Assembly (NCBI RefSeq): GCF_000631985.1
Contig: NZ_JFYN01000001.1
Coordinates: 372,001 to 436,000 of the forward strand
DNA length: 64,000 bases
Direction: 5' to 3'
DNA from: Pseudomonas sp. RIT288
Lineage (GTDB): Bacteria; Pseudomonadota; Gammaproteobacteria; Pseudomonadales; Pseudomonadaceae
Below the pieces are notes generated by a model that was given only the letters and a program-made list of their open reading frames with translations, had not been told where the DNA came from and did not search any database. Positions 1-64,000 of the stretch are shown here, in pieces. How positions within the stretch are numbered: the first letter of the stretch is position 1; every line of letters begins with the position of its first letter. Position numbers and translations under genes: made by a program.

Positions 1-882
1 TTGTTGCCTTATGCGCAACTGGATCAGGTCATGGACAGCGGCCAATACACCTTCGTCATCAACATCCCGGCGGGTTTTCAAACCGACCTGCTCGCCGCGC
101 GGCAACCGGCGATTCAGGTTAACGTCGATGCTACCGCCATGAGCCAGGCGTTCATGGGCGCCGGCTACATCAGCCGAATCTTCCAGCGCGAGTTGCTCGA
201 CTATGCCGGTCAGGGCGATGCAGCCGCCAAGGCGCCCGTGCTACTGACCACCCGCGCCCTGTTCAACACCAATCTGGAGGGAGGCTGGTTTCTGGCGGTG
301 ATTCAGATCGTCAACAACATCACCATTCTGGCGATCATCCTCACCGGCACGGCGCTGCTGCGCGAACGCGAACACGGCACGCTCGACCATTTGCTGGTGC
401 TGCCGCTGACGGCGCTGGAAATCATGCTGGCGAAAATCTGGAGCAACCTGCTGGTGGTGGTGCTGTGCACCTGGCTGTCGCTGGAAGTGGTGGTCAAAGG
501 CCTGTTGGGTGTGCCGTTGGCCGGCTCGATGAGCCTGTTTTTGCTGGTGACTGCGGTTTATCTGTTTGCCAGTACCGCGCTGGGCATCTTTCTGGCGACG
601 CTCGCGCGTTCGACGCCGCAGTTCGGTCTGCTGGCGATTCCGGTGATCATCCCGATGTTGCTGCTGTCTGGCGGCAGCACGCCACTGGACAGCATGCCGC
701 AGTGGCTGCAATGGGTCATGCAGGGCTCGCCGTCCACGCATTTTGTCAGCCTCAGCGCCGCGATTCTGTTTCGCGGCGCCGGGCTGAGCGTGGCCTGGCC
801 GGACTTGCTGGCACTGACGGCCATCGGCCTGCTGTTCTTCGTTATCGCGCTGGCGCGCTTTCGCAAGAGCCTGGCGTCCTGA
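1..882 (+). CDS. ABC-2 type transporter permease, YhhJ-like (5' end outside window)
   Basis: This is the C-terminal part of an integral inner-membrane permease of the ABC-2 exporter family. The first ~95 residues visible are the periplasmic domain. They are followed by several hydrophobic segments, a cytoplasmic loop reading LLREREHGTLDHLLVLP that is typical of YhhJ/YbhR-type permeases, and a C-terminal membrane helix ending in a basic tail. The TTG at base 1 is only the first in-frame codon of the window; the family is usually about 370 residues, so the true start lies upstream. Its ATPase partner is presumably also upstream. Substrate unknown; drug or envelope-component export is an inference. 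Confidence 0.8.
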   Translation: MLPYAQLDQVMDSGQYTFVINIPAGFQTDLLAARQPAIQVNVDATAMSQAFMGAGYISRIFQRELLDYAGQGDAAAKAPVLLTTRALFNTNLEGGWFLAVIQIVNNITILAIILTGTALLREREHGTLDHLLVLPLTALEIMLAKIWSNLLVVVLCTWLSLEVVVKGLLGVPLAGSMSLFLLVTAVYLFASTALGIFLATLARSTPQFGLLAIPVIIPMLLLSGGSTPLDSMPQWLQWVMQGSPSTHFVSLSAAILFRGAGLSVAWPDLLALTAIGLLFFVIALARFRKSLAS

Positions 883-898
883 ACAGCGGCCAGCGTGC

Positions 899-1306
899 TT
901 ACTGAATGATCAGGTTGTTGAACAACAGATCTTCAACCACCGGCTTGCCGGTCTCGTCATTCATCACTTGCTGGGTCTGCTTCAGGGCTTCCTGACGCAG
1001 CTTTTCCTTGCCTTCGATGCTGCCCATCGCCTCGGTCGTCTGCTGAGTGAACAGCGCCACCAGTTGATTGCGGATCAGCGGCTCGTTGGCCTTGACCAGT
1101 TTGGTCGCCTCTTCGCCGGTCACACGCAACGCCACGTCGGCCTTGTAGACCTTCAGCTTCGGTGTGCCGTCCAGCCCGTAATTGCCCACGAACGGCGGGC
1201 TCAGGGTGATGTAGTTGACCTTCGGCGCCTCGCCTTCTTTGGCTTCTTCGGCCAGCGCTGCCACAGGCAGAGACAGGGCCAGCAACAACATGATCCACGC
1301 TTTCAC
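899..1306 (-). CDS. FliL-like exported protein
   Basis: A 135-residue protein starting at a GTG preceded by AAGGAG; the longer in-frame reading upstream adds a basic, signal-less stretch and was rejected. Residues 1-20 form a signal peptide or single anchor (cleavage near ALAEE). The rest resembles the periplasmic domain of FliL, the flagellar basal-body protein that associates with the stator. It is much shorter than, and far from, the flagellar cluster, so it is a FliL-family paralogue of unknown role rather than the flagellar FliL itself. It converges on the ABC permease. Confidence 0.6.
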   Translation of the reverse strand: MKAWIMLLLALSLPVAALAEEAKEGEAPKVNYITLSPPFVGNYGLDGTPKLKVYKADVALRVTGEEATKLVKANEPLIRNQLVALFTQQTTEAMGSIEGKEKLRQEALKQTQQVMNDETGKPVVEDLLFNNLIIQ

Positions 1307-1456
1307 AATTCGCTCCTTATCCGGTTTGCGGCCTAGCATAACGACCCGCCGCGCAAGCACAAGCTTATGGCTGACTATCAGGGCCGGGCATGCTCGTTGA
1401 CCCGTTGACTGACACACCTACACTTATCGGCCATCACTCCCAAAGGAATAGCCCTG

Positions 1457-2434
1457 ATGAAAGCCGTGCTGTGCAAAGCCTTCGGCCCTGCCGAATCGCT
1501 GGTGCTGGAAGACGTCGCCAGTCCTGTCGCGAAGAAGAATGAAATCCTGCTGGAGGTGCACGCCGCCGGGGTCAACTTCCCGGACACGCTGATCATCGAG
1601 GGCAAGTATCAGTTCAAGCCGCCCTTCCCGTTCTCGCCCGGGGGCGAAGCGTCCGGCGTGGTCAGCGCCGTCGGTGAAAAGGTCAGCCATCTGAAAGTCG
1701 GCGACCGGGTCATGGCCCTGACCGGCTGGGGCAGCTTCGCCGAACAGGTCGCGGTGCCAGGCTACAACGTGCTGCCGATCCCGCCGTCGATGGATTTCAA
1801 CACCGCCGCCGCGTTCAGCATGACCTACGGCACCTCGATGCACGCCCTCAAGCAACGGGCCAACCTGCAACCGGGCGAAACCCTGCTGGTGCTCGGCGCT
1901 TCAGGCGGCGTCGGCCTGGCGGCGGTGGAAATCGGCAAAGCCATGGGTGCCCGGGTCATCGCCGCCGCCAGCAGCACGGAGAAACTCGCGGTGGCCAAGG
2001 CCGCCGGCGCCGATGAACTGATCAACTACAGCGAAACCAGCCTCAAGGACGAAATCAAACGCCTCACCGACGGCCAGGGCGCCGACGTGATCTACGACCC
2101 GGTCGGTGGCGACCTGTTTGACCAGGCCATCCGCGCCATCGCCTGGAACGGACGGCTGCTGGTGGTCGGCTTCGCCAGCGGGCGCATCCCCGAACTGCCG
2201 GTCAACCTCGCGCTGCTCAAGGGCGCCGCGGTACTCGGCGTGTTCTGGGGCTCCTTCGCCCAGCGTCAGCCGCAGGACAACGCGGCGAACTTCCAGCAAC
2301 TGTTCGGCTGGTTCGCCGAAGGCAAGCTGAAACCGCTGGTGTCGCAGGTGTATCCCCTAAGCAACGCGGCGCAGGCGATCAACGATCTGGGGCAGCGCAA
2401 GGCGGTGGGCAAGGTGGTGGTGCAGGTGCGCTGA
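1457..2434 (+). CDS. NADPH:quinone oxidoreductase family protein (zinc-independent MDR)
   Basis: A 325-residue medium-chain dehydrogenase/reductase. An N-terminal GroES-like domain (about 1-125) has the quinone-reductase signature AAGVNFPDTLIIEGKYQ. The Rossmann fold (about 130-270) has the nucleotide-binding motif GASGGVGLAA. The catalytic and structural zinc cysteines of alcohol dehydrogenases are absent, which fits the QOR subgroup that reduces quinones or activated double bonds with NADPH in the cytoplasm. An AAGGA ribosome-binding site precedes the ATG. Physiological substrate is unknown. It stands alone, divergent from the FliL-like gene. Confidence 0.85.
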   Translation: MKAVLCKAFGPAESLVLEDVASPVAKKNEILLEVHAAGVNFPDTLIIEGKYQFKPPFPFSPGGEASGVVSAVGEKVSHLKVGDRVMALTGWGSFAEQVAVPGYNVLPIPPSMDFNTAAAFSMTYGTSMHALKQRANLQPGETLLVLGASGGVGLAAVEIGKAMGARVIAAASSTEKLAVAKAAGADELINYSETSLKDEIKRLTDGQGADVIYDPVGGDLFDQAIRAIAWNGRLLVVGFASGRIPELPVNLALLKGAAVLGVFWGSFAQRQPQDNAANFQQLFGWFAEGKLKPLVSQVYPLSNAAQAINDLGQRKAVGKVVVQVR

Positions 2435-2517
2435 GTTTATTCCGGCCGGCGACCTCTCGGAGCCGGCCTGATTCGCGCCCGGCAACAACGCAGCGTCGCT
2501 CTCTGCGGCGCTGGCTA

Positions 2518-3132
2518 TCAAAGCAACTCACGAACCTCTCCCGGCAGAAAACTCATGTACCTACGCATAGGGGCTTCCCGGCAGCCTCTGACGATCACCG
2601 GTACGCGCCGATTCATCCTGGCGATGATTGCCAGACGTTGTTCATCGGCCAACTGACTCTTGTGGATCGCGTTCGAAACGTAAGCACGGGTGTAATTAAA
2701 CACTTCTGCGTCGACCCAGGCGTGCTCAGGCATGTTCCTGAAACCGTCATTGATGACGCGACACTTTACTGACTTCAGCCACTGGTTGATGTCGACCGGC
2801 TGATCCCTGGCCAATCGAAAGAGCATCGGCGCCACGACGGACTGTTCCGCAGGCCGACCGTCTTCAACCGTCCAGGGCTTGAAGCGCCACTGTGTTATTG
2901 CGTCTTTGACCGCCTCAGCCAGATCGGGGTGATCACTTTGTACAATGTCGATCGCGCTGACCGAGCCATCCGCCTTGACGATAAAGCTGACCCTGACCTC
3001 GCCTTCGACCCCAGTCCTGGACAACCTCTTTGGGTAAATCGGCTGGGGATTGTGTTCAGGTATGAGTAACGCTTCTGCCGCCAGTGCAAGACTGAAGATC
3101 GTCAATAAAAGCCCCGCAAAAAACCACCGCAT
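2518..3132 (-). CDS. Exported protein with TonB C-terminal domain
   Basis: A 204-residue protein. The ATG at 3132 was chosen because GGAAGGGGC precedes it and a clean signal peptide follows (residues 1-19, cleavage after ALAAEA). Residues about 28-95 match the TonB C-terminal domain: PIYPKRLSRTGVEGEV, then VKADGSVSAIDI and ITQWRFKPW. There is no proline-rich spanning region and no clear anchor, so it cannot act as a classical energy transducer. Stand-alone TonB-box proteins of this kind are thought to be periplasmic. The C-terminal ~100 residues carry two conserved-looking cysteines (KCRV, RGCRE) and are unrecognised. Confidence 0.6.
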   Translation of the reverse strand: MRWFFAGLLLTIFSLALAAEALLIPEHNPQPIYPKRLSRTGVEGEVRVSFIVKADGSVSAIDIVQSDHPDLAEAVKDAITQWRFKPWTVEDGRPAEQSVVAPMLFRLARDQPVDINQWLKSVKCRVINDGFRNMPEHAWVDAEVFNYTRAYVSNAIHKSQLADEQRLAIIARMNRRVPVIVRGCREAPMRRYMSFLPGEVRELL

Positions 3133-3311
3133 GATCGCGCCCCTTCCCGAATGAGATGCCTTATCCAGGCAACAGCACAAAGGTTACGGGGCGCTGCCTT
3201 TTAACTGAATGGCGCAGCTTCGCTTTTGGATGCAGGACATTTCCTGATCCCGATGGGAAATCTGACGAAACCGTTGGGCAAATGGCAGCAGGTAAATTTT
3301 CTGACGGACGT

Positions 3312-3941
3312 TTAGCCGCCGTTCCGCCCTGCAACGTCGCCCGGCAACAGATGCTCCTGCACCTTCAGACTGCGAGACGGAATCAGCCGGCCCTTGTCGT
3401 CGAAGCGCAGCACGATAAGCCAGTCGAAGACATCATCCGGCCATTTTTCCTGCCCCATCAACGCTGTGGGGTCGCCGCCGAAGGCCTTGAGCAGTTTATT
3501 GATGTGGCCGTGGTGCCAGGCGATCAGCACCGTCTGCGCCTGATTGCTCTTGCGCAACAGTTTGACCAGTTGATGCAGGTCGCCATTGACGAAGGGCTGC
3601 TCAATCGCAAGGTTCAGGTGCTGGGCCAGCGGGGTCAGGGTCAGGCGCGAACGCGAACTTTCCGGGGTGTCGCCGGCTGCGATCAAACGCTGGGGGGTGA
3701 GCGCCTGCCCGTCGAGTTTCAGCGGATTGAAATAGTCGACGTAGGCGGCGGCGCGTTGTTCGCCTCGGGCATTGAGCACCGGTCCCGCATCCGGTTTTTC
3801 CGCATGTCGAATGATCAGCACCGTGGCGTTGCGCAAACCGGAATGGGCGGGATGATCGGTGACAATCAATGTCAGCAACACGACGGCAAGTCCCGCTGCC
3901 ACCAAAAATCTCGGCACCAACATGCGAACCTTCAGTGACAT
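3312..3941 (-). CDS. Periplasmic histidine phosphatase family protein
   Basis: A 209-residue member of the phosphoglycerate mutase-like (histidine phosphatase) superfamily. The catalytic RHAEKP motif is at about residues 45-50, and a second histidine (AWHHGHIN, near 145) fits the distal active-site position. Residues 8-28 are hydrophobic and would export or anchor the protein, so the catalytic domain is probably periplasmic. Substrate cannot be read from sequence; secreted relatives include phosphosugar and lipid A-associated phosphatases. It is divergent from glpT with about 225 bp between them. An alternative start at Met7 is possible. Confidence 0.7.
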   Translation of the reverse strand: MSLKVRMLVPRFLVAAGLAVVLLTLIVTDHPAHSGLRNATVLIIRHAEKPDAGPVLNARGEQRAAAYVDYFNPLKLDGQALTPQRLIAAGDTPESSRSRLTLTPLAQHLNLAIEQPFVNGDLHQLVKLLRKSNQAQTVLIAWHHGHINKLLKAFGGDPTALMGQEKWPDDVFDWLIVLRFDDKGRLIPSRSLKVQEHLLPGDVAGRNGG

Positions 3942-4101
3942 TTCTTATCTCGGCTGATCAATCGGCTGAACGGGCCGCGAGTCTAAGTCACTCCATGTTG
4001 ATAAGGGGTGAAAACGCCCTGTTCTTACAGCTGAGCGACAGGTTCGTAAAAGAACGCGCGAATTCCAACATTTCCACTGTTTTGCCAATGCGAACCGGTG
4101 C

Positions 4102-4121
4102 TATTTTCGGTAACGAAACTG
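4102..4121 (+). promoter_or_regulatory. Candidate GlpR operator upstream of glpT
   Basis: The sequence TATTTTCGGTAACGAAACTG contains inverted arms TTTCG/CGAAA around GTAA and agrees with 15 of 20 positions of the E. coli GlpR operator consensus as I remember it (WATGTTCGWTAWCGAACATW). It lies 45 bp before the glpT start codon, a position suited to repression by the DeoR-type regulator GlpR with glycerol-3-phosphate as inducer. No glpR gene is in the window. Confidence 0.5.
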
Positions 4122-4166
4122 TAACATTCGCATCCGCAGTCAAAACAAGAAATCTGGAGCTCTTGA

Positions 4167-5516
4167 ATGTTTGCTTTCTTTCGTCCTGCCGCACATCAGG
4201 CTCCATTGCCTGAAGAAAAAATAGACAGTACTTACCGACGCCTGCGCTGGCAGATCTTCGCCGGTATCTTCTTTGGCTACGCGGGTTACTACCTGCTGCG
4301 CAAAAACTTCTCGCTGGCCATGCCGTACCTGATCGACGAAGGCTACAGCCGTGGCGATCTGGGTCTGGCGATGTCGGCCATCGCCATTGCCTACGGCCTG
4401 TCGAAGTTCCTCATGGGCCTGGTGTCCGACCGTTCCAACCCGCGCTACTTCCTGCCATTCGGCCTGCTGGTGTCGGCTGGGGTGATGTTCATTTTCGGTT
4501 TCGCGCCGTGGGCGACGTCCAGCGTGACCATGATGTTCATCCTGCTGTTCATCAACGGCTGGGCCCAGGGCATGGGCTGGCCGCCGAGCGGACGCACCAT
4601 GGTGCACTGGTGGTCGCAGAAGGAACGCGGCGGTGTGGTTTCGGTGTGGAACGTGGCGCATAACGTCGGCGGCGGCCTGATCGGCCCGCTGTTCCTGATC
4701 GGCATGGGCCTGTTCAACGACTGGCACGCGGCGTTCTACGTACCGGCAGCGGTAGCGCTGGGCGTGGCGGTGTTTGCCTTCATCACCATGCGCGACACCC
4801 CGCAATCGGTCGGCCTGCCGCCGATCGAGAAGTACAAGAACGATTACCCGGAAGGCTACGACGCCAGCCACGAAGACGAATTCAGCGCCAAGGAAATCTT
4901 CGTCAAATACGTGCTGCGCAACAAAATGCTCTGGTACATCGCCATGGCCAACGTGTTCGTTTACCTGCTGCGCTACGGCGTACTGGACTGGGCGCCGACC
5001 TACCTGAAAGAAGCCAAGGGTTTCACCGTGGATAAAACCTCGTGGGCCTATTTCTTCTACGAGTGGGCGGGCATTCCGGGCACGCTGCTATGCGGCTGGA
5101 TGTCGGACAAGATCTTCCGTGGCAACCGTGGCCTGACCGGCATGGTGTTCATGGCGCTGGTGACCGTGGCGACCCTGGTTTACTGGCTGAACCCGGCCGG
5201 CAACCCGACCGTGGACATGATCGCGCTGTTTTCGATCGGCTTCCTGATCTACGGCCCGGTGATGCTGATCGGCCTGCAGGCGCTGGAACTGGCACCGAAG
5301 AAAGCCGCCGGTACGGCAGCGGGCTTTACCGGTCTGTTCGGCTATCTGGGGGGGTCGGTCGCGGCGAGTGCGGCGATGGGCTACACCGTTGACCACTTCG
5401 GCTGGGACGGTGGTTTTGTCCTGCTGGTGGGCGCTTGCCTGCTGTCGATGGCCTTCCTGGCCCCGACGCTATGGCACAAGCAAGTCGCCAGTCAGAGCCG
5501 CGAAGCTGTCGCCTGA
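4167..5516 (+). CDS. glpT: Glycerol-3-phosphate transporter GlpT
   Basis: A 449-residue major-facilitator antiporter exchanging sn-glycerol-3-phosphate for phosphate across the inner membrane. The N-terminus has the organophosphate:Pi family features [20 protein letters not shown] and [14 protein letters not shown]. Twelve hydrophobic segments follow, with the [19 protein letters not shown] region and a central loop near residue 220. GlpT is also the main fosfomycin entry route in Pseudomonas (family knowledge). No other glp genes are adjacent. The 3' end overlaps the convergent chaC gene by 25 bp, and a GlpR-like operator lies just upstream. Confidence 0.93.
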
Positions 5517-6160
5517 TCGGCTTTTGACTGACAGCGCTTGAGCCGCGCCTCCAGATTGCGGTCTGGCATGGCGTGGCTGCGCAGGGCGTGGGCGGTCTGC
5601 TCGACATAATCGCGAGTGGTACCGTAACGCCCGCAAGCGCTTTCGAACACCTGACTCAGCACGTGATCCGGCAAGTTGCCGGCATAGCTGGGCAGGTGTC
5701 GCTCCAAGACAAACCCCAACGCCTGAACCTGACTGCCATCTTCGAGCCGGCAGTTGAGCCAGTGCGGGCGGTAGGACGGGAACGGCATCTCGCGTTTCCA
5801 CAGCGCGTACAGCGCAGCGTCGAGGTTCTCTTCCGGCAGCCGATAGGCGAAGCCGCTGCACGAACCGCCGCGATCCAGACCAAATACCAGCCCAGGCATT
5901 TCCGGCGTTCCGCGATGCTCATGCGACCACAGGTACAAGCCTCGGTGGTAACCATGGACACGCCCACGCACCCGCTCCACCGCCGTGCATTCCGGACGCC
6001 AGATCAGCGAACCATAGGCGAACAGCCACACCGGCCCGCCTTTGTGGCGCGCCATGGTCGATTGCATCGAGACGAGAAGTTGTTCGTGGGTCAGCTGCGG
6101 CCCCAGATCGAGCCGCGGAGGGTAAGCCAGATTCACAAAAGCAGATTCAATGGCTGTCAT
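5492..6160 (-). CDS. chaC: Glutathione-specific gamma-glutamylcyclotransferase (ChaC family)
   Basis: A 222-residue cytoplasmic enzyme expected to split glutathione into 5-oxoproline and Cys-Gly. The fold's signature loop appears as [14 protein letters not shown], followed by [10 protein letters not shown] and the FAYRLPEEN stretch conserved with E. coli ChaC. The ATG at 6160 was preferred over an upstream TTG at 6205, since the latter adds 15 residues not typical of the family; the ribosome-binding site is poor for either. Its last 25 bp run into the end of glpT on the other strand. Confidence 0.85.
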
Positions 6161-6514
6161 GACGGAAGTGTTCGGCCCCGCAAGTATTACAAGATGTAAG
6201 CACAATTCGCTAGATAGAACATATAGCAGTAACTCTAAAACGAAAAGTGCTAAAGGATGTATGACCTGCCCGATAGCGCTAATTGGCGATTATCAGCCCC
6301 GGCTATCCGGTTTTATATAGCCTAATACCATCGCAGGAATATCTTAAATACCCGAATGAAATATGCATAAGCCTTCGCTTGTTCAGGTTTCGTTCATGAA
6401 GGCGCGGGAAACTTCCTACTAAAATGTCGGACTTTCTTTCTTCTCCGTCGCTGAACGCCTGCGTATAACGGCCTTCCTCTGGCGCAAGCCATCCCGTTTA
6501 ACCGAGGCTGCACG
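6161..6514. other. 354-bp intergenic region, AT-rich, between chaC and the PagP-like gene
   Basis: This is a clearly more AT-rich stretch than its neighbours, with both flanking genes reading away from it. Its centre (about 6210-6360) has runs of A/T and no ORF worth calling. The part next to the PagP-like gene carries the PhoP-type direct repeat described separately. Nothing else is recognisable. Confidence 0.6.
6381..6425 (+). promoter_or_regulatory. PhoP-type direct repeat and -10 upstream of PagP-like gene
   Basis: GTTCAG at 6381-6386 and GTTCAT at 6392-6397 are separated by exactly 5 bp, so the repeats lie one helical turn apart. This is the arrangement of the Pseudomonas PhoP box (GTTCAG-N5-GTTCAG type). 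A plausible -10 (TACTAA or CTAAAAT) lies at 6417-6425, placing the box next to the -35 region. It is about 118 bp before the start codon. Confidence 0.55.
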
Positions 6515-6988
6515 ATGAAAATCCCAAGACTTCTGGCCGCATTGCTGATGGCTCAGGCCGGCCATGCATTGGCCGAGGACAATGCGCAAGGCAAAGATTT
6601 CTGGTATGCCCAGACCAGTCTCTACACCCGACATTACTCGCCCGACCCCGAACACAATAATCATCAGGACTTGATCGGCATCGAACGCAATCAGGCGTCC
6701 GGCTGGGTCTTTGGCGGGGCAACTTTCCGTAACTCGTTCCGCCAGCGCTCGAACTACGCCTATGTCGGCAAACGCTATGACAGCAGCGAGTACCCGGTGT
6801 ATCTGAAAGTCACGGGTGGGCTGTTGCAGGGGTATCGCGGTGATTACAAGGACAAGATTCCCTTGAACCGCTACGGCGTTGCGCCGGTGATCATTCCGTC
6901 CGTCGGGACTCACTATGGCCCATTGGCCGCCGAGCTGGTGTTTCTCGGCGCCAATGCGGCGATGGTGACTAGCGGCGTACGTTTCTAG
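6515..6988 (+). CDS. pagP: PagP-like lipid A palmitoyltransferase (divergent outer-membrane beta-barrel)
   Basis: A 157-residue protein with a signal peptide (about 1-20, cleavage at ALAED) and an alternating beta-barrel pattern ending in a C-terminal phenylalanine (VTSGVRF). The order of landmarks follows E. coli PagP. A histidine lies in an early strand (LYTRHYSPDPEHNN, cf. catalytic His33). An Asn-Ser pair appears in ATFRNSFRQRS where E. coli has Asp76-Ser77. A GGL-GYRGDY-IPL-PVIIPS stretch resembles the barrel's C-terminal half. PagP transfers palmitate from phospholipid to lipid A, raising resistance to cationic peptides. Some databases label such proteins glycerol-3-phosphate transporters, which the barrel structure does not support. 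Confidence 0.65.
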   Translation: MKIPRLLAALLMAQAGHALAEDNAQGKDFWYAQTSLYTRHYSPDPEHNNHQDLIGIERNQASGWVFGGATFRNSFRQRSNYAYVGKRYDSSEYPVYLKVTGGLLQGYRGDYKDKIPLNRYGVAPVIIPSVGTHYGPLAAELVFLGANAAMVTSGVRF

Positions 6989-7010
6989 GGGTGGGACTCA
7001 AACGCGCGGG

Positions 7011-7979
7011 TCAAGACCGAGGCGCATACGCAAATACATCGGCGCGCATCTGATGTGCATCCATCCCGGCTTCCACCAGCGCATCCAGAGTCCCGTAGAC
7101 CATCGCCGGCGAACCGCTGGCGTATACATGCAGGGACTTCAGATCGGCGAAGTCTTCGCACACGGCCTGGTGCAGCATCCCGCAGCGCCCTTCCCAACCG
7201 CACTGGTCGCTGACGACTTTGTGCAGGAACAGGTTGGGCAGCTTCAGCCATTCGTCCCAATGCTCGATGTCGTAGAAATCTTCCGGACGGCGTACGCCCC
7301 AGTACAGATGCACCGGGTGTTTGAAGCCATTGGCGCGGCAGTGTTCGATCAGGCTGTGGATCTGGCCCATGCCGGTGCCAGCGGCGATCAGTACCAGCGG
7401 CCCGTCAGGCAGCTCGGCGAGGTGGGTGTCGCCGAATGGCAGCTCGACACGCACCATCGCGTTGCGTTGCAGCTGTTCGATCAGGCTCAGCGCACTGGCT
7501 TCGCGGGCCAGCACGTGGATTTCCAGATCACGCCCGCCGTGCGGCGCCGAGGCCATGGAGAACGCCGATTTCTCGCCGTTTTCACGCTCGATCATCAGGT
7601 ACTGCCCGGCGTGATAACGCGGCGGCTTGCCGGCCGGCGCACGCAGACGCACGCGCCAGGTGTCGCCGCCGACATCCCGGCATTCGATGACCTGACACGA
7701 CAGGCTGCGCACCGGCAGTTCTCCCAGCGCGAGCACGCCATCCCACAGCAGGACGCAGTCTTCCAGCGGCTCGGCTATGCAAGTGTAGAACTCGCCGTGG
7801 TCATGCACCTTGCCGGCCTGCTCGACCCGGCCTTCCACCAACAGCGCCGCACACACGTGGCAATTGCCATTGCGACAGCTTTGCGGGCATTCATAGCCCA
7901 GGCGCCGCGCACCATCGAGAATCCGCTCGCCGGGCCGTATCTCAAGCACGGCTCCGGAGGGCTGCAGGGTTACACGCAT
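7011..7979 (-). CDS. Ferredoxin-type FAD/NAD(P)H reductase (CDP-6-deoxy-glucoseen reductase-like)
   Basis: A 322-residue iron-sulfur flavoprotein. The N-terminal 2Fe-2S domain has CPQSCRNGNCHVC at about 31-43 with the fourth cysteine in FYTCIAEP. It is followed by an FAD-binding barrel (YHAGQYLMIE, FSMASAP) and an NAD(P) domain (GTGMGQIHSLIEH). The domain order matches AscD/RfbI and the phenol-hydroxylase reductase family. The start overlaps the ubiD stop by one base (TGATG), so the two are likely translated as a coupled pair. Despite the usual database name, a deoxysugar pathway is not evident here; a role as a reductase linked to UbiD or ubiquinone metabolism is an inference from the coupling. 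Confidence 0.8.
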   Translation of the reverse strand: MRVTLQPSGAVLEIRPGERILDGARRLGYECPQSCRNGNCHVCAALLVEGRVEQAGKVHDHGEFYTCIAEPLEDCVLLWDGVLALGELPVRSLSCQVIECRDVGGDTWRVRLRAPAGKPPRYHAGQYLMIERENGEKSAFSMASAPHGGRDLEIHVLAREASALSLIEQLQRNAMVRVELPFGDTHLAELPDGPLVLIAAGTGMGQIHSLIEHCRANGFKHPVHLYWGVRRPEDFYDIEHWDEWLKLPNLFLHKVVSDQCGWEGRCGMLHQAVCEDFADLKSLHVYASGSPAMVYGTLDALVEAGMDAHQMRADVFAYAPRS

Positions 7980-9445
7980 CAATCTATTCCTAACTGATTC
8001 CAGATGGCATCGATCCGTTGGGTGACGGCGTCGTCCTTGACGATTACGCGGCCCCACTCGCGAGTGGTTTCGCCCGGCCACTTGTGGGTGGCATCCAGGC
8101 CCATTTTCGAACCCAGGCCGGAGACCGGCGAGGCGAAGTCGAGGTAGTCGATCGGCGTGTTGTCGATCATCACCGTGTCGCGCTTGGGGTCCATGCGCGT
8201 GGTGATGGCCCAGATCACGTCGTTCCAGTCCCGGGCGTTGATATCGTCGTCAGTGACGATAACGAACTTGGTGTACATGAACTGTCGCAAAAACGACCAG
8301 ACACCGAGCATCACGCGCTTGGCATGCCCCGGATACGACTTCTTCATCGTCACCACGGCCATGCGGTACGAGCAGCCTTCGGGCGGCAGGTAGAAGTCGG
8401 TGATCTCCGGGAACTGCTTCTGCAGGATCGGCACGAACACTTCGTTCAGCGCCACGCCAAGGATTGCCGGCTCATCCGGCGGACGGCCGGTGTAGGTGCT
8501 GTGATAGATCGGCTTGATCCGATGGGTGATGCGTTCGACGGTGAACACCGGGAAGCTGTCGACTTCGTTGTAGTAACCGGTGTGGTCGCCGTACGGGCCT
8601 TCGTCGGCCATTTCGCCCGGATGAATCACGCCTTCGAGGATGATTTCGGCAGTGGCCGGCACTTGCAGGTCGTTGCCACGGCACTTGACGAGCTCGGTGC
8701 GGTTACCGCGCAACAGACCGGCGAAAGCGTATTCGGAGAGGCTGTCCGGCACTGGAGTGACCGCACCGAGAATGGTCGCAGGGTCGGCGCCCAGCGCCAC
8801 GGAGACCGGGAACGGCTGGCCCGGATGCTTCTCGCACCACTCGCGGAAGTCCAGTGCACCGCCACGATGGCTGAGCCAGCGCATGATCACCTTGTTGCGG
8901 CCGATGACTTGCTGGCGGTAGATACCGAGGTTCTGGCGATCCTTGTTCGGGCCTTTGGTGACGGTCAGGCCCCAGGTGATCAGCGGGCCGACGTCGCCGG
9001 GCCAGCAGGTCTGCACCGGTAGCATCGCCAGGTCGACGTCGTCGCCTTCGATGACCACTTCCTGGCACACCGCGTCTTTGACGACTTTGGGCGCCATCGA
9101 GATGATCTTGCGGAAGATCGGCAGTTTCGACCACGCATCCTTCAAGCCCTTCGGTGGCTCCGGCTCCTTGAGGAAGGCCAGGAGCTTGCCGATCTCGCGC
9201 AGTTCGCTGACCGACTCGGCGCCCATGCCCATGGCCACCCGCTCGGGGGTGCCGAACAGGTTGCCGAGCACCGGAATGTCGTAGCCGGTGGGTTTCTCGA
9301 ACAGCAGCGCCGGGCCCTTGGCCCGCAGTGTGCGGTCGCACACCTCGGTCATTTCCAGCACCGGCGAGACGGGAATCTGGATGCGTTTCAACTCTCCGCG
9401 CTGCTCAAGCTGCTGCACGAAATCCCGAAGATCCTTGAATTTCAT
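7979..9445 (-). CDS. ubiD: 3-octaprenyl-4-hydroxybenzoate decarboxylase UbiD
   Basis: A 488-residue prenylated-FMN-dependent decarboxylase that removes the carboxyl group of polyprenyl-4-hydroxybenzoate in ubiquinone synthesis. The start [20 protein letters not shown] aligns with E. coli UbiD, so the ATG at 9445 was taken rather than one six codons upstream. Characteristic stretches include [13 protein letters not shown], the [13 protein letters not shown] segment (which contains the catalytic acidic region) and [14 protein letters not shown] near the end. The cofactor is made by UbiX, which is not in this window. Confidence 0.95.
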
Positions 9446-9514
9446 TGACGATGGCACCCTCAAAATAGGCGTACATCCTACCTGCTATGCAGCCCTGTGG
9501 CAGCCTGTCGCTGC

Positions 9515-11515
9515 TTACTTGGCTGCATTCGTCTGTGCTTTTCCACGGTTTTCCCGGGCTTGCAGGCCGATAAACAGCGGCTCAAGGATCGGCGCCACAA
9601 ACCGCGCACCGACTTCGGACAGATGATTGTCATCGGTGTACAGCGAGTAGCCGCCGAGTTCGGCGTGGCACAGGCCGTTTTCATCACACAGTCGCGGGGC
9701 CGGATCGACCACGCGCACCGCCGGATCATTCTGCGCCAACTGCGCGAACAACTGACTGATGAACACCTGACGCTTGTGGTGCGCCTCGACGGCCAGGCCG
9801 ACGTCATCCACCGGGCGATCGAGCATCGCCAGCCGCGTCAGCCGATACGGCGGACTGAACGCCTGCAACGGCGCCTCTTTCACCAGCCATACGCGATGCC
9901 CGGCCGCACGCAATTGCGCGACGCGAGTGCGCAGGCCTGCGGCAAAACGCTGTTCGGCCTCGGCGCGATCGTAACGACCGTCTGGCGTTCTCAAGACATG
10001 CCCGAGATCACCCTTGGCGTCGCCGTACAGATACAGGCTCCAGCGTGCGACCAGCACCACATCGCTGATCGCCTGGTTTTTCAGCCCCTGCTCGACCCGC
10101 TTGTTGAAGCGCGCGCAGACACCGTCATGCTCCAGCCCATCGACCGGAATGCAACCCGGAGAACTGGCCAGAATCACGCTGACACCGTGGGCTTTGGCAC
10201 CGTCATCGAACACCGGGATCAGCGCCGTGGCATGGCTGTCGCCCCAGACCATCGCGCGAGTCGGCAGATCCGCCACGCCGTAATGACAGAACAGCTTGTC
10301 GTCCGGGGTCTTGTCGTCCGCCAGACACGCCATCAGCTCCGGCCGCCACTCGCGGCCCTTGGCGTATTGCAGCGCCTGCTCGGACAAGCGCCATGGCAGG
10401 CCATCAGTCCAACGCAGCGATTGCCCGGCCAGACCGAGCACCAGAATCCCGCAGAAACCGGCCAGCAGAATCTGCCGACGACCGGCGAGCAAGCGCCGTT
10501 CACGAAACGGCGTTTCGACGAACTTCCACGACAGATAACCCAACACCAGAGTCAGCAGAATCAATCCGGCCGTGTCGAGCGCGCCCGGTTCGTCGACACT
10601 GGCGTAGCTGGAAAACACGAAGACCGGCCAGTGCCACAAATACCAGGAATAGGAGATCAGCCCGAGGCCGACCATCACCCGGCTGCTCAACAATTGCCCC
10701 ACCAGCGTTTCGCGATGACCGTTGGCCAGAATCAGCAGCACCACGCCCAGCACCGGCAGCAACGCGGTAACACCCGGGAACGGCGTCGACTTGTCATAGG
10801 CGAACACCGCCAGCAGGATCAAGCCCATGCCGAGCAGGCTCAAGGCCTGGGCAGCCATCGGCTTCAAGCGCCAGGCGTGTTTCGGCGCGACCGCCAGCAT
10901 CGCCCCGGCGAGCAACTCCCAGGCACGCATCGGTAGCAGGAAGAAGGCTTTTTCCGGGTGATGCTGGATCGCCCACACACTCAGGCCGAACGACACCAGC
11001 AGCACGCCGAACAGCGCCAACCGCCAGTGTTTCAGGCGACTCGAGAGCAACGTCAGCAGCAGCGGGAAGAAGATGTAGAACTGCTCCTCCACCGCCAGTG
11101 ACCATGTATGCAGCAACGGTTTCAGGTCAGAGGCGACGTCGAAATAGCCGTCCTGGCGCATGAACAGGATGTTCGAGACGAACATCACCTGATAGCGCAC
11201 CGAACGCCCCAGTTCTTCGTAATCCTTGGGCGCCAGCAGGAACCAGCCCACCGCCAGCACCGCAATGATCATCGCAAACAGCGCCGGCAGAATCCGCCGC
11301 GCACGCCGCGCCCAGAACTCGACGAAACTGAAACGGCCAGCCTGACGCTGATTCCAGATGATCGAGGTGATGAGGTAGCCGGAAATCACGAAGAACACAT
11401 CCACGCCGACAAAACCGCCGGTGAACCCCGGAACGCCAAAGTGGAACAGCACCACGGCGATCACCGCGACTGCCCGCAAGCCGTCGATATCCCTTCGATA
11501 AGCGAGTGTGCTCAT
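9515..11515 (-). CDS. OafA/YrhL-type membrane acyltransferase with C-terminal SGNH domain
   Basis: A 666-residue two-domain enzyme. Residues about 8-370 are the acyltransferase-3 domain: the RDIDGLRAVAVIAVVLFHFG start includes the catalytic His, GVDVFFVISGYLI follows, and there are about ten membrane segments. Residues about 420-660 are a periplasmic SGNH domain with GDSHATALIP (Ser nucleophile block) and DDNHLSEVG (Asp/His block). Such proteins take acetyl groups across the membrane and O-acetylate exported glycans such as O-antigen or peptidoglycan. The target is unknown. It is downstream of rho and separated from it by a terminator, so it is probably transcribed on its own. Confidence 0.85.
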   Translation of the reverse strand: MSTLAYRRDIDGLRAVAVIAVVLFHFGVPGFTGGFVGVDVFFVISGYLITSIIWNQRQAGRFSFVEFWARRARRILPALFAMIIAVLAVGWFLLAPKDYEELGRSVRYQVMFVSNILFMRQDGYFDVASDLKPLLHTWSLAVEEQFYIFFPLLLTLLSSRLKHWRLALFGVLLVSFGLSVWAIQHHPEKAFFLLPMRAWELLAGAMLAVAPKHAWRLKPMAAQALSLLGMGLILLAVFAYDKSTPFPGVTALLPVLGVVLLILANGHRETLVGQLLSSRVMVGLGLISYSWYLWHWPVFVFSSYASVDEPGALDTAGLILLTLVLGYLSWKFVETPFRERRLLAGRRQILLAGFCGILVLGLAGQSLRWTDGLPWRLSEQALQYAKGREWRPELMACLADDKTPDDKLFCHYGVADLPTRAMVWGDSHATALIPVFDDGAKAHGVSVILASSPGCIPVDGLEHDGVCARFNKRVEQGLKNQAISDVVLVARWSLYLYGDAKGDLGHVLRTPDGRYDRAEAEQRFAAGLRTRVAQLRAAGHRVWLVKEAPLQAFSPPYRLTRLAMLDRPVDDVGLAVEAHHKRQVFISQLFAQLAQNDPAVRVVDPAPRLCDENGLCHAELGGYSLYTDDNHLSEVGARFVAPILEPLFIGLQARENRGKAQTNAAK

Positions 11516-11658
11516 AAAATCTTTAATGCCAATCAGGTGGTTGTTTTTTATACAGCGCGAGCCCGAGTCAGGAGGCTCGCGAGCGCTGCTTGTTGTATTG
11601 CCCGATCACAGACCTTACCAGATCGGGAACCTCCCATGATCCGGACAAAATTCAGGCA

Positions 11659-11694
11659 AAAAAATGGCGCCCCGCACGGGACGCCATTTTTATC
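11659..11694 (-). terminator. Rho-independent terminator downstream of rho
   Basis: The stem TGGCGTCCC/GGGGCGCCA (minus strand) is flanked by A and T runs. It begins about 20 bp past the rho stop codon and would end the rho transcript. Confidence 0.8.
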
Positions 11695-11710
11695 GGATCA
11701 ACCGGCGATG

Positions 11711-12970
<1,260 letters not shown>

Positions 12971-13004
12971 ATAGGAATGACGTAATCATTTATGGAGGGG
13001 GGAA

Positions 13005-13023
13005 ATTAAGCTTTTGGCTTAAT
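13005..13023 (-). promoter_or_regulatory. Hairpin in rho leader
   Basis: A perfect 7-bp inverted repeat (ATTAAGC/GCTTAAT, 5-nt loop) lies 35 bp upstream of the rho start codon. It has no U-run beyond it. A role in rho autoregulation is possible but unproven. Confidence 0.3.
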
Positions 13024-13166
13024 GAGGCCGCGCCGCGGAGAAGGCGACAGGATCGCGAACTTGTTCGAAAAGGAGTGCGTCGGCGACGGCTAGCAGGGGG
13101 CAGTGGAGAAACCAGTGCGGGGCCGAATGTACCACCTGAGTTTCGGAGCGTCTAGCCCTGAATACG

Positions 13167-13198
13167 CAAAAAGCCCCGCAATTTGCGAGGCTTTTTTT
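13167..13198 (-). terminator. Rho-independent terminator downstream of trxA
   Basis: The stem GCCTCGCAA/TTGCGGGGC (minus strand) is flanked by A5 and T7 runs and starts about 20 bp past the trxA stop codon. It separates trxA from rho. Confidence 0.85.
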
Positions 13199-13217
13199 CG
13201 GCGTTTTACTGCGACGC

Positions 13218-13547
13218 TTAGATGTTGGCGTCGAGGAAAGCAGCCAGTTGCGACTTCGACAGGGCGCCGACCTTGGTCGCTTCAACGTTGCCGTTCTTGA
13301 ACAGCATCAGCGTCGGGATACCACGCACGCCGTGCTTGGCCGGGGTTTCCTGGTTTTCGTCGATGTTCAGTTTGGCGACGGTCAGCTTGCCTTTGTAAGT
13401 CTCGGCAATCTCGTCCAGAACCGGAGCGATCATTTTGCAAGGGCCGCACCATTCAGCCCAGTAGTCGACCAGTACAGCGCCTTCGGCCTTGAGGACGTCA
13501 ACGTCGAAGCTAGCGTCGGTGACGTGTTTGATAAGATCGCTGCTCAT
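13218..13547 (-). CDS. trxA: Thioredoxin TrxA
   Basis: A 109-residue cytoplasmic dithiol reductant with the active site WCGPC at residues 33-37 and the cis-proline loop [11 protein letters not shown] near 75. Length and sequence match the standard thioredoxin 1. An AATTCC-flanked GGAG site precedes the ATG. It is transcribed in the same direction as rho but has its own terminator, so the two are probably separate units, the usual trxA-rho arrangement. Confidence 0.97.
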
Positions 13548-13667
13548 GGAATTCTCCAGGTTGTAAGCAAAAAAACGTGGCCCATCATAGCCGCCCTTCC
13601 CCTGTTCAGGAAGCTGCAGTTGATTGAGTCTTGCTATGGCACTCGATGAGTCTGGGTATAGCCCAAG

Positions 13668-14375
13668 TCACGCCGTGGCGGGGGCAATGAAGGCAATTCC
13701 GGTGCGCAGGGCGGCGTTGCGCACGTGTTCCTGCATGGCTTTTTGCGCCGCAGCGGACGCCCGGCGCGCGAGGGCGCGAAGAATTTTGCGATGCTCCTGC
13801 CAGGTTTCCATCGCCCGTTCGGCGCGGATGAACGGTAGTTTCTGGCTCTCCAGAAAGATCTCGGCGCTGGCGGTGAGGATGCTCAGCATCGCCTGATTGC
13901 CGCTGGCCAGCAGAATGCGCCGGTGGAATTCGAAGTCGAGTTTCGCCGCCGCCTCGAAGTCGCCGGCCTTCAATTGCTCACGCATCGCCGCGACGTTGTC
14001 CTCCAGCGCGTCCAGATCGAACGTGCTCAAGGTCACCGCTGCCAGCCCGGCGGCAAAGCCCTCCAGCGCATAGCGCAACTGAAAGATGTCCAGCGGCGAG
14101 GCCTGCGCTGCAAACGGCCAGCCTTGCGCATTGTCACCCTGCGCAATTTCCACCGGTGCCTGTACGAACACGCCTTTGCCCGGCTGGATACTGACCACGC
14201 CCAGCGCACTGAGCGACGACAACGCCTCCCGCAATGACGCCCGGCTGACGCCCAGCTGCACCGCCAGATCCCGTTGCGACGGCAACGCATCACCCGCACC
14301 GAAACCCTGCTCGGTGATCAGTTTGCGAATCGCTTGCAACGCCACTTCAGGTACGGCGCGGGAGATCGAGTTCAT
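13668..14375 (-). CDS. FadR-subfamily GntR transcriptional regulator
   Basis: A 235-residue regulator. A winged helix-turn-helix lies at about 10-75 (ALPSQRDLAVQLGVSRASLREAL, then IQPGKGVFV). An FCD ligand domain covers about 90-225, with metal/ligand-type residues in LRYALEGFAAGLA, DFEFHRRILLASGN and QEHRKILRAL. It is divergent from the four-gene amino acid ABC transporter starting at 14632, 256 bp away, and most likely controls it. The ligand is presumably the transported amino acid or a derivative. Confidence 0.85.
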   Translation of the reverse strand: MNSISRAVPEVALQAIRKLITEQGFGAGDALPSQRDLAVQLGVSRASLREALSSLSALGVVSIQPGKGVFVQAPVEIAQGDNAQGWPFAAQASPLDIFQLRYALEGFAAGLAAVTLSTFDLDALEDNVAAMREQLKAGDFEAAAKLDFEFHRRILLASGNQAMLSILTASAEIFLESQKLPFIRAERAMETWQEHRKILRALARRASAAAQKAMQEHVRNAALRTGIAFIAPATA

Positions 14376-14631
14376 GGTTTTTCAGACGAGCCAGGCCAAG
14401 GTGCGGCTAGTTGTAAAGCTATTCGCCGGATCCGGCAAGTCGTGCCCCAGCAGGGTTCGGCGCCCGCTGCCGATGCGCTATCGGGGTGCGAAAAACAACC
14501 TGACTGTTCAGACCAGTAAGACCGAACAAACCCGGCAAACCCGCGGCCTGCCGGCGATAAATCCGGGTATTGGCACGGCGCATGCTCTGTCCGATCGCAG
14601 AAATCACTTCCCGTCGTTCCGGAGATTTGCC

Positions 14632-15417
14632 ATGACCCTGCGTTACCGAGCCCTCCTCGCCGCTCTGTTTTCCAGCTTGATGCTGAGCCAGGCCCCCGCC
14701 CACGCCGATGGTCTGGACGACGTGGTCAAACGCGGCACACTGAAAGTCGCCGTGCCCCAGGACTTCCCGCCGTTCGGCTCGGTCGGCCCGGACATGAAAC
14801 CCCGTGGCCTGGACATCGACACGGCAAAACTGCTGGCCGACCAGCTCAAGGTCAAACTCGAACTGACCCCGGTCAACAGCACCAACCGCATCCCGTTTCT
14901 CACCACCGGCAAGGTCGATCTGGTGATCTCCAGCCTGGGCAAGAACCCGGAGCGCGAGAAAGTCATCGACTTCTCCCACGCCTACGCACCGTTCTATCTC
15001 GCCGTGTTCGGCCCGCCTGACGCAGCGATCAGCAGCCTTGACGACCTCAAGGGCAAAACCATCAGCGTCACCCGTGGGGCCATCGAGGACATCGAGCTGA
15101 GCAAAGTCGCCCCCGAAGGCGTGACCATCAAGCGCTTCGAGGACAACAACTCGACCATCGCCGCCTACCTCGCGGGGCAAGTCGACCTGATCGCCAGCGG
15201 CAACGTGGTGATGGTGGCGATCAGCGAGAAGAACCCGAAACGCGTGCCGGCGCTGAAAGTGAAGCTCAAGGATTCGCCGGTCTACGTCGGCGTGAACAAG
15301 AACGAGCCGGCGCTGCTGGGTAAGGTCAACGAGATCCTCGCCACCGCCAAGGCTGACGGCGCGCTGGAGAAAAACTCGCAGACCTGGCTCAAAGAGCCGC
15401 TGCCGGCCGACCTCTGA
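14632..15417 (+). CDS. ABC transporter periplasmic amino acid-binding protein
   Basis: A 261-residue solute-binding protein of family 3 with signal peptide 1-25 (cleavage APAHADG). The core begins VVKRGTLKVAVPQDFPPFGS, continues GLDIDTAKLLADQLKVKLEL (the family signature region) and has the typical hinge and ISSLDDLKGKTISVTRG. The ATG at 14632 was chosen for its GGAG site at the right distance; the longer open frame upstream lacks both a signal and a site. It is the first gene of a binding protein-permease-permease-ATPase operon. The family binds polar amino acids; which one cannot be read. Confidence 0.88.
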   Translation: MTLRYRALLAALFSSLMLSQAPAHADGLDDVVKRGTLKVAVPQDFPPFGSVGPDMKPRGLDIDTAKLLADQLKVKLELTPVNSTNRIPFLTTGKVDLVISSLGKNPEREKVIDFSHAYAPFYLAVFGPPDAAISSLDDLKGKTISVTRGAIEDIELSKVAPEGVTIKRFEDNNSTIAAYLAGQVDLIASGNVVMVAISEKNPKRVPALKVKLKDSPVYVGVNKNEPALLGKVNEILATAKADGALEKNSQTWLKEPLPADL

Positions 15418-15439
15418 TCGGTCGCGCGGGAGACAATCG

Positions 15440-16108
15440 ATGGCTTATCAGTTCGATTTCATGCCGGTGGTGGAAAACACTGACCTGTTGCTGCGCGGCG
15501 CGCTGTTCACCCTGGAGCTGACGGCGATTGGCGCGCTGTTCGGGGTCGGCGTGGGTATCGTCGGGGCGCTGGTGCGGGCGTGGAACATCCGCCCGTTCTC
15601 GGCACTCTTCGGCGTCTACGTCGAGTTGATCCGCAACACGCCGTTCCTGGTGCAGCTGTTCTTCATCTTCTTCGGCCTGCCGTCGCTCGGGGTGCAGATT
15701 TCCGAGTGGCAGGCGGCAGTGCTGGCGATGGTGATCAACCTCGGTGCGTATTCGACCGAAATCATCCGCGCCGGCATCCAGGCGATTCCGCGCGGACAAC
15801 TGGAGGCCGCTGCCGCACTGGCGATGAGCCGTTTCGAAGCGTTCCGCCACGTGATCCTGCTGCCGGCACTGGGCAAAGTCTGGCCGGCCCTGAGCAGCCA
15901 GATCATCATCGTCATGCTCGGCTCGGCGGTGTGTTCGCAGATCGCCACCGAGGAGCTGAGCTTCGCTGCCAACTTCATTCAGTCGCGCAACTTCCGCGCC
16001 TTTGAAACCTATGCGCTGACCACGCTGATCTACCTGTGCATGGCGCTGCTGATCCGCCAGTTGCTGAACTGGATCGGTCGCCGCTATATCGCGAGGAGCA
16101 GCCAATGA
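15440..16108 (+). CDS. Amino acid ABC transporter permease (HisM/GlnP type), first subunit
   Basis: A 222-residue inner-membrane permease with five predicted helices and the polar amino acid permease motifs YVELIRNTPFLVQLFFIFFGLP and the EAA-type loop GQLEAAAALAMSRFEAFRHVILLPAL that docks the ATPase. Its stop overlaps the start of the next permease (ATGA), indicating translational coupling and a heterodimeric channel. Confidence 0.9.
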   Translation: MAYQFDFMPVVENTDLLLRGALFTLELTAIGALFGVGVGIVGALVRAWNIRPFSALFGVYVELIRNTPFLVQLFFIFFGLPSLGVQISEWQAAVLAMVINLGAYSTEIIRAGIQAIPRGQLEAAAALAMSRFEAFRHVILLPALGKVWPALSSQIIIVMLGSAVCSQIATEELSFAANFIQSRNFRAFETYALTTLIYLCMALLIRQLLNWIGRRYIARSSQ

Positions 16109-16755
16109 GCGACTTCACCTTCTGGGACATCCTGCGCAACCTGCTCACCGGCCTGCAATGGACGCTGGCGCTGTCGCTGGTAGCGTTCATCGGCGGCGGC
16201 ATTGTCGGGCTGCTGATTCTGGTCATGCGCATCTCGAAAAACCCGTTGCCGAGCAATATCGCCCGCACCTGGATCGAGCTGTTCCAGGGCACACCGTTGC
16301 TGATGCAGCTGTTTCTGGTGTTCTTCGGCGTGGCGCTGGCCGGGATCGAGATCTCGCCGTGGATGGCCGCGGCGATTGCCCTGACGCTGTTTACCAGCGC
16401 CTATCTGGCGGAGATCTGGCGCGGTTGCGTCGAAGCGATCCCCAATGGCCAGTGGGAAGCCTCGTCGAGCCTGGCACTGAATCCACTGGAGCAACTGCGC
16501 TACGTGATCCTTCCGCAGGCGCTGCGCATTGCCGTGGCGCCGACCGTGGGCTTCTCGGTGCAAGTGGTGAAAGGTACTGCGGTGACCTCGATCATCGGTT
16601 TCACCGAGCTGACCAAGACCGGCGGCATGCTCGCCAACGCCACTTTCGAACCGTTCATGGTCTACGGCCTCGTCGCCCTCGGCTACTTCCTGCTCTGCTA
16701 CCCCTTGTCGCTCAGTGCGCGCTACCTGGAAAGGAGACTGCATGCCTCTGCTTAG
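16105..16755 (+). CDS. Amino acid ABC transporter permease, second subunit
   Basis: A 216-residue permease paralogous to the one before it. It has WIELFQGTPLLMQLFLVFFG and an EAA loop reading GQWEASSSLALNPLEQLRYV. The ATG lies in the ATGA overlap with the upstream permease, preceded by GAGGAG. Its last 14 bp overlap the ATPase gene. Confidence 0.9.
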   Translation: MSDFTFWDILRNLLTGLQWTLALSLVAFIGGGIVGLLILVMRISKNPLPSNIARTWIELFQGTPLLMQLFLVFFGVALAGIEISPWMAAAIALTLFTSAYLAEIWRGCVEAIPNGQWEASSSLALNPLEQLRYVILPQALRIAVAPTVGFSVQVVKGTAVTSIIGFTELTKTGGMLANATFEPFMVYGLVALGYFLLCYPLSLSARYLERRLHASA

Positions 16756-17479
16756 AATTTCCGCCCTGCATAAATACTACGGCGATCACCACGTACTCAA
16801 AGGCATCGACCTGAGCGTCGAGGAAGGCCAGGTGGTGGCGATCATCGGCCGCAGCGGCTCGGGCAAATCGACCCTGCTGCGCACCCTCAATGGTCTGGAG
16901 TCGATCAATGACGGGGTGATCGAAGTCGATGGCGAATACCTCGACGCCGCCCGCGCCGACCTGCGCAGTCTGCGGCAGAAAGTCGGCATGGTGTTCCAGC
17001 AGTTCAACCTGTTCCCGCACCTGACCGTCGGCGAGAACGTGATGCTCGCCCCGCAAGTGGTGCAAAAAGTACCGAAGGCCAAGGCGGCCGAACTGGCACG
17101 CAAGATGTTGGAGCGCGTCGGACTGGGGGAGAAGTTCGACGCCTTCCCGGATCGACTCTCCGGTGGGCAGCAACAGCGCGTGGCGATTGCCCGCGCGCTG
17201 GCGATGTCACCGAAAGTGTTGCTGTGCGATGAGATCACTTCGGCGCTGGACCCGGAACTGGTCAACGAAGTGCTTGCCGTGGTGCGCCAACTGGCCAAGG
17301 AAGGCATGACATTGATCATGGTCACCCACGAAATGCGATTTGCCCGGGAGGTTGGGGATAAGTTGGTGTTCATGCACCATGGCAAGGTGCATGAAGTGGG
17401 GGATCCGAAGGTGTTGTTTGCCAATCCGCAGACGGCGGAGCTGGCAAATTTCATTGGTACCGTCGAAGCCGCCAACTGA
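16742..17479 (+). CDS. Amino acid ABC transporter ATPase
   Basis: A 245-residue cytoplasmic ATPase of the polar amino acid family (HisP/GlnQ type). It has Walker A GRSGSGKST at about 36-44, Q-loop MVFQQFNLFPH, signature LSGGQQQR, Walker B VLLCDEITSALDP and the H-loop MVTHEM. It starts inside the 3' end of the second permease and closes the operon. A REP doublet follows directly. Confidence 0.93.
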   Translation: MPLLRISALHKYYGDHHVLKGIDLSVEEGQVVAIIGRSGSGKSTLLRTLNGLESINDGVIEVDGEYLDAARADLRSLRQKVGMVFQQFNLFPHLTVGENVMLAPQVVQKVPKAKAAELARKMLERVGLGEKFDAFPDRLSGGQQQRVAIARALAMSPKVLLCDEITSALDPELVNEVLAVVRQLAKEGMTLIMVTHEMRFAREVGDKLVFMHHGKVHEVGDPKVLFANPQTAELANFIGTVEAAN

Positions 17480-17491
17480 TCCCACATCCTC

Positions 17492-17623
17492 TGTGGCGAG
17501 GGAGCTTGCTCCCGCTCGGCTGCGCAGCAGTCGTGAAACCCGCCGACCGCGATTTACCTGAATATCAAGGTGAATGGCTTCAGGGCCGCTTCGCAGCCCA
17601 GCGGGAGCAAGCTCCCTCGCCAT
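17492..17623. repeat. REP doublet (REPIN), GGCGAGGGAGCTTGCTCCC type
   Basis: Two inverted copies of a REP (TGTGGCGAGGGAGCTTGCTC and its complement) enclose about 90 bp containing GGCTGCGCAGCAGTCGT. The whole can fold into one long hairpin. A second copy of the same family is at 58157. It sits between the ABC operon and ppx. Confidence 0.85.
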
Positions 17624-17719
17624 AGAAGCTGTGTTGGATCAACGGTTTGAACCATGCGCGTTGGCGTCAGCGTTTGATCGTGGCACGATGGCGGGGTTAT
17701 CGACCGAGACCCCCTGACC

Positions 17720-19222
17720 ATGCCGCAATCCAAAGCCAAGAATCTGTCCCTGATCGCCGCAATCGACCTGGGCTCCAACAGCTTCCACATGGTCGTGGCC
17801 AAGGCCCAGAACGGTGAGATCCGCATCCTGGAGCGCCTCGGAGAGAAAGTGCAGCTCGCCGCCGGTATCGACGATGAGCGCCATCTCAACGAAGAATCGA
17901 TGCAGCGTGGCCTCGACTGCCTCAAGCGCTTTGCCCAACTGATCAACGGCATGCCACTGGGCGCCGTGCGGATCGTCGGCACCAACGCCCTGCGCGAAGC
18001 GCGCAATCGCCTGGAATTCATCCACCGCGCCGAAGAAATCCTCGGCCACCCGGTGGAAGTCATCTCCGGCCGTGAAGAAGCACGGCTGATTTATCTGGGC
18101 GTTTCGCACACCCTCGCCGACACCCCGGGCAAGCGTCTGGTGGCCGATATCGGCGGCGGCAGTACTGAATTCATCATCGGACAGCGTTTTGAACCGCTGC
18201 TGCGCGAAAGCCTGCAAATGGGCTGCGTCAGCTTCACCCAGCGCTACTTCAAGGACGGCAAGATCACCCCGGCCCGTTACGCCCAGGCGTACACGGCGGC
18301 GCGGCTGGAGATCATGAGCATCGAACACGCCCTGCATCGCCTGACCTGGGACGAAGCCATCGGCTCCTCGGGCACCATCCGCGCCATCGGCCTGGCGCTG
18401 AAGGCCGGCGGGCATGGCACTGGCGAAGTGAATGCCGAAGGCCTGGCCTGGCTCAAACGTCGTCTGTTCAAACTGGGTGACGTCGACAAGATCGACTTCG
18501 AAGGCATCAAGCCTGACCGCCGGGCGATCTTCCCGGCGGGCCTGGCGATTCTCGAAGCGATCTTCGACGCCCTCGAACTGCAACGCATGGATCACTGCGA
18601 AGGCGCGCTGCGTGAAGGCGTGCTCTACGACCTGCTCGGCCGCCATCATCACGAAGACGTGCGCGAGCGCACTCTGACCTCGCTGATGGAGCGTTACCAC
18701 GTCGACTTGGAACAAGCGGCGCGGGTAGAACGCAAAGCCCTGCACGCCTTCGATCAGGTCGCCGCAGACTGGGAGCTGGATGACGGTATCTGGCGCGAAT
18801 TGCTCGGTTGGGCAGCGAAGGTCCACGAAGTTGGCCTCGATATCGCGCACTACCACTACCACAAGCACGGCGCCTACCTGATCGAGCACTCGGACCTTGC
18901 CGGGTTCTCCCGCGAAGACCAGCAAATGCTCGCTCTGCTGGTGCGCGGCCATCGCCGCAACATCCCCAAAGACAAATTTGCCGAGTTCGGTGACGACGGC
19001 GACAAGCTGATCCGCCTGTGCGTGCTGCTGCGCTTCGCGATCCTGTTCCACCACATCCGTGGTACCCAGGCGATGCCGCAAGTGACGCTGCACGCCAAAG
19101 GCAACACCCTCGACGTGGAATTCCCGGAGAACTGGCTGGATGAGAATCAGCTGACTCAGGCTGACTTTGGCCTCGAAGCCGACTGGCTGACGCGGGTGGG
19201 GATCGTCCTCACCGTCCACTGA
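17720..19222 (+). CDS. ppx: Exopolyphosphatase Ppx
   Basis: A 500-residue ASKHA-fold phosphatase that releases terminal phosphate from polyphosphate, and in relatives also hydrolyses pppGpp. Phosphate-binding motifs [14 protein letters not shown] (about 13-26) and [14 protein letters not shown] (about 140-153) are present. The C-terminal half (about 310-500) is the HD-like domain with [20 protein letters not shown]. It converges on ppk; in Pseudomonas the two are neighbours in opposite orientation rather than an operon as in E. coli. Confidence 0.95.
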
Positions 19223-19230
19223 CAGTCCCC

Positions 19231-19325
19231 CTGTAGGAGCTGCCGAAGGCTGCGATCTTTTGATCTTGTTTTTAAGATCAACATCAAAAGATCGCAGCCT
19301 CGTTTCACTCGACAGCTCCTACAGG
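19231..19325. repeat. REP doublet (REPIN), GTAGGAGCTGCCG type
   Basis: The arms CTGTAGGAGCTGCCGAAGGC...GATCTTTT and their imperfect complement flank an AT-rich centre with an internal palindrome (TTGATCTTG...AAGATCAA). Five copies of this family occur in the window. This one starts 8 bp after the ppx stop. Confidence 0.85.
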
Positions 19326-19339
19326 GGAATTCGAAGTAC

Positions 19340-19371
19340 AAAAAAGGCGATCCGTGGGGATCGCCTTTTTA
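19340..19371. terminator. Bidirectional terminator between ppx and ppk
   Basis: The stem AAAAAGGCGATCC/GGATCGCCTTTTT with a short loop has A and T runs on both sides, so it can serve the convergent ppx and ppk transcripts. Confidence 0.85.
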
Positions 19372-19383
19372 TTGGGCTGAAGG

Positions 19384-21609
19384 TCAGCTGCTCACCGGCA
19401 GAATCGGGCTGCCCAGGCGTTCCAGCAACGTCGCCTGCGCGCTGCGCGGGTTCTGGTTGCCGGTTGGCGTGTTGCGGATGTAACGGCCATCCGACTGCAG
19501 GCTCCAGCTGTGGGTGTTGTCGGTCAGGTACAGCTCCAGCTCTTTTTTCACGCGGGTCAGCAGCTTCTTGCCTTCCACCGGGAAGCAGGTCTCGACGCGC
19601 TTGTCGAGGTTGCGTTCCATCCAGTCGGCGCTGGAGAGGAACATCTGCTCCTCGCCGCCGTTGAGGAAGTAGAACACCCGGGTGTGTTCAAGGAAGCGAC
19701 CGATGATCGAGCGCACATGGATGTTGTGCGAAACCCCGGCGATGCCCGGACGCAGGCAGCACATGCCACGCACCACCAGATCGATGCGTACGCCGGACTG
19801 GCTGGCCTTGTACAGCGCGCGAATGATCTTCGGATCGGTCAGCGAGTTGAACTTGGCAATGATGTGCGCCGGTTTGCCTTCGACGGCGAACTGGGTTTCC
19901 CGGGCAATCATGTCGAGCATGCCCTTCTTCAGGGTGAACGGCGCATGCAGCAGCTTTTTCATGCGCAGGGTTTTACCCATGCCGATCAACTGACTGAACA
20001 GTTTGCCGACGTCTTCGCACAAGGCGTCGTCGGAGGTCAGCAGGCTGTAGTCGGTGTACAGACGGGCGTTGCCGGCGTGGTAGTTACCGGTGCCGAGGTG
20101 CGCGTAACGCACAATCTCGCCGGCCTCGCGACGCAGGATCAGCATCATCTTGGCGTGGGTCTTGAAGCCGACCACGCCGTAGATCACCACCGCACCGGCC
20201 GCTTGCAGACGGCTGGCCAGTTGCAGGTTGGATTCTTCGTCGAAGCGGGCGCGCAGTTCGATGACCGCGGTCACTTCCTTGCCGTTACGCGCGGCGTCCA
20301 CCAGCGCATCGACGATTTCCGAGTTGGCGCCGGAACGGTACAGGGTCTGGCGCACGGCCAATACATGCGGGTCTTTGGCGGCCTGACGCAGCAGGTCGAC
20401 CACCGGGGTGAATGACTCGAACGGGTGCAGCAGCAGGATGTCCTGCTTGCTCACCACACTGAAAATGTTTTCGCTGTTCTGCAGCAATTTCGGGATCTGC
20501 GGGGTGAACGGCGTGTATTGCAGCTCCGGGTGGCTGTCCAGACCGGTGATGCTGAACAGGCGGGTCAGGTTGACCGGGCCGTTGACCTGATACAACTCGG
20601 TCTCGCTCAGGTTGAACTGCTTGAGCAGGTAGTCCGACAGGTGTTTCGGGCAAGTGTCGGCGACTTCCAGACGCACCGCATCACCGTAGCGCCGCGAGAA
20701 CAGCTCGCCACGCAGGGCGCGCGCAAGGTCTTCGACATCTTCGGAGTCGAGCGCCAGGTCGGCGTTTCGGGTCAGGCGGAACTGGTAGCAGCCTTTGACC
20801 TTCATGCCTTGGAACAGGTCATCGGCGTGGGCATGGATCATCGACGACAGGAACACATAGTTGTCGCCCGGGCCGCCGACTTCTTCCGGGACCTTGATGA
20901 TCCGTGGCAGCAGGCGCGGTGCCGGGATGATCGCCAGACCGGAATCGCGACCGAAGGCGTCGATACCTTCCAGTTCGACGATGAAGTTCAGGCTCTTGTT
21001 CACCAGCAACGGGAACGGGTGCGTCGGGTCGAGCCCGATCGGGGTGATGATCGGCGCGATCTCGTCGCGGAAGTAGCGGCGCACCCAGGTCTTGATCTTG
21101 GTCGTCCAGTGACGACGACGGATGAAGCGCACCTGATGCTTTTCCAGCTCCGGCAGCAGGATGTCGTTGAGGATCGCGTACTGGCGGTCAACGTGACCGT
21201 GCACCAGCTCGCTGATCCGCGCCAGCGCCTGGTGCGGTTGCAGACCGTCGGCACCGGCCTGTTCCCGGGCGAAGGTGATCTGCTTTTTCAGGCCAGCGAC
21301 GCGGATTTCGAAGAATTCGTCGAGGTTGCTGGAGAAAATCAGCAGGAACTTCAGCCGCTCCAGCAACGGATAGGACTCGTCCAGCGCCTGTTCCAGCACG
21401 CGGATGTTGAACTGCAGTTGCGAGAGCTCGCGGTGGATATACAGGCTGCTGTCATCCAGCCCCGGGATCGCAATCACTGGCGCCGCCGCGACGGTTTCGG
21501 TGACCGGCGCGGGTGGCGCAGGCTCGAGTTCCGGCGGGGTTTCGGTAATTTGCTCCACCACCGGTTGAGCTTCTTTTACTGCAACTTCAGTGAGTCCTTC
21601 GGTATTCAT
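19384..21609 (-). CDS. ppk: Polyphosphate kinase Ppk1
   Basis: A 741-residue membrane-associated enzyme that polymerises the gamma-phosphate of ATP into polyphosphate. The N-terminal ~48 residues are Pro/Ala/Glu-rich and probably disordered, beyond the core [20 protein letters not shown]. Phospholipase D-like catalytic motifs are present: [16 protein letters not shown] and [20 protein letters not shown] (phosphorylated His region), with the second half-site near [25 protein letters not shown] precedes the ATG. hemB lies just upstream on the same strand. Confidence 0.96.
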
Positions 21610-21627
21610 CGAATGTTCCTGGGAGGG

Positions 21628-22767
<1,140 letters not shown>

Positions 22768-22848
22768 TCACGTCGAGACACATTTGGACACTTTCATGAA
22801 TGTGTGCGAAGGGTTAGGCTGCGCGTTCATTTCGCCAGCACCCAGACA

Positions 22849-23499
22849 ATGCTCCAACAATTTCTGCATGACTTTGGCTACTTTGCCTTGTTCCTCGGCA
22901 CGTTCTTCGAAGGCGAAACCATCCTGGTGCTCGCAGGCTTCCTCGCGTTCCGTGGATACATGGACATCAACCTGGTGGTGGTCGTGGCGTTCTTCGGCAG
23001 CTATGCCGGCGATCAGCTGTGGTACTTCCTGGGGCGCAAGCACGGGCGCAAATTGCTCGCGCGCAAACCGCGCTGGCAGATGATGGGCGACCGCGCGCTG
23101 GAACATATCCGCAAGCATCCGGACATCTGGGTCCTGAGCTTCCGCTTCGTTTATGGCCTGCGCACGGTGATGCCGGTGGCGATCGGCCTGTCGGGTTATC
23201 CGCCGGGACGTTATCTGCTGCTGAACGGCATCGGCGCCGCAATCTGGGCAACCGCGCTGGCTGCCGCCGCCTACCACTTCGGCGCGGTACTTGAAGGCAT
23301 GCTCGGCAGCATCAAGAAGTACGAACTGTGGGTGCTCGGCGCGTTGTTGGTACTGGGTGTCGGCCTGTGGCTGCGTCGCCGCTTCAAGAATGCGCGACTG
23401 GCCAAGCAGGTTTACGCCGATGAGCAAGCCGCAATAGCCGCGCGCCTGCTGCAAGCAGAGCAAGGCAAACCCACCGAACCCAAGACGCCAGCCGAGTAA
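22849..23499 (+). CDS. DedA family membrane protein
   Basis: A 216-residue inner-membrane protein of the DedA/VTT family, with the motifs FFEGETILVLAGFLA, FFGSYAGDQLWYFLGRKHG and RFVYGLRTVMPVAIGLSG, and a hydrophobic helix before the charged C-terminus. DedA proteins are linked to proton-motive force maintenance, and some act as lipid carrier flippases (family knowledge). The Met at 22849 was chosen over a TTG/GTG-led extension because it begins the conserved MLQQFLHDFGYFALFLGTF segment. It is divergent from hemB. Confidence 0.85.
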   Translation: MLQQFLHDFGYFALFLGTFFEGETILVLAGFLAFRGYMDINLVVVVAFFGSYAGDQLWYFLGRKHGRKLLARKPRWQMMGDRALEHIRKHPDIWVLSFRFVYGLRTVMPVAIGLSGYPPGRYLLLNGIGAAIWATALAAAAYHFGAVLEGMLGSIKKYELWVLGALLVLGVGLWLRRRFKNARLAKQVYADEQAAIAARLLQAEQGKPTEPKTPAE

Positions 23500-23571
23500 C
23501 GCACTGGCGACTCGCTACAGCCCGCCGGCACTGAGCGGGCTGGCCGGCCCTTTCAGTCAGATACGTCACTT

Positions 23572-23691
23572 TTATCCTTGCTGCTCTGGCGCATTCAAGT
23601 TCGCCGGCGGCGTTCTCACGCCCAAAATCTCCCGCTCGTTACGAGTCAGGCAGCCCCAAAAAATGAACACCCCGCCGTTGTTGCGATCCAT
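23572..23691 (-). other. Possible 39-residue ORF or gene remnant between DedA gene and elbB
   Basis: A minus-strand frame reads MDRNNGGVFIFWGCLTRNER and continues with EIL, then ends in a Pro/Asn/Gln-rich tail. The open frame extends about 13 codons further upstream to a stop. GGAA lies 9 bp before the ATG. The composition is protein-like, but nothing is recognised. It could be the decayed end of a lost gene or a small protein. Confidence 0.2.
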
Positions 23692-23789
23692 GTAGAAAGC
23701 GTTCCGTGCAGGTGCAGCCACCACTTGAGCCTATGGCAACGCGCGACAATTTAGTGGACATTTAGCGCCATGAATCTGGAGAGAACCCC

Positions 23790-24458
23790 ATGAGCAAAAA
23801 AGTTGCAGTGATCCTGTCCGGCAGTGGCGTGTACGACGGCGCCGAGATCCATGAGAGCGTCATCACCCTGCTGCGCCTGGATCAACGCGGCGCGCAGGTA
23901 CAGTGCTTCGCGCCGAACATCGCTCAATTACATGTGATCAATCACCTGACCGGTGAAGAAATGCCCGAGACGCGCAACGTGCTGGTGGAGTCGGCCCGCA
24001 TTGCCCGCGGCAACATCAAGGACATCCGCGAGGCCGACGTCGAAGACTTCGACGCATTGATCGTGCCCGGCGGTTTCGGTGCGGCGAAGAACCTCTCGAA
24101 TTTCGCCGTCGAAGGCGCCGGTTGCAGCGTGCAGCCGCAGGTGCTGGAACTGGCCGAGGCGTTTGCCGAAGCGGGCAAACCGGTGGGCCTGATGTGCATC
24201 TCGCCGGCACTGGCGGCGAAGATCTACGGCCCGGGCGTGACCTGCACCATCGGCAATGACGCCGACACCGCCACCGCGATGAACAAGATGGGCGCCACCC
24301 ACGAAGACTGCGCGGTGACCGACATCATCGAAGACAAGGCACGCAAACTGGTAACGACCCCGGCTTACATGCTGGCGCAGAACATCAGTGAAGCGGCTTC
24401 GGGGATCAACAAACTGGTGGATCGGGTGCTCGAACTGACCCACGAGAACGACGCTTGA
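23790..24458 (+). CDS. elbB: Isoprenoid biosynthesis glyoxalase ElbB (class I glutamine amidotransferase-like)
   Basis: A 222-residue cytoplasmic DJ-1/PfpI superfamily protein. The start is MSKKVAVILSGSGVYDGAEI, then PNIAQLHVINHLTGEEM, and the nucleophile elbow is GLMCISPALA with Cys near 135. E. coli ElbB has glyoxalase III-type activity and was linked to early isoprenoid synthesis; its true role is unsettled. GGAGAG precedes the ATG. A REP doublet starts 4 bp past the stop. Confidence 0.9.
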   Translation: MSKKVAVILSGSGVYDGAEIHESVITLLRLDQRGAQVQCFAPNIAQLHVINHLTGEEMPETRNVLVESARIARGNIKDIREADVEDFDALIVPGGFGAAKNLSNFAVEGAGCSVQPQVLELAEAFAEAGKPVGLMCISPALAAKIYGPGVTCTIGNDADTATAMNKMGATHEDCAVTDIIEDKARKLVTTPAYMLAQNISEAASGINKLVDRVLELTHENDA

Positions 24459-24461
24459 AAT

Positions 24462-24548
24462 CAAAAGATCGCAGCCTTCGGCAGCGCCTACAGAGTTCTG
24501 GTGAGCACCTCAATCCTCTGTAGGAGCTGCCGCAGGCTGCGATCTTTT
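24462..24548. repeat. REP doublet (REPIN), GTAGGAGCTGCCG type
   Basis: Inverted arms AAAAGATCGCAGCCTTCGGC and CTGTAGGAGCTGCCGCAGGC...GATCTTTT enclose about 30 bp. It fills the whole gap between elbB and yaiI and touches the yaiI stop codon. Confidence 0.85.
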
Positions 24549-25003
24549 CAAGATTGACGAGTCAGGCGGGTAAGGATTCGATCCAGCGCATTGGCAAACG
24601 CCTGCTTCTCACGTTCGCCGAACGGCGCCGGGCCGCCGCTGATCTGGCCCTGTTCACGCAGATCGGTGAACAGATTGCGCACGGCAAGGCGCTCGCCCAT
24701 GTTCTGTGCGTCGAATTCCTTGCCACGCGGATCCAGCGCCGCCACCCCCTTCTTCACCAGACGATCGGCCAGTGGAATATCGCTGCAGATCACCAGCTCT
24801 CCGGGCACCGCGTGCTCGACCAGATAATCGTCCGCCGCATCCGGTCCGCTGGGCACCACGATCAGTTTGACGATCGCCAGCCCCGGCTTGGTCTGCGGCT
24901 GCCCGGCCACCAGCACCACTTCAAACTTGCGCTTGAGGGCGAACTTCACCACCAGATCCTTGGCGGCCCGGGGGCAGGCGTCGGCATCGATCCATACACG
25001 CAT
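24548..25003 (-). CDS. yaiI: YaiI/YqxD family protein (UPF0178, DUF188)
   Basis: A 151-residue conserved cytoplasmic protein. The N-terminus MRVWIDADACPRAAKDLVVK with Asp6/Asp8 and a later ICSDIPLADRLVKKG resemble a PIN/NYN-like nuclease fold with clustered acidic residues. The conserved tail region is RNLFTDLREQGQISGGPAPF. Function is not established for the family. Its stop overlaps the edge of a REP doublet, and another doublet lies upstream of its start, so it is bracketed by repeats. Confidence 0.85.
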   Translation of the reverse strand: MRVWIDADACPRAAKDLVVKFALKRKFEVVLVAGQPQTKPGLAIVKLIVVPSGPDAADDYLVEHAVPGELVICSDIPLADRLVKKGVAALDPRGKEFDAQNMGERLAVRNLFTDLREQGQISGGPAPFGEREKQAFANALDRILTRLTRQS

Positions 25004-25023
25004 CTTGATAACCTCTTAAAAAC

Positions 25024-25100
25024 AAAAGATCGCAGCCTGCGGCAGCTCCTGCAGGTATAAACCGATCCCCTGTAGGAGCTGCCGCAGGCTGCGATCTTTT
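25024..25100. repeat. REP doublet (REPIN), GTAGGAGCTGCCG type
   Basis: Inverted arms AAAAGATCGCAGCCTGCGGC and CTGTAGGAGCTGCCGCAGGC...GATCTTTT with a 20-bp centre. It lies between the FTR1 permease gene and yaiI; the spacing to the FTR1 stop is 13 bp. Confidence 0.85.
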
Positions 25101-25113
25101 AACGATAACTCGA

Positions 25114-27012
25114 TCAGGCAGTCGTGATCCGCTTCTTCTCGGCCATCCGGCTGCGCCCGTACAGCACAACAATCGCCAGAATCGCCACCGCCTGCGCCGT
25201 CAGCGAATAGGCATCGGCGTGAATTCCCAGCCAGTCGAACTCAAAGAACGCCACCGGCCGTGTGCCGAAGATCCCGGCTTCCTGCAGCGCTTTCACGCCA
25301 TGCCCGGCGAACACCACCGACAACGCACAGAGCAGCCCGGCGTTGATGCTGAAGAACAGCGCCAGCGGCAGTTTCGCCGAGCCGCGCAGGATCACCCAGG
25401 CCAGACCGATCAGCAGCACCAGCGCCGTCGCACCACCGGCCAGCACCGCGTCATGCCCGGCAGGGCCGGCCTGCAGCCACAGGGTTTCGTAGAACAGGAT
25501 CACTTCGAACAGCTCGCGGTACACCGAGAAGAACGCGAGGATCGCGAAGCCGAAACGCCCGCCGCCGCCGACCAGACTCTGCTTGATGTAATCCTGCCAG
25601 GCCGCCGCGTGGCGCCGGTCGTGCATCCACACGCCGAGCCATAGCACCATGACGCTGGCGAACAGCGCCGTGGCGCCTTCGAGCAGTTCACGCTGCGAGC
25701 CGCTGACGTCGATCACATACGCCGCCAGCGCCCAAGTGCCGAGACCGGCGAGCAGCGCCAGGCCCCAACCGATGTTGACGCTGCGCACCGCCGACTGCTG
25801 GCCGGTGTTGCGCAGAAACGCGAGGATCGCCGCCAGCACCAGAATCGCTTCGAGGCCTTCACGCAGCAGAATCAGCAGACCGGAGATAAAGCTCAGCGAC
25901 CAGCTCAGGCCATCGCTGCCGAGCAGTTCGGCAGACGCTTTCAATTTATCCTTGGCCGCGTCCAGACGCTGCTCGGCCTGCGCCACCGGCAAGCCGTCCT
26001 GCAACGACTGACGGTAGGCCATCAGCGATTTTTCGGTGTCCTTGCGCACGTTGGCGTCGACGTTATCCAGCGAGCTTTCGACCAGTTCGAAACCCTCCAG
26101 ATACGCCGCCACCGACAGGTCATAGGCCTGATCGTGATCACCGGCACGGTATGCCGCCAGGCTCTTGTCCAGCGTGGCGGCGGTGTAGTCGAGCAGCTGC
26201 GTCGGGCCACGCTTGACCTGCGGCGGCTGGGCGCGTTGGGCACGGAAGCTCGCAGCGACCTGCGGGCCTTCGGCGGCCTGCACTTCGGCCGGCGTCTGGC
26301 GCGCCAGATCAGCGATGTTGAAGGTCTTGTCGGCCTTGGCTGCGGCCGGGTCGGCACTGAAACCGGCGATGTAGGTCGCCAGATCCCAACGCTGACGGTC
26401 GTCCAGTTGATCGGCGAACGCCGGCATGTCGGTGCCTTCGACGCCTTGGCCGAGGGTGCTGTAGATCGCGTACAGGCTCAGATGATCGATGCGTGCGGCA
26501 TCGCGCAGATTGGCCGGCGGCGGCGTCATGCCGAGCCCCGCCGGGCCGTCACCGGCGCCGGTTGCACCGTGGCAGACCGAGCAGTTCTGCGCGTACAGCG
26601 GCGCGCCTCGGGTCGGATCGGGTGTGATGATCGGCGCTTGGCTGACTTCATACGCCACCGCCAGTTTCGCCCCCAGTTGTCGGGCCTGATGCGCGACGTC
26701 GGCGCCGTCCTGCTTCGCCGTGATAGCCGCGTGCAGAGCTGCGACGCCCTGCTCCAGCGCAGCCTTCTCCGGTTTGGCCGGCAGAACTGCGATCAGCCCT
26801 TGCAACACCTGGGTGAATTCCAGTTGCTCGCGGTATTCGCCGTCGTCGACGACCTTGCCCGCCTCTACCGTCGGCGGGTAGTCGGCGCTGATGTAATCAA
26901 GCAGGTGCAGCGCCTGCGGCGCGCCTTCCACGGTGTCGGCCAGCAGGTTGAAACTGCTCAGGGCAAACACAGGGAACACCAGCCAGGCCAGGAAACGGGA
27001 CGCGGCAGTCAT
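25114..27012 (-). CDS. Cytochrome c / FTR1 fusion: high-affinity iron permease
   Basis: A 632-residue protein. The signal peptide is 1-26. A periplasmic region has one c-type haem site, NCSVCHGATGAGDGPAG (about 145-160), followed by TPPPANLRD and GQGVEGTDMPAF with the likely axial Met. An alpha-helical segment covers about 270-375. The FTR1 permease domain (about 380-625) has seven hydrophobic segments and two REXXE iron-binding motifs, REGLEAIL and RELFEVIL. FTR1/EfeU proteins import iron after oxidation of Fe(II). Here the haem domain is built in, which suggests that the oxidation or electron step is done by the same polypeptide. No EfeO or EfeB gene is adjacent. Confidence 0.88.
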   Translation of the reverse strand: MTAASRFLAWLVFPVFALSSFNLLADTVEGAPQALHLLDYISADYPPTVEAGKVVDDGEYREQLEFTQVLQGLIAVLPAKPEKAALEQGVAALHAAITAKQDGADVAHQARQLGAKLAVAYEVSQAPIITPDPTRGAPLYAQNCSVCHGATGAGDGPAGLGMTPPPANLRDAARIDHLSLYAIYSTLGQGVEGTDMPAFADQLDDRQRWDLATYIAGFSADPAAAKADKTFNIADLARQTPAEVQAAEGPQVAASFRAQRAQPPQVKRGPTQLLDYTAATLDKSLAAYRAGDHDQAYDLSVAAYLEGFELVESSLDNVDANVRKDTEKSLMAYRQSLQDGLPVAQAEQRLDAAKDKLKASAELLGSDGLSWSLSFISGLLILLREGLEAILVLAAILAFLRNTGQQSAVRSVNIGWGLALLAGLGTWALAAYVIDVSGSQRELLEGATALFASVMVLWLGVWMHDRRHAAAWQDYIKQSLVGGGGRFGFAILAFFSVYRELFEVILFYETLWLQAGPAGHDAVLAGGATALVLLIGLAWVILRGSAKLPLALFFSINAGLLCALSVVFAGHGVKALQEAGIFGTRPVAFFEFDWLGIHADAYSLTAQAVAILAIVVLYGRSRMAEKKRITTA

Positions 27013-27098
27013 GAATGAGTCTCAAATGGAAATGCGAAGTTACATATTGTTCACTTCGAACGCCTTTCACTCAAGCTTTGTCGACGCCTGGTGGCGTT

Positions 27099-27998
27099 TT
27101 AACGCAACGCTGCGGCGGTGTTGCGGTAGTGCTCAAGCATGAACTCGACGAACACCTGCACCTTCAACGCGACGTGCCGGGCATGCGGATAGAGCGCGTA
27201 ATAGTGGCGCCGCCCGAGGCTGTAGTTGGGCAGGATTTGCACCAGCCAACCACTGAGCAGATCCTCCTGCACCGTGGCCCGGGTGAACGCGGCGATGCCG
27301 ACTCCGGCCAACGCGGCGGCGTGCAGCGAACTGATCGAGTCGGCCTTGAACCGGCCCTGCACGCGCACGCTGGTGGTGAGTCCACGCGCGTCGGTCAGCG
27401 CCCAGTCACTGCCACCGGCAAACGCCAGCAACTGATGCTCGGCGAGTTCGCGCACCTGGCGCACCAGACCATTGCGCGCCACATACACAGGCGAAGCCAC
27501 CAGCAGCACGTCCGAGACAGTCAGCAACCGCGCCACCATGGATGAATCGGCCAAGGGTCCGCAGATGCGCAAAGCCACATCGAAACCCTCGGCGATCAGA
27601 TCGACAAAACGGTCATCGCAGGACAGGTCCACTTCAATCTCCGGATAGCGCTGCTGAAACGCCGGCAACCAGCTCGCCAGTTCCAGCGTACCAATCACCA
27701 TCGGTGCACTGATGCGCAGCACACCGCTGGGGCTTTCATGGGCCTGCCCCACCGCCAGTGCGGCTTGATCGAGGCGTTCGAGAATGTCCACGCACGCTGC
27801 GTAATACTGCTGCCCCGCCGTGGTCAGGTTGAACCCCCGGGTGTTGCGGTTGATCAGCCGCGTGCCCAGCTCGCTTTCCAGCTGCTGCAACTGGCGGGAG
27901 ATGGTCGAGTGAGTGGTGTCGAGGCGCTCGGCAGCGGCGCTGAACCCGCGACACTCGACAATGCAACGAAACGCGCGCATGGCCAGCAGTTGATTCAT
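27099..27998 (-). CDS. LysR family transcriptional regulator
   Basis: A 299-residue regulator. The N-terminal winged helix-turn-helix is RCIVECRGFSAAAERLDTTHSTISRQLQQLESELG (residues about 11-45, cited in part). The effector domain follows, with SPSGVLRISAPMVIG, the DRFVDLIAEGFDVALR segment and the C-terminal YALYPHARHVALKVQVFVEF. It belongs to the large subgroup typified by Pseudomonas regulators of adjacent divergent genes. Its divergent neighbour is the COG3014 lipoprotein gene 194 bp away, so regulation of that gene is possible but no target is certain. Confidence 0.88.
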   Translation of the reverse strand: MNQLLAMRAFRCIVECRGFSAAAERLDTTHSTISRQLQQLESELGTRLINRNTRGFNLTTAGQQYYAACVDILERLDQAALAVGQAHESPSGVLRISAPMVIGTLELASWLPAFQQRYPEIEVDLSCDDRFVDLIAEGFDVALRICGPLADSSMVARLLTVSDVLLVASPVYVARNGLVRQVRELAEHQLLAFAGGSDWALTDARGLTTSVRVQGRFKADSISSLHAAALAGVGIAAFTRATVQEDLLSGWLVQILPNYSLGRRHYYALYPHARHVALKVQVFVEFMLEHYRNTAAALR

Positions 27999-28143
27999 TG
28001 AAATCCCGAAATTGATTAGGCGTCAGTCCAGCAAGGCTAGCCCAAACCTCCCGCCCATCCCATCGGTAAATCCGCTGCGGGGTGCCGATGATCTGTGCAA
28101 TCGGCACCCAAGAACGATGCATCACTTGGCCACTATTGCCCCT

Positions 28144-28149
28144 TATAAT
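28144..28149 (+). promoter_or_regulatory. -10 box (TATAAT) upstream of first COG3014 gene
   Basis: A consensus TATAAT in the context CCCTTATAATGCG lies 42 bp before the start codon. The -35 is weak. The same C-C-x-TTATAATGC context occurs before the second paralogue, suggesting the promoter was duplicated with the gene. Confidence 0.5.
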
Positions 28150-28191
28150 GCGCCACCTCGTCGCATTTCCCGCTCAAGGATGACCCTCTTC

Positions 28192-29586
28192 ATGCGCCAT
28201 CGTTTGCTGCTGCCCCTGTTGATAGCCGCTGTAGTGCAACTGAGCGGCTGCGCCGCGTACCGCAACTATGACCTGGAACTGCAACAGACCACTGACCAGT
28301 TCAAGGCCGGCAACATCGACGGCGCCCTGACGCTGATCGAAGCGCACAACCCCGACCCGGATAAAGACCTGCTCTACTACTTCGAAAAAGGCGCCGTACT
28401 CAGCGCCGGCGGCGCACTGCCACAGAGCCAGACAACCTGGCGCAGCGCCGAGCAGATGATCATCCAGCGCCAGGACACGATCGAGACCACCGGCGACAAG
28501 TTGCTCGCGGCGATGGGCGATCACTGGGGCGGCATCATCAATGACAAGCTGCGACGCTACGATGGCTATGACTATGAAAAGGTCATGCTGACCACGCAAA
28601 TGGCCCTCAACCAATTGGCGGTGAATGACTTCGACGGCGCCCGTGCCGACATCAAGAAAACCCACGAACGCGAAGCGCTGATCGCCCGGCAACGGGAGCT
28701 GGAATACGAAAGGATTGAGGAGGCGGCCAAGGCCCAGGGCGCACGCGTGCATTACAAGGACCTGCAGGGTTATCCGGTGGTGATGCTCGAATCCCCGGCA
28801 GTGATTGCCCTGAAAAACGGTTACCAGAGCGCGTTCAGTCACTACCTCGCCGGTTTCACATATGAGGCACTCGGCGAAAAAGACCTCGCGGCGCCCGGTT
28901 ATCGTCAGGCCATCGAACTGCGCCCGGACATGCCGTTTTTCCAACAGGCATTGCGCGACCTCGACAGCCCCGGACTCAAGGCCGACGAAAGCGATGTGCT
29001 GATCATCGTACAAAGCGGCCTGGCTCCGGCCCGTAGTTCGGTACGCGTACCGTATCCGGTGCAGCTCAAGGACGGCCAGGTGATCGTCGCCAATATTTCC
29101 TTCCCGGTGATGGTGCCGGATAACTCCACGGCGCCGTTCAATCAGGTCCGCATTGACGGTCGCGAGAAAAAGCTGATCGCGGTCAACAGCATCACCGATA
29201 TGTCTTTGCGCACGCTGCGTGACGACATGCCCGGGATTATCCAGCGCACGACCTACCGTGCCTTCCTCGCAGCGGACGTTCAGGGCACCGACAATCGCCG
29301 TAATCCGGGCAAGGCCTCCTACGTGACCCAATGGGATGGTTTCGAGCAGGCCGACACCCGCACCTGGCGCACCCTGCCCAACCTGACACAGGTCGTGCGC
29401 CTGCGTCTGAAAAAGGGCGATCACCAGATCAGCCTGCCGAACACGTCAGGCGCTCCACTGAACATCCGCATCGACCAGAATCGCCAGATGATCGGCCTGC
29501 GCATATTGGGCGAGCGAATTTTCACCAACGGCAGCGCTTTTCAATCCGCCATGTCGATGGGAAATCGCGTATCTGCCCTGAAATAA
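28192..29586 (+). CDS. COG3014 family lipoprotein, paralogue 1
   Basis: A 464-residue lipoprotein. The ATG at 28192 (AAGGA 11 bp before) gives signal MRHRLLLPLLIAAVVQLSGC with lipobox LSGC. The following residues AAYRNY carry no Asp at +2, so outer-membrane sorting is expected. Residues about 30-230 have a helical repeat-like region (DKDLLYYFEKGA, DYEKVMLTTQMALNQLAVND, YEALGEKDLAAPGYRQA) suggestive of TPR-like packing. The C-terminal domain shares ADTRTWRTLP and VVRLRLKKGDHQISLP with its neighbour. It lacks the hydrophobic helix found at about residue 370 in paralogue 2. Function of the family is unknown. Confidence 0.8.
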   Translation: MRHRLLLPLLIAAVVQLSGCAAYRNYDLELQQTTDQFKAGNIDGALTLIEAHNPDPDKDLLYYFEKGAVLSAGGALPQSQTTWRSAEQMIIQRQDTIETTGDKLLAAMGDHWGGIINDKLRRYDGYDYEKVMLTTQMALNQLAVNDFDGARADIKKTHEREALIARQRELEYERIEEAAKAQGARVHYKDLQGYPVVMLESPAVIALKNGYQSAFSHYLAGFTYEALGEKDLAAPGYRQAIELRPDMPFFQQALRDLDSPGLKADESDVLIIVQSGLAPARSSVRVPYPVQLKDGQVIVANISFPVMVPDNSTAPFNQVRIDGREKKLIAVNSITDMSLRTLRDDMPGIIQRTTYRAFLAADVQGTDNRRNPGKASYVTQWDGFEQADTRTWRTLPNLTQVVRLRLKKGDHQISLPNTSGAPLNIRIDQNRQMIGLRILGERIFTNGSAFQSAMSMGNRVSALK

Positions 29587-29624
29587 GTAATGGCACCAAC
29601 CCAACAAGTGCAATTAAAAAGCTA

Positions 29625-29653
29625 TTACATAGCCAGTATCGCCCGCTTATAAT
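29625..29653 (+). promoter_or_regulatory. Sigma-70 promoter upstream of second COG3014 gene
   Basis: TTACAT (29625-29630) and TATAAT (29648-29653) are separated by 17 bp. It would give a leader of roughly 140 nt before the start at 29801 and drive the COG3014-YcfL-LpoB unit independently of paralogue 1. Confidence 0.6.
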
Positions 29654-29800
29654 GCCGCGCCCGCGCTATCGCGATGCGGCATAAAAGCTCCTCTGGTTAT
29701 GAGGAATTGGCAGGAGGCCAGCGCCACTGTCGATGGGTCACACCAGCCCGACCAGCACCGGCGGCTGATGCAGTTACTAGCTCAGGGAAGAAGTACCCCC

Positions 29801-31195
29801 ATGGCATTGCGCACTCCCACCTTGATCGCGCTCAGCGCTGTCACTCTGCTGTCCGGCTGTTCGGCGTTCCGCAGCTACGATTCGGAACTGGCCCAGACCA
29901 ACCAGCAACTGGCCACCGGCAACGTCGACGCCGCGCTGAGCCTGCTGGAAAAGCACAACACCGGCCCCGACAAAGACCTGCTCTATTACTTCGAGAAAGG
30001 TGAGTTGCTGCGCGCCAAGGGCGACCTGTCCGGCAGCCAGAACGCCTGGACCAGCGCCGACCAGGTGGTTGGCCAGTGGGAAGATTCGGTCAAGCTCGAC
30101 ACCGGTAAATACCTGGCTCAGTTCGGCAGCTTCCTGGTCAACGACAAGGTGCGTCGCTACGAAGGCTACGACTACGAAAAAGTCATGTTGACCACGCAGA
30201 TGGCCCTCAATCTGCTGGCCGTCAATGACTTCGACGGCGCCCGCACCGCGATCAAGAAAACTCACGAACGTGAAGCGGTGATCGCCGACCTGCGCGACAA
30301 GGAATACCTCAAGAGCGAGGAAGAGGCCGAGAAAGAAGGCATCAAGACTCAGTACAAGGATCTGCAAGGCTACCCGGTTGCCAGCCTCGACGCGCCGGAA
30401 GTGGTCAGCCTGAAAAACAGCTACCAGAGTGCGTTCAGCCATTACCTGGCCGGTTTCGTCTACGAAGCCCTGGGCGAGAAAGACCTGGCTGCACCGGGCT
30501 ACCGCAAGGCGGCCGAACTGCGCCCGAACACCCCTCTGCTGGAACAGGCGCTGGTCAACCTCGACAAGCCGAGCAAGTCCGACGACAGCGACATCCTGAT
30601 CGTGGTGCAAAGCGGTCTGGCACCCTCGCGTGATTCGATCCGCGTGCCACTGCCATTGCCGATCTCCAACAACGTGGTGATCACTCCACTGTCGTTCCCG
30701 ATCATCAAGCCTGACACCTCCACTGCACCGTTCGCGCAGATTGGCGTCGATGGTCAGCAAGTCAACCTGACCGCCCTCAACAGCACCACCGCCATGTCCC
30801 GCCGCGCTCTGCGCGATGACATGCCGGGGATCATCCTGCGCACCACCGTGCGCGCAATCACCAAAGGCGTGGCGCAGAAGCAGATCAACGAAACCAACCC
30901 GCTGGCCGGCCTCGCCGTGGGTATTTCTTCAGCTGTGCTGGAAGGTGCCGATACCCGTACGTGGCGCACCCTGCCGGACAACACCCAAGTGGTGCGTCTG
31001 CGCTTGAAGAAAGGCGAGCACCAAGTCAGTCTGCCGAGCGCCGTCGGCGGTTCGCTGGTCAAGGTCACCGTCGATCAGCGTTATCAAGTGATCAGCCTGC
31101 GTGCCGTGGGCAATCAGGTGTTCGCTGGCGGTCTCGCCGCCCACGTGATCCCGAGCGCTGCTGCGACCAACGTCGCCAGCCTCAAACAACCTTAA
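29801..31195 (+). CDS. COG3014 family lipoprotein, paralogue 2
   Basis: A 464-residue lipoprotein, exactly as long as paralogue 1 and clearly related over its whole length. Its signal is MALRTPTLIALSAVTLLSGC with lipobox LSGC. Shared blocks include DKDLLYYFEKG, RRYEGYDYEKVMLTTQMALN, SAFSHYLAGFVYEALGEKDL and VVRLRLKKGEHQVSLP. Unlike paralogue 1 it has a hydrophobic segment NPLAGLAVGISSAVLEG near residue 370. Downstream genes follow at 15-37 bp spacing, so it is the first gene of an operon with the YcfL-like gene, lpoB and a second LpoB-like gene. The association with LpoB suggests a role around peptidoglycan synthesis; this is inferred from context only. Confidence 0.82.
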   Translation: MALRTPTLIALSAVTLLSGCSAFRSYDSELAQTNQQLATGNVDAALSLLEKHNTGPDKDLLYYFEKGELLRAKGDLSGSQNAWTSADQVVGQWEDSVKLDTGKYLAQFGSFLVNDKVRRYEGYDYEKVMLTTQMALNLLAVNDFDGARTAIKKTHEREAVIADLRDKEYLKSEEEAEKEGIKTQYKDLQGYPVASLDAPEVVSLKNSYQSAFSHYLAGFVYEALGEKDLAAPGYRKAAELRPNTPLLEQALVNLDKPSKSDDSDILIVVQSGLAPSRDSIRVPLPLPISNNVVITPLSFPIIKPDTSTAPFAQIGVDGQQVNLTALNSTTAMSRRALRDDMPGIILRTTVRAITKGVAQKQINETNPLAGLAVGISSAVLEGADTRTWRTLPDNTQVVRLRLKKGEHQVSLPSAVGGSLVKVTVDQRYQVISLRAVGNQVFAGGLAAHVIPSAAATNVASLKQP

Positions 31196-31210
31196 GAACG
31201 GAGTCTTTGC

Positions 31211-31585
31211 ATGCGCTTCAAACTCATCGCCGTTGCCGCCCTCGCCATCCTGGCCAGCGGCTGCGCCACCCCGCCACCACCGGAGCCGGGCAGCGCCGCG
31301 AGCAAGGTCGTGGCCATGGGCCCGCAGAAACACATCGCGGTCGGCGCCATGCGCGTCGCCCGCGAGAACGGCTTCATGACCGTCAATGTGCAGTTGACCA
31401 ACACCCTCAACAGCAACAAGACGTTCTACTACCGCTTCGCCTGGCTCGGTGCGGAAGGTTTCCCGGTCGCCGAGGAAGAAGTCTGGAAAAGCCAGATGAT
31501 GTACGGCGCCCAGACCAGCTTCATCCAGGGCATCGCCCCGACCCCGAAAGCCGTGGATTTTCGTCTCGAACTCAAGACGCCTTAA
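31211..31585 (+). CDS. YcfL family (DUF1425) lipoprotein
   Basis: A 124-residue lipoprotein with signal MRFKLIAVAALAILASGC (lipobox ASGC) and a proline-rich linker PPPPEPG. A small beta-rich domain follows (VNVQLTNTLNSNKTFYYRF, WLGAEGFPVAEEEVWKS). It matches YcfL, which precedes lpoB (ycfM) in E. coli, so the YcfL-LpoB pairing is conserved far beyond Pseudomonas. Molecular function unknown. Confidence 0.85.
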   Translation: MRFKLIAVAALAILASGCATPPPPEPGSAASKVVAMGPQKHIAVGAMRVARENGFMTVNVQLTNTLNSNKTFYYRFAWLGAEGFPVAEEEVWKSQMMYGAQTSFIQGIAPTPKAVDFRLELKTP

Positions 31586-31621
31586 GTCCGCCACCCTATT
31601 CCTGTTTTAGAGAGCATTCCC

Positions 31622-32209
31622 ATGTTTGCACGCTTTTCCCTGATCGCTGTCCTCGCCCTGCTGGCTTCCGGTTGCGCCAACACCTCGCCGACCCTGGGTA
31701 GCAAGAACATCAGCTACGGCGACACCAAAGCGGTTGAAACCGTGACCAACGAATTCGGCTCGACCGACCTGCAAATGATCGCCGAATCGATGACCCGCTC
31801 GCTGGCCCAGTCCGGCATTCTGCAGGGCCGCCCGGTGGTGCAGGTCTACGATGTGAAGAACAAGACCAGCGAGTACATCGATACCCGCGAAATCACCACC
31901 AGCATCAAGACTCAACTGATGAAGTCCGGCACCGCCCGCTTCGCCAGCGACAACACCGCGATGCAGAGCCAGGTCGATCAGCTCAAGCTGCAAAACCAGA
32001 GCGGCCTGTACAAGAAGAGCACCGTGGCCAAGACTGGCAACATGATCGCCGCCAAATATCGTCTGGAAGGCTCGATCAGCTCGATCGTCAAGCGCAGCAG
32101 CGACTATAAGGACGTCTTCTACAAATTCAGCCTGCAACTGATCGACGTCGAAAGCGGTCTGGCCGAGTGGATGGACGAAAAAGAGATCCGCAAAACCACG
32201 GAGCGTTAA
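31622..32209 (+). CDS. lpoB: Penicillin-binding protein activator LpoB
   Basis: A 195-residue outer-membrane lipoprotein with signal ending LASGC. The globular domain has the LpoB features NEFGSTDLQMIAESMTRSLA, VVQVYDVKNKTSEYIDT and MIAAKYRLEGSISSIVKR. In E. coli LpoB reaches through the peptidoglycan to activate the bifunctional synthase PBP1b. The linker between the lipid cysteine and the domain is only about 12 residues here, much shorter than in E. coli, where it spans the periplasm. So either the partner is nearer the outer membrane or another protein, perhaps COG3014, bridges the distance. Confidence 0.85.
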   Translation: MFARFSLIAVLALLASGCANTSPTLGSKNISYGDTKAVETVTNEFGSTDLQMIAESMTRSLAQSGILQGRPVVQVYDVKNKTSEYIDTREITTSIKTQLMKSGTARFASDNTAMQSQVDQLKLQNQSGLYKKSTVAKTGNMIAAKYRLEGSISSIVKRSSDYKDVFYKFSLQLIDVESGLAEWMDEKEIRKTTER

Positions 32210-32212
32210 TTG

Positions 32213-32956
32213 ATGCGCGCATGGATTGGCATGATGGCCCTGGCTTGCGCGTTCAGCGTGCAAGCGGCCCCGAAAGTCGCGGTGACAGATCTGGCGTATC
32301 AGGAGCGTGTGGAACAGTACATCCACATCGTTTCGGCGCAGAACAATTACCGCGAGGGTTATTACAGCTCCAGTGGTTCCTCGAACTACAACGAGCTGGA
32401 AGCAACCACCAGCTACATCGAACAGGGTGAACTGCGTAAATTCACCGGCGACATCAAGGGTGAAATCCTGCGTACCGGAATGTTCCAGCTGGTGCAGGGC
32501 ACGCCGTACACCGCGTCGTCCAAGGGTGACGTCTATGACGTGATCAAGCGGATCAAGGCCGGCAGCTTCAAAGGCGCCGACTACGTGCTGTTCGGCACCG
32601 TGTCGGACATCGACTTTACCCAAGACATGAACGAGCTGGCGCACACCGACAGCTATTCGGCGGTGCTGGGCCTGACGCTGGTGGCGGATTTCAGTCTGAT
32701 CAACACCAAGACCTACGAGATCACTTCGGCCTTCACGGCGATGGGCGAAGCGCAGGACACCAAACTGGTGAATGGCCGCGACATCAAGATCTCGCTGAAT
32801 CGCCCTCGCGTGGTGCGTGAAGTATCGAAAGCGCTGGGTGAGGACGTGGCCGGGCAACTGAGCATGCAGCTCGGTGGCGGAGGTTACGAGCAGCCGCGTG
32901 AGGCGCAGCAGCGCAACAATCTGCCGCGTGATACCGCGCCGGTGATTTTGCACTGA
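32213..32956 (+). CDS. Second LpoB/CsgG-fold exported protein
   Basis: A 247-residue protein with a cleavable-type signal (MRAWIGMMALACAFSVQAAP) and no lipobox. The fold cues are those of the CsgG/LpoB superfamily: PKVAVTDLAY, ELRKFTGDIKGEILRTGMFQLV, GADYVLFGTVSDIDF and ADFSLINTKTYEITSAF. The ATG at 32213 is preceded by GGAG located inside the end of lpoB, 3 bp after its stop, so the two are probably coupled. The C-terminal ~30 residues are Gly/Gln/Arg-rich and likely disordered. It may act as a soluble partner of LpoB. Confidence 0.7.
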   Translation: MRAWIGMMALACAFSVQAAPKVAVTDLAYQERVEQYIHIVSAQNNYREGYYSSSGSSNYNELEATTSYIEQGELRKFTGDIKGEILRTGMFQLVQGTPYTASSKGDVYDVIKRIKAGSFKGADYVLFGTVSDIDFTQDMNELAHTDSYSAVLGLTLVADFSLINTKTYEITSAFTAMGEAQDTKLVNGRDIKISLNRPRVVREVSKALGEDVAGQLSMQLGGGGYEQPREAQQRNNLPRDTAPVILH

Positions 32957-32974
32957 CCGACTGAGTGAATAACC

Positions 32975-33080
32975 CTGTGGTGAGGGGATTCATCCCCGAT
33001 GGGCTGCGAAGCGGCCCTTTCTTTCAAGATCAAGAGGGGTTCGCTTCGCGAGCCATCGAGGATAAATCCCCTCACCACAA
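32975..33080. repeat. REP doublet (REPIN), GGTGAGGGGATTCATCCCC type
   Basis: Inverted arms TGTGGTGAGGGGATTCATCC and GGATAAATCCCCTCACCACA flank about 65 bp containing GGGCTGCGAAGCGGCCC. It is the only copy of this variant in the window and follows the last gene of the LpoB cluster. Confidence 0.8.
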
Positions 33081-33118
33081 AAGCTCCCTGGCCACAGCTG
33101 GATGTATCGTCAGCAACG

Positions 33119-33149
33119 AAAAAGGCGACCTCAAGAGGTCGCCTTTTTT
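33119..33149. terminator. Bidirectional terminator between LpoB cluster and LysE gene
   Basis: The stem AAAAAGGCGACCTC/GAGGTCGCCTTTTTT with a 3-nt loop serves both converging transcripts. Confidence 0.85.
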
Positions 33150-33162
33150 GTGGCCGAAGCTT

Positions 33163-33795
33163 TTAGACCGCCGCTTTACGCAGCGTCGCCATAAACGCAG
33201 CGGCGCCGATGAACAGCCCGGCAAACGTGCGGTTCATGCGCTTCTGCTGCTTCGGTGTACGCAACAGGCGCAGCACCTTCGACGCCAGTCCGGTGTAGCC
33301 GGCCATGACAATCAGATCGACGCAGATCATGGTCACGCCGATCACCAGGTACTGGATCAGCAACGGTGCGTGCGGATTGATGAATTGCGGCAGCACCGCG
33401 AGCATGAACACCAGCGCCTTGGGGTTGCTGATGTTCACCAGAAAACCACGGAACACCAGCGCCAGCGGCTTGCCGATCGGCCGTACCGCTGCGTCGTCGC
33501 TCATGTCCATCGGCAGTGCACGCCATTGCTTGATCGCCAGATAGACCAGATACGCCACACCAAACCATTTGATCGCGTAGAACGCGGTGGCCGAGGCAGT
33601 GAGGATCGCGCCGACGCCGGCGCCGACGATCGCAATCTGTACCGCCAGGCCGACTTGCAAGCCCAGGGCGTTCCAGTAACCGCGCCAGAAACCGTATTGC
33701 AGACCGCTGGACATCGACGCAATGGCGCCAGCACCCGGGGACAGACTGATCACCCAGCAGGCGGCAAAGAATGCCAGCCATGTTTGAAGCTCCAT
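33163..33795 (-). CDS. LysE/RhtB family amino acid exporter
   Basis: A 210-residue inner-membrane protein with about six hydrophobic helices and the family motif ISLSPGAGAIASMSSGLQYGFWRG near the N-terminus (cited in part). LVNISNPKALVFMLAVLPQFI and a C-terminal RLLRTPKQQKRMNRTFAG are also present. The family exports homoserine lactone, threonine or similar amino compounds. The ATG at 33795 follows GAGGTG at good spacing; the frame upstream to 33858 is not signal-like. Confidence 0.88.
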   Translation of the reverse strand: MELQTWLAFFAACWVISLSPGAGAIASMSSGLQYGFWRGYWNALGLQVGLAVQIAIVGAGVGAILTASATAFYAIKWFGVAYLVYLAIKQWRALPMDMSDDAAVRPIGKPLALVFRGFLVNISNPKALVFMLAVLPQFINPHAPLLIQYLVIGVTMICVDLIVMAGYTGLASKVLRLLRTPKQQKRMNRTFAGLFIGAAAFMATLRKAAV

Positions 33796-33856
33796 CGCAC
33801 ACCTCGACTCTGAATCGTGACAGACGTCAAAGCTAATGCGGTTTGGGCCTAAAAGC

Positions 33857-33934
33857 AAAAGATCGCAGCCTGCGGCAGCTCCTACAGGTGAACATCAATT
33901 CCATGTAGGAGCTGCCGAAGGCTGCGATCTTTTG
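33857..33934. repeat. REP doublet (REPIN), GTAGGAGCTGCCG type
   Basis: Inverted arms AAAAGATCGCAGCCTGCGGC and TGTAGGAGCTGCCGAAGGC...GATCTTTT with a 22-bp centre, between the LysE gene (upstream side) and the MscS gene end. Confidence 0.85.
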
Positions 33935-33950
33935 ATCTTGCTTGGAAAAA

Positions 33951-34532
33951 CTACTTCTCGAACCCGCTGGAAGGAAACACATCACTGCCGCGCCAACGCC
34001 GCACCGAACGCTGGAAGAACAGGCTGTTCGGCACTTGCACCATGGCGCTGCCAGTCCCCAGTTCCTCAGCTTCGATCAACGTGGTGTAGAGCAGATTGAT
34101 CGCCACCACCCGGCCTTTGACACCCGGCTTGTCGGTAGTGTCTACCAGCTCGACCACATCGCCGAGGCGGAACGGGCCGACGGTGAAGATCAGAATCGCG
34201 CAAAGCAGGTTCGACAGCACACTCCACATCGCGAAGAACGCCACCGCCGCCACCGCGACGAAACCCGACAGCGCCGTCCACAACACCGTGGCCGACACCC
34301 CGAGCCGCTCCAGCACAAAGATCAGCGCACTGCCCATGATCAGCCAGCGCAGACCGCCACGCAGCGGCATCAGCAACTGCGGCGGAAACGGGTAGCGCTC
34401 ACCCAGACGGGTCAGGCCTTTGGCAACGAAGCGCTGGGTCAGGTAACCGGCCAGCAGGATCAGCAGAATCTGCACGCCGAGCCAGATCGGCTCGACCCAC
34501 ATCGCCGGCAGCGGCAGCTTGAACGCTTCCAT
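33951..34532 (-). CDS. Small mechanosensitive channel (MscS family)
   Basis: A 193-residue protein with three to four N-terminal hydrophobic segments and the pore helix/beta-domain junction ALSGFVAVAAVAFFAMWSVLSNLLCA, then FTVGPFRLGDVVEL (first part of the MscS beta domain). It lacks most of the usual C-terminal vestibule. The start overlaps the yheS stop by one base, so expression is probably coupled to the ABC-F protein. A role in osmotic release or signalling is inferred from family. Confidence 0.78.
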   Translation of the reverse strand: MEAFKLPLPAMWVEPIWLGVQILLILLAGYLTQRFVAKGLTRLGERYPFPPQLLMPLRGGLRWLIMGSALIFVLERLGVSATVLWTALSGFVAVAAVAFFAMWSVLSNLLCAILIFTVGPFRLGDVVELVDTTDKPGVKGRVVAINLLYTTLIEAEELGTGSAMVQVPNSLFFQRSVRRWRGSDVFPSSGFEK

Positions 34533-36442
34533 CAGGACAGCGCCTCCAGCTCCGCCTGCATGCTTTCCAGCGTCTCGAGCGCTTCCATCCACGCCTCTTC
34601 AAGCTCGCCTTCGCGCACTTTCAATTTGGCTTGCTCGGCCAGCAGATCACGCAATTCGTTCTTGCGCGCCGGCTCGTAGATGTCGCTGTCGCCGAGGCTG
34701 GCATCGACCTTGGCGAGTTTCTCGTGGAGCTTGCCCAGTTCAGCTTCAAGCTTGTCGGCTTCACGCTTGTGCGGTGCCAGTTGCTGACGCAACGCAGCGG
34801 CGGCCTGGCGCTGGGCCTTCTTGTCGGTCTTGTCCGGATTGACCGGAGTGTTGCTGACCGGCGCATTGCGCTGACGATATTCCACCAGCCAGCGCGCGTA
34901 GTCTTCGAGGTCGCCATCGAACTCTTCGACCTTGCCGTCAGCGACCAGGTAGAAGTTGTCGGTGGTGCTCTTGAGCAAGTGCCGATCGTGAGACACCACC
35001 AATACCGCGCCGCTGAATTCCTGCAGCGCCATGGTCAGCGCCAGGCGCATTTCCAGGTCGAGGTGGTTGGTCGGTTCGTCGAGCAGCAACAGGTTCGGTC
35101 GTTCCCAGGCGATCAATGCCAGCGCCAGACGGGCCTTCTCGCCACCGGAAAAATTCAGCACCGGCTCGTCGATGCGTGCGCCGCGGAAATCGAAACCGCC
35201 GAGGAAGTCGCGCAGGGTCTGCTCGCGTTCGGTCGGCGCCAGACGCTGCAAATGCAGCAGCGGGCTGGCCTTGGCATCCAGCGAGTCGAGCTGATGCTGA
35301 GCGAAATAGCCGACCACGGTGTTCTCGCCACGGGTCAGACGCCCGGCCAGCGGTTCAAGCTCGCCGGCGAGGTTCTTGATCAGGGTCGATTTACCGGCAC
35401 CGTTCGGCCCGAGCAGACCGATCCGCGCCCCCGGGGTCAGTTGCAGCTTGACCTTCTCCAGGATGGTTTTGTCGCCGTAACCCAGACGCGCATCGGACAG
35501 GTCGATCAGCGGGCTGGAGATCTTGGTCGACTCGCGGAACACGAAGTCGAACGGCGAGTCGACGTGGGCCGCCGAGAGCTCTTCCATGCGTTCCAGGGCC
35601 TTGATCCGGCTCTGCGCCTGACGGGCCTTGGTGGCCTGGGCCTTGAAGCGGGCGATGTAGCTTTCCATGTGCGCACGTTGCGCCTGCTGCTTCTCGTAGG
35701 CCTGTTGCTGCTGGGCCAGACGTTCGGCACGGGCACGTTCGAACGCGGTGTAGCCGCCACGGTACAGGGTCAGTTTGCGCTGATCGACATGAGCCACGTG
35801 GTCGACCACTTCATCAAGGAAGTCGCGGTCGTGGGAAATCAGCAGCAAGGTGCCCGGGTAGCTTTTCAGCCACTCTTCGAGCCAGATGATCGCGTCGAGA
35901 TCCAGGTGGTTGGTCGGTTCGTCGAGCAGCAACAGGTCCGACGGACACATCAAGGCCTGCGCCAGGTTCAGGCGCATCCGCCAGCCGCCGGAGAAATCTC
36001 CTACCTGACGATCCATCTGCTCGTTGGTGAACCCGAGGCCGGCCAACAGTTTGCGGGCGCGGGCATCGGCGGTATAGCCGTCGGCGCTGTCGAGTTCGGC
36101 GTGCAGACGGGCCAGAGCCGTGCCATCGTGGGCTGCTTCGGCCACGGCGAGGTCACGTTGCACCTCGCGTAGACGCAGGTCACCATCGAGCACATAGTCG
36201 ACCGCCAGGCGCTCGAGGGTGTCGACCTCCTGGCGCATGTGCGCGATCCGCCAGTCGGCCGGCAGCAGGCAATCGCCCGAGTCCGGGTGCAACTCGCCGC
36301 GCAGCAAGGCGAACAGGCTGGATTTGCCGGCGCCGTTGGCACCGATGAGGCCGGCTTTGTGGCCGGCGTGCAGGGTCAGCTCGGCGTCTTCTAGCAGACG
36401 TTGCGGGCCACGCTGTAAAGTCAGGTTCTGAAGTCGGATCAT
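34532..36442 (-). CDS. yheS: ABC-F family ribosome-associated ATPase YheS
   Basis: A 636-residue soluble protein with two ABC ATPase domains and no membrane segments. Walker A motifs are GANGAGKSS (about 34) and GPNGAGKST (about 345). The signatures are FSGGWRMRLNLAQAL and FSGGEKARLALAL, each followed by LLLLDEPTNHLDL. The inter-domain linker (about 230-290) is the charged P-site tRNA interaction motif region, with RFKAQATKARQAQSRIKALERM. A C-terminal coiled coil covers about 545-635. Length and sequence match E. coli YheS rather than Uup or EttA. ABC-F factors relieve stalled translation. Confidence 0.92.
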   Translation of the reverse strand: MIRLQNLTLQRGPQRLLEDAELTLHAGHKAGLIGANGAGKSSLFALLRGELHPDSGDCLLPADWRIAHMRQEVDTLERLAVDYVLDGDLRLREVQRDLAVAEAAHDGTALARLHAELDSADGYTADARARKLLAGLGFTNEQMDRQVGDFSGGWRMRLNLAQALMCPSDLLLLDEPTNHLDLDAIIWLEEWLKSYPGTLLLISHDRDFLDEVVDHVAHVDQRKLTLYRGGYTAFERARAERLAQQQQAYEKQQAQRAHMESYIARFKAQATKARQAQSRIKALERMEELSAAHVDSPFDFVFRESTKISSPLIDLSDARLGYGDKTILEKVKLQLTPGARIGLLGPNGAGKSTLIKNLAGELEPLAGRLTRGENTVVGYFAQHQLDSLDAKASPLLHLQRLAPTEREQTLRDFLGGFDFRGARIDEPVLNFSGGEKARLALALIAWERPNLLLLDEPTNHLDLEMRLALTMALQEFSGAVLVVSHDRHLLKSTTDNFYLVADGKVEEFDGDLEDYARWLVEYRQRNAPVSNTPVNPDKTDKKAQRQAAAALRQQLAPHKREADKLEAELGKLHEKLAKVDASLGDSDIYEPARKNELRDLLAEQAKLKVREGELEEAWMEALETLESMQAELEALS

Positions 36443-36492
36443 AATGGCGGCGGAGTCTACCAGCTTCGCTCACAACTGGCGCGAGTAGCACG

Positions 36493-36957
36493 ATGTCCTC
36501 TGACCTGTGGAGCTTTTCCCTTGCCACCTACGCCCGACCGGGCGTGGAACCTGCCTGCCTGCAACTGCAAGCGGCGGGGGCCAATGTCTGCCTGCTGCTC
36601 TGTGGTCTGTGGCTTGAGCAACACGGCACGGCCTGTGACGAACAGCGCGTAGAGCAGCTGAAAGAGCTGGTGGGACCTTGGGATCGGGAGGTGGTGCAGC
36701 CACTGCGTGCATTACGCACTCAATGGAAAACCCTGGCCGAGGACGATCCGGTACTCAAGGGTCTGCGAGAACAAATGAAAGCGCTGGAGCTGGAAGCCGA
36801 ACGGCACCTGCTGTGGCAACTGGAACAGGTTGCGCAGGACTGGCCACACGATGACGCCTCAGCGTCGGGGCAGTGGCTGGAGAGTCTGGCGGGATCGACC
36901 GCCAGCCCGAACCGCGACGCGCTGCAAGTGCTGCGCGTCGCGGCAACCGGCACTTAG
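36493..36957 (+). CDS. TIGR02444 family protein
   Basis: A 154-residue, mostly helical cytoplasmic protein. It begins MSSDLWSFSLATYARPGVEP and continues LQLQAAGANVCLLLCGLWLE, the stretch that defines the family (DUF2390). It sits between yheS (divergent) and algP (convergent, 4-bp overlap of the ends), the conserved Pseudomonas arrangement. Function unknown; the helical content and location beside algP do not settle a role. Confidence 0.8.
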   Translation: MSSDLWSFSLATYARPGVEPACLQLQAAGANVCLLLCGLWLEQHGTACDEQRVEQLKELVGPWDREVVQPLRALRTQWKTLAEDDPVLKGLREQMKALELEAERHLLWQLEQVAQDWPHDDASASGQWLESLAGSTASPNRDALQVLRVAATGT

Positions 36958-38075
36958 GAAGCGCTGGTCGGGTTGCTGCTGACGCTCGACGCAGCGGCTG
37001 GCGTTGGCGCAGTCGTGGTGGTCGAGGTAGAAGCGGCTGGAGCAGGTGCAGCGGCCGGCGCCGGAGCGGCTGGCTTGGCAGCCGGTGCAGTCGCCGGTTT
37101 GGCGGCAGCGGGTTTGGCAACGGCCGGTTTTTTCGCGGCAGGTTTTGCTGCTGGCTTGGCGGCTGGTTTAGCGGCCGGCTTTGCGGCTACTGGTTTGGCA
37201 GCAGGCTTGGCCGCAGCAGTTGCAGGTTTTGCTGCTGCAGGTTTGCTAGCTGGTTTGGCAGCGGTTTTAGCGGCAGGCTTGGCCGCTGGTTTGGCAGCAA
37301 CCTTGGCAGCAGGTTTTGTCGCGACCGGTTTGGCCGCAGTCTTGCTTGCCGGTTTGGCAGCGGCGGTTTTCGCGGCAGGTTTGACAGCCGGTTTTACCGC
37401 GACTTTGGCAGCCGGTTTAGCGGCAGCGGTTTTTGCCGGAGCGACTTTGCGCGCAGCAGGTTTTGCTGCTGGCTTGGCAACCGGTTTTGCCGCTGCAGGT
37501 TTGGCAGCGGCAGTACGTGCGGCCGGTTTCGCAGCGCTCGCCGCAGCCGGTTTTTTCACGGCGGTTTTTGCAGCAGGTTTGGCGGCTGTTTTAGCCGGTG
37601 CCTTGGCTGCTGGTTTTGCCGCTGGTTTGGCTGCTGCGGTTTTCGCCGGGGCTTTTGCCGCCGCTGGTTTGGCAGCGCGGGAAGACAACGCCTTGCCGGC
37701 GGCCTCTTGCACGCGACCGACACCCTGGGCCAGTTTCAGGCTTTCCTGGGCGTCGCGCTTGAGTTGCAGAATGTAGCCGCGAGTGTCGGACTGACGATCC
37801 TTCAGCGCATCGAGCAGGTCTTCGAGTTCTTTGACGGCAGCCTTGGCCTTGTTCTGTGCCTTGGCTTTACCGGCAGCAGCTGCGTCCTGCAATTTGGTGC
37901 GGGATTTGTGCAGTTTTTCTTGCGCCTTGCCGCGCTGCTTTTCCAGTTTGGCGAGCAGTTTTTCAGCATCAGCCAAGGCTTGGGAGCAAGCGTTTTCCAA
38001 ATGCTCGAGCAGGCTGCCCGAGAGTTGTTGGAGTAAGTGCAACGGAGTGTTTACAGGCTTCTTGGTGGCCGACAT
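36954..38075 (-). CDS. algP: Histone H1-like regulator AlgP (AlgR3)
   Basis: A 373-residue protein in two parts. Residues 1-135 are charged and helical (LLEHLENACSQALADAEKLL, EKQRGKAQEKLHKSRTKL). Residues about 136-345 are a long array of irregular AAKPAAKP/KTAAKPAAKT units, and the tail is Ala/Pro/Ser/Thr-rich. In P. aeruginosa AlgP resembles histone H1, binds DNA and affects algD transcription in mucoid strains. The lysine-rich repeat explains DNA binding. The repetitive DNA (about 36980-37680) is prone to in-frame length change. The opposite strand reads as a spurious Gly/Ala-rich frame. Confidence 0.92.
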   Translation of the reverse strand: MSATKKPVNTPLHLLQQLSGSLLEHLENACSQALADAEKLLAKLEKQRGKAQEKLHKSRTKLQDAAAAGKAKAQNKAKAAVKELEDLLDALKDRQSDTRGYILQLKRDAQESLKLAQGVGRVQEAAGKALSSRAAKPAAAKAPAKTAAAKPAAKPAAKAPAKTAAKPAAKTAVKKPAAASAAKPAARTAAAKPAAAKPVAKPAAKPAARKVAPAKTAAAKPAAKVAVKPAVKPAAKTAAAKPASKTAAKPVATKPAAKVAAKPAAKPAAKTAAKPASKPAAAKPATAAAKPAAKPVAAKPAAKPAAKPAAKPAAKKPAVAKPAAAKPATAPAAKPAAPAPAAAPAPAASTSTTTTAPTPAAASSVSSNPTSAS

Positions 38076-38267
38076 GGTTTACCTCCTGGCTGACGTGAGT
38101 GCGGCTCATACTAGACCTCTGCAGTTACCGCCGCTAGGTCATCTTGACAGTAACGAAACCGTTGCGTTGCAACGAAGCGAAAATGTTCTGCACAAAGACA
38201 AAAGCAGTTCACCGTTGCAGACCTTCGCGCTGGCATAATCGCCCGCACCTCAGGATGGAGAGTGCCC

Positions 38268-38933
38268 ATGTCGCGCTACCTTTTTTTATCCCTCTGGATG
38301 ATTTTTTCCGTGGCCCACGCCGACGAGAAAACCACCGCGAACGATGCTCACGATCTGGCCTATAGCCTCGGCGCCAGCCTCGGTGAACGCTTGCGCCAAG
38401 AGGTACCGCAATTGCAGATTCAGGCACTGGTCGACGGTTTGCAGCAGGCCTATCAAGGCAAGCCGCTGGCACTGAGCGAAGCACGGATCGAGCAGATCCT
38501 CGCCGATCATGAATCGCAGAACGCCGAACACTCATCGCTGCCGTCGAGTGATGCCGCGATGGAAAACGAACAGCGTTTTCTCACCGCCGAAAAAGCCAGG
38601 CCTGGCGTAAAGGAACTGGCCGACGGCATCCTGCTGACCGAGCTGACCCCGGGCACCGGTGCCAAGGCCGGCCCGGACGGGAAAGTCCAGGTGCTGTATG
38701 TCGGTCGCCTGCCGGATGGCACGGTGTTCGACCAGAACACTCAGCCGCAATGGTTCAGCCTCGACAGCGTGATAGCCGGCTGGCGTTCCGCGCTGCAGAA
38801 CATGCCGGTGGGTGCCAAGTGGCGACTGGTGATTCCGTCGGATCAGGCCTATGGCGCCGACGGTGCGGGCGATCTGATCGCGCCGTTCACACCGTTGGTG
38901 TTTGAAGTCGAATTGCGCGGTGCAACGAGCTGA
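38268..38933 (+). CDS. FKBP-type peptidyl-prolyl isomerase, exported
   Basis: A 221-residue periplasmic isomerase. The ATG at 38268 follows GGATGGAGA; the GTG two codons earlier is less likely. The signal peptide is about 1-19 (SVAHADE). The N-terminal dimerisation domain has AYSLGASLGERLRQEVP. The FKBP domain (about 115-220) has VQVLYVGRLPDGTVFDQN, with GTVFD in place of the common GTVFDSS, and VIAGWRSALQNMPVGAKWRL. It sits in the conserved algP-FKBP-algQ block. Confidence 0.88.
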   Translation: MSRYLFLSLWMIFSVAHADEKTTANDAHDLAYSLGASLGERLRQEVPQLQIQALVDGLQQAYQGKPLALSEARIEQILADHESQNAEHSSLPSSDAAMENEQRFLTAEKARPGVKELADGILLTELTPGTGAKAGPDGKVQVLYVGRLPDGTVFDQNTQPQWFSLDSVIAGWRSALQNMPVGAKWRLVIPSDQAYGADGAGDLIAPFTPLVFEVELRGATS

Positions 38934-38954
38934 CCGACGCCGATTCGCCGGCAT

Positions 38955-38993
38955 AAAAAAACGCGGTGCGCTTTCGGCGCATCGCGTTTTTTT
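38955..38993. terminator. Bidirectional terminator between FKBP gene and algQ
   Basis: The stem ACGCGGTGCGC/GCGCATCGCGT is flanked by A6 and T7, serving both convergent genes. Confidence 0.88.
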
Positions 38994-39010
38994 GTGCCTG
39001 AGAAAACCAA

Positions 39011-39469
39011 TCAGGCCTGAGCGGTATCTTCTTCCTTGTGTGCCGTGTGCAGCACTTCGATCAGGCAGTCTTCCAGTTCGAAGCGTTCGTGCAGCAGGCC
39101 ACCCAGCTCCTTGAATTTCTCGGCGACGCATTTGCCTGCATCGCAAAGGTCGTTGAACGCGAGGAGTTTTTCGGTGATGACGTCGATACGCGGGTAAAGG
39201 GTTTCGGCGAGCTCCAGACCACGCTTGTCGTTGAAGGCCTTGGCTTCACCGGTCAGCTGTTCGTAGATCTCGAAGTGCCCGGCCGAAACGTAATCGACCA
39301 GCACACCGCAGAATTCCTGCAGAGGCTTGCGGCTCTCGGAGAGCGACTCAGGCTGTGCACCGAGCTTGTCGTAGGCACCGATCAGTTCTTCACGCTCTTG
39401 CAACCAGCGGTCGATCAGCAGATGAACTCCACCCCAGCGTTCCTGAGCATTCTGACAACTTTCGAGCAT
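39011..39469 (-). CDS. algQ: Anti-RNA polymerase sigma-70 factor AlgQ (Rsd family)
   Basis: A 152-residue helical cytoplasmic protein beginning [20 protein letters not shown], which matches P. aeruginosa AlgQ, so the Met nine codons upstream was not used. Conserved parts are [36 protein letters not shown] and the acidic C-terminus. Rsd/AlgQ binds region 4 of RpoD and shifts polymerase towards alternative sigma factors. AlgQ also affects alginate and siderophore production in P. aeruginosa. Confidence 0.95.
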
Positions 39470-39655
39470 GGCGATCTCTCTTCCCTTGTGGGTCATGCTG
39501 CTCTACACCCGCGCCCCTCTTCTGGCTTTTATCGCTTGGGGGCGGACCGGGCAGAGCGTCATCGAGCAACATAAATCCAATGACACGTGCGGGCCAGATT
39601 ATGCCCGCACGCCTATGGCTTCAAGGTACGCAGGAGATAAAGTTCATACAAGTGT

Positions 39656-40207
39656 TTAATCCCCGACCAGCGCCCGGTGCGACGCTTCGCCGCTGAGCGG
39701 TCGTTGCAGAGCGCTCCAGACCAGACGCAGCAATTGGTACACCGCAAGGATCGACATCGCCACAAAGAACAGCAGACTCCATTCCGGGATGCTCAAATCC
39801 AACAGCGTCCAGGAAATTTCCGCGCAATCGACACCCCCCTTGAACATCCGCACCGTTGCACACAACCACGGCAGGTTGCTGAACAGCGCTTCGGAATCCG
39901 GCGCGCAGCGGGTCATTTGCACCAGCGGATCACTCTGCAACAGCACCTGCCGCCAGGCCGCCGTGGTTCCACCCAGGCTCAGGCCAAGCCCGGTCGCCCA
40001 ATAGAGCGACAGGCCGACACGCCGTGGGCCATGGATCGCTGCCAGCCCGCAACAGGCCATCAGCAACGCCATGAAGAAGCGTTGCGCCAGGCACAGACTG
40101 CAGGGCGTCAGCCCCACCGCATATTCGAGATAATAGGAAGCTCCCAGGGCCAGTGCGCCTGCAGTGAAAGCCGTGAAAAACAAGGAGCGTGAACAGGCCA
40201 ACGACAT
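39656..40207 (-). CDS. dsbB: Disulfide bond formation protein DsbB
   Basis: A 183-residue inner-membrane quinone reductase with four transmembrane helices. The first periplasmic loop has the CXXC pair (LTPCSLCLAQR, about 36-39). The second loop has two further cysteines (MTRCAPDSEALF and LPWLC or VDCAEISW), needed to oxidise DsbA. Pseudomonas has two DsbB homologues; this one, next to algQ, is called dsbH in P. aeruginosa, as I recall. Confidence 0.9.
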   Translation of the reverse strand: MSLACSRSLFFTAFTAGALALGASYYLEYAVGLTPCSLCLAQRFFMALLMACCGLAAIHGPRRVGLSLYWATGLGLSLGGTTAAWRQVLLQSDPLVQMTRCAPDSEALFSNLPWLCATVRMFKGGVDCAEISWTLLDLSIPEWSLLFFVAMSILAVYQLLRLVWSALQRPLSGEASHRALVGD

Positions 40208-40425
40208 GGCTTTTCCGTAACAGTGGAGACAGGCAGTTACGGTAGAGGAAAGCTTGTCAGCCTTTCAAGGCAGGTGCATGGCGACAGTTCATCAGAAGTG
40301 TAGGGAAAACCCGACAGGCGCGAGAGGAAAAGGTGTATCGCGCTGTAGGACTTTGCCCAAGACACCTGCCGGAGGTAATTATTCGCTCACTGAACGTTCA
40401 CGAGGGAGCGTCCTCCCCCGTGATT

Positions 40426-41664
40426 TCAGGCGTGAACCGGCACCGGCAACGGCGCGGCCAGCAGGCGTTCATCCAGCAGTCCGAGGCCTTCCTGGAACAG
40501 CTGGTTACTGCGCTCGGTATCGCCCAGTTGCGCGAGCAGGCGCGCCAGCTCTGCACAGGCTTCCGGGTTACGCTGCACCCGCAGACTGCTTTCCAGATAA
40601 TCCCGTGCCTTGCCCCACAAGCTGGTTTGCAGACAGAGACGACCGAGGGTCAGCAACAGGCTCGGATCCGCCGGATGGTCCTTGAGCCAGCCTTCAGCGG
40701 CCTGCAACTGACGCGCCGGATCGCTGCCGCGCACCAGGCCATACTGACGCGCGAGATGGCTGTCGTACTTGCGCTTGAGGGCGCTGCGCAGGACTTCTTC
40801 GGCTTCCACCTGAGCACCCAGCTGACGCAGTTGTTCAGCGTATGCCAGCACCAGCGCCGGCTCCTGACGCTGCGCGGAAGTCAGCTGCTCCCAGGCACGA
40901 GTGAGTGACTGCAGACCGACCTTGCCGTCCTCGTCCCGATGCGCCGCCAGGGACAGGTTGTTACCCCAGGCACGTCGTTCCAGTTCAGCCAGTTCGGCCG
41001 GCGGCAAAGCCTTGTCCTTGCGCAGCTCCGGCAACAGGCGAATCACCGCCGACCAGTCGCCGCGCTGCTGATGCAGGCGCTGCAACTGTCGCAAGGTCTG
41101 CACGTTATGCGGATGCCGCTCGTGCATCGCTTGCAGGGTCACCAGGGCGCCGTCGGTGTCACCACGATCGGTCTGCAACTGCGCATGACTCAAGGCAATC
41201 GCCAACTCGGCCTGCGGCTGGCGCTCCAGCGCACGCTCAAGCAACTGATCACATTCCTCATACTTGCCTTGCTCGTTGGCCGCGCGTGCCGCGCCGAGGT
41301 AATACAACAGCGGCTGGCGCTCGGCCTCGGCGGCGCGAGACAGGTGACGTTGCGCGCTGGCCCAGCGGCCTTCGGCCAGATCCAGCTGCCCGTGTTCGAT
41401 GGCCACCTGCACCCGCCGGCTACGGTTGCGTCGCGACCACGGATTGACCACGCCACTGGAGGCCATGACCAGCTCGACCAACGCCTTGATGCCCCAGATC
41501 AACAGCCACAACACCGCGATCAGCGCCAGCGCCGCCCACAGACTCGATTCATAGCGAAAGCTCTTGTAGGCAATCAACACGTAACCGGAGTGCTCGGCAA
41601 TCGCCAGGCCCAGCGCCGCTGTCGCCGCGATCACCAGAAACACGATCACATACAGGCGTTTCAT
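40426..41664 (-). CDS. hemY: Heme biosynthesis-associated protein HemY (TPR)
   Basis: A 412-residue inner-membrane protein with two N-terminal helices (IVFLVIAATAALGLAIAEHSG and an ALALIAVLWLLIWGIK segment) and a long TPR region from about 95 to 400. It includes AEGRWASAQRHLSRAAEAER and DPSLLLTLGRLCLQTSLWGK. It is the bacterial HemY of the hemCDXY operon, not the protoporphyrinogen oxidase of the same name. Its start overlaps the hemX stop (ATGA). Its exact role is unclear; proposed roles are scaffolding of late haem enzymes. Confidence 0.93.
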   Translation of the reverse strand: MKRLYVIVFLVIAATAALGLAIAEHSGYVLIAYKSFRYESSLWAALALIAVLWLLIWGIKALVELVMASSGVVNPWSRRNRSRRVQVAIEHGQLDLAEGRWASAQRHLSRAAEAERQPLLYYLGAARAANEQGKYEECDQLLERALERQPQAELAIALSHAQLQTDRGDTDGALVTLQAMHERHPHNVQTLRQLQRLHQQRGDWSAVIRLLPELRKDKALPPAELAELERRAWGNNLSLAAHRDEDGKVGLQSLTRAWEQLTSAQRQEPALVLAYAEQLRQLGAQVEAEEVLRSALKRKYDSHLARQYGLVRGSDPARQLQAAEGWLKDHPADPSLLLTLGRLCLQTSLWGKARDYLESSLRVQRNPEACAELARLLAQLGDTERSNQLFQEGLGLLDERLLAAPLPVPVHA

Positions 41665-42803
41665 GGCGTGGTCTCCTGCGCGGTGTTGGCGGCAGGTTTG
41701 GCGAACGGTTTGACCGACTCTTCAGCGTTGACGTTACGGCGTTCCAGATAAGCCTGCACCGCACTCAGCGTGCCGGTCAGGTCCGGCGTCTTGACGGTGA
41801 CCGGTTGCTGGCTCAACTCCGCAACCTGTTCGAGCATGATTTTGCTCTGCGGATTATCCGGATTGAAATTGCCCTTGAGGACGTCCCGCGCTTCGGTCAT
41901 CGCCTGGGTGTAGACCGGCGCCTGGCCATTGAGCGCAGCCCATTGCGCCTGCTCCAGTGCGAGACTCAGGGCCAGACGCACCTGGCTCAGACTTTGCCCG
42001 GCCAGCAGTGGCTTCACATTCTTGTCGGCATTGAAATCGATGCGGATGTAACGCGACACCTGATCCCACCACTGCGCCCAGCGACTGGCGCCATCGCCGT
42101 CAGCGGTCAGGCCCAGCAGCGACTCGCCGCGATCCTTGTACTCCGGCGCCAGCTCGGTCAGTTCAATGACCTGATCGCGCAAGGCACCAATGCGCAGGAA
42201 CAGACCGGTGCGATCCGGCTGCTCGGTGCTGCGCAGCGCGACGAGGGTTTTCGCCACTTGCTCGCGGGCGGCGAACGAACCCGGGTCGTTCTGTTCACGC
42301 AGAATCTCGTCGGCGCCCTGCACCAGCGCCTGGGCGCTGCTGATGTCCTGCAAGGCCGACAGACGCAGGCTGGCCAGACGCAGCAGGTGCTCGGCCTCGG
42401 CCAGACGCCAATCCTTGCGGCTGGCACCGAGGACGGTTTCCAGACGTTGATTGAGGCGCTGCTGATCGCCCTGCAGTTGCGTCACCAGACGCTGGCGCTC
42501 GGCGAGTTCATCGGCACCGGGCAGTTGCGCAAGGCGCTCGGTCAGGCGCTGTTCGTTGAGCTTGAGGCTCTGCGCCTGATCGTTCAGTGCCTGCACCTGG
42601 CCTGACTGTTGTGCGGTGTTGGTCTGCAGGTGACGTACCTGCCAGACACCCCAGCCACCGATCGCCACGCCGGCAGCGCCGAACAACAGGGCGACAATGG
42701 CCAGTCCGTTGCCTCGGCGCGGCTCTTTGGCCGGCGGTGGAGTTTCAACCTGGGCATCAATCACAGGCTGGACATCATCTTTAGGCAAGGCTGTTTCGCT
42801 CAC
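41661..42803 (-). CDS. hemX: HemX (uroporphyrinogen-III C-methyltransferase-like membrane protein)
   Basis: A 380-residue protein with an acidic N-terminal tail, one transmembrane helix (about 33-53, IVALLFGAAGVAIGGWGVWQ), a periplasmic coiled coil (about 60-130) and a helical domain. The start is a GTG, 16 bp downstream of hemD. Despite the database name there is no SAM-binding methyltransferase motif, so catalysis is unlikely. It is co-transcribed with hemC, hemD and hemY. Confidence 0.92.
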   Translation of the reverse strand: MSETALPKDDVQPVIDAQVETPPPAKEPRRGNGLAIVALLFGAAGVAIGGWGVWQVRHLQTNTAQQSGQVQALNDQAQSLKLNEQRLTERLAQLPGADELAERQRLVTQLQGDQQRLNQRLETVLGASRKDWRLAEAEHLLRLASLRLSALQDISSAQALVQGADEILREQNDPGSFAAREQVAKTLVALRSTEQPDRTGLFLRIGALRDQVIELTELAPEYKDRGESLLGLTADGDGASRWAQWWDQVSRYIRIDFNADKNVKPLLAGQSLSQVRLALSLALEQAQWAALNGQAPVYTQAMTEARDVLKGNFNPDNPQSKIMLEQVAELSQQPVTVKTPDLTGTLSAVQAYLERRNVNAEESVKPFAKPAANTAQETTP

Positions 42804-42819
42804 GTATCCATCCTTTGCA

Positions 42820-43587
42820 TTAGAGAACGGGCACGGGATGCTCCCGTAACGCCGTCAGCAAAGCCGCGGCACTCGCGCCGCGGCAATCCACAACTGTTCG
42901 GGCCCCGGCGGCATGTGCCAGCTCGGCAACCCTTGGGCTTGGCACAAACAACGGCAACTGCGCAATTGAAGGCCAGGCATCGCCGGCCATCTGGCGCAAG
43001 TGCTCGAAACCCTGTCCACTGCTGACCACCAGCCCGTTCAAGCGTTCCGCTGCAATGCGCCGCGGCAGCTCTTGCGGCGGATAGGCCGGCAGGTCACGCC
43101 GATACAACTCCAGATACTCGACACTAGCACCAAGCGCGCGCAGCCGCTCGGCGAGCAACTCGCGACCACCCTCGCCACGCAGGATCAGCACCTGCGCGCC
43201 GGGCCGGGCGACCGCTTCGCGCAGACGCGACAATTGCAGCAGGGCTTCACTGTCATCGCCGTCGGCGGGAAAGTGTACGTCGAGACCGTGATCGCGAAGA
43301 ATCTGCGCGGTCGCCGCACCGACGCTGAACCACGGCATCGACAACGACTGAAGTCCATGAGCGTCCAGCAGATCAAGCGCAATCCGCGCCGCCGGTTTGC
43401 TGACCACGATGACCGCGCTGCAACCCGGGAGCCGCGCCAGCACCTGACGTATCTTGTCAGAGACCGGCAGCGGCGCTATGTCCAGAAGCGGCAGGCAACT
43501 GCTGAAAATCCCCTGCCCGGCCAACACCCCGGCCAGCGCCGCGCAGTCATCTGCAGGGCGCGTCAGCAGCAGGCGCCAGCCAGTCAC
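42820..43587 (-). CDS. hemD: Uroporphyrinogen-III synthase HemD
   Basis: A 255-residue cytosolic enzyme that cyclises hydroxymethylbilane with inversion of ring D. The family is poorly conserved, but [36 protein letters not shown] and [18 protein letters not shown] are diagnostic of the bilobed fold. The GTG start overlaps the hemC stop (GTGA), so the two consecutive enzymes are translationally coupled. Confidence 0.93.
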
Positions 43588-44525
43588 TCGTGACCTGCCT
43601 CGCCATACACCGCTTTGAGAATGTCGTCGGCACCCTGACTGAGCAACGCTTCAGCGACCTGCACGCCCAACGCTTCGGCATTGGCACGCGGCGCACGCGC
43701 TTCGGCGCTGAGCAGCTTGCCGCCGCTCGGCTCGCCCACCAGACCACGCAACCACAGTTGTTCACCCTCGAGCACGGCGTAGCAGGCGATCGGCACCTGG
43801 CAGCCGCCATTCAGGTGTTTGTTGAGGGCACGTTCAGCGGTCACGCGCGAAGCGGTATCGGCGTGATGCAACGGTGCGAGCAAAGCGTGGATTGGCGTGT
43901 CGGCGCTACGGCATTCGATACCGACCGCGCCCTGACCACCGGCCGGCAGGCTGTCGTCGACACTGATGGCTGAGGTGATGCGGTCTTCGAAGCCGAGGCG
44001 GATCAGGCCGGCTGCCGCGAGGATGATCGCGTCGTACTCGCCAGCATCGAGCTTGGCCAGACGAGTGTTGACGTTGCCACGCAGGAAACGAATCTCGAGA
44101 TCCGGGCGACGGGTCAGCAGTTGCGCCTGACGCCGCAGGCTGGAGGTACCGACGATGGCGCCGGCAGGCAGCGCATCCAGGCTTTGATAGGTATTGGAAA
44201 CGAAAGCGTCACGCGGGTCTTCGCGCTCGCAGATGCAGAACAGGCCAAGGCCTTCGGGGAAGTCCATCGGCACGTCTTTCATCGAATGCACGGCGATGTC
44301 GGCTTCGTTTTCCAGCAGCGCGGTTTCCAGTTCCTTGACGAACAGGCCCTTGCCGCCGATTTTCGACAGCGGCGAGTCGAGCAGCTTGTCGCCGCGACTG
44401 ACCATAGGCACCAGCGTCACCAGCAGACCCGGATGGGCCGCTTCCAGACGGGCTTTGACGTATTCGGCCTGCCAGAGGGCCAGCGCACTTTTACGGGTGG
44501 CGATGCGGATTTCGCGAGAGGACAT
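43584..44525 (-). CDS. hemC: Hydroxymethylbilane synthase HemC
   Basis: A 313-residue cytoplasmic porphobilinogen deaminase that makes the linear tetrapyrrole. Features are [17 protein letters not shown], the catalytic Asp region [25 protein letters not shown], and the dipyrromethane cofactor cysteine in [11 protein letters not shown]. It is the first gene of the hemCDXY operon, 137 bp downstream of algR on the same strand, where a separate promoter probably lies. Confidence 0.96.
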
Positions 44526-44662
44526 GGATCAATCCGTACTGAATAGATACGGCGGATAATAACAGCTCAGCCAAATCCACTTTGACTTGAATCAGAAACG
44601 GCGTGGCCTCCCTGGCCTGCAATGCCCGGCAGAAGAAAGTGAAAACGTGCGCGAAGGCCGAC

Positions 44663-45409
44663 TCAGAGGCCCTGCATCATCTTGCGCACACCGGCCACAT
44701 GCCGGCGGCTGACGATCAGCGCATCACCATTGAGGCCTTTGAGGAACAGCTGGAAATGCCCCAGCGGCGTGCGTTGCAGACGCTCGATGCGGTCGCGGGC
44801 GACCAGCGCGTTGCGGTGAATGCGCACGAAACGCTCGCCGAATTCGTCTTCGAGGGCTTTCAGCGGCTCATCCAGAAGTACCTCACCGCTTTCATGGCGC
44901 AAGGTCACGTATTTGTGATCGGCAATGAAATAGACCACCTGATCCAGCGGGATCAGCTCGATGCCTTTGCGGGTGCGGGCGCTGATATGACTGCGTGGGC
45001 CATTACCGCTCTCGGCGGCGGGACGGGTCAGGGCCGAGAGTTGGGCCCGGCTGGGACGTTCAGCCCGTTTCAGGGCGTCATGCAGATGTTCGGTTCGCAC
45101 GGGTTTCACCACATAGCCCACGGCGCTGGCCTGCAGGGCTTCCACGGCAAATTCATCGGGGCCGGTGCAAAACACCACGGCCGGCGGCGTTTCGCGTTCG
45201 CACAGACGGGCAGCCACCTGCAGGCCATCGAGGCCCGGCATGCGGATATCGATCAGTACGATATCCGGCTTGTGGCTGTCGATCAGCGCCAACGCCTCTT
45301 CGCCATTCGTGGCGCTGGGCTCCAGGACTGTATAACCCTCGAGCTCGCTTACCATTCGGCTTAGGCGCTCGCGAGCCAGTGGTTCGTCATCAACGATCAG
45401 GACATTCAT
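44663..45409 (-). CDS. algR: Response regulator AlgR (LytTR type)
   Basis: A 248-residue regulator, the same length as P. aeruginosa AlgR. The receiver domain is MNVLIVDDEPLARERL with phospho-acceptor Asp54 in LIDIRMPGLDG. The LytTR DNA-binding domain (about 140-245) has IELIPLDQVVYFIADHKYVTLRH and FVRIHRNALVARDRIERL. In P. aeruginosa it controls alginate, twitching (fimU-pilV) and virulence genes. The ATG at 45409 was taken because the receiver domain begins exactly there. The cognate sensor gene algZ/fimS, which in P. aeruginosa lies between algR and argH, is absent. Confidence 0.94.
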   Translation of the reverse strand: MNVLIVDDEPLARERLSRMVSELEGYTVLEPSATNGEEALALIDSHKPDIVLIDIRMPGLDGLQVAARLCERETPPAVVFCTGPDEFAVEALQASAVGYVVKPVRTEHLHDALKRAERPSRAQLSALTRPAAESGNGPRSHISARTRKGIELIPLDQVVYFIADHKYVTLRHESGEVLLDEPLKALEDEFGERFVRIHRNALVARDRIERLQRTPLGHFQLFLKGLNGDALIVSRRHVAGVRKMMQGL

Positions 45410-45880
45410 ATTGCGCTGGATTCCTGCGTGAGTCTCGCACAAGGATAGCGTAGACAGGTGAAGTGACATCCGTCACCGCGATCCACGCTAAGACTAGCCC
45501 GAGCGCCAAAAAGTGCCGTACGTCGGCCAGCAATATTTGCCAGTGTCCGGGTCGTACCGCTCAAAGCCCGCTGTTTCCTGCGTTTTGCACGGGGTATGCC
45601 AAAGGACAATCCACCCACCCCCTCTTCTTATAGTCGGCGTCCGGACCTTTGTGCGATCCGCAATCGCGCCGACCCTTATGTCCAACTGTAGACGCTTGCC
45701 GGCCTGATATTGCTCAATCGAAAAATATCCTTGCGCAAATCCTCCGCAGACAGCGCCGACTATGAATGAGCAGATGAGAAAAAAACGTATCGACCGGTGT
45801 CAGCGACAGGATTGGCAACCCTGTTATTATCCGCGCCAGCGTTTCACGCCTTCTTTCTTCAAGCCGATACGAGCGAATTC
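45410..45880. other. 471-bp intergenic region between algR and argH
   Basis: This divergent promoter region contains no gene long enough to be algZ; both strands are interrupted by stops, with only short, non-protein-like frames. Several -10-like AT stretches occur near 45710-45800 on the argH side. Otherwise nothing is recognised. Confidence 0.6.
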
Positions 45881-47275
45881 ATGAGCACTGACAAGACCAA
45901 TCAGTCCTGGGGCGGCCGCTTCAGTGAACCCGTCGACGCCTTCGTCGCCCGCTTCACCGCCTCCGTCACCTTCGACCAGCGCCTGTATCGCCACGACATC
46001 ATGGGCTCGATCGCCCATGCCACCATGCTGGCCAAGGTCGGCGTGCTGACCGATGCCGAGCGCGACAGCATCATCGACGGCCTGAAGACCATTCAGGGCG
46101 AAATCGAGGCCGGCCAGTTCGACTGGCGCGTCGACCTCGAAGACGTGCACATGAACATCGAAGCACGCCTGACCGACCGCATCGGCATCACCGGCAAGAA
46201 ACTGCACACCGGGCGCAGCCGCAACGACCAGGTCGCCACCGACATCCGTCTGTGGCTGCGCGACGAGATCGACCTGATCCTGGCCGAGATCACCCGCCTG
46301 CAGAAAGGCCTGCTGGAACAAGCCGAACGTGAAGCGGCGAGCATCATGCCCGGCTTCACTCACCTGCAAACTGCTCAGCCAGTGACCTTCGGGCATCACA
46401 TGCTGGCCTGGTTCGAAATGCTCAGCCGCGACTACGAGCGTCTGGTCGACTGCCGCAAGCGCACCAACCGCATGCCGCTGGGCAGCGCCGCGCTGGCCGG
46501 CACCACCTACCCGATCGACCGCGAATACACCGCGCAGCTGCTGGGCTTCGACGCCGTGGGCGGCAACTCGCTGGACAACGTTTCCGATCGCGATTTCGCC
46601 ATCGAATTCTGCTCGGCCGCGAGCATCGCGATGATGCACTTGTCGCGTTTCTCCGAAGAGCTGGTGCTGTGGACCAGCGCGCAGTTCCAGTTCATCGATC
46701 TGCCGGATCGGTTCTGCACCGGCAGCTCCATCATGCCGCAAAAGAAAAACCCGGACGTGCCGGAGCTGGTACGCGGCAAGACTGGCCGCGTGTTCGGCGC
46801 ACTGATGGGCCTGCTGACCCTGATGAAAGGCCAGCCACTGGCCTACAACAAGGACAACCAGGAAGACAAGGAACCGCTGTTCGACGCCGCCGACACCCTG
46901 CGCGATTCGCTGCGCGCCTTTGCCGACATGATCCCGGCGATCAAGCCGAAGCACGCGATCATGCGTGAGGCAGCCCTGCGCGGGTTCTCCACCGCGACCG
47001 ATCTGGCGGACTACCTTGTACGCCGTGGCCTGCCGTTCCGTGACTGCCACGAAATCGTCGGTCACGCGGTGAAGTACGGCGTGGATACCGGCAAGGATCT
47101 GGCCGAAATGAGCCTGGAAGAACTGCGCCAGTTCAGCGACCAGATCGAGCAGGATGTGTTCGCCGTGCTGACTCTGGAAGGCTCGGTGAATGCCCGTGAC
47201 CACATTGGCGGGACTGCGCCGGCACAGGTCAAGGCAGCGGTGGTTCGTGGCCAGGCCCTCATCGCCAGCCGCTAA
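45881..47275 (+). CDS. argH: Argininosuccinate lyase ArgH
   Basis: A 464-residue cytoplasmic enzyme cleaving argininosuccinate to arginine and fumarate, the last step of arginine synthesis. The N-terminus [19 protein letters not shown] and the fumarase-superfamily signature [19 protein letters not shown] (about 280-298, catalytic Ser) are clear, as is [16 protein letters not shown] with the catalytic His. The ATG at 45881 matches the usual start; the longer open frame upstream is not conserved. Confidence 0.97.
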
Positions 47276-47284
47276 AGGTCAAAA

Positions 47285-47383
47285 GCTTCGCGAGCAGGCT
47301 CGCTCCCACATTTGGATTTTTGTTAAACACAAAATTCGTGGCCGACAAAAATCCCCTGTGGGAGCGAGCCTGCTCGCGAAGGC
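47285..47383. repeat. REP doublet (REPIN), GTGGGAGCGAGCCTGCTCGCG type
   Basis: Inverted arms CTTCGCGAGCAGGCTCGCTC and its complement flank about 50 bp of AT-rich sequence. It lies between the convergent argH and GST genes, where it may also act as a transcription end. Confidence 0.85.
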
Positions 47384-47405
47384 TTCTTTCAGAGCGCTAT
47401 AAAAT

Positions 47406-48065
47406 TCACTTTTTGGCAGCGATCATCGCCAAAAACGCCGGCATCGCTACCTCTTTGTCCGCAGCAATCTTCTGCACATGCGGATTCTGCTCAAGCCGCT
47501 CCAGCAGCGCCTTGGCTTTCGGCATCTCCGCCAGCAAATCGATCCCGAACAGCTTCTGCCCGACCGCACAGGCCAGCGGCACGCTGTACAGGAAGTACAG
47601 ATCCGCGATGCTCAGGCTGTCGCCCGCCACGTACGGGGCGAATTTGCCGTGTCGACCCAGCGCCGCGAAACCCAGCAGCAACTCGGCTTTGGTTTTCTCC
47701 TTGATCGCCTCCGGCACCGGCGAGCCGAAGAACGCCTCGCCATAACAGGCGCGCCCCGGCAGCTCGATGTACAACTCGATTTCCTTGGCAATCGCCAATA
47801 CCTGCGCACGCTCGAAGGGATCGCTCGGCAGCAGCGGCGTGCCTTGCTGGGTCTGCTCGAGGTATTCGAGGATGATCGCGGTTTCGTTGATGAAACCCGC
47901 TTCGACGCCCAGCACCGGTACTTTGCCGCGCGGGCTGATCGCCAGCGATTGCGGGGTCTGCGTCGGATAGAACGTCACCTCTTCGAACGCCAGACCTTTT
48001 TCCAGCAGCGCCAGCTTGACCATGTTGTAGTAGTTGCTGACAGCGAATCCGTAGAGCTTGAACAT
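47406..48065 (-). CDS. Glutathione S-transferase family protein
   Basis: A 219-residue two-domain GST. The N-terminal thioredoxin-like domain has FKLYGFAVSNYYNMVKLALL, SPRGKVPVLGVEAGFINETA (cis-Pro and the ETA/ESxA-type glutathione site) and ILEYLEQT. The all-helical C-terminal domain follows, with VAGDSLSIADLYFLYSVPLA. GGAGG precedes the ATG at 48065. Substrate unknown. Confidence 0.88.
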   Translation of the reverse strand: MFKLYGFAVSNYYNMVKLALLEKGLAFEEVTFYPTQTPQSLAISPRGKVPVLGVEAGFINETAIILEYLEQTQQGTPLLPSDPFERAQVLAIAKEIELYIELPGRACYGEAFFGSPVPEAIKEKTKAELLLGFAALGRHGKFAPYVAGDSLSIADLYFLYSVPLACAVGQKLFGIDLLAEMPKAKALLERLEQNPHVQKIAADKEVAMPAFLAMIAAKK

Positions 48066-48188
48066 CACATAGCCTCCAGGCCGTGCGGGGTGGGCAGTCA
48101 CTGTTTATAGATCGCCGGACTCGATCCTGCCAGCAGCATCACGCCGCTGAATGCGGGTAAACTGGCGCCTTTCCTTGAGGAGCCTGCC

Positions 48189-48473
48189 ATGAGCGAGCCG
48201 ACAGACATCGACAACGACGAAGAAGAGTTCACCGAGGCGACGTTGATCGAAGCCATCGAGAACCAGATCGAAAGCGACAACCCGCCAGCGGCCAAGGCGA
48301 CCTTCAACAAGCTGACCCTGGTGGGTGTCGAGCGTGAAGAGATCCTCAACCTGATGGCGCACGTGCTGGCCTACGAGATTGACGCCATGCTCGATGAAGA
48401 CCGCGCGTTCGATACCGAGTGGTATGAAACCGCGCTGCGTAATTTGCCCGATCTGCCACCCGAAAAACAGTAA
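48189..48473 (+). CDS. Conserved hypothetical protein, acidic
   Basis: A 94-residue acidic, helical cytoplasmic protein beginning MSEPTDIDNDEEEFTEATLI, with a core KATFNKLTLVGVEREEILNL and MAHVLAYEIDAML. A strong GAGGAG site precedes the ATG, supporting translation. I do not recognise a characterised family. It is followed directly by a REP doublet. Confidence 0.75.
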   Translation: MSEPTDIDNDEEEFTEATLIEAIENQIESDNPPAAKATFNKLTLVGVEREEILNLMAHVLAYEIDAMLDEDRAFDTEWYETALRNLPDLPPEKQ

Positions 48474-48489
48474 GCCAAACACATCCCCC

Positions 48490-48579
48490 TGTGGGAGCGA
48501 GCCTGCTCGCGAATGCCGTGTATCAGCAAAAACAACGCTATATGACACACCGCTTTCGCGAGCAGGCTCGCTCCCACAC
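48490..48579. repeat. REP doublet (REPIN), GTGGGAGCGAGCCTGCTCGCG type
   Basis: Arms TGTGGGAGCGAGCCTGCTCG and CGAGCAGGCTCGCTCCCACA flank about 45 bp. It starts 17 bp past the preceding stop codon. Confidence 0.87.
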
Positions 48580-48733
48580 AATTTGTCACCCATCCATCCA
48601 GCCATCTCTCCGGCCCCGGCTACACTGGAATCCGCCTCAAGACAAAATCCCTGATCTGAGCACTGGACATGCCGCAAAAGCGGGTTCACCTTAGGGACGC
48701 TGTCGTCCAATTCCTAGAAAGTCTGGAGTCCTT

Positions 48734-48979
48734 ATGTCGCTTACCCCTGAGTTGGTTGCCGAACTGGAAGTCCTCGCACTCTTCAACCTGGACAGTTCCC
48801 AGGAAGGTTTGAAAATTCATCAGACCGCTGCCCCGAAACATATCGCCGCCGCCAAACGCCTCTTCGAGAAAGAACTCACCGACCAGCCCGATGGCGGGTA
48901 TCTGACCAGCCTGGGTCGCGATGCCGCGCAAAGTGTGCAAACCGTACTGACCATTCTGAGAGAGCAGGAAACCGCCTGA
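48734..48979 (+). CDS. TIGR02647 family protein
   Basis: An 81-residue cytoplasmic helical protein beginning MSLTPELVAELEVLALFNLD, with IAAAKRLFEKELTDQPDGGY and the tail TSLGRDAAQSVQTVLTIL, which define this small gammaproteobacterial family. GGAG lies at good spacing. Function unknown; placed upstream of cyaA. Confidence 0.8.
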   Translation: MSLTPELVAELEVLALFNLDSSQEGLKIHQTAAPKHIAAAKRLFEKELTDQPDGGYLTSLGRDAAQSVQTVLTILREQETA

Positions 48980-49162
48980 TTTTTCCCGTCTTTGCCCACG
49001 GGAACTCCTGCCACGGGATTTCCGCGGGCCCGCCTGACGCTCCCCGCTAAAAATCTGACGTCAAAAAACAAATTCAGCTTAAAAGTCCCGCTGCGCAAAG
49101 GCTAAACTGCCTCCCATTCCGAGACCCTCTTCGTCCGAGCCTGCGAGCCGGTTTGAGCTGAC

Positions 49163-52006
49163 ATGACCCGCACCCATGAAATCCGCCCCGATCTGGACGA
49201 GGGAATCGACCGCAAGGTGCTCAGCCAACTGCGCGCGCGTTTTCTCAAACTCAATGAAGGTCGCCTTGGCCGGGCACTCGAAGGTCTCTCGACCCGCCAG
49301 CAAGGCGTGCTGACCCTGCTGCCGCTGTTCTTCCACGTCAATCATCCGCTGCTGCCGGGTTATGTTTCCGGCAGCACGCCAGCCGGGCTGTCCAACTACG
49401 AGCCGGATGCCAATGCGCTGGCCGAAGCACAGCGCCTGACCCGTTCGTTCTCTTACAAGCCGCGCCACGGCAGCAACCCGCCACGGCCGATTCACGGTCT
49501 GTTCCTGATGGGCAGCCTCGGCACCCTGGCTCAGGCCGATCAGAGCGACATGGACGTGTGGGTCTGCCATGCACCGGACCTGAGCGACAACGAACTCGCC
49601 GAGCTGCGCAAAAAATGCCAGCTCCTCGAAGCCTGGGCCGCGACCCAAGGCGCCGAGGCGCATTTCTTTCTGATCGACCCGGCACGCTTCGTCAAAGGCG
49701 AACGCGACACCCAGCTCAGCTCCGAAAACTGCGGCAGCACTCAGCACTATCTGCTGCTGGACGAGTTTTATCGCACCGCGATCTGGCTGGCCGGACGCAC
49801 CCCAATCTGGTGGCTGGTGCCGGTCTACGAAGAAAGCGCTTACGACCTGTATACCCACACTCTGCTGTCCAAGCGCTTCATTCGCGCCGACGAGACGCTT
49901 GATCTCGGGCATCTGGCGACGATTCCGCCGGGCGAGTTCATCGGCGCTGGCCTGTGGCAATTGTTCAAGGGCATCGAATCGCCCTACAAGTCGGTGCTCA
50001 AGTTGTTGCTGACCGAGGTCTACGCCAGCGAACACCCGAACGTGCAGTGCCTGAGCCTGCGCTACAAGCAAGCCGTGTTCGCCAATCAGTTGGATCTGGA
50101 TGAGCTGGATCCGTACATGGTGGTGTACCGACGCATCGAAGAATACCTCAGCGCCCGCAACGAACCGGAGCGCCTGGAGCTGGTGCGACGCGCGCTGTAC
50201 CTCAAGGTCAACCGCAAGCTCACCGGCAACAGCCGCACCCAGAGCTGGCAGCGCTCACTGCTGGAACGCCTGGCGCACGAATGGCATTGGGATCAGCGCC
50301 AGCTGGCCTTGCTCGACAGCCGCAGCCAGTGGAAAGTCCGCCAGGTCAGCGCCGAACGCCGCGCCCTGGTCAATGAGCTGAACTACAGCTATCGCTTCCT
50401 GACCCAGTTCGCCCGCAGCGAACAGACTGTCAGCCTGATCAACAAGCGCGACCTGAACGTGCTCGGTCGTCGCCTGTACGCCGCGTTCGAGCGCAAGGCC
50501 GACAAGGTCGAATTCATCAATCCCGGCATCGCCCCGGATCTGGCCGAAGACACCCTGACGCTGGTGCAATCACCGAACAAGAAAGAGCCCGGGCAAACCC
50601 AGTGGGGTTTGTACAACGGCAGCCTGAACGCGCTGGAGTGGGAGCACTTCGCGCCGATCAAGCGCAGCCGCGAGTTGCTTGAACTGCTGACCTGGTGCCA
50701 TCGCAACGGCGTGATCGACAGCAGCACCCGACTGGCGCTGCACCCCGGCACCAGCGACATGAGCGAGTTCGAGTTGTTCAACCTGCTCGGCAGCCTGCAG
50801 CAGTGCATCGCCCTGCCCTTGCCGACCGTTGCCGAAGAACCGCTGCTGCGTGCTGCGGTGCCGAGCGAAGTGCTGATGCTGGTCAACGTTGGTGTCGATC
50901 CGCTCAAGCATCACCGCGACCTGAATATCCTGATGACCACCGAGCGCACCGACTCGCTGAGTTACGCCGGGGTGCGCGAGAACCTTGTACTGACCCTCGA
51001 TCAGGTCACGCTCAACAGCTGGAACGAAGTGTTGGTCAACCGTTTCGACGGCCCCCACGCGTTGCTCGATTGCCTGCGCGACTACCTCAACAACCTGCCG
51101 CGCGGCCCGCAGCAGCCGTCATTGAAGGTGCGCTGCTTCTGCCACAACCGCGCACAGTTCATTGCCCGGCGCGTCGAAGAAGTCATCGACACCGCGCAGA
51201 CCCTGCTGCTCAGCGAACTCAATCACCGCTACCTGATTCAGGTGCAACAGCACTATCACGTGCTGGAACTGGTGCCGGGACAGGTCAACCATGTCGCTCT
51301 CGCCACCCTGCCGGCGCTGCTCGATTATCTGGGTGAAGAACAGCCGCGCTACAGCCCGCTGCACCTGGATCCGATGGCGCTGGAGGATCACGACCTCGCG
51401 CTGATCCTGCCGATGGGCCAGCCGGAATCAATTCAGGTGTTCTACCGGATCACCGAACAACAGGCCGAACTGTACGTGCTGGATGAGTTCAACGCGCTGT
51501 GGCAACAGCATCTGCCGTTTCACGACGAACAGAGCCTGCTGGTGCCGCTGCAGCGTTTTCTGCAATCGATCCAGTACCGGCGTGAAGCGCTGTTGCCGAT
51601 GGACGGCAGCCCGGCGGTCGGCCTCGAAACCTTGTATTACCAGTTGTTACCTTCAGGCCCCGGGCGCGCGCGACGGGTCGACGCTCGGCCGGCGCCGCAG
51701 ACGCCGGTCAACAAACCGTTCTACGACGTACAGGCGATCGTCGGCAAAGCTGCACCGGGCGAAGTGCAAGTCACCTTGTATTGCAATCAACGGGAATTCA
51801 GCGAGCTGGAACATGGCGACCAGCTGTTTCGCGTGGTCGCCCGGGAGATCGTCGAGCAGCGCCGCGAAACCGAGCGCTATCGCTGCTACATCACCGACCT
51901 GGACCTCTCGGGCCTGCTCGGTGATGGTCAGAGTTCAAGCAATCTGTATCTGCGCTACAAGGCTGACCTGGAGCGCGCCCTGAACGAGGCGCTCGAACAA
52001 GTCTGA
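49163..52006 (+). CDS. cyaA: Class I adenylate cyclase CyaA
   Basis: A 947-residue cytoplasmic enzyme producing cAMP for Vfr/CRP-type regulation. The catalytic nucleotidyltransferase half (about 1-500) has GLFLMGSLGTLAQADQSDMD (Gly-Ser and the metal-binding Asp pair) and CLSLRYKQAVFANQLDLDELD. The C-terminal half is the regulatory domain. Length is in the range for class I enzymes (about 850-950). It is a single gene ending 7 bp from the convergent rnk. Confidence 0.95.
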   Translation: MTRTHEIRPDLDEGIDRKVLSQLRARFLKLNEGRLGRALEGLSTRQQGVLTLLPLFFHVNHPLLPGYVSGSTPAGLSNYEPDANALAEAQRLTRSFSYKPRHGSNPPRPIHGLFLMGSLGTLAQADQSDMDVWVCHAPDLSDNELAELRKKCQLLEAWAATQGAEAHFFLIDPARFVKGERDTQLSSENCGSTQHYLLLDEFYRTAIWLAGRTPIWWLVPVYEESAYDLYTHTLLSKRFIRADETLDLGHLATIPPGEFIGAGLWQLFKGIESPYKSVLKLLLTEVYASEHPNVQCLSLRYKQAVFANQLDLDELDPYMVVYRRIEEYLSARNEPERLELVRRALYLKVNRKLTGNSRTQSWQRSLLERLAHEWHWDQRQLALLDSRSQWKVRQVSAERRALVNELNYSYRFLTQFARSEQTVSLINKRDLNVLGRRLYAAFERKADKVEFINPGIAPDLAEDTLTLVQSPNKKEPGQTQWGLYNGSLNALEWEHFAPIKRSRELLELLTWCHRNGVIDSSTRLALHPGTSDMSEFELFNLLGSLQQCIALPLPTVAEEPLLRAAVPSEVLMLVNVGVDPLKHHRDLNILMTTERTDSLSYAGVRENLVLTLDQVTLNSWNEVLVNRFDGPHALLDCLRDYLNNLPRGPQQPSLKVRCFCHNRAQFIARRVEEVIDTAQTLLLSELNHRYLIQVQQHYHVLELVPGQVNHVALATLPALLDYLGEEQPRYSPLHLDPMALEDHDLALILPMGQPESIQVFYRITEQQAELYVLDEFNALWQQHLPFHDEQSLLVPLQRFLQSIQYRREALLPMDGSPAVGLETLYYQLLPSGPGRARRVDARPAPQTPVNKPFYDVQAIVGKAAPGEVQVTLYCNQREFSELEHGDQLFRVVAREIVEQRRETERYRCYITDLDLSGLLGDGQSSSNLYLRYKADLERALNEALEQV

Positions 52007-52013
52007 GGCGGGG

Positions 52014-52424
52014 TCACTCGCGGAATTCACCGCCGTTGGCCGGCTGCGATTCAACTTCCAGCAAGGTCAGTTTCAGGGTCTTGCCACCCGGAGCCGGCCA
52101 GTCGATGTGCTGACCGACCTTCAGGCCCAGCAGCGCGCTGCCGACCGGTGCGAGGATCGAGATCTTGCCTTCATCGGCGTTGGCATCCTTGGGATAGACC
52201 AGCGTCAGGTGATAGTCCTTGCCACTGCCTTCCTCGCGGCAGTGCACACGGGAATTCATCGTCACGACATCAGCGGGCACTTCATCGTGACCGACCAGTG
52301 TATCGGCGCGGTCCAGTTCGGTTTGCAGCGCGATCACGCCCGGCAGCGTGTCATCCAGGCTGTCGATCAGGCGCTCCAGACGTTGTACGTCCAGACGGGT
52401 AAGGGTGATGGAAGGTGCGGTCAT
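52014..52424 (-). CDS. rnk: Regulator of nucleoside diphosphate kinase Rnk
   Basis: A 136-residue protein of the GreA/GreB C-terminal superfamily. A short N-terminal coiled coil (ITLTRLDVQRLERLIDSLDD) is followed by the FKBP-like domain with VTMNSRVHCRE, LVYPKDANADEGKISILAPV and SALLGLKVGQ. Rnk binds RNA polymerase; in Pseudomonas it was found as a suppressor restoring NDK and alginate in algQ mutants, so its presence here alongside algQ is apt. The ATG at 52424 is preferred to one ten codons upstream. Confidence 0.93.
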   Translation of the reverse strand: MTAPSITLTRLDVQRLERLIDSLDDTLPGVIALQTELDRADTLVGHDEVPADVVTMNSRVHCREEGSGKDYHLTLVYPKDANADEGKISILAPVGSALLGLKVGQHIDWPAPGGKTLKLTLLEVESQPANGGEFRE

Positions 52425-52453
52425 GATCCGGGCAGACTCCTTTCTTCTGCACA

Positions 52454-52492
52454 CAAAAAAAGCAAAACCCCGCCAAAAAAGACGGGGTTTTC
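52454..52492 (-). terminator. Terminator of the cyaY-DUF1289 transcript
   Basis: The minus strand reads AAAACCCCGTC-TTTTTT-GGCGGGGTTTTGCTTTTTTT, a strong stem with a T-run. It lies upstream of rnk and after the REP doublet that follows the DUF1289 gene. Confidence 0.8.
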
Positions 52493-52570
52493 ACCAGGCC
52501 TCGATGGGTTGAGGCGTGTTCGGACACTATCACAGCTCAAAAAATATACAAGTCACCCACCCGGCCAGCC

Positions 52571-52653
52571 CTGTAGGAGCAGCCGCAGGCTGCGATCTTT
52601 TGATCTTGAATCTTTAAAAGCAAAAGATCGCAGCCTTCGGCAGCTCCTACAGG
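52571..52653. repeat. REP doublet (REPIN), GTAGGAGCTGCCG type, overlapping the DUF1289 gene end
   Basis: Arms CTGTAGGAGCAGCCGCAGGC and AAAAGATCGCAGCC...CAGCTCCTACAGGG. The right end (52647-52653) lies inside the DUF1289 reading frame, and its CTGTAG supplies the last sense codon and stop of that gene. Confidence 0.85.
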
Positions 52654-52868
52654 GAGGTTGCTCGGCGCCTGGCAGCCTGGGCAACGATCACCCGGCGTCG
52701 CTCATCGTCCGCCGAGCGCCATTCACGAATGTCTTCGACATGCCGCGCACAGCCCAGGCAGACCTTCTGCTCATCCAGCCGGCACACACCGGTGCACGGC
52801 GACGGCACCGCCGGGCTGACATTGCTGTAGAGCGGTTTCGGAGGCCGGACGGGAGCGGTATCAGTCAC
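52647..52868 (-). CDS. DUF1289 family protein
   Basis: A 73-residue protein with a conserved cysteine cluster (SPCTGVCRLDEQKVCLGCAR, four Cys), which defines the DUF1289 family and probably binds iron or zinc. It has a GTG start 4 bp after cyaY, so it is likely coupled to it. The C-terminus is highly basic (ERRRVIVAQAARRRATSL), and its last codon and stop come from the REP doublet. The pairing with frataxin hints at iron-sulfur metabolism but is only contextual. Confidence 0.85.
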   Translation of the reverse strand: MTDTAPVRPPKPLYSNVSPAVPSPCTGVCRLDEQKVCLGCARHVEDIREWRSADDERRRVIVAQAARRRATSL

Positions 52869-52872
52869 GAAA

Positions 52873-53205
52873 TCACAGACCTTCGAAGTCGAATTCGACG
52901 CCGGCCTGCTGCTTGACGATGCGCTCGAGCATTTCGCCCAGTTGCTCTTCGCTCTTGTCGCACATCCAGCGTTCGCTCTCTTCGTCGTAGTCGAAATGGA
53001 AACCGCCGGACACCGCCGCCAGCCACAGCTGACGCAGCGGCTCCTGACGACTGAAGATCAGCTGCGAGCCGTTTTCGAACTTGACGGTCAAGACACCTGC
53101 CGAGCTTTCCAGGTCGATATCCAGGTCGCTTTCATCAAAGATGTCTTCCAGTTTTTCCTGGGTTTCATCGACCAGATCATGGAAACGCGCTTCGGACAAA
53201 CTCAT
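52873..53205 (-). CDS. cyaY: Frataxin-like iron-sulfur assembly regulator CyaY
   Basis: A 110-residue protein of typical frataxin length. The first helix MSLSEARFHDLVDETQEKLE and an acidic ridge (DIFDESDLDIDLESSAG) are followed by the beta-sheet VLTVKFENGSQLIFSRQEPLRQLWLAA and GFHFDY. CyaY binds iron and the cysteine desulfurase IscS and tunes Fe-S cluster assembly. The Met at 53205 is the family start. It is divergent from lptM. Confidence 0.93.
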   Translation of the reverse strand: MSLSEARFHDLVDETQEKLEDIFDESDLDIDLESSAGVLTVKFENGSQLIFSRQEPLRQLWLAAVSGGFHFDYDEESERWMCDKSEEQLGEMLERIVKQQAGVEFDFEGL

Positions 53206-53531
53206 TGTGGCAACCTCAAAAAATGTCTGATCAGGCTCAAGCGCCGCAAGATACGGACGCTGCCGGCCGATTGCAAAGATTAACGACCAAGCACCTGCCC
53301 CACTCCCGACACCAAACCCTGCAGGAGTGAGCCTGCTCGCGAATGGCCGGCACATTCAACATTATTGCTGGCGGATACACCGCAATCGCGAGCAGGCTCA
53401 CTCCTACAAGAGATTGCGGCAATTCGGGCCGCCTTGAACAAGCCCCGCCGGACGGGAACCCCCTCGCATAGGCAAGCTGCCGGGTGGCCGGTATACTCCG
53501 GCGCAATTAACGCATTTTCAAGGATTTCGCC
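53206..53531. other. 326-bp divergent region between cyaY and lptM
   Basis: Contains a REP doublet (53319-53409) and, on the lptM side, a probable promoter area around 53480-53520 (TATACTCC 31 bp before the lptM ATG). No gene is seen. Confidence 0.5.
53319..53409. repeat. REP doublet (REPIN), variant of the GAGCCTGCTCGCG type
   Basis: Arms TGCAGGAGTGAGCCTGCTCG and CGAGCAGGCTCACTCCTAC. It differs from the other two copies by GTGAGCC instead of GCGAGCC, with compensating changes in both arms. Confidence 0.83.
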
Positions 53532-53705
53532 ATGAAGCGCCTGATCTCTTCCCTTGCTGCGCTCGTCGCGGTCGCCTGCCTCGTTTCGGCCTGTGGTCAA
53601 AAAGGCCCGCTGTACCTGCCGGATGACAATCAGGACCCGGCCGAGCAAGCCCAGTCTTCGCAGAAGCAGCCGTCCAAAGCACACAAGCACGACGTTTACC
53701 AATAA
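53532..53705 (+). CDS. lptM: LPS-assembly lipoprotein LptM (YifL, formerly LppL)
   Basis: A 57-residue lipoprotein. The signal [21 protein letters not shown] ends in lipobox VSAC (cited as residues 1-21 by motif), followed by the family hallmark [11 protein letters not shown]. LptM helps oxidative maturation of the LPS translocon LptD in E. coli. It starts the conserved lptM-lysA-dapF operon; lysA follows after 9 bp. Confidence 0.9.
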
Positions 53706-53714
53706 GGGATCGCC

Positions 53715-54962
53715 ATGGACGCTTTTAACTACCGTGGCGGGGAGCTGTTCGCGGAAGGTGTGGCGCTGTCCGCCATCGCCGACCGCTTCGGCACGCCCAC
53801 CTATGTCTACTCGCGTGCGCACATCGAAGCCCAATATCTGGCCTACGCCGACGCGCTGGCCGGCATGCCGCACCTGGTCTGCTACGCAGTCAAGGCCAAC
53901 TCCAACCTCGGCGTGCTGAATGTCCTGGCCCGTCTCGGCGCCGGTTTCGACATCGTTTCCCGTGGCGAGCTGGAACGTGTGCTGGCCGCTGGCGGCAGCG
54001 CCGACAAGATCGTGTTCTCCGGCGTCGGCAAGACCCGTGACGACATGCGTCGCGCGCTGGAAGTCGGCGTGCACTGCTTCAACGTCGAATCCACCGACGA
54101 GCTCGAGCGCCTGCAAGTCGTGGCTGCCGAGCTGGGTGTTCGCGCACCGGTCTCGCTGCGCGTAAACCCGGACGTCGATGCTGGCACCCACCCGTACATT
54201 TCCACCGGTCTCAAAGAGAACAAGTTCGGCATCGCGATTGCCGACGCCGAAGATGTGTACGTGCGTGCCGCGCACCTGCCGAACCTGGAAGTGATCGGTG
54301 TCGACTGCCACATCGGCTCGCAACTGACCACCCTGCCGCCGTTCCTCGATGCCCTCGACCGCCTGCTGGATCTGGTCGATCGCCTCGGCGATTGCGGCAT
54401 CCATCTGCGCCACATCGACCTCGGTGGTGGCCTGGGCGTGCGTTATCGCGATGAAGAGCCGCCACTGGCCGGCGACTACATCAAGGCTGTGCGCGAGCGT
54501 CTGAACGGCCGTGATCTGGCGCTGGTATTCGAACCGGGCCGCTTCATCGTCGCCAACGCCGGCGTGCTGCTGACCCAGGTCGAGTACCTCAAGCACACCG
54601 AACACAAGGATTTCGCCATCGTCGACGCGGCGATGAACGACCTGATCCGCCCGGCGCTGTATCAGGCCTGGATGGACGTCACCGCGGTCAAGCCGCGCGC
54701 CACTGCCGCACGCCAGTACGACGTGGTCGGCCCGATCTGCGAAACCGGCGATTTCCTCGCCAAGGATCGTGAGCTGGCGCTGGAAGAAGGCGACCTGCTG
54801 GCCGTGCATTCGGCCGGTGCCTACGGCTTCGTGATGAGTTCCAACTACAACACCCGTGGCCGTGCCGCTGAAGTGTTGGTAGACGGTGATCAGGTTTTTG
54901 AAGTGCGCCGCCGCGAAACCGTGGCCGAGCTGTTTGCCGGCGAAAGCCTGCTGCCGGAGTAA
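53715..54962 (+). CDS. lysA: Diaminopimelate decarboxylase LysA
   Basis: A 415-residue PLP enzyme making lysine from meso-diaminopimelate. The N-terminal alanine-racemase-like barrel has the PLP lysine in VCYAVKANSNLGVL (about residue 58), HIGSQLTTL, and the phosphate loop GGGLGVRY. The C-terminal beta domain has GPICETGDFLAKDREL, containing the catalytic Cys, and AYGFVMSSNYNTRGRAAEVL. It overlaps nothing; dapF starts 3 bp downstream. Confidence 0.96.
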   Translation: MDAFNYRGGELFAEGVALSAIADRFGTPTYVYSRAHIEAQYLAYADALAGMPHLVCYAVKANSNLGVLNVLARLGAGFDIVSRGELERVLAAGGSADKIVFSGVGKTRDDMRRALEVGVHCFNVESTDELERLQVVAAELGVRAPVSLRVNPDVDAGTHPYISTGLKENKFGIAIADAEDVYVRAAHLPNLEVIGVDCHIGSQLTTLPPFLDALDRLLDLVDRLGDCGIHLRHIDLGGGLGVRYRDEEPPLAGDYIKAVRERLNGRDLALVFEPGRFIVANAGVLLTQVEYLKHTEHKDFAIVDAAMNDLIRPALYQAWMDVTAVKPRATAARQYDVVGPICETGDFLAKDRELALEEGDLLAVHSAGAYGFVMSSNYNTRGRAAEVLVDGDQVFEVRRRETVAELFAGESLLPE

Positions 54963-54965
54963 CCC

Positions 54966-55796
54966 ATGCTGCTGCGTTTTACCAAAATGCACGGCCTGGG
55001 CAATGACTTCATGGTTCTCGACCTGGTCAGCCAGCACGCGCATATTCAGCCCAAGCACGCCAAGCAATGGGGCGACCGGCACACCGGTATCGGTTTCGAC
55101 CAGTTGCTGATCGTCGAAGCACCGAGCAACCCGGACGTGGATTTCCGCTACCGGATCTTCAACTCCGATGGCTCGGAAGTGGAACAGTGCGGCAACGGTG
55201 CACGCTGCTTCGCCCGCTTCGTGCTGGACAAGCGCCTGACGGCCAAACGGCAGATTCGCGTCGAGACCAAGGGCGGCATCATCGAGCTGGACGTGCGTAA
55301 CGACGGCCAGATCGGGGTGAACATGGGCGCGCCGCGCCTGGTGCCGGCGGACATTCCGTTCGACGCACCGGCGCAGGCTACCAGCTACCAGCTGGAAGTC
55401 GACGGCACCACGGTCGAACTGGCCGCCGTGTCCATGGGTAACCCGCACGCCGTATTGCGCGTGCAGGACATCAACAACGCGCCGGTACATGAACTGGGGC
55501 CGAAAATCGAACACCACCCGCGCTTCCCGGCGCGGGTCAATGTCGGTTTCCTCCAGGTCATCGACCGCAACCGCGCGCAGTTACGCGTCTGGGAACGCGG
55601 CGCCGGGGAAACCCAGGCCTGCGGCACCGGCGCTTGTGCGGCTGCAGTTGCGGCCATCAGCCAGGGGTGGATGGATTCGCCGCTGTTGATCGACCTGCCC
55701 GGCGGGCGTCTGTCCATTGAATGGGCAGGCCCTGGCCACCCGGTGCTGATGACCGGCCCGGCAGTGCGTGTATACGAAGGACAAGTGCGTCTTTGA
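54966..55796 (+). CDS. dapF: Diaminopimelate epimerase DapF
   Basis: A 276-residue cofactor-free epimerase converting LL- to meso-diaminopimelate, needed for lysine and peptidoglycan. The two catalytic cysteines are clear, in [14 protein letters not shown] and [15 protein letters not shown]. The start [17 protein letters not shown] is standard. Closely spaced with lysA (3 bp) and the DUF484 gene (13 bp). Confidence 0.97.
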
Positions 55797-55809
55797 GTGA
55801 GCAGAAGCC

Positions 55810-56535
55810 ATGACCGATAAGCCTCAGGTACCCGCCCGACAGTCCGACGAATCAGCGTCCGAGAGCCTGGAGGCGGCAGCGGTTGCCGCATACCTGGAGG
55901 CTCATCCGGACTTCTTCGTCGAGCACGAAGAACTGCTGCCCGCCATGCGCATTCCCCACCAGCGCGGTGACACCGTTTCGCTGGTCGAACGGCAGATGAG
56001 CATCCTGCGCGACCGCAACATCGAGATGCGTCATCGCCTCTCGCAGTTGATGGACGTCGCCCGCGACAACGACCGGCTGTTCGACAAGACCCGCCGCCTG
56101 ATCCTGTCCCTGATGGACGCCGCCAGTCTGGAAGACGTGGTGATCAGCGTCGAAGACAGCCTGCGCCAGGACTTTCAGGTGCCTTTTGTCAGCCTGATCC
56201 TGCTCGGCGACAACCCGGCACCGGTCGGCCGCTGGGTCACCCACGCCGACGCGCAAACCGCGATCGGCGGTCTGCTCACCGAAGGCAAAAGCGTCAGCGG
56301 CACTCTGCGTGAACATGAGCTGGACTTCCTGTTCGGCGAAGAACAGCGCAAGCAGATCGGTTCCACTGCGGTGGTCGCCGTCAGCCATCAAGGCATCCAC
56401 GGCATTCTGGCGATCGCCAGCCGTGATCCGCAGCACTACAAGAGTTCGGTCGGTACGCTGTTCCTCAGCTACATCGCCGAAGTCATGGGCCGCGTGCTGC
56501 CACGGGTCAACAGTTCCCTGCGCCCGGTACGCTGA
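55810..56535 (+). CDS. DUF484 family protein
   Basis: A 241-residue cytoplasmic protein: an N-terminal helical segment ([20 protein letters not shown]), a coiled coil ([19 protein letters not shown]) and a C-terminal GAF-like domain ([20 protein letters not shown] to [20 protein letters not shown]). The family always sits between dapF and xerC in gammaproteobacteria. Function is unknown; the GAF-like fold suggests ligand sensing. Confidence 0.9.
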
Positions 56536-56537
56536 TC

Positions 56538-57437
56538 ATGGAACGGCAACTGGACGCTTACTGCGAACACCTGCGCAGTGAGCGACAGGTGTCGCCGCAC
56601 ACTCTGTCGGCCTACCGCCGCGACCTCGATAAAGTCCTCGGCTGGTGCCTCAAGCAGAACATCGGCAGTTGGGCGGCGCTGGATATTCAGCGCCTGCGCA
56701 GCCTGATCGCCCGCCTGCATGCGCAGGGACAGTCGTCACGCAGCCTTGCCCGATTGCTCTCGGCGGTGCGCGGGCTCTATCACTATCTGAATCGCGAAGG
56801 CCTGTGCGACCACGACCCGGCGACCGGTCTGGCGCCGCCGAAAGGCGAACGGCGCTTGCCGAAAACCCTCGACACCGACCGTGCATTGCAACTGCTGGAA
56901 GGTGCGGTCGAGGACGATTTTCTCGCCCGTCGTGATCAGGCGATTCTCGAACTGTTCTATTCCTCGGGCCTGCGCCTGTCCGAACTGACCGGGCTCAATC
57001 TGGATCAGCTGGATCTGGCCGACGGCATGGTCCAGGTGCTCGGCAAGGGCAGCAAAACCCGCCTGCTGCCGGTCGGCAAAAAGGCGCGCGAAGCACTGGA
57101 GCAATGGCTGCCGCTGCGGGCCATGACCAACCCGGTCGACGACGCCGTGTTCGTCAGCCAGCAAGGTCGGCGCCTCGGCCCACGGGCGATTCAGGTGCGA
57201 GTGAAACTGGCCGGTGAGCGCGAGCTGGGGCAGAACCTGCACCCGCACATGCTGCGTCACTCCTTCGCCAGCCACTTGCTGGAATCCTCGCAGGACCTGC
57301 GCGCGGTGCAGGAGTTGCTCGGCCACTCGGACATCAAGACCACACAGATCTACACCCACCTGGACTTCCAGCACCTGGCGGCGGTCTACGACAGCGCCCA
57401 CCCACGGGCCAAACGCAGCAAAGGCGATGATTCATGA
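56538..57437 (+). CDS. xerC: Tyrosine recombinase XerC
   Basis: A 299-residue site-specific recombinase that resolves chromosome dimers at dif with XerD. The N-terminal core-binding domain is about 1-90. Catalytic residues are visible: Arg in [12 protein letters not shown], Lys in GKGSKTR, His-x-x-Arg in [14 protein letters not shown], then [15 protein letters not shown] with the nucleophile Tyr. In Pseudomonas this gene was called sss and affects root colonisation. The 3' end overlaps the HAD gene by ATGA. Confidence 0.95.
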
Positions 57438-58141
57438 GCATCCAGTTGATCACCTTCGACCTCGACGACACCCTGTGGGACACCGCCCCGGTGATCGTAA
57501 GTGCCGAAGCGGTATTGCGCGAATGGCTGAGCGAACACGCACCGAATCTGGGCGCGGTGCCGGTGGAGCATTTGTGGGCGATTCGCGAGCGGGTACTGGC
57601 CAGCGAACCGGGCCTCAAGCATCGCATCAGCGCGTTGCGCCGACGGGTGCTGTTCCACGCGCTGGAGGAAGCGGGTTACGCCCATGGCGAAGCTTCCGAT
57701 CTGGCGGACAAGAGCTTCGAAGTGTTCCTGCATGCACGGCATCAGATCGAGGTGTTCCCTGAGGTCGAGCCGACCCTGGAAATCCTCGCCAACCATTACG
57801 CCCTCGGCGTGGTCACCAACGGCAACGCCGACGTGCGTCGGCTGGGCCTGGCGGATTACTTCAAGTTTGCGTTGTGCGCCGAAGATATCGGTATCGCCAA
57901 ACCGGATGCGCGTTTGTTTCACGAGGCGTTGCAGCGTGGCGGAGTGAGTGCTGAAGCGGCCGTGCACATTGGCGATCATCCGGGCGATGACATTGCCGGG
58001 GCGCAGCAGGCGGGCATGCGCGCGATCTGGTTCAACCCGACGGGCAAGGTCTGGGAAGCCGATCGGCTGCCGGATGCCGAGATCCGTAGCCTGACTGATT
58101 TGCCGGCAGTGCTCGCCCGCTGGAATGCCACCTCCGCCTGA
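57434..58141 (+). CDS. HAD-IA family hydrolase (YigB-like)
   Basis: A 235-residue HAD phosphatase. Motif I is [10 protein letters not shown] (Asp nucleophile), motif [11 protein letters not shown], motif III Lys in [11 protein letters not shown] and motif [17 protein letters not shown]. The cap between motifs I and II is helical. The homologue next to xerC in E. coli is YigB, which dephosphorylates FMN; the same role is likely here. Translationally coupled to xerC. Confidence 0.88.
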
Positions 58142-58156
58142 CACACAACCGCTTTC

Positions 58157-58276
58157 TTGTGGCGAGGGAGCTTGCTCCCACTCGGCTGCGCAGCAGTCGT
58201 AAAACCAGCCAACAAAATGGCCCTGAAAAACTGGGCTCGCTTCGCGACCCAGCGGGAGTAAGCTCCCTCGCCACAA
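58157..58276. repeat. REP doublet (REPIN), GGCGAGGGAGCTTGCTCCC type
   Basis: Arms TTGTGGCGAGGGAGCTTGCT and AGTAAGCTCCCTCGCCACAA flank about 80 bp with GGCTGCGCAGCAGTCGT, closely matching the copy at 17492. Confidence 0.86.
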
Positions 58277-58310
58277 TGTCGCAGTGCACGAGCGCTTTGG
58301 TTTCAGGCAT

Positions 58311-58341
58311 GAAAAAGCCCGCAGCGACGGCGGGCTTTTTC
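58311..58341. terminator. Bidirectional terminator between HAD gene and sutA
   Basis: The stem AAAAAGCCCGC/GCGGGCTTTTT with flanking A/T runs lies 20 bp past the sutA stop and after the REP doublet. Confidence 0.88.
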
Positions 58342-58360
58342 AGCAAGCAAGCGACACGCC

Positions 58361-58687
58361 TCAGATAGGGCGGCTGCCGTACTTGTTGTCCGGCTTCTTG
58401 GGCGGATCGGCGACCACGTTGGCCTCCACTTCCTGCACCTTGCCGCCGCGCGCAAGGAATTCTTCCATGGCCTTGGCCAGGGCGTCGCGTTCCTTGTTCT
58501 TGGCTTCGATGCTCGGCAACTCGTCGACCGACACCGCAGCCTTGGCTTTGCCTTTGGCAGCCGGGGCCGGCGTTTCGTCACCGCCATCGTCGTCAGCAAC
58601 GTCTTCCGCTGCTGCTTCCAGGCCTTCCTCGGCCTCGTCTTCGTCGCCTACTTCGAGGTCGTCGTTTTCCAGATCATCGTCGCTCAT
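58361..58687 (-). CDS. sutA: Transcriptional regulator SutA
   Basis: A 108-residue RNA polymerase-binding protein. The N-terminal ~50 residues are strongly acidic (DDLENDDLEVGDEDEAEEGL) and likely disordered. The conserved part is LPSIEAKNKERDALAKAMEE, FLARGGKVQEVEANVV and the tail ADPPKKPDNKYGSRPI, matching P. aeruginosa SutA. SutA is a growth-arrest factor that promotes transcription in slow-growing cells. Single gene, between terminator and yjbQ. Confidence 0.9.
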   Translation of the reverse strand: MSDDDLENDDLEVGDEDEAEEGLEAAAEDVADDDGGDETPAPAAKGKAKAAVSVDELPSIEAKNKERDALAKAMEEFLARGGKVQEVEANVVADPPKKPDNKYGSRPI

Positions 58688-58789
58688 GTTCTACCTCATG
58701 ACTTGCGAAAAGCAGATTAGTTATAGACCAGCTTTGGCGACTGTCGAAAGTCGCCGTAAAAAAATCGGTAACCGCTGGTGACCAACGGT

Positions 58790-59215
58790 TTACGCCCCTT
58801 CACCGTGCAGGGTGGCGAGGACTTTACGGGCACCGCCATGATCACGGTGCTCGCCCAGATAAACACCTTGCCAGGTGCCCAGAGCCAGTCGCCCTGCCGA
58901 AACCGGCAGACTGATCTGGCAGCCAAGTACGCTGGCCTTGAAGTGCGCCGGGAGGTCGTCCAGGCCTTCGTCGTTATGCTCATAGCCATCTGTTCCTTGT
59001 GGGATCAGACGATTGAAAAATCGTTCGAAGTCGCGACGGACCGCCGGATCGGCGTTCTCGTTGATGGTCAACGACGCCGAGGTATGCTGCAGCCACAAAT
59101 GCAACAGACCGACCCGGCACGCCTTGAGTTCAGGCAGGCCGGCGAGTAACTCGTCCGTTACCAGATGAAAGCCCCGGGGCCGTGCCCGCAGGGTTATCAG
59201 AGTCTGTTGCCACAT
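58790..59215 (-). CDS. yjbQ: YjbQ family protein (UPF0047)
   Basis: A 141-residue cytoplasmic protein with the conserved UPF0047 blocks [40 protein letters not shown] (metal-type His/Asp/Glu) and [20 protein letters not shown]. Overproduced homologues show weak thiamin phosphate synthase activity in E. coli; the true role is unknown. The Met at 59215 begins the family's MWQQ start. Confidence 0.88.
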
Positions 59216-59385
59216 ACAGTTCTCCGCACGTTCGGGGCGCATTCTAGCGCGCTCTGGGAAAAAACAAAGGCCCTAATATTCCTGCAATGATGTAAGCCAT
59301 TGGCCGCAGAAAAACGCGTGTCGTAAACACGACCAAAGCCGTACGAAAAATCCTTTCAGCCACTACCTGAATGACAAATTTCAGA

Positions 59386-59419
59386 CAAAAAAATGCCCGG
59401 CAAGCCGGGCAAATTTTTT
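59386..59419. terminator. Terminator downstream of amtB
   Basis: The stem TGCCCGGC/GCCGGGCA with AAAAAAA and TTTTTT flanks lies 13 bp past the amtB stop. Confidence 0.88.
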
Positions 59420-59431
59420 CGATGCGCGTAC

Positions 59432-60769
59432 TTACAGGTTGTAGCCGCGTTCGTTGTGTTGAGCCAGGTCCAGACCCACTGCCTCTTCTTCCTCGGTCAC
59501 ACGCAGACCCATAACGGCGTCCAGGACCTTGAGGATGATGAAGGTGACGATCGCGGTGTAGATCACCGTGAAGCCGACACCTTTGCACTGAATCCACACT
59601 TGAGCGGCGATGTCGGTGACGGTGCCGAAGCCACCCAGCGACGGTGCAGCGAACACACCGGTGAGGATCGCACCGAGGATACCGCCGATACCGTGTACGC
59701 CGAATGCATCCAGGGAGTCGTCATAGCCGAGTTTGCGTTTCAGGGTGGTGGCGCAGAAGAAGCACACCACGCCTGCCGCCAGACCGATCACCAGTGCGCC
59801 CATCGGGCCAACGGTGCCCGCAGCCGGAGTAATCGCCACCAGACCGGCAACCACACCCGAGGCGATGCCCAGAGCACTTGGTTTGCCGTGAGTGATCCAC
59901 TCGGCGAACATCCAGCCCAGAGCCGCTGCAGCGGTTGCAATCTGAGTGACCAGCATCGCCATGCCGGCGGTGCCGTTGGCGGCTGCGGCGGAGCCTGCGT
60001 TGAAGCCGAACCAGCCAACCCACAGCATCGCCGCGCCCATCAGGGTGTAACCGAGGTTGTGCGGCGCCATCGGGGTAGTCGGGAAGCCTTTGCGCTTGCC
60101 CAATACCAGGCAGGCAATCAGACCAGCCACACCGGCGTTGATATGCACCACGGTGCCGCCCGCGAAGTCCAGCACGCCCCAGTCCCACATCAGGCCGCCG
60201 TTGCCGGACCAGACCATGTGCGCGATCGGTGCATAGACGAGGGTGAACCAGATGCCCATGAAGATCAGCATCGCGGAGAACTTCATCCGCTCGGCGAATG
60301 CACCGACAATCAGCGCCGGGGTGATGATCGCGAAGGTCATCTGGAAGGTGATGAACACCGCCTCGGGGAACAGCGCCGCAGGGCCGGTCAGGCTCGAAGG
60401 TGTGACACCGGCGAGGAACGCCTTGCCCATGCCGCCGAAGAACGAGTTGAAATTGACGACGCCCTGCTCCATGCCGGTGGTGTCGAACGCAATGCTGTAG
60501 CCATAAATGACCCACAGGATGCTGATCAGACCGGTAATGGCGAAGCACTGCATCATCACGGAAAGAATGTTTTTCGAGCGAACCATGCCGCCGTAAAACA
60601 GCGCCAGGCCCGGGATGGTCATGAACAGCACGAGGGCTGTCGAGGTGAGCATCCAGGCGGTGTCGCCGGAATTGAGGACCGGGGCCGCCACTTCGTCTGC
60701 CGCCATTGCAAGGCCGGGCATTACGATGGACAACAGGGCTCCTAGCCCTGCGAATTTACGCAGAGTCAT
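59432..60769 (-). CDS. amtB: Ammonium transporter AmtB
   Basis: A 445-residue inner-membrane ammonium channel. The signal peptide is about 1-23 (GLAMAADE). Eleven membrane helices follow, with NSGDTAWMLTSTALVLFMT, the signature DFAGGTVVHINAG containing the first pore His, and a later HGIGG with the second. The GlnK-binding cytoplasmic C-tail is VTEEEEAVGLDLAQHNERGY. It is the second gene of the glnK-amtB operon, 37 bp after glnK. Confidence 0.95.
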   Translation of the reverse strand: MTLRKFAGLGALLSIVMPGLAMAADEVAAPVLNSGDTAWMLTSTALVLFMTIPGLALFYGGMVRSKNILSVMMQCFAITGLISILWVIYGYSIAFDTTGMEQGVVNFNSFFGGMGKAFLAGVTPSSLTGPAALFPEAVFITFQMTFAIITPALIVGAFAERMKFSAMLIFMGIWFTLVYAPIAHMVWSGNGGLMWDWGVLDFAGGTVVHINAGVAGLIACLVLGKRKGFPTTPMAPHNLGYTLMGAAMLWVGWFGFNAGSAAAANGTAGMAMLVTQIATAAAALGWMFAEWITHGKPSALGIASGVVAGLVAITPAAGTVGPMGALVIGLAAGVVCFFCATTLKRKLGYDDSLDAFGVHGIGGILGAILTGVFAAPSLGGFGTVTDIAAQVWIQCKGVGFTVIYTAIVTFIILKVLDAVMGLRVTEEEEAVGLDLAQHNERGYNL

Positions 60770-60805
60770 ATTGTTTTCTCCTGGGGCGTTGGGGTTTGTG
60801 GCGGC

Positions 60806-61384
<579 letters not shown>

Positions 61385-61436
61385 TCAATCCCTTGGCCGC
61401 TGTCGCAACGCAATGCGCGCGAAACGCCATCCGGAT

Positions 61437-61455
61437 ACGCACAACAACGGTGCGT
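61437..61455 (-). promoter_or_regulatory. NtrC-type enhancer site for glnK-amtB
   Basis: The palindrome ACGCAC-AACAACG-GTGCGT has the GCAC-N7-GTGC core of NtrC sites and is centred about 109 bp upstream of the predicted sigma-54 start, a normal enhancer distance. Confidence 0.65.
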
Positions 61456-61557
61456 CGCCGTCCGCCCCCCTGCGCGAAAAGCGTGCATCCCTGACCACGG
61501 GATTGACTATAGACACTGCGTGATACACTGCCGGCCATTGTTTCCAGGACATCCACC

Positions 61558-61818
61558 ATGCTCGCGCCCAAAGACTTCCTCGACGCCCTGAGCGGCACCG
61601 CCTCCCGCCTGTTCAGCGGCGACACCCCGCTGCCGAAAGCCGAAATCGAAAGCCAGTTCAAAATGCTGCTGCAAAGTGCGTTCAGCAAACTCGATTTGGT
61701 GAGCCGTGAAGAGTTTGATAGTCAGATGGTTGTATTGGCACGTACTCGCGCTCGCCTCGAAAGCCTTGAGGCCAAAGTCGCAGAGCTGGAAGCCAAGCTG
61801 ACGCCACCGACCGAGTAA
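61558..61818 (+). CDS. ubiK: Ubiquinone biosynthesis accessory factor UbiK (YqiC)
   Basis: An 86-residue protein of the BMFP family. The N-terminal amphipathic part is MLAPKDFLDALSGTASRLFS, then IESQFKMLLQSAFSKLDLVSREEFD, and a C-terminal coiled coil (LARTRARLESLEAKVAELEA). UbiK binds UbiJ and lipid and assists the aerobic ubiquinone complex. Single gene with a divergent promoter region shared with glnK. Confidence 0.92.
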   Translation: MLAPKDFLDALSGTASRLFSGDTPLPKAEIESQFKMLLQSAFSKLDLVSREEFDSQMVVLARTRARLESLEAKVAELEAKLTPPTE

Positions 61819-61869
61819 GTCTGCAGACTCTGAGCCAAAGTGCCTTGAAGTCTGCGAAAGAAATTAAAC

Positions 61870-61891
61870 CGCTCCTGCCTAGGCAGGAGCG
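61870..61891. terminator. 22-bp perfect palindrome downstream of ubiK
   Basis: CGCTCCTGCC-TA-GGCAGGAGCG is a perfect stem, flanked by AAATTAAAC on one side and ATTT on the other. It can form a terminator for ubiK, although the T-run is short; the minus strand has the better T-run. Confidence 0.6.
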
Positions 61892-61992
61892 ATTTCCGTC
61901 AGATCAATCCTCTACAACGAATTATTCCAACGGTCTCGCAGAAACTCGTACAGGCGAAAAGCCCATAACGTGATTCTGACGAGGCGCCACAT

Positions 61993-62142
61993 ATGTTTAA
62001 GAAACTTAGACATACTTTGGCCCTCCTTGCGTGGGGCCAAACCTCCGATGCACTTTCCGGCATACGAACACCTTCGGGACTACACGTGAGTGTGTCCGCA
62101 AAGGATACGCAGGCCTTGGCCTCACCGAAGCCTGCAAACTGA
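61993..62142 (+). other. Possible 49-residue ORF followed by a terminator
   Basis: The frame reads MFKKLRHTLALLAWGQTSDA and continues for 29 more residues to TGA, with GAGG 8 bp before the ATG. The N-terminus (KK-LRH then a short hydrophobic stretch) looks like a weak membrane-targeting segment. The stop codon falls at the foot of a terminator hairpin, so a discrete short transcript is likely whether or not it is translated. I do not recognise the peptide. The minus strand over the same region is also open, which lowers confidence. Confidence 0.3.
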
Positions 62143-62169
62143 AACCGTCTCCTCAAGGCGGTTTTTTTT
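62142..62169 (+). terminator. Rho-independent terminator upstream of comM
   Basis: The inverted repeat AAACCG/CGGTTT has an 11-nt loop followed by eight T's in total. It ends any plus-strand transcript arriving from the 61.9-62.1 kb region. Confidence 0.65.
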
Positions 62170-62296
62170 CGTTTCGACATTGGTTGACCACTTCCCGCAA
62201 CATCCGGTGAAAGTTCGCCTCCGCCTGATCGACCTTCCCCAACTACCCTTCAAAAACCCGCAGGAAGCGGCTCCCGATTCAGTTCAAGGAACGACC

Positions 62297-63790
62297 ATGT
62301 CCCTCTCCATCGTCCACAGTCGCGCCCAGATAGGCGTGGATGCTCCCGCCGTCACCGTCGAAGTTCATCTGGCCAACGGTCTGCCGTCGCTGACCATGGT
62401 CGGGCTGCCCGAGGCGGCGGTGAAGGAGAGCAAGGACCGGGTGCGCAGCGCGATCATCAATTCCGGGCTGCAGTTTCCGGCGCGGCGCATAACGTTGAAT
62501 CTGGCGCCGGCGGACTTGCCCAAGGACGGCGGGCGCTTTGATCTGGCGATTGCCTTGGGGATTCTGTCGGCGAGTGTGCAGGTACCGTGTCTGACGCTGG
62601 ATGATGTGGAATGCCTTGGTGAATTGGCGTTGTCCGGCGCTGTGCGGCCGGTACGCGGGGTGTTGCCGGCGGCGCTGGCGGCGCGCAAGGCCGGGCGGGC
62701 ACTGGTGGTGCCGCGGGCGAATGCCGAAGAAGCGTGCCTGGCCTCGGGATTGAAGGTGTTTGCGGTGGATCATCTGCTGGAAGCAGTGGCGCATTTCAAC
62801 GGGCATACGCCGGTCGAGCCTTATGTATCGAACGGGCTTATCCATGCGGCGAAACCTTATCCCGACCTCAATGAGGTGCAAGGTCAGATAGCCGCGAAAC
62901 GAGCGCTGCTGATTGCGGCGGCGGGCGCGCACAACCTGTTGTTCAGTGGGCCACCGGGGACGGGCAAGACCTTGTTGGCAAGTCGCTTGCCGGGACTGCT
63001 GCCACCGCTTTCCGAATGCGAGGCGCTGGAAGTCGCGGCGATTCAATCGGTCGCCAGCGGTGTGCCGCTGACCCATTGGCCGCAGCGTCCATTCCGTCAA
63101 CCGCACCATTCTGCATCGGGGCCGGCGCTGGTCGGTGGCAGCTCGAAACCACAACCCGGCGAGATCACCCTCGCCCACCACGGTGTGCTGTTTCTCGACG
63201 AGCTGCCGGAGTTTGATCGCAAGGTGCTGGAGGTGCTGCGCGAGCCGCTGGAATCCGGGTATATCGTGATTGCCCGAGCCAAGGATCGCGTGCGTTTTCC
63301 GGCGCGCTTCCAGTTGGTGGCGGCGATGAATCCGTGTCCCTGTGGATATCTTGGCGAGCCGAGCGGCAAGTGTTCATGCACGCCGGACATGGTGCAGCGT
63401 TACCGCAACAAGCTATCGGGGCCGTTGCTGGATCGGATCGATCTGCACCTGACGGTGGCGCGGGAAGCGACGGCATTGAATCCGGCAGTGAAGCCTGGCG
63501 AGGATAGCGCCAGTGCGGCAGCCGTGGTGGCCGAGGCGCGGGAACGCCAGCAAAAGCGTCAGCGTTGTGCCAATGCGTTCCTCGATCTGCCAGGCCTGAA
63601 GCGGCACTGCCAGTTATCCACAGCCGATGAGAAATGGCTGGAGTCAGCCTGTGAACGGCTGACCTTGTCACTACGCTCAGCCCATCGTTTGCTCAAGGTC
63701 GCCAGAACCCTGGCAGACCTTGAGCAAGTCGATGCAATCAGCCGTGAGCATCTGGCCGAGGCGCTGCAGTATCGTCCGGCGACGCCTTAA
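62297..63790 (+). CDS. comM: YifB/ComM family Mg-chelatase-like AAA+ ATPase
   Basis: A 497-residue cytoplasmic ATPase. The N-terminal Lon-protease-like domain is about 1-170 (MSLSIVHSRAQIGVDAPAVT, GLPEAAVKESKDRVRSAI). The AAA+ domain has Walker A GPPGTGKTLLASRLPGLLPP (about 217), Walker B VLFLDELPEFDRKVLEVLRE and the zinc-like CPCGYLGEPSGKCSC cysteines. The C-terminal Mg-chelatase domain ends at about 490. ComM is a hexameric branch-migration helicase in natural transformation. The ATG at 62297 (AAGGA upstream) is the family start; 69 codons of open frame before it are not conserved. Confidence 0.93.
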   Translation: MSLSIVHSRAQIGVDAPAVTVEVHLANGLPSLTMVGLPEAAVKESKDRVRSAIINSGLQFPARRITLNLAPADLPKDGGRFDLAIALGILSASVQVPCLTLDDVECLGELALSGAVRPVRGVLPAALAARKAGRALVVPRANAEEACLASGLKVFAVDHLLEAVAHFNGHTPVEPYVSNGLIHAAKPYPDLNEVQGQIAAKRALLIAAAGAHNLLFSGPPGTGKTLLASRLPGLLPPLSECEALEVAAIQSVASGVPLTHWPQRPFRQPHHSASGPALVGGSSKPQPGEITLAHHGVLFLDELPEFDRKVLEVLREPLESGYIVIARAKDRVRFPARFQLVAAMNPCPCGYLGEPSGKCSCTPDMVQRYRNKLSGPLLDRIDLHLTVAREATALNPAVKPGEDSASAAAVVAEARERQQKRQRCANAFLDLPGLKRHCQLSTADEKWLESACERLTLSLRSAHRLLKVARTLADLEQVDAISREHLAEALQYRPATP

Positions 63791-64000
63791 TGCTCGGTCA
63801 GATCAACCAACGGCGTCTGCCGTACTTCAGTTTCACGCCCGGCCTGAATTTCGCTCACGCGCTTCAACGCATTATCCACTGCGCCTTTATCTGCCAGCAG
63901 GCTGTAGCTGATCTGAAATTGTTGACTGGCCTTTGGCGCAATGCTCGGGACCAGATTCAGCGGACGTTGATAGCGGCGGTTGTAGGAAAAACTGGTGCCC
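63787..64000 (-). CDS. C-terminal fragment of an unidentified protein (5' part beyond window)
   Basis: The last 70 codons of a minus-strand gene read GTSFSYNRRYQRPLNLVPSI near the window edge and end TPLVDLTEH before TAA. The frame has protein-like composition. It overlaps the comM stop by 3 bp (convergent ends). I do not recognise the family from this fragment. Confidence 0.6.
   Translation of the reverse strand, partial: GTSFSYNRRYQRPLNLVPSIAPKASQQFQISYSLLADKGAVDNALKRVSEIQAGRETEVRQTPLVDLTEH

Follow-up and report, generated by a model that had tools for sequence, protein, structure and literature searches.

Does a group of five genes for exported proteins in Pseudomonas sp. RIT288 (positions 28192-32956 of the analysed window, a stretch of 64,000 nucleotides) encode a control device for peptidoglycan synthases, in which a large COG3014 lipoprotein helps the activator LpoB to reach its synthase? 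This is what the original prediction had proposed. Reading of the open reading frames and their translations confirmed that the five proteins are encoded together, all on the plus strand, and the identities assigned to them (two COG3014 lipoproteins, YcfL, LpoB and an LpoB/CsgG-like exported protein) were confirmed as well, with Pseudomonas as the host. Arranged like an operon, the genes represent one copy of a conserved envelope module, with the following features:

28192..29586, plus strand: COG3014 lipoprotein, copy 1 (464 aa; lipobox LSGC; found by the iterated COG3014 profile; alternative start at ATG 28180)
29624..29653, plus strand: sigma-70-like promoter match, ATTACA-18-TATAAT, upstream of COG3014 copy 2
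29801..31195, plus strand: COG3014 lipoprotein, copy 2 (464 aa; lipobox LSGC; weak TPR match)
31211..31585, plus strand: YcfL/DUF1425 lipoprotein (124 aa; lipobox ASGC; PF07233)
31622..32209, plus strand: LpoB-family lipoprotein (195 aa; lipobox ASGC; PF13036 and TIGR02722; short linker)
32213..32956, plus strand: fifth protein, LpoB/CsgG-like, exported (247 aa; PF13036 below cut-off, hhalign and CsgG-like profile)
33119..33149, no strand assigned: A/T-flanked, terminator-like inverted repeat past the last gene of the set, from reading of the sequence

Only 3 bases separate the stop codon of LpoB from the ATG of the fifth gene. The promoter match has to be regarded as weak, since the scan gave one match where 1.3 were expected in shuffled sequences; a second TATAAT stands upstream of COG3014 copy 1 (28144-28149). 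The inverted repeat was absent from the list of the motif scan and was found in the sequence directly, and the gene beyond it runs convergent to the set. Among the five genes and the two flanking genes scanned, none was recognised as coding for a beta-barrel, a secretin or a flagellar or pilus component, and the PADLOC models of anti-phage defence gave no match among the five proteins at E 0.001.

The two COG3014 copies are 58% identical to each other. Their description as large helical-repeat proteins was borne out only in part, because the Pfam TPR matches are weak (best PF07719, 4.2e-4 for copy 1 and 6e-5 for copy 2, both under the cut-off). The C-terminal part had no Pfam match over a cut-off; it carries an A-D-x-R-x-W-x-x-L-P motif, whose A, D, R and P never vary across 19 aligned members and whose W and L hardly do. 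Many homologues of copy 2 bear the source name 'COG3014 family protein'. When a protein database was searched with a wide COG3014 alignment, the source-named proteins among the best 120 matches listed were from Pseudomonas or unassigned, and no relative of copy 2 was found in the viral contigs searched. YcfL was clearly recognised by PF07233 (8.1e-20, 71 bits, cut-off 28.3), and among PDB entries it matched 3o0l (1.8e-4) and 4gio, which we take to be Cj0090 (5.3e-3).

In order to learn how constant the association is, an LpoB gene was counted as linked when it lay on the strand of COG3014 and within 3 kb of it. By this measure LpoB accompanied COG3014 at 45 of the 47 COG3014 loci in Gammaproteobacteria, where 52 regions of 50 genomes were covered, at 34 of 43 loci in Campylobacterota (three of the loci being seeds found via YcfL) and at all 21 in Planctomycetota (one a seed). 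The predicted co-occurrence is thus real and wide, spanning three phyla, and by the linkage and co-occurrence counts COG3014 is the regular partner of LpoB in genomes. LpoB was missing from the neighbourhood in nine of the 43 Campylobacterota COG3014 loci, and COG3014 from five gammaproteobacterial regions that hold LpoB. In the window COG3014, YcfL and LpoB are adjacent on one strand in that order (29801-32209), an arrangement repeated in loci L123-L126 and found in 14 of 52 gammaproteobacterial, 24 of 43 Campylobacterota and 12 of 21 Planctomycetota regions, Campylobacter jejuni included; most gammaproteobacterial regions do without YcfL, which is present in 16 of the 52. Clustering of neighbours revealed a DUF6844-family gene as a further recurrent partner (22 loci, 19 in Campylobacterota and three gammaproteobacterial). 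Within Pseudomonas, intact LpoB and COG3014 occur in the identical 77 of 149 genomes, hence the clustering is far beyond chance, and chance was rejected on this ground together with the three-phylum linkage. Seven COG3014 match rows in Pseudomonas carry in-frame stops and in one genome (G385) the gene is fragmented; some members of the genus may thus hold the module in a state of decay.

LpoB itself is a firm member of its family (PF13036, 7.7e-43 and 146.3 bits, over the curated cut-off; TIGR02722, 144.7 bits against a cut-off of 110.55), and by eye its signal is that of an outer-membrane lipoprotein, with an ASGC lipobox and Ala at +2. From Cys18 to the conserved N80 its linker comprises 62 residues, 28 fewer than the 90 of E. 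coli LpoB, whose long flexible type of linker it lacks. The linker is therefore short, as had been noticed, but it is not unusual: 86 LpoB members other than that of E. coli range from 55 to 72 residues, and E. coli LpoB, the longest of the 87 measured, is the exception. A special adaptation was rejected on this account, and, as a short linker is the family norm, the idea that it calls for a large partner was not borne out. E. coli LpoB sits on a long branch of unsure placement, with at most 23% identity to the set.

That LpoB, assisted by COG3014, activates PBP1b, so that the module would control peptidoglycan synthesis, agrees with its passing of both family cut-offs and with the presence in the source genome of a PBP1b with UB2H, the docking domain. 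This PBP1b is, however, followed by its own LpoP (2.6e-53 to PDB 6w5q), in a pair that stands away from the module, so it does not want for another cognate activator; LpoP was matched in 149 of 149 Pseudomonas genomes. LpoB as the sole PBP1b activator was rejected, since LpoP adjoins PBP1b here. UB2H was counted at 50 bits or more, because the matches in frames of about 660 or 1,160 amino acids, which scored 20-33 bits, were taken to be UvrB/Mfd cross-matches (PBP1b itself matches UvrB_inter). Counted by hand in this way, as were the two numbers that follow, UB2H was present in 131 of 229 genomes, and 12 of 49 gammaproteobacterial genomes with strong LpoB lacked it, two of the 12 being without any class A PBP; none of 121 Campylobacterota genomes had UB2H over the cut-off. 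Furthermore, a search for class A PBPs (PF00912) in 16 genomes found none in four that have COG3014, three of them with LpoB (G049, G188, which is one contig, and G232) and the fourth with COG3014 and YcfL and no strong LpoB (G226), while class B PBPs (PF00905) are retained in all four. Nor does the conservation of LpoB depend on UB2H: of 20 conserved columns a mean of 17.2 is kept without UB2H (13 sequences) and 17.4 with it (36), and in near-sister pairs with and without UB2H the LpoB branches are similarly short.

There are nevertheless points on the side of synthase control. In the class sample LpoB and UB2H are positively associated (37/49 against 94/180, Fisher p 0.0034 without correction for kinship), Typas et al. 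argued that the two co-evolved (PMC3060616), and lpoB mutants of V. cholerae have a PBP1B-pathway phenotype (PMC4063736). On account of the class association and the V. cholerae genetics, some LpoBs of the module may activate PBP1b as part of their regular work. Against PBP1b activation as the main role of the module speak the separate PBP1b-LpoP pair of this genome and those parts of the module's range that lack PBP1b or even every class A PBP, added to a linker well below that of E. coli, and we consider it unlikely. What stands of the original prediction is a conserved envelope module, which the literature searched does not describe in its entirety; mainly PBP control is not supported as its function.

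The fifth protein falls below the PF13036 cut-off (19.2 bits against 22.3, 0.0012), and hhalign gave 88.8% to the LpoB profile and 82.8% to the CsgG-like one, the latter profile scoring it at 74 bits. By eye its N-terminus is a Sec signal (..SVQA/APK..) in which a good lipobox is missing; the protein is thus unlikely to be lipidated. An AlphaFold2 model, built on an alignment of 41 close relatives only, had a pLDDT of 34.7. Partner proteins of the module loci matched PDB 6ve2 (2.5e-9), named a LysM-domain protein in the table and presumably TsaP, as well as CsgG (0.011) and LPP20; among 22 LpoBs tested, four matched FlgT_M and four CsgG. The kinship to FlgT and LPP20 also brought a flagellar role into consideration. 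The LpoB profile also matched PelC (5t11, 1.1e-3), a dodecamer (PMC10927564). Judged by sequence these ring-type relatives are distant, with E values of 1e-3 for PelC and 1e-2 for CsgG. It could be supposed from them that CsgG/LpoB-like proteins form an outer-membrane pore or vestibule for the secretion of a protein or polymer, and that COG3014 is their TPR partner in the manner of PelB; the CsgG domain PF03783 is indeed present in the CsgG-like partners of several loci (L084 9.7e-18, L085 2e-8, L126 4.2e-8). We hold such an export apparatus to be improbable. The protein at 32213-32956 lacks the PF03783 match of a CsgG secretion channel and probably its lipidated N-terminus too, and an OmpA-like barrel neighbours only six gammaproteobacterial loci (E below 1e-3). 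Additionally, none of the neighbour clusters that were annotated keeps to the strand of the module throughout the three phyla, and the four annotated families that span them (ABC ATPase, sigma-54 regulator, histidine kinase, HlyD-type) occur in mixed orientation.

With moderate confidence we therefore favour another function for this module, which is conserved across three phyla, genomes without class A PBPs included: it likely builds a periplasmic scaffold, anchored in the outer membrane and joining it to the cell wall, with PBP1b activation not its main task. A general scaffold is preferred to a PBP1b switch because the three genes recur adjacent even in species without PBP1b. LpoB and the fifth protein would be subunits of the CsgG/FlgT-middle/PelC kind, likely oligomerising on the periplasmic side of the outer membrane; the TPR part of COG3014 would hold them and wall-modifying enzymes together, its conserved C-terminal part could serve as the docking surface, and YcfL may be a small accessory. 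Without the scaffold the outer membrane and the wall would be less tightly held, and vesiculation would follow. Such a phenotype is described in PMC11394524 for the mutant of the COG3014 relative hp0018 of H. pylori, which forms outer-membrane vesicle chains, most evident in a fliP-frameshift strain, and less helical cells; HP0018 was co-immunoprecipitated with AmiA and MltD there. From this mutant and the CsgG, TsaP, PelC and LPP20 relatives we infer ring formation and a role in envelope integrity. Speaking against the scaffold, Cj0089 of C. jejuni fractionated with the inner membrane, and adherence was unimpaired by its loss (PMC3100323). E. coli LpoB was probably recruited from such a module and gained its long linker to reach PBP1b.

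A bolder form of the scaffold reading can be offered tentatively, with rather less than even confidence: COG3014-YcfL-LpoB, with or without the CsgG/FlgT-like protein, would be an ancient cross-phylum outer-membrane ring machine fastening the outer membrane to the wall, the E. coli activator a late, long-linkered deserter, and most proteins entered in databases as 'penicillin-binding protein activator LpoB' would never activate PBP1b. LpoB is known through one job, PBP1b activation, and database models extend the name far beyond E. coli; our results suggest that in the family as a whole such activation may be exceptional. If so, many proteins are misleadingly annotated as LpoB, work on a Campylobacter adhesion operon, a Helicobacter vesiculation gene and E. 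coli ycfL has each dealt with a piece of one widespread envelope machine, and it becomes possible to test how an outer-membrane lipoprotein was recruited as the controller of a wall synthase. A natural control exists in Pseudomonas, as the module is absent from about half of the surveyed species and LpoP is matched in all.

Compared with known systems, the module shares the PF13036 family and the ycfL-lpoB adjacency with the LpoB-PBP1b system of E. coli, which has no COG3014 beside lpoB. The LpoP-PBP1b pair of P. aeruginosa (PMC7267771) is encoded in the source genome too; LpoP, unlike LpoB, is a TPR protein and sits with PBP1b outside the module. With the outer-membrane rings of PelBC, CsgG, TsaP/FlgT and FlgP/LPP20 the module proteins have domains in common at low sequence similarity. 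PMC11394524 describes HP0018 as a TPR lipoprotein related to Cj0089 and reports synteny of hp0018 with hp1457, an LpoB homologue, in enterohepatic species; in H. pylori itself the two are split, and their likeness to the window set follows that description. The cj0089-cj0090-cj0091 operon of C. jejuni is the same set, with COG3014, YcfL and LpoB arranged as in the window, and is co-transcribed (PMC3100323). There a cj0091 mutant showed reduced adherence and early colonisation and Cj0091 was placed in the outer membrane, which would suit the proposal, made for Cj0091, that the set is an adhesion or surface system. This seems very unlikely to us: the same paper leaves the surface exposure of Cj0091 unsettled and reports no adherence defect upon loss of Cj0089, the module is also widespread in Planctomycetota, and reduced adherence may follow from a changed envelope. 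The assignment of loci L123 and L124 to cj0089-0091 rests on gene order, sizes and the 4gio match (profile scores in L123: COG3014 217 bits, YcfL 36, LpoB 118). Relative to this type, 19 Campylobacterota loci have the DUF6844-family gene added and 19 a CsgG-like gene by the iterated profile (that of L171 not being CsgG by Pfam), whereas Pseudomonas differs from C. jejuni in its two COG3014 copies and its shorter LpoB/CsgG-like fifth protein.

The five genes are arranged in the window as follows:

28192-29586, plus strand, ORF of COG3014 lipoprotein copy 1
29801-31195, plus strand, ORF of COG3014 lipoprotein copy 2
31211-31585, plus strand, YcfL/DUF1425 (Pfam/NCBIfam placement firm)
31622-32209, plus strand, LpoB (Pfam/NCBIfam placement firm)
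32213-32956, plus strand, fifth gene, LpoB-like exported protein (score under the LpoB cut-off)

The clustering described in the original prediction was confirmed: gaps of only 3-36 bases occur among copy 2, YcfL, LpoB and the fifth gene, and 214 bases separate the end of copy 1 from copy 2. The promoter-like match between the two copies is no better than chance; TATAAT followed by GC is found upstream of each (28144-28149 and 29648-29653), and the tandem duplication looks as if the promoter had been copied too. The COG3014 proteins gave only weak TPR matches in Pfam, and the named homologues of copy 2 at 95-96% identity are from Pseudomonas. The fifth protein, which scores under the PF13036 cut-off, is probably not a lipoprotein; public records label its relatives (P0124 and others) 'penicillin-binding protein activator LpoB'. 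On the minus strand (25114-27012) a 632-aa ORF resembles, by eye, a fusion of a cytochrome c domain (CSVCH) and an FTR1-type iron permease (REGLEAILV).

COG3014 was detected by a single-query search in 39 of 229 gammaproteobacterial genomes, and LpoB in 73, with at least 50 bits in 49 (hand count). All the single-query COG3014 genomes and all strong-LpoB genomes except the window's own were sampled (52 regions, 50 genomes). Iterated profiles recognized COG3014 in 47 of these regions, and in 45 of the 47 a same-strand LpoB gene lay no more than 3 kb away; the exceptions were genomes G226 (no strong LpoB) and G097 (LpoB on a different contig). LpoB occurred without COG3014 in five regions (G097, G204, G075, G136, G116). 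The order COG3014-YcfL-LpoB (type A) was present in 14 of the 52 regions, in some loci with an adjoining CsgG-like gene or OmpA-like barrel, and a type B layout, LPP20-LpoB-COG3014-LPP20-like without YcfL, was recurrent. The closest COG3014 to the window's in this class survey (36% identity) is in locus L069 of G059, where a second YcfL-like protein (6563-7102; profile match, no Pfam match) follows LpoB. In locus L079 of G218 a 931-aa CsgG/LpoB-like protein (9542-12337), in which several domains of this kind may be fused, adjoins COG3014-YcfL-LpoB.

The window's YcfL matched the structures 3o0l (1.8e-4) and 4gio (5.3e-3), the latter presumably C. jejuni Cj0090. When genomes were scanned with the 77 residues printed for 4gio, four loci came up, two from C. 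jejuni, one from a Campylobacter MAG and one from a Phycisphaerales MAG, all with the window's order COG3014-YcfL-LpoB (200-273, 36-62 and 98-118 bits, respectively). COG3014 was present in 68/121 Campylobacterota and 64/119 Planctomycetota genomes, many of the lower planctomycetal matches being partial. LpoB was near COG3014 in 31 of 40 Campylobacterota regions picked over the score range (34/43 with three seeds) and in all 20 better-scoring Planctomycetota regions (21/21 with one seed); the order COG3014-YcfL-LpoB was kept in 24/43 and 12/21, respectively. The nine Campylobacterota loci without nearby LpoB may be of the lone-hp0018 kind, which PMC11394524 describes for H. pylori. Members of clusters 2, 9 and 13, namely an HlyD-type protein and an ABC-transporter family protein, were seen near the module in four loci (L205, L221, L223, L237), one of them from Campylobacterota and three from Planctomycetota. 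On the LpoB tree some Campylobacterota and Planctomycetota LpoBs (loci L185, L189, L221, L226, L227, L235) group inside another phylum, and those of G072 and G106 inside Campylobacterota, several forks being weak; this placement suggests horizontal transfer of the module.

In the genus Pseudomonas LpoB was found in 78 of 149 genomes, 77 intact and one a remnant, and COG3014 in exactly the 77 with intact LpoB (lists compared by eye). In-frame stops interrupt seven of the COG3014 match rows, and in G385 COG3014 is in pieces. The remnant (65 residues, in-frame stop, G397:C1:2920825-2921013) lies in a genome without COG3014, so both loss and gain have occurred. The COG3014-YcfL-LpoB set is conserved, the co-occurrence of COG3014 and LpoB extends over three phyla, and this linkage supports the proposal that COG3014 is the partner of LpoB.

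It was also proposed that the module controls peptidoglycan synthesis through PBP1b. UB2H, the PBP1b docking domain, was present in 37/49 strong-LpoB genomes versus 94/180 other gammaproteobacterial genomes, i.e. together with LpoB more often than by chance (p 0.0034, a statistic that ignores kinship). In V. cholerae, mutations in mrcA and lpoA show synthetic lethality with those in mrcB and lpoB (PMC4063736), and Typas et al., using a 100-bit LpoB cut-off, reported joint conservation of LpoB and UB2H among enterobacteria (PMC3060616). On these grounds the LpoB of the module may, in some lineages, have PBP1b activation among its tasks.

As the main function, however, PBP control was not supported. 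In the window's 6.27-Mb genome an LpoP gene follows that of PBP1b (UB2H 84.5 bits), its product matches the solved LpoP structure 6w5q (2.6e-53), and LpoP was matched in 149/149 Pseudomonas genomes. UB2H of at least 50 bits was absent from 12 of the 49 strong-LpoB genomes, and over the cut-off from all 121 Campylobacterota genomes. The Pfam model also gave 20-33 bit matches, some above its cut-off, to frames of ~660 and ~1,160 aa; these are probably UvrB/Mfd, so counts by cut-off alone are inflated. PF00912, the class A PBP marker, was searched in 16 genomes (the window's own, four from the 4gio scan and 11 that have COG3014 but lack strong UB2H) and was not found in G049, G188, G226 and the Phycisphaerales MAG G232. 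PF00905 transpeptidase is present in all four, therefore class B PBPs are kept; G049 and G188 (a single contig) belong to one family. LpoB is present in G049, G188 and G232, while G226 has COG3014 and YcfL without strong LpoB.

LpoB is equally conserved with or without UB2H: of 20 conserved columns 17.4 (36 sequences) and 17.2 (13 sequences) are kept, respectively. UB2H-less members are scattered on the 106-row tree, which was built by a quick method and has many weak forks; in near-sister pairs, e.g. G206/G081 and G071/G203, the two branches are similar in length. The E. coli LpoB linker (Cys to conserved Asn, 90 residues) is longer than that of any of the other 86 proteins measured (range 55-72, with 62 in the window), 19 of the 106 sequences being left out for want of a recognisable lipobox. 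E. coli LpoB forms a long branch of unsure placement; the neighbours of its gene are hinT, ycfL, thiK and nagZ, and COG3014 is absent beside it. Altogether the four tests (LpoP pair, UB2H/PF00912 absence, LpoB conservation, linker) argue that the module does not serve PBP1b, or not mainly.

In the open-licence PMC literature COG3014 gave no match, DUF1425 together with LpoB or YcfM no account, and the listed matches for YcfL were nearly all unrelated strings, e.g. MYC alleles. The Campylobacter operon (PMC3100323) and the hp0018-hp1457 synteny (PMC11394524) are already in print; no description of the whole module was found in the accessible text of this literature. The module, which is made up of known families, seems undescribed as a whole.

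Ring-forming relatives, the HP0018 phenotype and the location of Cj0091 and Cj0089 led us to choose an outer-membrane-anchored scaffold, probably ring-forming, which would couple the outer membrane to the wall. The existence of a complex, its assembly into a ring and its role in Pseudomonas are inferred. Deletion of HP0018, a COG3014 relative, caused outer-membrane vesicle chains and less helical cells, and HP0018 co-precipitated with the hydrolases AmiA and MltD (PMC11394524); Cj0091 (LpoB) is in the outer membrane, its mutant has reduced adherence, and Cj0089 was recovered in the inner-membrane fraction (PMC3100323).

The relatives share the theme of an outer-membrane ring. Among known structures the LpoB profile matched E. 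coli LpoB (7e-11), then 5t11 (1.1e-3) and a further PelC structure, 5t10 (1.9e-3). 5T11 is the PelC dodecamer (PMC10927564), and PelC forms a ring of twelve lipoproteins on PelB (PMC12141448). The type B partners are relatives of LPP20 (4kzs, 5ok8), whose fold is common to FlgP and FlgT, both of which form rings (PMC12222027). The CsgG-like partner has weak similarity to CsgG (0.011), and its C-terminal part resembles 6ve2 (2.5e-9) and TsaP in 3jc8 (1.4e-3).
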